Assembly: GCF_020217185.1 (NCBI RefSeq)
Contig: NZ_JAIWNX010000029.1
Location: 1 to 10,000, forward strand
From: Asticcacaulis sp.
GTDB lineage: Bacteria > Pseudomonadota > Alphaproteobacteria > Caulobacterales > Caulobacteraceae
Direction: 5' to 3'
Length of the DNA: 10,000 nucleotides
The translations under genes were made by a program, and so were the position numbers. The notes beneath the pieces were generated by a model. It saw nothing but the letters and a program-made list of their open reading frames with translations. It ran no database searches and was not told where the DNA came from. Positions 1 through 10,000 of this stretch are shown piece by piece (the first letter of the stretch is position 1; the number at the start of each line of letters is the position of its first letter).

Positions 1-331
1 TTCGCGAGGCCGTCGAAAGCGACGGGTCCATGGCCGAAACGACCTTGTCGCGCATCTGCACCAGAAGGTCGGAGACCGATTCCCCGGCCGCCAGCGTCAC
101 GTCAGCGACCGATGTGGCGCGGTTGAGCGAGTTTTTCACCGCACTGAGCGAGCTAAGGTCAGCGCGCTGCCCCTGCGCGATCGAATACAGCGCCGCATTG
201 TCCTTGGCGCTGGACACCTCAAGGCCTGTGGAGATCTTGGTTTGCGTCGATTCCAGTTTGCGGGTCGTTGCATTCAGATTCTGCAACGCCGTCATGGCAG
301 TCTTGTTGGTATTGACGCTTACCGTCGGCAT
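1..331 (-). CDS. Flagellin A, N-terminal part (runs off the left edge)
   Basis: Filament subunit of the flagellum; only the first 110 codons lie in the window. The product starts MPTVSVNTNKTAMTALQNLN, a classic flagellin D0 start, and continues with the D1 signature (STGLEVSSAKDNAA, GQRADLSSL, AAGESVSDLL). The ATG at 331-329 is preceded by GGAGAA about nine bases upstream, which fixes the start. It is the most divergent of the three flagellins here: it has NTNKTAM where the others have NTNSGAM or NTNAGAM, and DKVVSAMDPS where they have EKALAASD. Unlike the other two genes, no sigma-54 promoter is visible upstream, so it may be expressed under different control. It belongs to the bacterial flagellin family with certainty; assignment to a particular fljJ/K/L/M/N/O orthologue is not possible from this fragment. 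Confidence 0.95.
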   Translation of the reverse strand, partial: MPTVSVNTNKTAMTALQNLNATTRKLESTQTKISTGLEVSSAKDNAALYSIAQGQRADLSSLSAVKNSLNRATSVADVTLAAGESVSDLLVQMRDKVVSAMDPSLSTASR

Positions 332-378
332 GAGGATTCTCCATATACGCTACGACTCAGAAGTCTTAACGAACATGG

Positions 379-392
379 TAACCAAAAGGTTA
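379..392. repeat. Small inverted repeat upstream of flagellin A
   Basis: TAACC-AAAA-GGTTA forms a 5-bp dyad with a 4-base loop, 48-61 bases before the flagellin A start codon. Small hairpins occupy nearly the same position in the leaders of flagellins B and C. It could be an RNA hairpin in the leader or a protein-binding dyad; function is unknown. Confidence 0.4.
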
Positions 393-468
393 ATTCATGC
401 AAACGCCTTTATCCGCGACCCTGCCAGGTACGCGGTAAATATCACAGCTCACAAACCGGAAAAAGACG

Positions 469-798
469 TCAGATATCGGTCCTGACGATGCTTCCCGCCT
501 TGTAACTTCTCGATTTTTGCATTTCCAGCAGCTCCTTTTGCGGGAACTGGCGGACCACCTCGCCTGTATAGCGATCAATCGCGCGATAGATGAACTCACC
601 GCTGTCCGGGTCCTTATCTATCGTCAGTTTGAGCATATAGGCCGGTTGGGACTGCGCCCGGTCATGATTCGACAAACCGTTTTCCGTCTGGCTGCCCGAG
701 GTCGCCGGAGCGACTTCCTGAACGGGCTTGACCGGCTCCACGGGCTTAACCTGAGTGGGGTCGGTGACGGCGGGCGGGGTTACTGCATTCGTAATCAT
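469..798 (-). CDS. flaG: FlaG-family flagellar protein
   Basis: Small soluble protein of 109 residues. The C-terminal half (about residues 52-100) carries the FlaG-family pattern: a hydrophobic strand, LTIDKDPDSGEFIYRAID, then RYTGEVVRQFPQKELLEMQK, matching the family's IDKDTGEVVRQIPPEE-type signature. The N-terminal ~45 residues are proline-rich and low in complexity (KPVEPVKPVQE), probably disordered. In bacteria that have been studied, FlaG affects filament length or assembly, but the molecular role is poorly defined. This bacterial FlaG is unrelated to the archaeal one and should not be confused with the Caulobacter locus historically called flaG. It sits alone between two flagellin genes. 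The ATG at 798 abuts AGGAG with no spacer, an unusually tight Shine-Dalgarno placement; no better start was found downstream. A terminator upstream (879-910) implies its own promoter, which I could not identify. Confidence 0.85.
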   Translation of the reverse strand: MITNAVTPPAVTDPTQVKPVEPVKPVQEVAPATSGSQTENGLSNHDRAQSQPAYMLKLTIDKDPDSGEFIYRAIDRYTGEVVRQFPQKELLEMQKSRSYKAGSIVRTDI

Positions 799-812
799 CT
801 CCTGTATTACGC

Positions 813-829
813 ACGGCGACTTACGCCGT
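813..829. repeat. Inverted repeat in front of the flaG gene
   Basis: ACGGCG-ACTTA-CGCCGT is a perfect 6-bp dyad with a 5-base loop, 15 bases upstream of the flaG start codon. It lies in the only stretch (799-878) that can hold the flaG promoter. It may be an operator or a leader hairpin near the ribosome binding site. It lacks a T-tract, so it is not a terminator. Confidence 0.4.
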
Positions 830-878
830 TGCGCCCTCTGTTTATGACCGTGATGCCGAGCCAGACATCAGATCAGAG

Positions 879-910
879 AAAAAGGGGGCGGACGCCGAAA
901 CGCCGCCCCC
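879..910 (-). terminator. Rho-independent terminator of flagellin B
   Basis: On the minus strand a GC-rich stem (GGGGGCGGCG pairing across a TTTCGG loop with CG-CCGCCCCC, one bulged base) is followed directly by TTTTT. It begins 8 bases after the flagellin B stop codon (919-921) and separates that message from flaG. Confidence 0.88.
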
Positions 911-918
911 GTCATTCC

Positions 919-1737
919 TTAACGGAACAGGCTCAGAACCGTCGAAGTCGATTGGTTCGCGATCGACAGGGCCTGAACGCCAAGCTGTTGCTTGGTTTGC
1001 AGGGCCTGCAGCTTTGCGCTTTCCTTCGCCAGGTCGGCATCCACAAGGTTGCCGATCCCGTTTTCGATCGAGTCAGACAGCTTGCTGATGAAGTTGGCGT
1101 GGTTAGCCAGCGACTTCGAAGACGTACCGAGCTTCGCCAGCTTGGCCGAAACGTCGTCGATCTTGGTCGCGAGGGTCGCAACCGCCGCCGAAGCCGTAGC
1201 CTTGGTGCCGATCGTCGTCGCGTTGATACCCAGACCCGTCAGAGACAGGTTTTGAGCCGCAACGGTCAGCGTACCACCGGAGTCGTTGGCCAGAGCCGAG
1301 AGGGCCGAGCCACCTTGCTTGATGATGTTGATGCCGTTGAACGTCGCGTTGTTGACGGTCTTGCCGATCTGGTCGCGGATCGCCTTGAAGTCTTCGTTCA
1401 GAGCGGTGCGGCTGGCCGTGCTCAAGCTGGAGTCAGACGCTGCGAGGGCCTTTTCCTTCAGCTGCGAGAGCATGTCGGAAACGGATTCGCCGGCCGAGAT
1501 GGCCACATCGACGACAGATTGGTTACGGGAGAGCGATTCCTGAACCGCGTTGAGCGAGGAAACCTGAGCGCGCTGCCCTTGGGCGATGGCGAAGACGGCG
1601 CCGTTGTCCTTGGCGCTGGCGACCTTCTGGCCCGTATTGATACGGGTTTGGGTCGTTTGCAGGTCGGCGTTGGTCTTGTTCAGGTTTTGCAGAGCAATCA
1701 TAGCTCCGCTGTTGGTATTCACGCTATTGAGCGCCAT
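919..1737 (-). CDS. Flagellin B
   Basis: Complete filament subunit of 272 residues, the usual size for Caulobacteraceae flagellins. The N-terminal D0/D1 region (about residues 1-140) begins MALNSVNTNSGAMIALQNLN and contains TRINTGQKVASAKDNGA. The C-terminal D1/D0 region (about 190-272) contains DADLAKESAKLQALQTKQ and ends STVLSLFR. The short Ser/Thr/Ala-rich middle (about 145-190) is the surface-exposed variable part and the expected site of O-glycosylation. GAAGGA about eight bases before the ATG supports this start. It is transcribed alone: a sigma-54 promoter lies at 1809-1824, a three-copy enhancer-like array upstream, and a strong terminator follows. It is closest to flagellin C. By synteny it corresponds to one of fljJ/fljK/fljL, but I cannot say which. 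Confidence 0.97.
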   Translation of the reverse strand: MALNSVNTNSGAMIALQNLNKTNADLQTTQTRINTGQKVASAKDNGAVFAIAQGQRAQVSSLNAVQESLSRNQSVVDVAISAGESVSDMLSQLKEKALAASDSSLSTASRTALNEDFKAIRDQIGKTVNNATFNGINIIKQGGSALSALANDSGGTLTVAAQNLSLTGLGINATTIGTKATASAAVATLATKIDDVSAKLAKLGTSSKSLANHANFISKLSDSIENGIGNLVDADLAKESAKLQALQTKQQLGVQALSIANQSTSTVLSLFR

Positions 1738-1785
1738 AGGTCTAGTCCTTCTTCTAGATGAACCGGAGACATTTTGTCGTCCGGC

Positions 1786-1796
1786 GGCATTTTGCC
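1786..1796 (-). other. Leader stem-loop of flagellin B mRNA
   Basis: Immediately after the predicted transcription start (about 1798, CAGGC) the message reads GGCA-AAA-TGCC, a small hairpin with an A-rich loop, 49-59 bases before the start codon. Flagellin C has the same arrangement. FlbT is known in Caulobacter to act on the 5' leader of a flagellin message, so this is a candidate target; that link is inference. Confidence 0.4.
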
Positions 1797-1808
1797 TGAC
1801 CCTTTGGC

Positions 1809-1824
1809 TGCAAGCGGCGGGCCA
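1809..1824 (-). promoter_or_regulatory. Sigma-54 promoter of flagellin B
   Basis: On the minus strand TGGCCCG-CCGC-TTGCA matches the sigma-54 consensus (TGGCACG-N4-TTGCA) at all but one defined base, with exact GG/GC spacing. It predicts a start near 1798 and a 61-base leader. Sigma-54 control of late flagellin genes is established for Caulobacter crescentus. Confidence 0.88.
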
Positions 1825-1847
1825 AACCTCCGCTTACGTAAAATCGA

Positions 1848-1881
1848 GGCATGTAATTGAAATATAAGCGTTATACATGCC
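1848..1881. repeat. Inverted repeat between enhancer array and sigma-54 promoter
   Basis: GGCATGTA (1848-1855) and TACATGCC (1874-1881) form a perfect 8-bp dyad with an 18-base AT-rich spacer, about 50-84 bases upstream of the predicted start. The position fits a binding site for a bending or repressing protein acting between FlbD-type enhancers and the promoter. I do not recognise the motif. Confidence 0.5.
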
Positions 1882-1898
1882 TTAACCACACCCATGGC

Positions 1899-1952
1899 CC
1901 GGCAATTTTTGCCGCTTACCGGCAATTTTTGCCCGGTCCGGCAGTTTTTGCC
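1899..1952. promoter_or_regulatory. Three-copy ftr-like enhancer array (probable FlbD sites)
   Basis: Three copies of the 15-mer CCGGCAATTTTTGCC lie at 1899-1913, 1919-1933 and 1938-1952 (the third has G for A at one position), with periods of 20 and 19 bases, close to two helical turns. On the minus strand each reads GGCAAAAATTGCCGG. This resembles the CGGC..AAA..GC core of Caulobacter ftr elements bound by the NtrC-type activator FlbD, as I recall it. They lie about 101-154 bases upstream of the predicted flagellin B start, a normal enhancer distance for sigma-54 promoters. Confidence 0.65.
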
Positions 1953-1967
1953 GCGCGCGTTTTGGGC

Positions 1968-2012
1968 AAAAAGAAAGCCGGAGCCGGGCCCGCCTGGACC
2001 CGCAACTCCGGC
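1968..2012 (-). terminator. Rho-independent terminator of flagellin C
   Basis: On the minus strand GCCGGAG ... CTCCGGC forms a 7-bp outer stem (arms at 2006-2012 and 1977-1983) enclosing further pairing (GGGTCC with GGGCCC), followed by TTTCTTTTT. It starts about 11 bases after the flagellin C stop codon at 2024-2026. Confidence 0.82.
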
Positions 2013-2023
2013 CTTTAAAGACC

Positions 2024-2854
2024 TTACTGGAACAGCCGGGTAACGACACCCGGAGCCTGATTGGCGATAGACAAGGCCTGCACACCCAGCTGCTGCTTGG
2101 TTTGCAGGGCCTGAAGCTTCGCACTTTCCTTGGCCAGATCGGCGTCCACAAGGTTGCCGATCCCCGATTCCATCGAGTCGACCAACTTCGAAACAAACTG
2201 TGCGTGCGCATCCAGCGACTTCGATGACGTCCCCAGACGGCCAAGCGCCGCAGACACATTGGCGATCGAGACATCCACGGCATCGGCAATGGTCTTTGCC
2301 TGCGCCGCCGAAGTAAAGGCCGAACCCGCCGAAAGCGTGATCGTGCTGCCCGTCAGGCTGAGATCCTGCGCCGCTACGGTCAGCTTTGACGAGCCGTCCG
2401 CATTAGCCAGAGGAGCAATCGCTGAAGCGCCATTTTTGATCAGATTGACCCCGTTGAACGTCGCATTGTTCACCGTTTTCGAAATCTGATCGCGCAGCGC
2501 CTTGAAATCTTCGTTCAACGCCTGACGACTGACCGTGGTCAGGGACGTATCCGAAGCCGCGAGTGCCTTCTCCTTCATCTGGGTCAACATATCCGCAACG
2601 CTTTCGCCGGCGGAGATCGCTACATCGACAGCCGATTTAGCCCGATCAAGCGAGTCCGTCACCGCACCAAGGGAAGATACATCCGAGCGCTGGCGGGTGG
2701 CGATGGCGTAAACCGCCCCGTTATCCTTGGCGCTCGCAACCCTCAACCCTGTATTGATGCGGGTTTGCGTGGTTTGCAGTTCGTTGTTGGTTTTGTTCAG
2801 GTTTTGCAGGGCGATCATCGCACCCGCATTGGTATTGATCGACATATTCGGCAT
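2024..2854 (-). CDS. Flagellin C
   Basis: Complete filament subunit of 276 residues starting MPNMSINTNAGAMIALQNLN. An upstream in-frame ATG at 2896 would add 14 residues, but AAGGA lies eight bases before the ATG at 2854, and flagellins conserve this exact N-terminus, so 2854 is chosen. The D0/D1 N-terminal region covers roughly residues 1-140 and the C-terminal D1/D0 region about 190-276, with DADLAKESAKLQALQTKQ identical to flagellin B. The middle is Ser/Thr/Ala-rich and more divergent. The C-terminus reads GVVTRLFQ rather than the SLFR of flagellin B. It has its own sigma-54 promoter (2933-2948) and terminator. By position next to flaF it corresponds to fljL of C. crescentus as I recall that locus, but paralogue identity is uncertain. 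Confidence 0.97.
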   Translation of the reverse strand: MPNMSINTNAGAMIALQNLNKTNNELQTTQTRINTGLRVASAKDNGAVYAIATRQRSDVSSLGAVTDSLDRAKSAVDVAISAGESVADMLTQMKEKALAASDTSLTTVSRQALNEDFKALRDQISKTVNNATFNGVNLIKNGASAIAPLANADGSSKLTVAAQDLSLTGSTITLSAGSAFTSAAQAKTIADAVDVSIANVSAALGRLGTSSKSLDAHAQFVSKLVDSMESGIGNLVDADLAKESAKLQALQTKQQLGVQALSIANQAPGVVTRLFQ

Positions 2855-2889
2855 CGATAACGTCCTTTCCATTCTGGTCGGGGATTTGA

Positions 2890-2919
2890 CCGGCAATTTT
2901 GCCGCAAAGCCATTTTGGC
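2890..2919 (-). other. Two leader stem-loops of flagellin C mRNA
   Basis: Just after the predicted start (about 2922, CAGGC) the leader reads GCCA-AAA-TGGC (2909-2919), the counterpart of the flagellin B leader hairpin. It is followed by GGCAAAATTGCCGG (2890-2903), which is both a hairpin and a one-base-shorter version of the ftr-like 15-mer found at 1899-1952. The second element could therefore act as DNA (a downstream ftr site, as described for flbG/flaN in Caulobacter) or as RNA. Confidence 0.4.
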
Positions 2920-2932
2920 CTGCCCGTTACCT

Positions 2933-2948
2933 AGCAATGGAAATGCCA
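2933..2948 (-). promoter_or_regulatory. Sigma-54 promoter of flagellin C
   Basis: On the minus strand TGGCATT-TCCA-TTGCT has the invariant GG and GC elements at exact sigma-54 spacing. It predicts a start near 2922 within CAGGC, the same sequence as at the flagellin B start, and a 68-base leader. The 45 bases upstream (about 2965-3010) are strongly AT-rich, which would suit a bending protein such as IHF, although I found no clean IHF consensus. Confidence 0.85.
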
Positions 2949-3006
2949 GCCTGTAAGGTCGCGTTAAATATTTTTATCGTTGTTTTTAATGGATATTTTT
3001 AAATTG

Positions 3007-3034
3007 AAAAAGGCGGGAATCAGTGACTCCCGCC
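3007..3034 (-). terminator. Rho-independent terminator of flbT-flaF
   Basis: On the minus strand GGCGGGA ... TCCCGCC (arms 3028-3034 and 3012-3018) forms a 7-bp GC-rich stem, extendable by imperfect pairs, followed by TTTTT. It lies about 46 bases after the flaF stop codon. Confidence 0.82.
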
Positions 3035-3051
3035 CTTGCCCTCCGGCCCTG

Positions 3052-3064
3052 CCCGGCAAAATCT
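3052..3064. promoter_or_regulatory. Possible ftr-like enhancer of flagellin C
   Basis: CCCGGCAAAATCT with a following GC fits the CGGC..AAA..GC core seen in the ftr-like sites and lies about 130-142 bases upstream of the predicted flagellin C start. It sits between the flaF stop codon and the flaF terminator. It is a single, imperfect copy, so weaker evidence than the array at 1899-1952. Confidence 0.35.
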
Positions 3065-3080
3065 GCATCAGGGTGAATTT

Positions 3081-3491
3081 TTAACCGAGTGACGCCCGCA
3101 CCGTGCCAACAAAAGCCGGATCGGCAGCCGGCGCCGTGTCCTGACGGGGCATCAAGCCCTGCATGATCAGGCGATTGACCTCGATCAGCGGCGCGATCTC
3201 TTCCTGACCGCGCATGACGGCGGAGGTATGACGGTTGACCCAGATCGACAGGGACACGATCTGCGCGCGCAGGGTTTCAGGCAGACCATTGCCCGGCAGG
3301 GCGCAATCCGTCCCCAGAACCGACCACAGGCGGCGGTTCCAGTCGAGCGCATCCATGCGACGGGAAACCTCGCTCCGGTCGAGCTCGGCCGCCTCCATCA
3401 GCGCGCGGGTAACCTGACCGAACAGACGATACTCCGTCTGGCGCGGATCTTCACTCCGCTGAGCCGTCTTCTGATAGGCCTGTAGAGACAT
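3081..3491 (-). CDS. flaF: FlaF, flagellin synthesis regulator/chaperone
   Basis: FlaF is a small cytoplasmic alphaproteobacterial protein needed for flagellin synthesis or secretion; in Caulobacter it opposes FlbT, which represses flagellin translation. The 136-residue product matches the family along its length: [11 protein letters not shown] at the start, [15 protein letters not shown], then [32 protein letters not shown] and [14 protein letters not shown]. The ATG at 3491 is preferred over an in-frame TTG two codons upstream, because the family starts with MSxxAY. No clear Shine-Dalgarno precedes it. It begins inside the 3' end of flbT (41-base overlap, different frame), so translation is probably coupled to flbT. 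It is co-transcribed with flbT and ends before a terminator. Confidence 0.93.
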
Positions 3492-3876
3492 GTCCAAGTC
3501 TTTCGTCTTCGTACTCGATAAGCTTACGGCAGCCCATCAGGGCCTTGTAATATTCGCGCCCCATGATGGCTTTGGAAATCACCACACACTCCGCCAGAAT
3601 GGCCGGATTGGCGATGACGCTCATGAATTCGGTCATGCGCGTCAGGAACTCGTCGTAATATTTTTCCGCCCCCGCCTCATCGAGGTACATCATCATCACC
3701 GGGAAGTAGATGTGACGCGACGGAGAGGTGACCTCGCTGGCCTGCATGATGTCTTTTTCACGCAGCACCGAGGCCTTGTTCTGGAGCACAAGCGAACACC
3801 GGCGGTCACCGTTCTGCACGACGGCACCGTTGAGAACAAATTTTTCACCCGGCTTGAGCGACAGTTTGAGCGGCAT
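3451..3876 (-). CDS. flbT: FlbT, post-transcriptional repressor of flagellin
   Basis: FlbT couples flagellin expression to assembly: in Caulobacter crescentus it is required for destabilising flagellin mRNA through the 5' leader when the hook-basal body is incomplete. The 141-residue product shows the family's hallmarks: [20 protein letters not shown], the basic stretch [21 protein letters not shown] and [18 protein letters not shown] lies about seven bases before the ATG at 3874-3876. It is the first gene of a flbT-flaF unit divergent from the flmG-like gene across a 209-base region. A basic, RNA-contacting surface would be expected, but no known RNA-binding motif is recognisable. Confidence 0.95.
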
Positions 3877-3901
3877 GTGAGTCCTTTTGGCCAGCAGCTT
3901 A

Positions 3902-3934
3902 GGCTTCGCACGGTTAATATCCGGTTTCGCACGG
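3902..3934. repeat. Direct repeat in the flbT / flmG divergent intergenic region
   Basis: GGCTTCGCACGG (3902-3913) and GGTTTCGCACGG (3923-3934) are 11/12 identical with a period of exactly 21 bases, two helical turns. They lie 26-58 bases upstream of the flbT start codon, in the only region that can carry promoters for both flbT-flaF and the flmG-like gene. I could not assign a convincing sigma-54, CtrA-type or housekeeping promoter here. The spacing suggests a dimeric DNA-binding protein; identity unknown. Confidence 0.5.
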
Positions 3935-4085
3935 CCGCAAATATAACGGGCGTAACGCTATCCTGATCTTAATCGAATCATCGCATAAGATTGCACGTTC
4001 ATGACCATCTGTCCTCACCTTCGGTCAAATGCCCCATACAGAAAGCGGCACAGAGCGTGGGGCACAGACGGGTGCGGAGAGTCCA

Positions 4086-7000
4086 ATGCCCAAAAAAACG
4101 TGGCCAATCAAACATCAGGCTGTTGAAACCGCGGCCGCAGAGGCCCTTGAGATACGCCCGGCAAAGGTTCTCGCCACGCCCGATACGGTCAGCTCTATCG
4201 CGATGAACGCCGCCGCCACGCCTCCGGGTAAGGACGTTCTGGCCGATCTGGCCTCAACGATTCTGGGGGATTCCGGGTCTTCGGCCGCCCTCGAAGCCCT
4301 GATGGAGGCCACGCGCTACATCAGCGAGGTGCGTCTGCTCACGCTTTTGAAGGACTCGCTGCTGCTTGTCCAGAAATCCGACTATGAGGGAGCGACGCAA
4401 AAGGCGCTGGAAGCGCTGCGCGTCAATGAAAAGTGCGGCACGGCCTGGCATATTCTGGCCGTATGCCGCGAAAAGGCCGGCGACATCAAAAGCGCCTTCA
4501 CCTGTTTCGAAGCCGCCCTGCAACTCGAAGAAGACAATACCGGCATCGCCAATGATCTGGGCCGCCTGGCCTATCAACTGGACATGCACACGCAGGCCGA
4601 AAAACTGTTCCGTTATGTGCTCGACAAAAACCCGGACGATTTTGAGGTCGCCAACAACCTCGCCTCGTGCCTGCGTGAAGTGAGCCGCTTTGAAGAGGCG
4701 ATTGCGCTCCTGACGCCATTTCTGGAAAAGGACCCGTCCAACGGCACGCTGTGGAACACGCTGGGCACGGTGGTCAATGCCAAGGGTGACCTGCCGACCG
4801 CCCTCCTCTTCTTCGACGAAGCCGTCAAGTTCGTCCCGGATGACCCCAAGCCCTGGCACAATCGCGGCCTGATCCTCGGCGCTCTGGGCGAGATTGACGC
4901 GGCGATCCACAGCCTTGAGGCCGGCATCAAGCGCATGGTCTCGCCCGCCCAGATCGAGGCGGCGGAACTGGCCATGGCCTTCTGCTATTTCTGCAAGGGC
5001 GATCTGATGCCCGGCTATCGTTACTATGCGGCGCGCAAAGGCCTGCATAGCCTTGAAGGCATGAAGTATATTACCGACGTCCCGGCGCTGGATCTGTCGC
5101 AGTCCCTGACGGGCAAGTCGGTGTTCGTCACCACCGAGCAGGGGCTGGGCGACGAGATCCTGTTTGGCACGGTGCTGCCCGACCTTCTGGCTGAGCTGGG
5201 GCCGGGCGGACACCTGACTCTGGCCGTCGAAAGACGCCTTGTCCCCCTCTATGCGCGCAGCTTCCCGCAGGCGACGGTGATCGCCCACGGCACGGGCAAG
5301 ATCAATGGCATTACAGTACGTCACTTCCCCGGAATGGACACCAGCCGCGCCTATGATGGCTTTGTCATGCTGGGTGACCTGCTGCCGCGCTACCGCCCCA
5401 ACGCGCAGGCCTTTCCGCGGCAAAACAGCTTCCTCACCCCCGATCCTGCGCGCGTCGCCCACTGGAAGGCCGAGCTGGACAAGCTGGGGCCTGAGCCCAA
5501 GATCGGCCTGTTGTGGAAAAGCCTTGTCCAGCATTCGCGCCGCGACCGCTACTATTCCCCCTTCGAAAGCTGGGCCCCCATCCTGCGCACGCCGGGGGCC
5601 GTGTTCGTCAATCTTCAGTACGGCGATGTCAGCGAAGAACTGCGTCAGGCCGAACGCGAAGGCCTGAGCATCTGGAACCCGCCGGGCATCGACCTGAAAC
5701 AGGATCTGGACGATCTGGCCGCCCTGTGCGCCGCCATGGACCTGATCATGGGGCCTTCAAACGCCACCAGCAATATCGCGGCCAGCGTCGGCACCCCTAT
5801 CTGGATTCTCTCCCCGTCCAATAGCTGGCCCATGATGGGCACCGACTATTACCCGTGGTACGGTAGCGCCAGAATGTTCCTGACCCCCACTCCCGGCGAG
5901 TGGACGCCTGCGCTTGAGGAGATGCGTCAGGCCCTGATCCGTGAGGTCGCTGCCCCGGTGCAGGCCCTGTCCAGCGACGATATACGCCGTCAGTTTCAGG
6001 GCGTTGAGCGCGCCCTTCTGATGCGCGACTGGGCCGAGGCCGAAACGCAGGCGCGCGCCCTTTTACGCCACGTGCCCGACCATATCGGTGCCTGGCAAGC
6101 GCTGGCCACCGCGCTTGACCGGCAGGACCGCATTCCGCAGGCCCTCGACGCCTATCAAACGGCTCTGAAGCATCAGCCGGATTCGCTCGATATCGCCGCT
6201 GATCTGGCGCAACTGGCCTTCCGCATCGGCCTTTATGACATGGCCGAACGCTTTTACGGCCTGATCGTTCAGCGTGATCCCGGTCACCTGATGGCCGTCA
6301 ACTATTATGCCGCGGCGCTGCGCGAGCAGTCGAAGTTCGATCAGGCCATCACGCTTCTTCAGGCCTATCTGAGCGACTATCCGAAGCAAAGCGCCCTGTG
6401 GGATACGCTGGGCACCATCCTGCTGGCGCAGGGCGATGCCGACACGGCGCTGATCTTCTTCAACGAAGCCATCTCGCTGGACAACAGCCTGCCGGCGCGC
6501 TTCAACCGCGCCTGCCTGTGGATGGAAAAAGGTCTGCTGGCCGAGGCCCTGCCGGAGCTGGAACTGTGTCTGGATCGCTTCTCCGAGCCCGGTAATCTGC
6601 GCTCGGTCGAACTGAGCATGGCCTATGCCCATTTAGGGCTCGGCAATCTCAAGGCCGGGTGGCAGGCCTATGCAGCGCGCCATATGACCGGCACGCCGAA
6701 GCAGGTACATTTCGACCTGCCCGCCGGCCCGCTCAAACCCGAAGAGATTTCCGGCAAGCGTCTGTTATTGCTGGCCGAACAGGGGCTGGGCGACGAGGTC
6801 ATGTTCGGGACTCTGGTGCCGGATATTATCGAAAAGCTGGGCAACGGGGTTTTGACCTTAGCCGTTGAAAAGCGCCTCGTGCCGCTGTTTGCGCGGGCCT
6901 TCCCCAAGGCCCGCGTTCTGCCGCATCACACCGAAAGCCGTGACGGCGTCATTACCCGCAGCGTGCCGGGCCTGTCGGGCGACAGCGTGGACGGCTGGGC

Positions 7001-7571
7001 GCTGATGGGGGATTTCCTGCCGCTGTTGCGCGGCGATCTGGAGGCCTTTGCCAATAAAGCGCCGGTGTTCGTGCCTGACCCGGCGCGCGTCGCCTTCTGG
7101 AAAGGCGAACTGGCCAGACAGGGCAGCGGCCCGAAGGTTGGCCTGCTATGGAAAAGCCTGATCAGCCATTCCCGCCGCGACCGCTTCTACCCGCCTTTTG
7201 AGTCCCTCGCACCGCTGCTGGGGCGCAAGGACCTCGTCTTCGTCAACCTGCAATATGGCGAGACGGTCAGCGAACAGATCGCCGCCAAGGCGCAAGGCGC
7301 ACGCTTTTTCACCCCGCCCATCGACCTGCTGAACGATCTGGGTGAACTGAGTGCCCTGTGCGCGGCGCTGGACGTGGTCATCGGCCCCGCCAATGCCAGC
7401 ACGCAGATCGCCGCGGCGACCGGCGTGCCGACCTGGTTCGTCATGACGCCCGGCTCGTGGACCCAGTTGGGGAGCGACCATTGCCCGTGGTACGCCAATG
7501 CCCGCGTCTTCGTCACCGAAGAGGAGCAATGGGCGTCGCTCATGCAACGGGTGTCGGAGGAGATCCAATAA
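4086..7571 (+). CDS. flmG: FlmG-like flagellin glycosyltransferase with two tandem TPR-GT units
   Basis: A soluble 1161-residue protein expected to transfer a nonulosonic acid (pseudaminic acid in C. crescentus) to flagellin Ser/Thr residues before export. It has the FlmG architecture twice. Unit 1 has TPR repeats at about residues 83-290 (AWHILAVCREKAGDIKSAF, DLGRLAYQLDMHTQAEKLF, LGTVVNAKGDLPTALLFFDE) and a GT-B-type domain at about 335-605 with EQGLGDE (351), GLLWKSLVQHSRRDR (474) and GPSNATSNIAASVG (556). Unit 2 repeats this: TPRs at about 628-840, then EQGLGDE (898), GLLWKSLISHSRRDR (1019) and GPANASTQIAAATG (1100). TPRs in FlmG recognise flagellin. The ATG at 4086 is chosen because GGAGA lies six bases upstream; an in-frame ATG at 4029 lacks a ribosome site. 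It is divergent from flbT, as expected for flmG. FlmG identity rests on architecture and synteny, not a database search. Confidence 0.85.
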   Translation: MPKKTWPIKHQAVETAAAEALEIRPAKVLATPDTVSSIAMNAAATPPGKDVLADLASTILGDSGSSAALEALMEATRYISEVRLLTLLKDSLLLVQKSDYEGATQKALEALRVNEKCGTAWHILAVCREKAGDIKSAFTCFEAALQLEEDNTGIANDLGRLAYQLDMHTQAEKLFRYVLDKNPDDFEVANNLASCLREVSRFEEAIALLTPFLEKDPSNGTLWNTLGTVVNAKGDLPTALLFFDEAVKFVPDDPKPWHNRGLILGALGEIDAAIHSLEAGIKRMVSPAQIEAAELAMAFCYFCKGDLMPGYRYYAARKGLHSLEGMKYITDVPALDLSQSLTGKSVFVTTEQGLGDEILFGTVLPDLLAELGPGGHLTLAVERRLVPLYARSFPQATVIAHGTGKINGITVRHFPGMDTSRAYDGFVMLGDLLPRYRPNAQAFPRQNSFLTPDPARVAHWKAELDKLGPEPKIGLLWKSLVQHSRRDRYYSPFESWAPILRTPGAVFVNLQYGDVSEELRQAEREGLSIWNPPGIDLKQDLDDLAALCAAMDLIMGPSNATSNIAASVGTPIWILSPSNSWPMMGTDYYPWYGSARMFLTPTPGEWTPALEEMRQALIREVAAPVQALSSDDIRRQFQGVERALLMRDWAEAETQARALLRHVPDHIGAWQALATALDRQDRIPQALDAYQTALKHQPDSLDIAADLAQLAFRIGLYDMAERFYGLIVQRDPGHLMAVNYYAAALREQSKFDQAITLLQAYLSDYPKQSALWDTLGTILLAQGDADTALIFFNEAISLDNSLPARFNRACLWMEKGLLAEALPELELCLDRFSEPGNLRSVELSMAYAHLGLGNLKAGWQAYAARHMTGTPKQVHFDLPAGPLKPEEISGKRLLLLAEQGLGDEVMFGTLVPDIIEKLGNGVLTLAVEKRLVPLFARAFPKARVLPHHTESRDGVITRSVPGLSGDSVDGWALMGDFLPLLRGDLEAFANKAPVFVPDPARVAFWKGELARQGSGPKVGLLWKSLISHSRRDRFYPPFESLAPLLGRKDLVFVNLQYGETVSEQIAAKAQGARFFTPPIDLLNDLGELSALCAALDVVIGPANASTQIAAATGVPTWFVMTPGSWTQLGSDHCPWYANARVFVTEEEQWASLMQRVSEEIQ
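4330..7568 (+). repeat. Internal tandem duplication of about 545 codons within flmG
   Basis: Unit 1 spans about 4330-5960 and unit 2 about 5965-7568. Matching landmarks fall 544-547 residues apart: EQGLGDE (5136 and 6777), GLLWKSL (5505 and 7140), GPSNA/GPANA (5751 and 7383). The units are colinear through both TPR and GT parts, and roughly half of the GT residues are identical by eye, so the duplication is old rather than an assembly artefact. The 80-residue N-terminal leader of unit 1 has no counterpart in unit 2. Confidence 0.92.
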
Positions 7572-7574
7572 AAA

Positions 7575-7599
7575 AAGGTGGCGGGGTTTCCGCCGCCTT
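7575..7599. terminator. Bidirectional terminator between flmG and the stress-protein gene
   Basis: AAGGTGGCGG-GGTTT-CCGCCGCCTT forms a 10-bp stem with one T-G wobble. It is flanked by AAAAAA on the left and TTTT on the right, so it can end transcripts from both sides. The run of seven T on the minus strand makes it stronger for the stress-protein gene. It lies 4 bases after the flmG stop and 23 bases after the convergent stop at 7622. Confidence 0.88.
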
Positions 7600-7621
7600 T
7601 TCATTATCTTCGGCGCTAAAA

Positions 7622-8458
7622 TTAATGCGCCATATACAGGTTCAGATTGGTGTTGTGCAACAGCGCGCGCGTCGTGCCGCCAAAGGCGAATTCGCGCAGA
7701 CGCGACCGCCCGAACGCCCCGGCGACCATATATTGCGCCTGATGCCGCTGATTGGCCTCGACCAACGTGCTGATCAGATCATTGCTTTTGGGCAGGATAT
7801 CGACCTCGACATTCAGGCCGTGCAGCATGTAGTAGCGCGCCAGCTTGCCCAGATCGGCCGGATTTTCCCCGACCGGAGCCCCGGCCACCACCACCTTGGA
7901 CGCTTTTTTCAACAGGGGCACGGCACGACGCGCGGCGCGTGACGACGGCTCCTTGCCATCCCACGCCACCAGAGCCGTCCCCCCCACCGCAAAGGGCTGA
8001 CGGGCGATAAATACCCCGGCGCGTTCTTCCATCAGTACCTGCTGAAAGGCTTCGGACAACAGGCCACGCCCGCGCGCGCTTTCATCGCCGAAGACCACAA
8101 TGTCCGACAGGCGTGTTTCCGTCGCCAGACACTGCCACACCGGCGATTTCAGCGGCAGGAACAGTTTGTGTTCATAGGCCGTGTCGTTATAGGCGTCGCG
8201 CGCCACGGCCTCGGCCTCTTCGGCAGCCGATTTCAGCCCGTCCATGGCCGCCATCTGCACCGTGCCCATAAAGCCTTCGCCCAGCCACGGGGCCAGTTCG
8301 GCCGGATCGGGCGGCGCAAACAGGAAGCTCAGTTGCCCGCCAAACGCGCGGGCAATATCGGCGGCAATGGCAATCGCCGTCTCTTCCGAGGTGGCACCCG
8401 ATACCGGCACCGATACGCGCGCCCAGGCGCCACCAGCAGTGAGGGGGGAGTCAGTCAT
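7622..8458 (-). CDS. Universal stress protein, tandem UspA domains
   Basis: Cytoplasmic UspA-family protein of 278 residues with two Usp folds: a divergent N-terminal one (about 13-155, without a recognisable nucleotide motif) and a C-terminal one (about 158-278). The latter begins TALVAWDGKEPSSRAARRA and has the nucleotide-binding loop G247-AF-G250-RSRLREFAF-G260-G-T, close to the G-2x-G-9x-G(S/T) pattern but with one extra Gly before Thr, as is common in alphaproteobacterial members. It ends NLNLYMAH, like the LPVLMSH-type terminal strand of the family. The start at 8458 is supported by AAGGAGG eight bases upstream. Usp proteins accumulate in stress or stasis; the exact role is not predictable. 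Transcribed alone, convergent with flmG and divergent from the HD gene; no functional link to the flagellum is evident. Confidence 0.9.
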   Translation of the reverse strand: MTDSPLTAGGAWARVSVPVSGATSEETAIAIAADIARAFGGQLSFLFAPPDPAELAPWLGEGFMGTVQMAAMDGLKSAAEEAEAVARDAYNDTAYEHKLFLPLKSPVWQCLATETRLSDIVVFGDESARGRGLLSEAFQQVLMEERAGVFIARQPFAVGGTALVAWDGKEPSSRAARRAVPLLKKASKVVVAGAPVGENPADLGKLARYYMLHGLNVEVDILPKSNDLISTLVEANQRHQAQYMVAGAFGRSRLREFAFGGTTRALLHNTNLNLYMAH

Positions 8459-8606
8459 CAGAGGGGCCTCCTTTTTTGTGCATGGTCAGCATTTAACCAC
8501 GACGCAACGCGCCTTATGGCTGTAAGTATAGGCCTCGCACCGTGGATTGGACACGCGGCATATGGCCCCAATACACAAGTATCCCGTCAACACTTTGTGA
8601 AACCCG

Positions 8607-9230
8607 ATGGCCCCTCGCACCCCACCGTCCCGACGCCCCGCCAGCGATCCGGCCCCGCGCGCCTGGCAGCGTATGCTTTCCGGGCGTCGCCTCGACCTGC
8701 TCGATCCGTCGGCCATGGATATTGAGATTGACGATATAGCGCTCGGCCTGTCGCGCGTCGCCCGCTGGAACGGACAAACCACGGGCGAACATGGCTTTTC
8801 GGTCGCCCAGCATTCATTGATCGTCGAAGACATCTGCGCCCATCTGAAGCCGGGACTGGAAACGCAGTGGCGGCTGGTGGCCCTGTTGCACGATGCACCC
8901 GAATACGTCATCGGTGACATGATTTCGCCGTTCAAGGCGGCGCTTGGCCTCGATTACAAGCGGTTTGAGCATCATCTGGAACAGGCCATCCATATCCGCT
9001 TTGGCCTGCCCGCCGTGGTGCCACCGGACATCAAGGCCCTGATCAAGCGCGCCGATCACGCCTGCGCCTATTTCGAAGCTATGCAACTGGTCGGCTTTTC
9101 CGACGCCGAAGCCCGCACCTTTTTCGGCACCCCGCCCGAAGGCTATGAATTGCACCTGACCGCTCTGTCGGGCCCCGAAGTCCGTGCGCAGTTCGTTGAC
9201 AGGTTCTACGCCCTCAGCCAAGGTTTGTGA
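8607..9230 (+). CDS. HD-domain phosphohydrolase, YfbR-like
   Basis: Probable metal-dependent nucleotide phosphohydrolase of 207 residues. The HD superfamily ligands are visible: H69 (SVAQHS), H95-D96 (ALLHDAPEY), E99, D104 (GDMIS) and D150 (KRADHA), the order and spacing of the E. coli 5'-deoxynucleotidase YfbR, which dephosphorylates dNMPs. The region SGRRLDLLDP...DIALGLSRVARWNGQT precedes the HD core and is typical of the alphaproteobacterial branch. An in-frame TGA at 8598 limits the start to 8607 or later. The ATG at 8607 lacks a good Shine-Dalgarno; ATG at 8673 (residue 23) also lacks one and would begin right at the conserved part, so the basic, proline-rich first 22 residues are uncertain. 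It is followed after 13 bases by the Nudix-like gene, probably one operon. The substrate is unknown. Confidence 0.85.
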   Translation: MAPRTPPSRRPASDPAPRAWQRMLSGRRLDLLDPSAMDIEIDDIALGLSRVARWNGQTTGEHGFSVAQHSLIVEDICAHLKPGLETQWRLVALLHDAPEYVIGDMISPFKAALGLDYKRFEHHLEQAIHIRFGLPAVVPPDIKALIKRADHACAYFEAMQLVGFSDAEARTFFGTPPEGYELHLTALSGPEVRAQFVDRFYALSQGL

Positions 9231-9243
9231 GGAGGAACTTCCT

Positions 9244-10000
9244 GTGCCGGTCAGCCTGACGATCGAACTGTCCGCCGTGGTTATGGCGATCAAGGACAAT
9301 GAGGCGATGGTCCTGTGCCTGACCCTGCCCGACGGCACGGCCCTGCCGTCGGGCCCGTTTCGCCCGGAGGCGCACCGCACCTTCGATCTGGCCGTGCGGG
9401 CCTTTGTCACCGAACAGACCGGCTTTTCGGCGGGCTATGTCGAACAGCTTTATTCGTTTGGTGACGAAGGGCGTCAGGGCGTGAGTTCGCTGCCCCCCGG
9501 CGGCAGCGATCAGCGCGTTATTTCGCTGGGCTATCTGGCACTCACCGCCGACAGCGCCTTTCAGTCGCGCTTGTCCGCTCAGTGGAAGCCCTATTCCGCC
9601 TTCTTTCCGTGGGAAGACTGGCGGCGCGGCGAACCGGCGGCGGTCGCCCCTTTGCGTCGGCGTCTGCGCGACTGGTGCGACGCCGCTCCGGACCAACAGT
9701 CGGCCGCTGAGCGGCGCGGGCGCGTCGAAACCCTCTTCCCCGAAGACAGCGACCTGTGGAACGAAGAACGGGTGCTGGATCGCTATGAACTACTCTACAG
9801 CGCCTGCCTGATCCATGAATCGCGCTGCGCCGAAGCCTCCAGCGGCAGCGGCACGGCCATGCTGTCGGACCACCGCCGCATTCTGGCCACGGGCCTGTCG
9901 CGACTGAGGGGTAAGCTGAAATACCGTCCGGTGATCTTTGAGCTGATGCCCGAACGCTTTACGCTGCTGGAATTGCAGCGCTCGCTGGAGGCCATCAGCG
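9244..10000 (+). CDS. NrtR-like regulator: degenerate Nudix domain plus winged helix (runs off right edge)
   Basis: Starts at GTG 9244, eight bases after GGAGG (9231-9235); 252 codons are open to the window edge. The N-terminal domain (about 1-135) looks like a Nudix fold, but the catalytic box is degraded: where REUXEE is expected there is R52-A-F-V-T-E57, so the first two of the three expected glutamates are Ala53 and Thr56. Hydrolase activity is therefore unlikely. The C-terminal part (about 224-252) reads LKYRPVIFELMPERFTLLEL, matching the winged-helix domain of NrtR-type repressors (FELLPxxFTLxELQ). NrtR proteins sense ADP-ribose through a Nudix-like domain and control NAD biosynthesis or salvage genes. 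Coupling with a nucleotide phosphohydrolase gene supports a nucleotide or NAD theme, by inference. An ATG at codon 14 (9283) is a less likely start. Confidence 0.8.
   Translation, partial: MPVSLTIELSAVVMAIKDNEAMVLCLTLPDGTALPSGPFRPEAHRTFDLAVRAFVTEQTGFSAGYVEQLYSFGDEGRQGVSSLPPGGSDQRVISLGYLALTADSAFQSRLSAQWKPYSAFFPWEDWRRGEPAAVAPLRRRLRDWCDAAPDQQSAAERRGRVETLFPEDSDLWNEERVLDRYELLYSACLIHESRCAEASSGSGTAMLSDHRRILATGLSRLRGKLKYRPVIFELMPERFTLLELQRSLEAIS

What the first reader, a model, noticed from the sequence alone, without database searches (positions are those of the whole stretch)
4086..7571. Two-headed FlmG: a flagellin glycosyltransferase with a full internal TPR-GT duplication
The protein contains the complete FlmG architecture twice in one chain, with both GT domains keeping the same motifs (EQGLGDE, WKSL..HSRRDR, GP.NA....AA..G) about 545 residues apart, while diverging to roughly half identity. 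Selection has kept both halves, so they may have different jobs: different flagellin paralogues, different sugars, or sequential addition at two sites. Only single-unit FlmG of about 600 residues is known to me from C. crescentus. With at least three flagellins adjacent, one of them clearly divergent, two recognition modules in one polypeptide is an attractive idea.
Basis: partly seen in the sequence, partly recalled or inferred. Interest (0 to 1): 0.8.

Follow-up and report, generated by a model that had tools for sequence, protein, structure and literature searches.

The report
Fused pair of flagellin sugar-transferases
In one branch of the water bacterium genus Asticcacaulis, two neighbouring genes that most likely attach sugars to flagellum proteins have merged into one double-headed enzyme; relatives still carry the two genes separately, which makes the division of labour between the two heads testable.

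Summary
In detail: the + strand frame 4086-7571 encodes 1161 aa with two complete TPR + glycosyltransferase (GT) units, 40% identical over 525 aa, beside flagellin, flaG, flaF and flbT genes. It is not a recent internal duplication but a gene fusion. Of 25 genus genomes, 8 carry the fused gene, 16 two adjacent same-strand genes (the second broken in one), 1 a single gene. In the combined tree unit 2 groups with the separate second genes (100*) and a unit 1 + unit 2 clade is rejected (AU p=0.00018); GT alone does not decide. The fused genomes form one clade in a neighbour-gene tree (99*). Both units are under purifying selection. Unit 2 keeps 20 of 28 family-conserved TPR positions (unit 1: 27) and 59 of 64 GT positions, with a clade-wide N->Q in the GPxNA loop. 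The genome has one nonulosonate synthase, PseI type, which weakens the two-sugar idea. What unit 2 does is unproven. TPR-GT chains of two to four units exist elsewhere, for example Azospirillum.

The parts
4086..7571 (+). fused two-unit FlmG-type protein, 1161 aa (longest frame from 4029, 1180 aa)
4086..4280 (+). N-terminal tail, low confidence in the model
   Evidence: residues 1-69 pLDDT < 50
4281..5039 (+). unit 1 TPR superhelix (keeps 27 of 28 family-conserved TPR positions)
5061..5945 (+). unit 1 GT-B glycosyltransferase domain (62 of 64 conserved positions kept)
5136..5156 (+). EQGLGDE motif of unit 1
5751..5777 (+). GPSNATSNI loop of unit 1 (N582, as in 99% of the other units compared)
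5946..5972 (+). short linker / fusion junction between the units
5973..6683 (+). unit 2 TPR superhelix (derived; keeps 20 of 28 family-conserved TPR positions)
6705..7568 (+). unit 2 GT-B glycosyltransferase domain (59 of 64 conserved positions kept; GT9-like fold)
6777..6797 (+). EQGLGDE motif of unit 2
7383..7409 (+). GPANASTQI loop of unit 2 (Q1126 in place of the near-invariant N, in 8 of 8 fused unit 2s)
3451..3876 (-). flbT, divergent from flmG
   Evidence: PF07378 E=3e-45; NF001995 over cut-off
3081..3497 (-). flaF
   Evidence: PF07309 E=1.9e-35; NF009435 over cut-off
2024..2896 (-). flagellin (start at 2854 assumed)
919..1737 (-). flagellin
469..798 (-). flaG
   Evidence: PF03646 over cut-off
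2..331 (-). divergent flagellin, cut by the contig end

Best explanation
This is a bifunctional FlmG-type flagellin O-glycosyltransferase made by fusing two tandem paralogous genes, flmG1 and flmG2 (my labels). Shown here: both units are complete TPR + GT-B modules, conserved under purifying selection; the duplication predates the fusion; the fused genomes form one clade. Inferred: each TPR domain captures flagellin in the cytoplasm before export and the GT domain behind it transfers pseudaminic acid (from CMP-Pse, recalled) to Ser/Thr of the flagellin. Unit 1 does the ancestral FlmG job; unit 2, whose TPR domain was remodelled after the duplication, handles different flagellins or different sites; fusion fixes a 1:1 ratio and lets one chain modify a bound flagellin twice.
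For: Two units, 40% identical; TPR-GT-TPR-GT model; GT9-like GT-B fold of unit 2. Fused 8, split tandem 16, single 1 of 25 genus genomes. Unit 2 + separate second genes one clade (100*), unit 1 + unit 2 clade rejected p=0.00018. Fused genomes one clade, 99*. dN/dS 0.013-0.341 over four domains in 7 pairs. GT positions kept 62/64 and 59/64, TPR 27/28 and 20/28. Locus order flagellins-flaG-flaF-flbT / flmG. PseI and PseC over cut-off in the own genome. In C. crescentus the FlmG TPR part binds flagellins, the GT part alone does not restore modification, and Pse is required (PMC7591256, section 7 and part 1 of 2 of the Discussion).
Against: No result here shows glycosylation in this organism, flagellin binding by either TPR domain, or activity of unit 2. 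Unit 2 GT has fused-clade-specific changes (N582->Q in 8 of 8, one residue missing in 8 of 8, others in part) and fewer constant columns than unit 1 GT (133/277 vs 164/285, p=0.028 uncorrected). The GT tree alone does not reject unit 1 + unit 2 as a clade (p=0.42) and the TPR tree alone is borderline (p=0.059). One relative (G004) does without a second unit. C. crescentus glycosylates all six flagellins with a single FlmG (PMC7591256), so a second unit is not needed merely for several flagellins.
Confidence: 0.55

Rival explanations
1. Crossed division of labour: after fusion, unit 2 mainly contributes its TPR domain for holding flagellin and unit 1 mainly the catalytic domain; unit 2 GT is weakly active or structural.
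For: In the 8 fused proteins unit 2 TPR is the best conserved domain (152 of 250 columns constant) and unit 2 GT less so (133 of 277); unit 1 is the reverse (TPR 120 of 251, GT 164 of 285). In separate genes GT is better conserved than TPR (8 of 16 first genes: 101/288 vs 75/247; 8 of 15 second genes: 84/283 vs 45/219). N->Q in the GPxNA loop in 8 of 8 fused unit 2s, N in 99% of the 75 other units compared.
Against: Unit 2 GT keeps 59 of 64 conserved positions including all of EQGLGDE and dN/dS of 0.12-0.28, more constraint than a dead domain would show. The tests are uncorrected and ignore shared ancestry; part of the unit 1 TPR drop comes from one lineage split (L065/L066).
Confidence: 0.25
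2. The two units use different donors (for example Pse and another sugar) and build a two-sugar glycan or two glycan types.
For: The changes in the unit 2 GPxNA loop could touch donor binding (inference from recalled GT9 enzymes; not testable here).
Against: 7 of 8 fused genomes hold one NeuB-family synthase, PseI type in 3 of 3 typed. A donor that is not a nonulosonate is not excluded; G023 has two further NeuB-family genes.
Confidence: 0.1
3. Simple dosage or redundancy: two equivalent units.
For: Most conserved GT positions are kept in both.
Against: The TPR domains have diverged in a paralogue-specific way in 23 of 23 second units (16-20 of 28 positions kept, versus 24-28 in 24 first units).
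Confidence: 0.08
4. One-step internal duplication within a single flmG in this lineage.
For: The GT tree alone does not reject it (p=0.42) and the TPR tree is borderline (p=0.059).
Against: The combined tree rejects unit 1 + unit 2 as a clade, p=0.00018; relatives carry the two genes side by side at the same place.
Confidence: 0.02

Closest known systems
FlmG of Caulobacter crescentus (CCNA_01524, 596 aa; PMC7591256)
   Same: TPR N-terminal + GT-B C-terminal domain, Pse pathway in the host; the neighbourhood with flagellin, flaF and flbT genes is seen here in Caulobacter sp. BP25
   Different: single unit there; here two paralogous units in one chain, the second with a derived TPR domain
Separate tandem flmG1-flmG2 pairs of other genomes of the genus (L069-L084)
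   Same: orthologous units in the same order at the same locus
   Different: two genes, in 5 of 16 genomes overlapping by 4 bp, instead of one
Unnamed 2- and 3-unit TPR-GT proteins, many in Azospirillum (among P0008-P0120)
   Same: repeated TPR-GT modules; one 3-unit case (L165) directly follows a flagellin and flbT
   Different: about 23-32% identical to the window protein; in the six triple chains named Azospirillum, units 1 and 2 are 65-78% identical in the GT domain, so their history differs
GT9 heptosyltransferases (WaaC, WaaF, TibC)
   Different: 12-15% identity, no Pfam GT9 match over cut-off, different presumed donor

Membership tests
FlmG | TPR N-terminal domain followed by GT-B C-terminal domain, about 600 aa | tested here: met
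   met twice:
FlmG | homologous to single-unit FlmG of Caulobacteraceae at flagellin loci | tested here: met
   Caulobacter sp. BP25 locus 46% identical. The C. crescentus protein itself was not fetched or compared
FlmG | linked to flagellin, flaF, flbT genes | tested here: met
FlmG | host makes pseudaminic acid | tested here: inconclusive
   PseI and PseC over NCBIfam cut-offs; the other steps of the pathway were not searched
FlmG | TPR domain binds flagellins; protein needed and sufficient for flagellin modification | not testable with these tools
   needs two-hybrid, mutant and reconstitution work
GT9 heptosyltransferase | GT-B fold of the GT9 type | tested here: met
   [not shown]
GT9 heptosyltransferase | sequence match to PF01075 over cut-off | tested here: not met
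   unit 1: E=0.02, 14.7 bits (cut-off 22); unit 2: none up to E=1
OGT / GT41 | TPR plus GT41 catalytic domain | tested here: inconclusive
   the best stretches of PDB sequence matches to OGT lie in the TPR parts; an OGT chain only at rank 50 by fold

The most novel reading that the evidence does not exclude
Multi-headed flagellin glycosyltransferases are an unrecognised, recurrent class: flmG-type genes at flagellin loci duplicate in tandem, the TPR recognition domain of the second copy diverges, and the copies are sometimes fused into chains of two or three (perhaps four) TPR-GT units. In the fused Asticcacaulis enzyme the heads have further specialised in a crossed way, with unit 2 TPR as main flagellin holder and unit 1 GT as main catalyst. 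(Lowered from 0.3 on checking: of 7 genomes outside the family read with multi-unit frames, only 1 has a flagellin in the stretch.)
Probability: 0.25. Interest if true: 0.65.

Novelty: new variant of a known kind. Interest (0 to 1): 0.48.

Why it matters
How flagellin O-glycosyltransferases choose acceptors and sites is open (PMC7591256 says so of cytoplasmic O-glycosylation). Here nature offers the same two paralogues fused, separate, and with one missing within one genus, with much of the change in the TPR recognition domain. Domain swaps and unit knock-outs between these forms would directly test whether the TPR domain programs the acceptor or the site, and what fusion adds.

Tried and rejected
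Internal duplication: rejected by the combined tree, although GT alone and TPR alone could not decide. Decay of unit 2: not supported, dN/dS well below 1. A second nonulosonate pathway: only one NeuB-family gene in 7 of 8 fused genomes; G023 has two extra, one of them typed as N-acetylneuraminate synthase, the other not typed. A profile search of solved structures with the GT alignment gave only 7 chance-level matches (E 0.87 and worse), so the GT9 likeness rests on fold alone, and an equivalence of N582 to a GT9 donor-site residue (recalled) could not be tested. The sequence matches in the PDB (60 of 97 shown) are TPR proteins or TPR parts. Plasmid tblastn: 107 records, 40 of them Azospirillum, all under 60% identical; the two looked at gave no flagellin context (H6 unannotated, H5 beside chemotaxis genes). 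Phage tblastn: 2 weak records. Literature: no title or abstract start listed (20 of 33 listed), 49, 73, 74, 75 describes a double or multi-unit FlmG; this covers open-licence PMC papers only, and I did not read those papers through. The 2023 EMBO J paper on FlmG is not held; I know it from a reference list and recall. The genome scan gave only 2 loci. The pTM of the full-length model is 0.52, so the placement of the units relative to each other was not interpreted. The broken second gene of G018 was left out of the unit trees (85 units kept).

Full report

SURROUNDINGS. On the minus strand lie flbT, flaF, two complete flagellins, flaG and a third flagellin cut by the contig end. The two complete flagellins are 72% identical; the third (full length read in G023) is 54-55% identical to them; an unlinked fourth is 49-56% identical. 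Downstream are genes for a universal stress protein and a YfbR-like HD hydrolase, also found beside flmG in most loci of the genus. The genome has one NeuB-family gene, PseI over cut-off (497.5 versus 340.25 bits), next to a PseC gene over cut-off (458.5 versus 423.5). The genus has 3-9 flagellin matches per genome, and I saw no link between that number and the form of flmG.

HISTORY. A search of 40 relatives plus the own genome and of 249 genomes of the family (matches in 201) was followed by reading 60 loci from 57 genomes of the family besides the window's own. Within the genus, 25 genomes: 8 have one fused frame of about 1170-1190 aa, 16 have two adjacent same-strand genes, 1 (G004) has one gene. 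Of the 16 pairs, by first-start frames, 5 overlap by 4 bp, 6 by 8-44 bp, 1 by 157 bp, 3 are 403-809 bp apart, and in 1 (G018, L069) the second frame is broken. In the 33 genomes of other genera that I read (35 loci; picked by me, many because they had two matches), 1 genome (G226, L100) has a tandem second copy in the stretch; L115 has in addition a weak GT relative (71 bits). Names in the databases (P0004, P0005, P0010; L151) point to the genus Asticcacaulis.

Trees of 85 units (38 of them single genes or genes outside the pairs, incl. G004 and the second G014 locus): for the TPR part the 8 unit 2s and 15 second genes form one clade (100*, with a warning that long branches meet there); for the GT part the unit 2s stand at the base of the genus clade, and holding them together with the second genes is not worse (lnL 3.3 higher). 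With TPR and GT combined (59 rows; 12 of the 38 others kept), unit 2 + second genes are one clade (100*), and unit 1 + unit 2 together are rejected, AU p=0.00018. Against this, GT alone (p=0.42) and TPR alone (p=0.059) do not reject unit 1 + unit 2. A tree of FlbT+FlaF+Usp+YfbR (32 of 33 loci; L081 had too little) puts the 8 fused genomes in one clade, 99*. The simplest reading: duplication at the base of the genus, one fusion later, loss in G004.

CONSTRAINT. Columns at least 95% conserved in the 38 other FlmG: 64 in GT, of which window unit 1 keeps 62 and unit 2 59; 28 in TPR, of which unit 1 keeps 27, unit 2 20. Over all units: unit 1s 26-27, first genes 24-28, unit 2s 19-20, second genes 16-20 of 28 TPR positions; GT 61-63, 61-64, 57-60 and 60-64 of 64. 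dN/dS in 7 fused pairs ranges 0.013-0.341 over the four domains. Inside the fused clade, constraint is crossed: constant columns unit 1 TPR 120/251, unit 1 GT 164/285, unit 2 TPR 152/250, unit 2 GT 133/277 (Fisher: unit 2 TPR vs GT p=0.0038, unit 1 p=0.030, uncorrected), while in separate genes GT is better conserved (8 of 16 first genes: TPR 75/247, GT 101/288; 8 of 15 second genes: TPR 45/219, GT 84/283). Unit 2 GT has N->Q at the GPxNA loop in 8 of 8 (N in 99% of 75 others) and a missing G in 8 of 8, with changes in 5-6 of 8 at W515, G523 and T580.

MECHANISM. In C. crescentus FlmG the TPR part binds flagellins, the GT part alone does not restore modification, and pseudaminic acid is required (PMC7591256, section 7 and part 1 of 2 of the Discussion read). 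By homology each unit should hold flagellin in the cytoplasm and transfer Pse. That unit 2 serves other flagellins or other sites is an inference from its derived TPR domain. One NeuB-family synthase in 7 of 8 fused genomes (PseI type in the 3 typed: own, G005, G011) speaks against two nonulosonates. G004, the one genome without a second unit, has two NeuB-family genes, neither over the PseI cut-off (269.6 and 111.7 versus 340.25): a single case, not interpreted.

WIDER PICTURE. Of the 120 homologues listed (of 236; 7997 candidates scored), 52 have one, 52 two (7 of them the fused Asticcacaulis type, P0001-P0007) and 16 three near-full-length GT domains; many are named Azospirillum, with GT-GT identities of 50-78% in those. 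Two genomes (L167, L168) have four-unit frames of about 2240 aa without flagellins in the 20 kb read. Of the 9 genomes read there, 7 have multi-unit frames, and of these only G315 has a flagellin in the stretch; the two others with flagellins (L169, L172) carry single-unit genes, in L172 two in tandem. So multi-unit chains are recurrent, but most of those read are not tied to flagellins by position. This counts against the broad novel reading, whose probability I lowered.

LITERATURE. (open-licence PMC; titles and starts of abstracts seen) listed no paper on a double-unit FlmG. Of PMC7591256 I saw the outline, section 7, part 1 of 2 of section 9 and passages; of PMC13317340 one reference passage.

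VERDICT. Real, conserved, and a new variant of the FlmG kind: a fused pair of older paralogues rather than an internal duplication. The function of unit 2 is open.

Noticed in passing
L165:4477-12806 and 15439-18942 (G315): Flagellin, flbT and a three-unit TPR-GT frame (1990 aa) in a row, and a two-unit frame nearby on the other strand; looks like a separate multi-headed flagellin glycosyltransferase line.
   Followed up: partly
L167:9553-16266; L168:6480-13220: Frames of about 2240 aa with four GT domains of the same family, no flagellin found in the 20 kb read.
   Followed up: partly
L100:4854-8260 (G226, another genus): Independent tandem pair of flmG-type genes; the second copy has the longest end branch of the TPR tree (1.85).
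   Followed up: partly
L069:5782-7163 (G018): The second gene of the tandem pair is broken into two frames, while the near relative G021 has it whole; decay or assembly error.
   Followed up: no
G004 (L085, L145, L147): The only genus member with a single flmG also has two NeuB-family genes, both below the PseI cut-off: possible switch of sugar with loss of the second unit.
   Followed up: partly
L081 and L086 (G014): Two flm loci: one with the tandem pair and no flagellin hit in the 14 kb read, one with a single flmG of long TPR branch at the usual flagellin locus; contamination of 4% is a possible cause.
   Followed up: no
[not shown]
   Followed up: no
MW980061.1:23972-25021 (Rhizobium phage RHph_X2_30): A phage gene annotated as a glycosyltransferase family protein weakly matches the query (26.7% identity).
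   Followed up: no
window 4281-5039, L065 and L066: Unit 1 TPR differs strongly between L065 and L066 (dN 0.28 versus 0.11-0.15 in the other three domains): burst of change or recombination.
   Followed up: no
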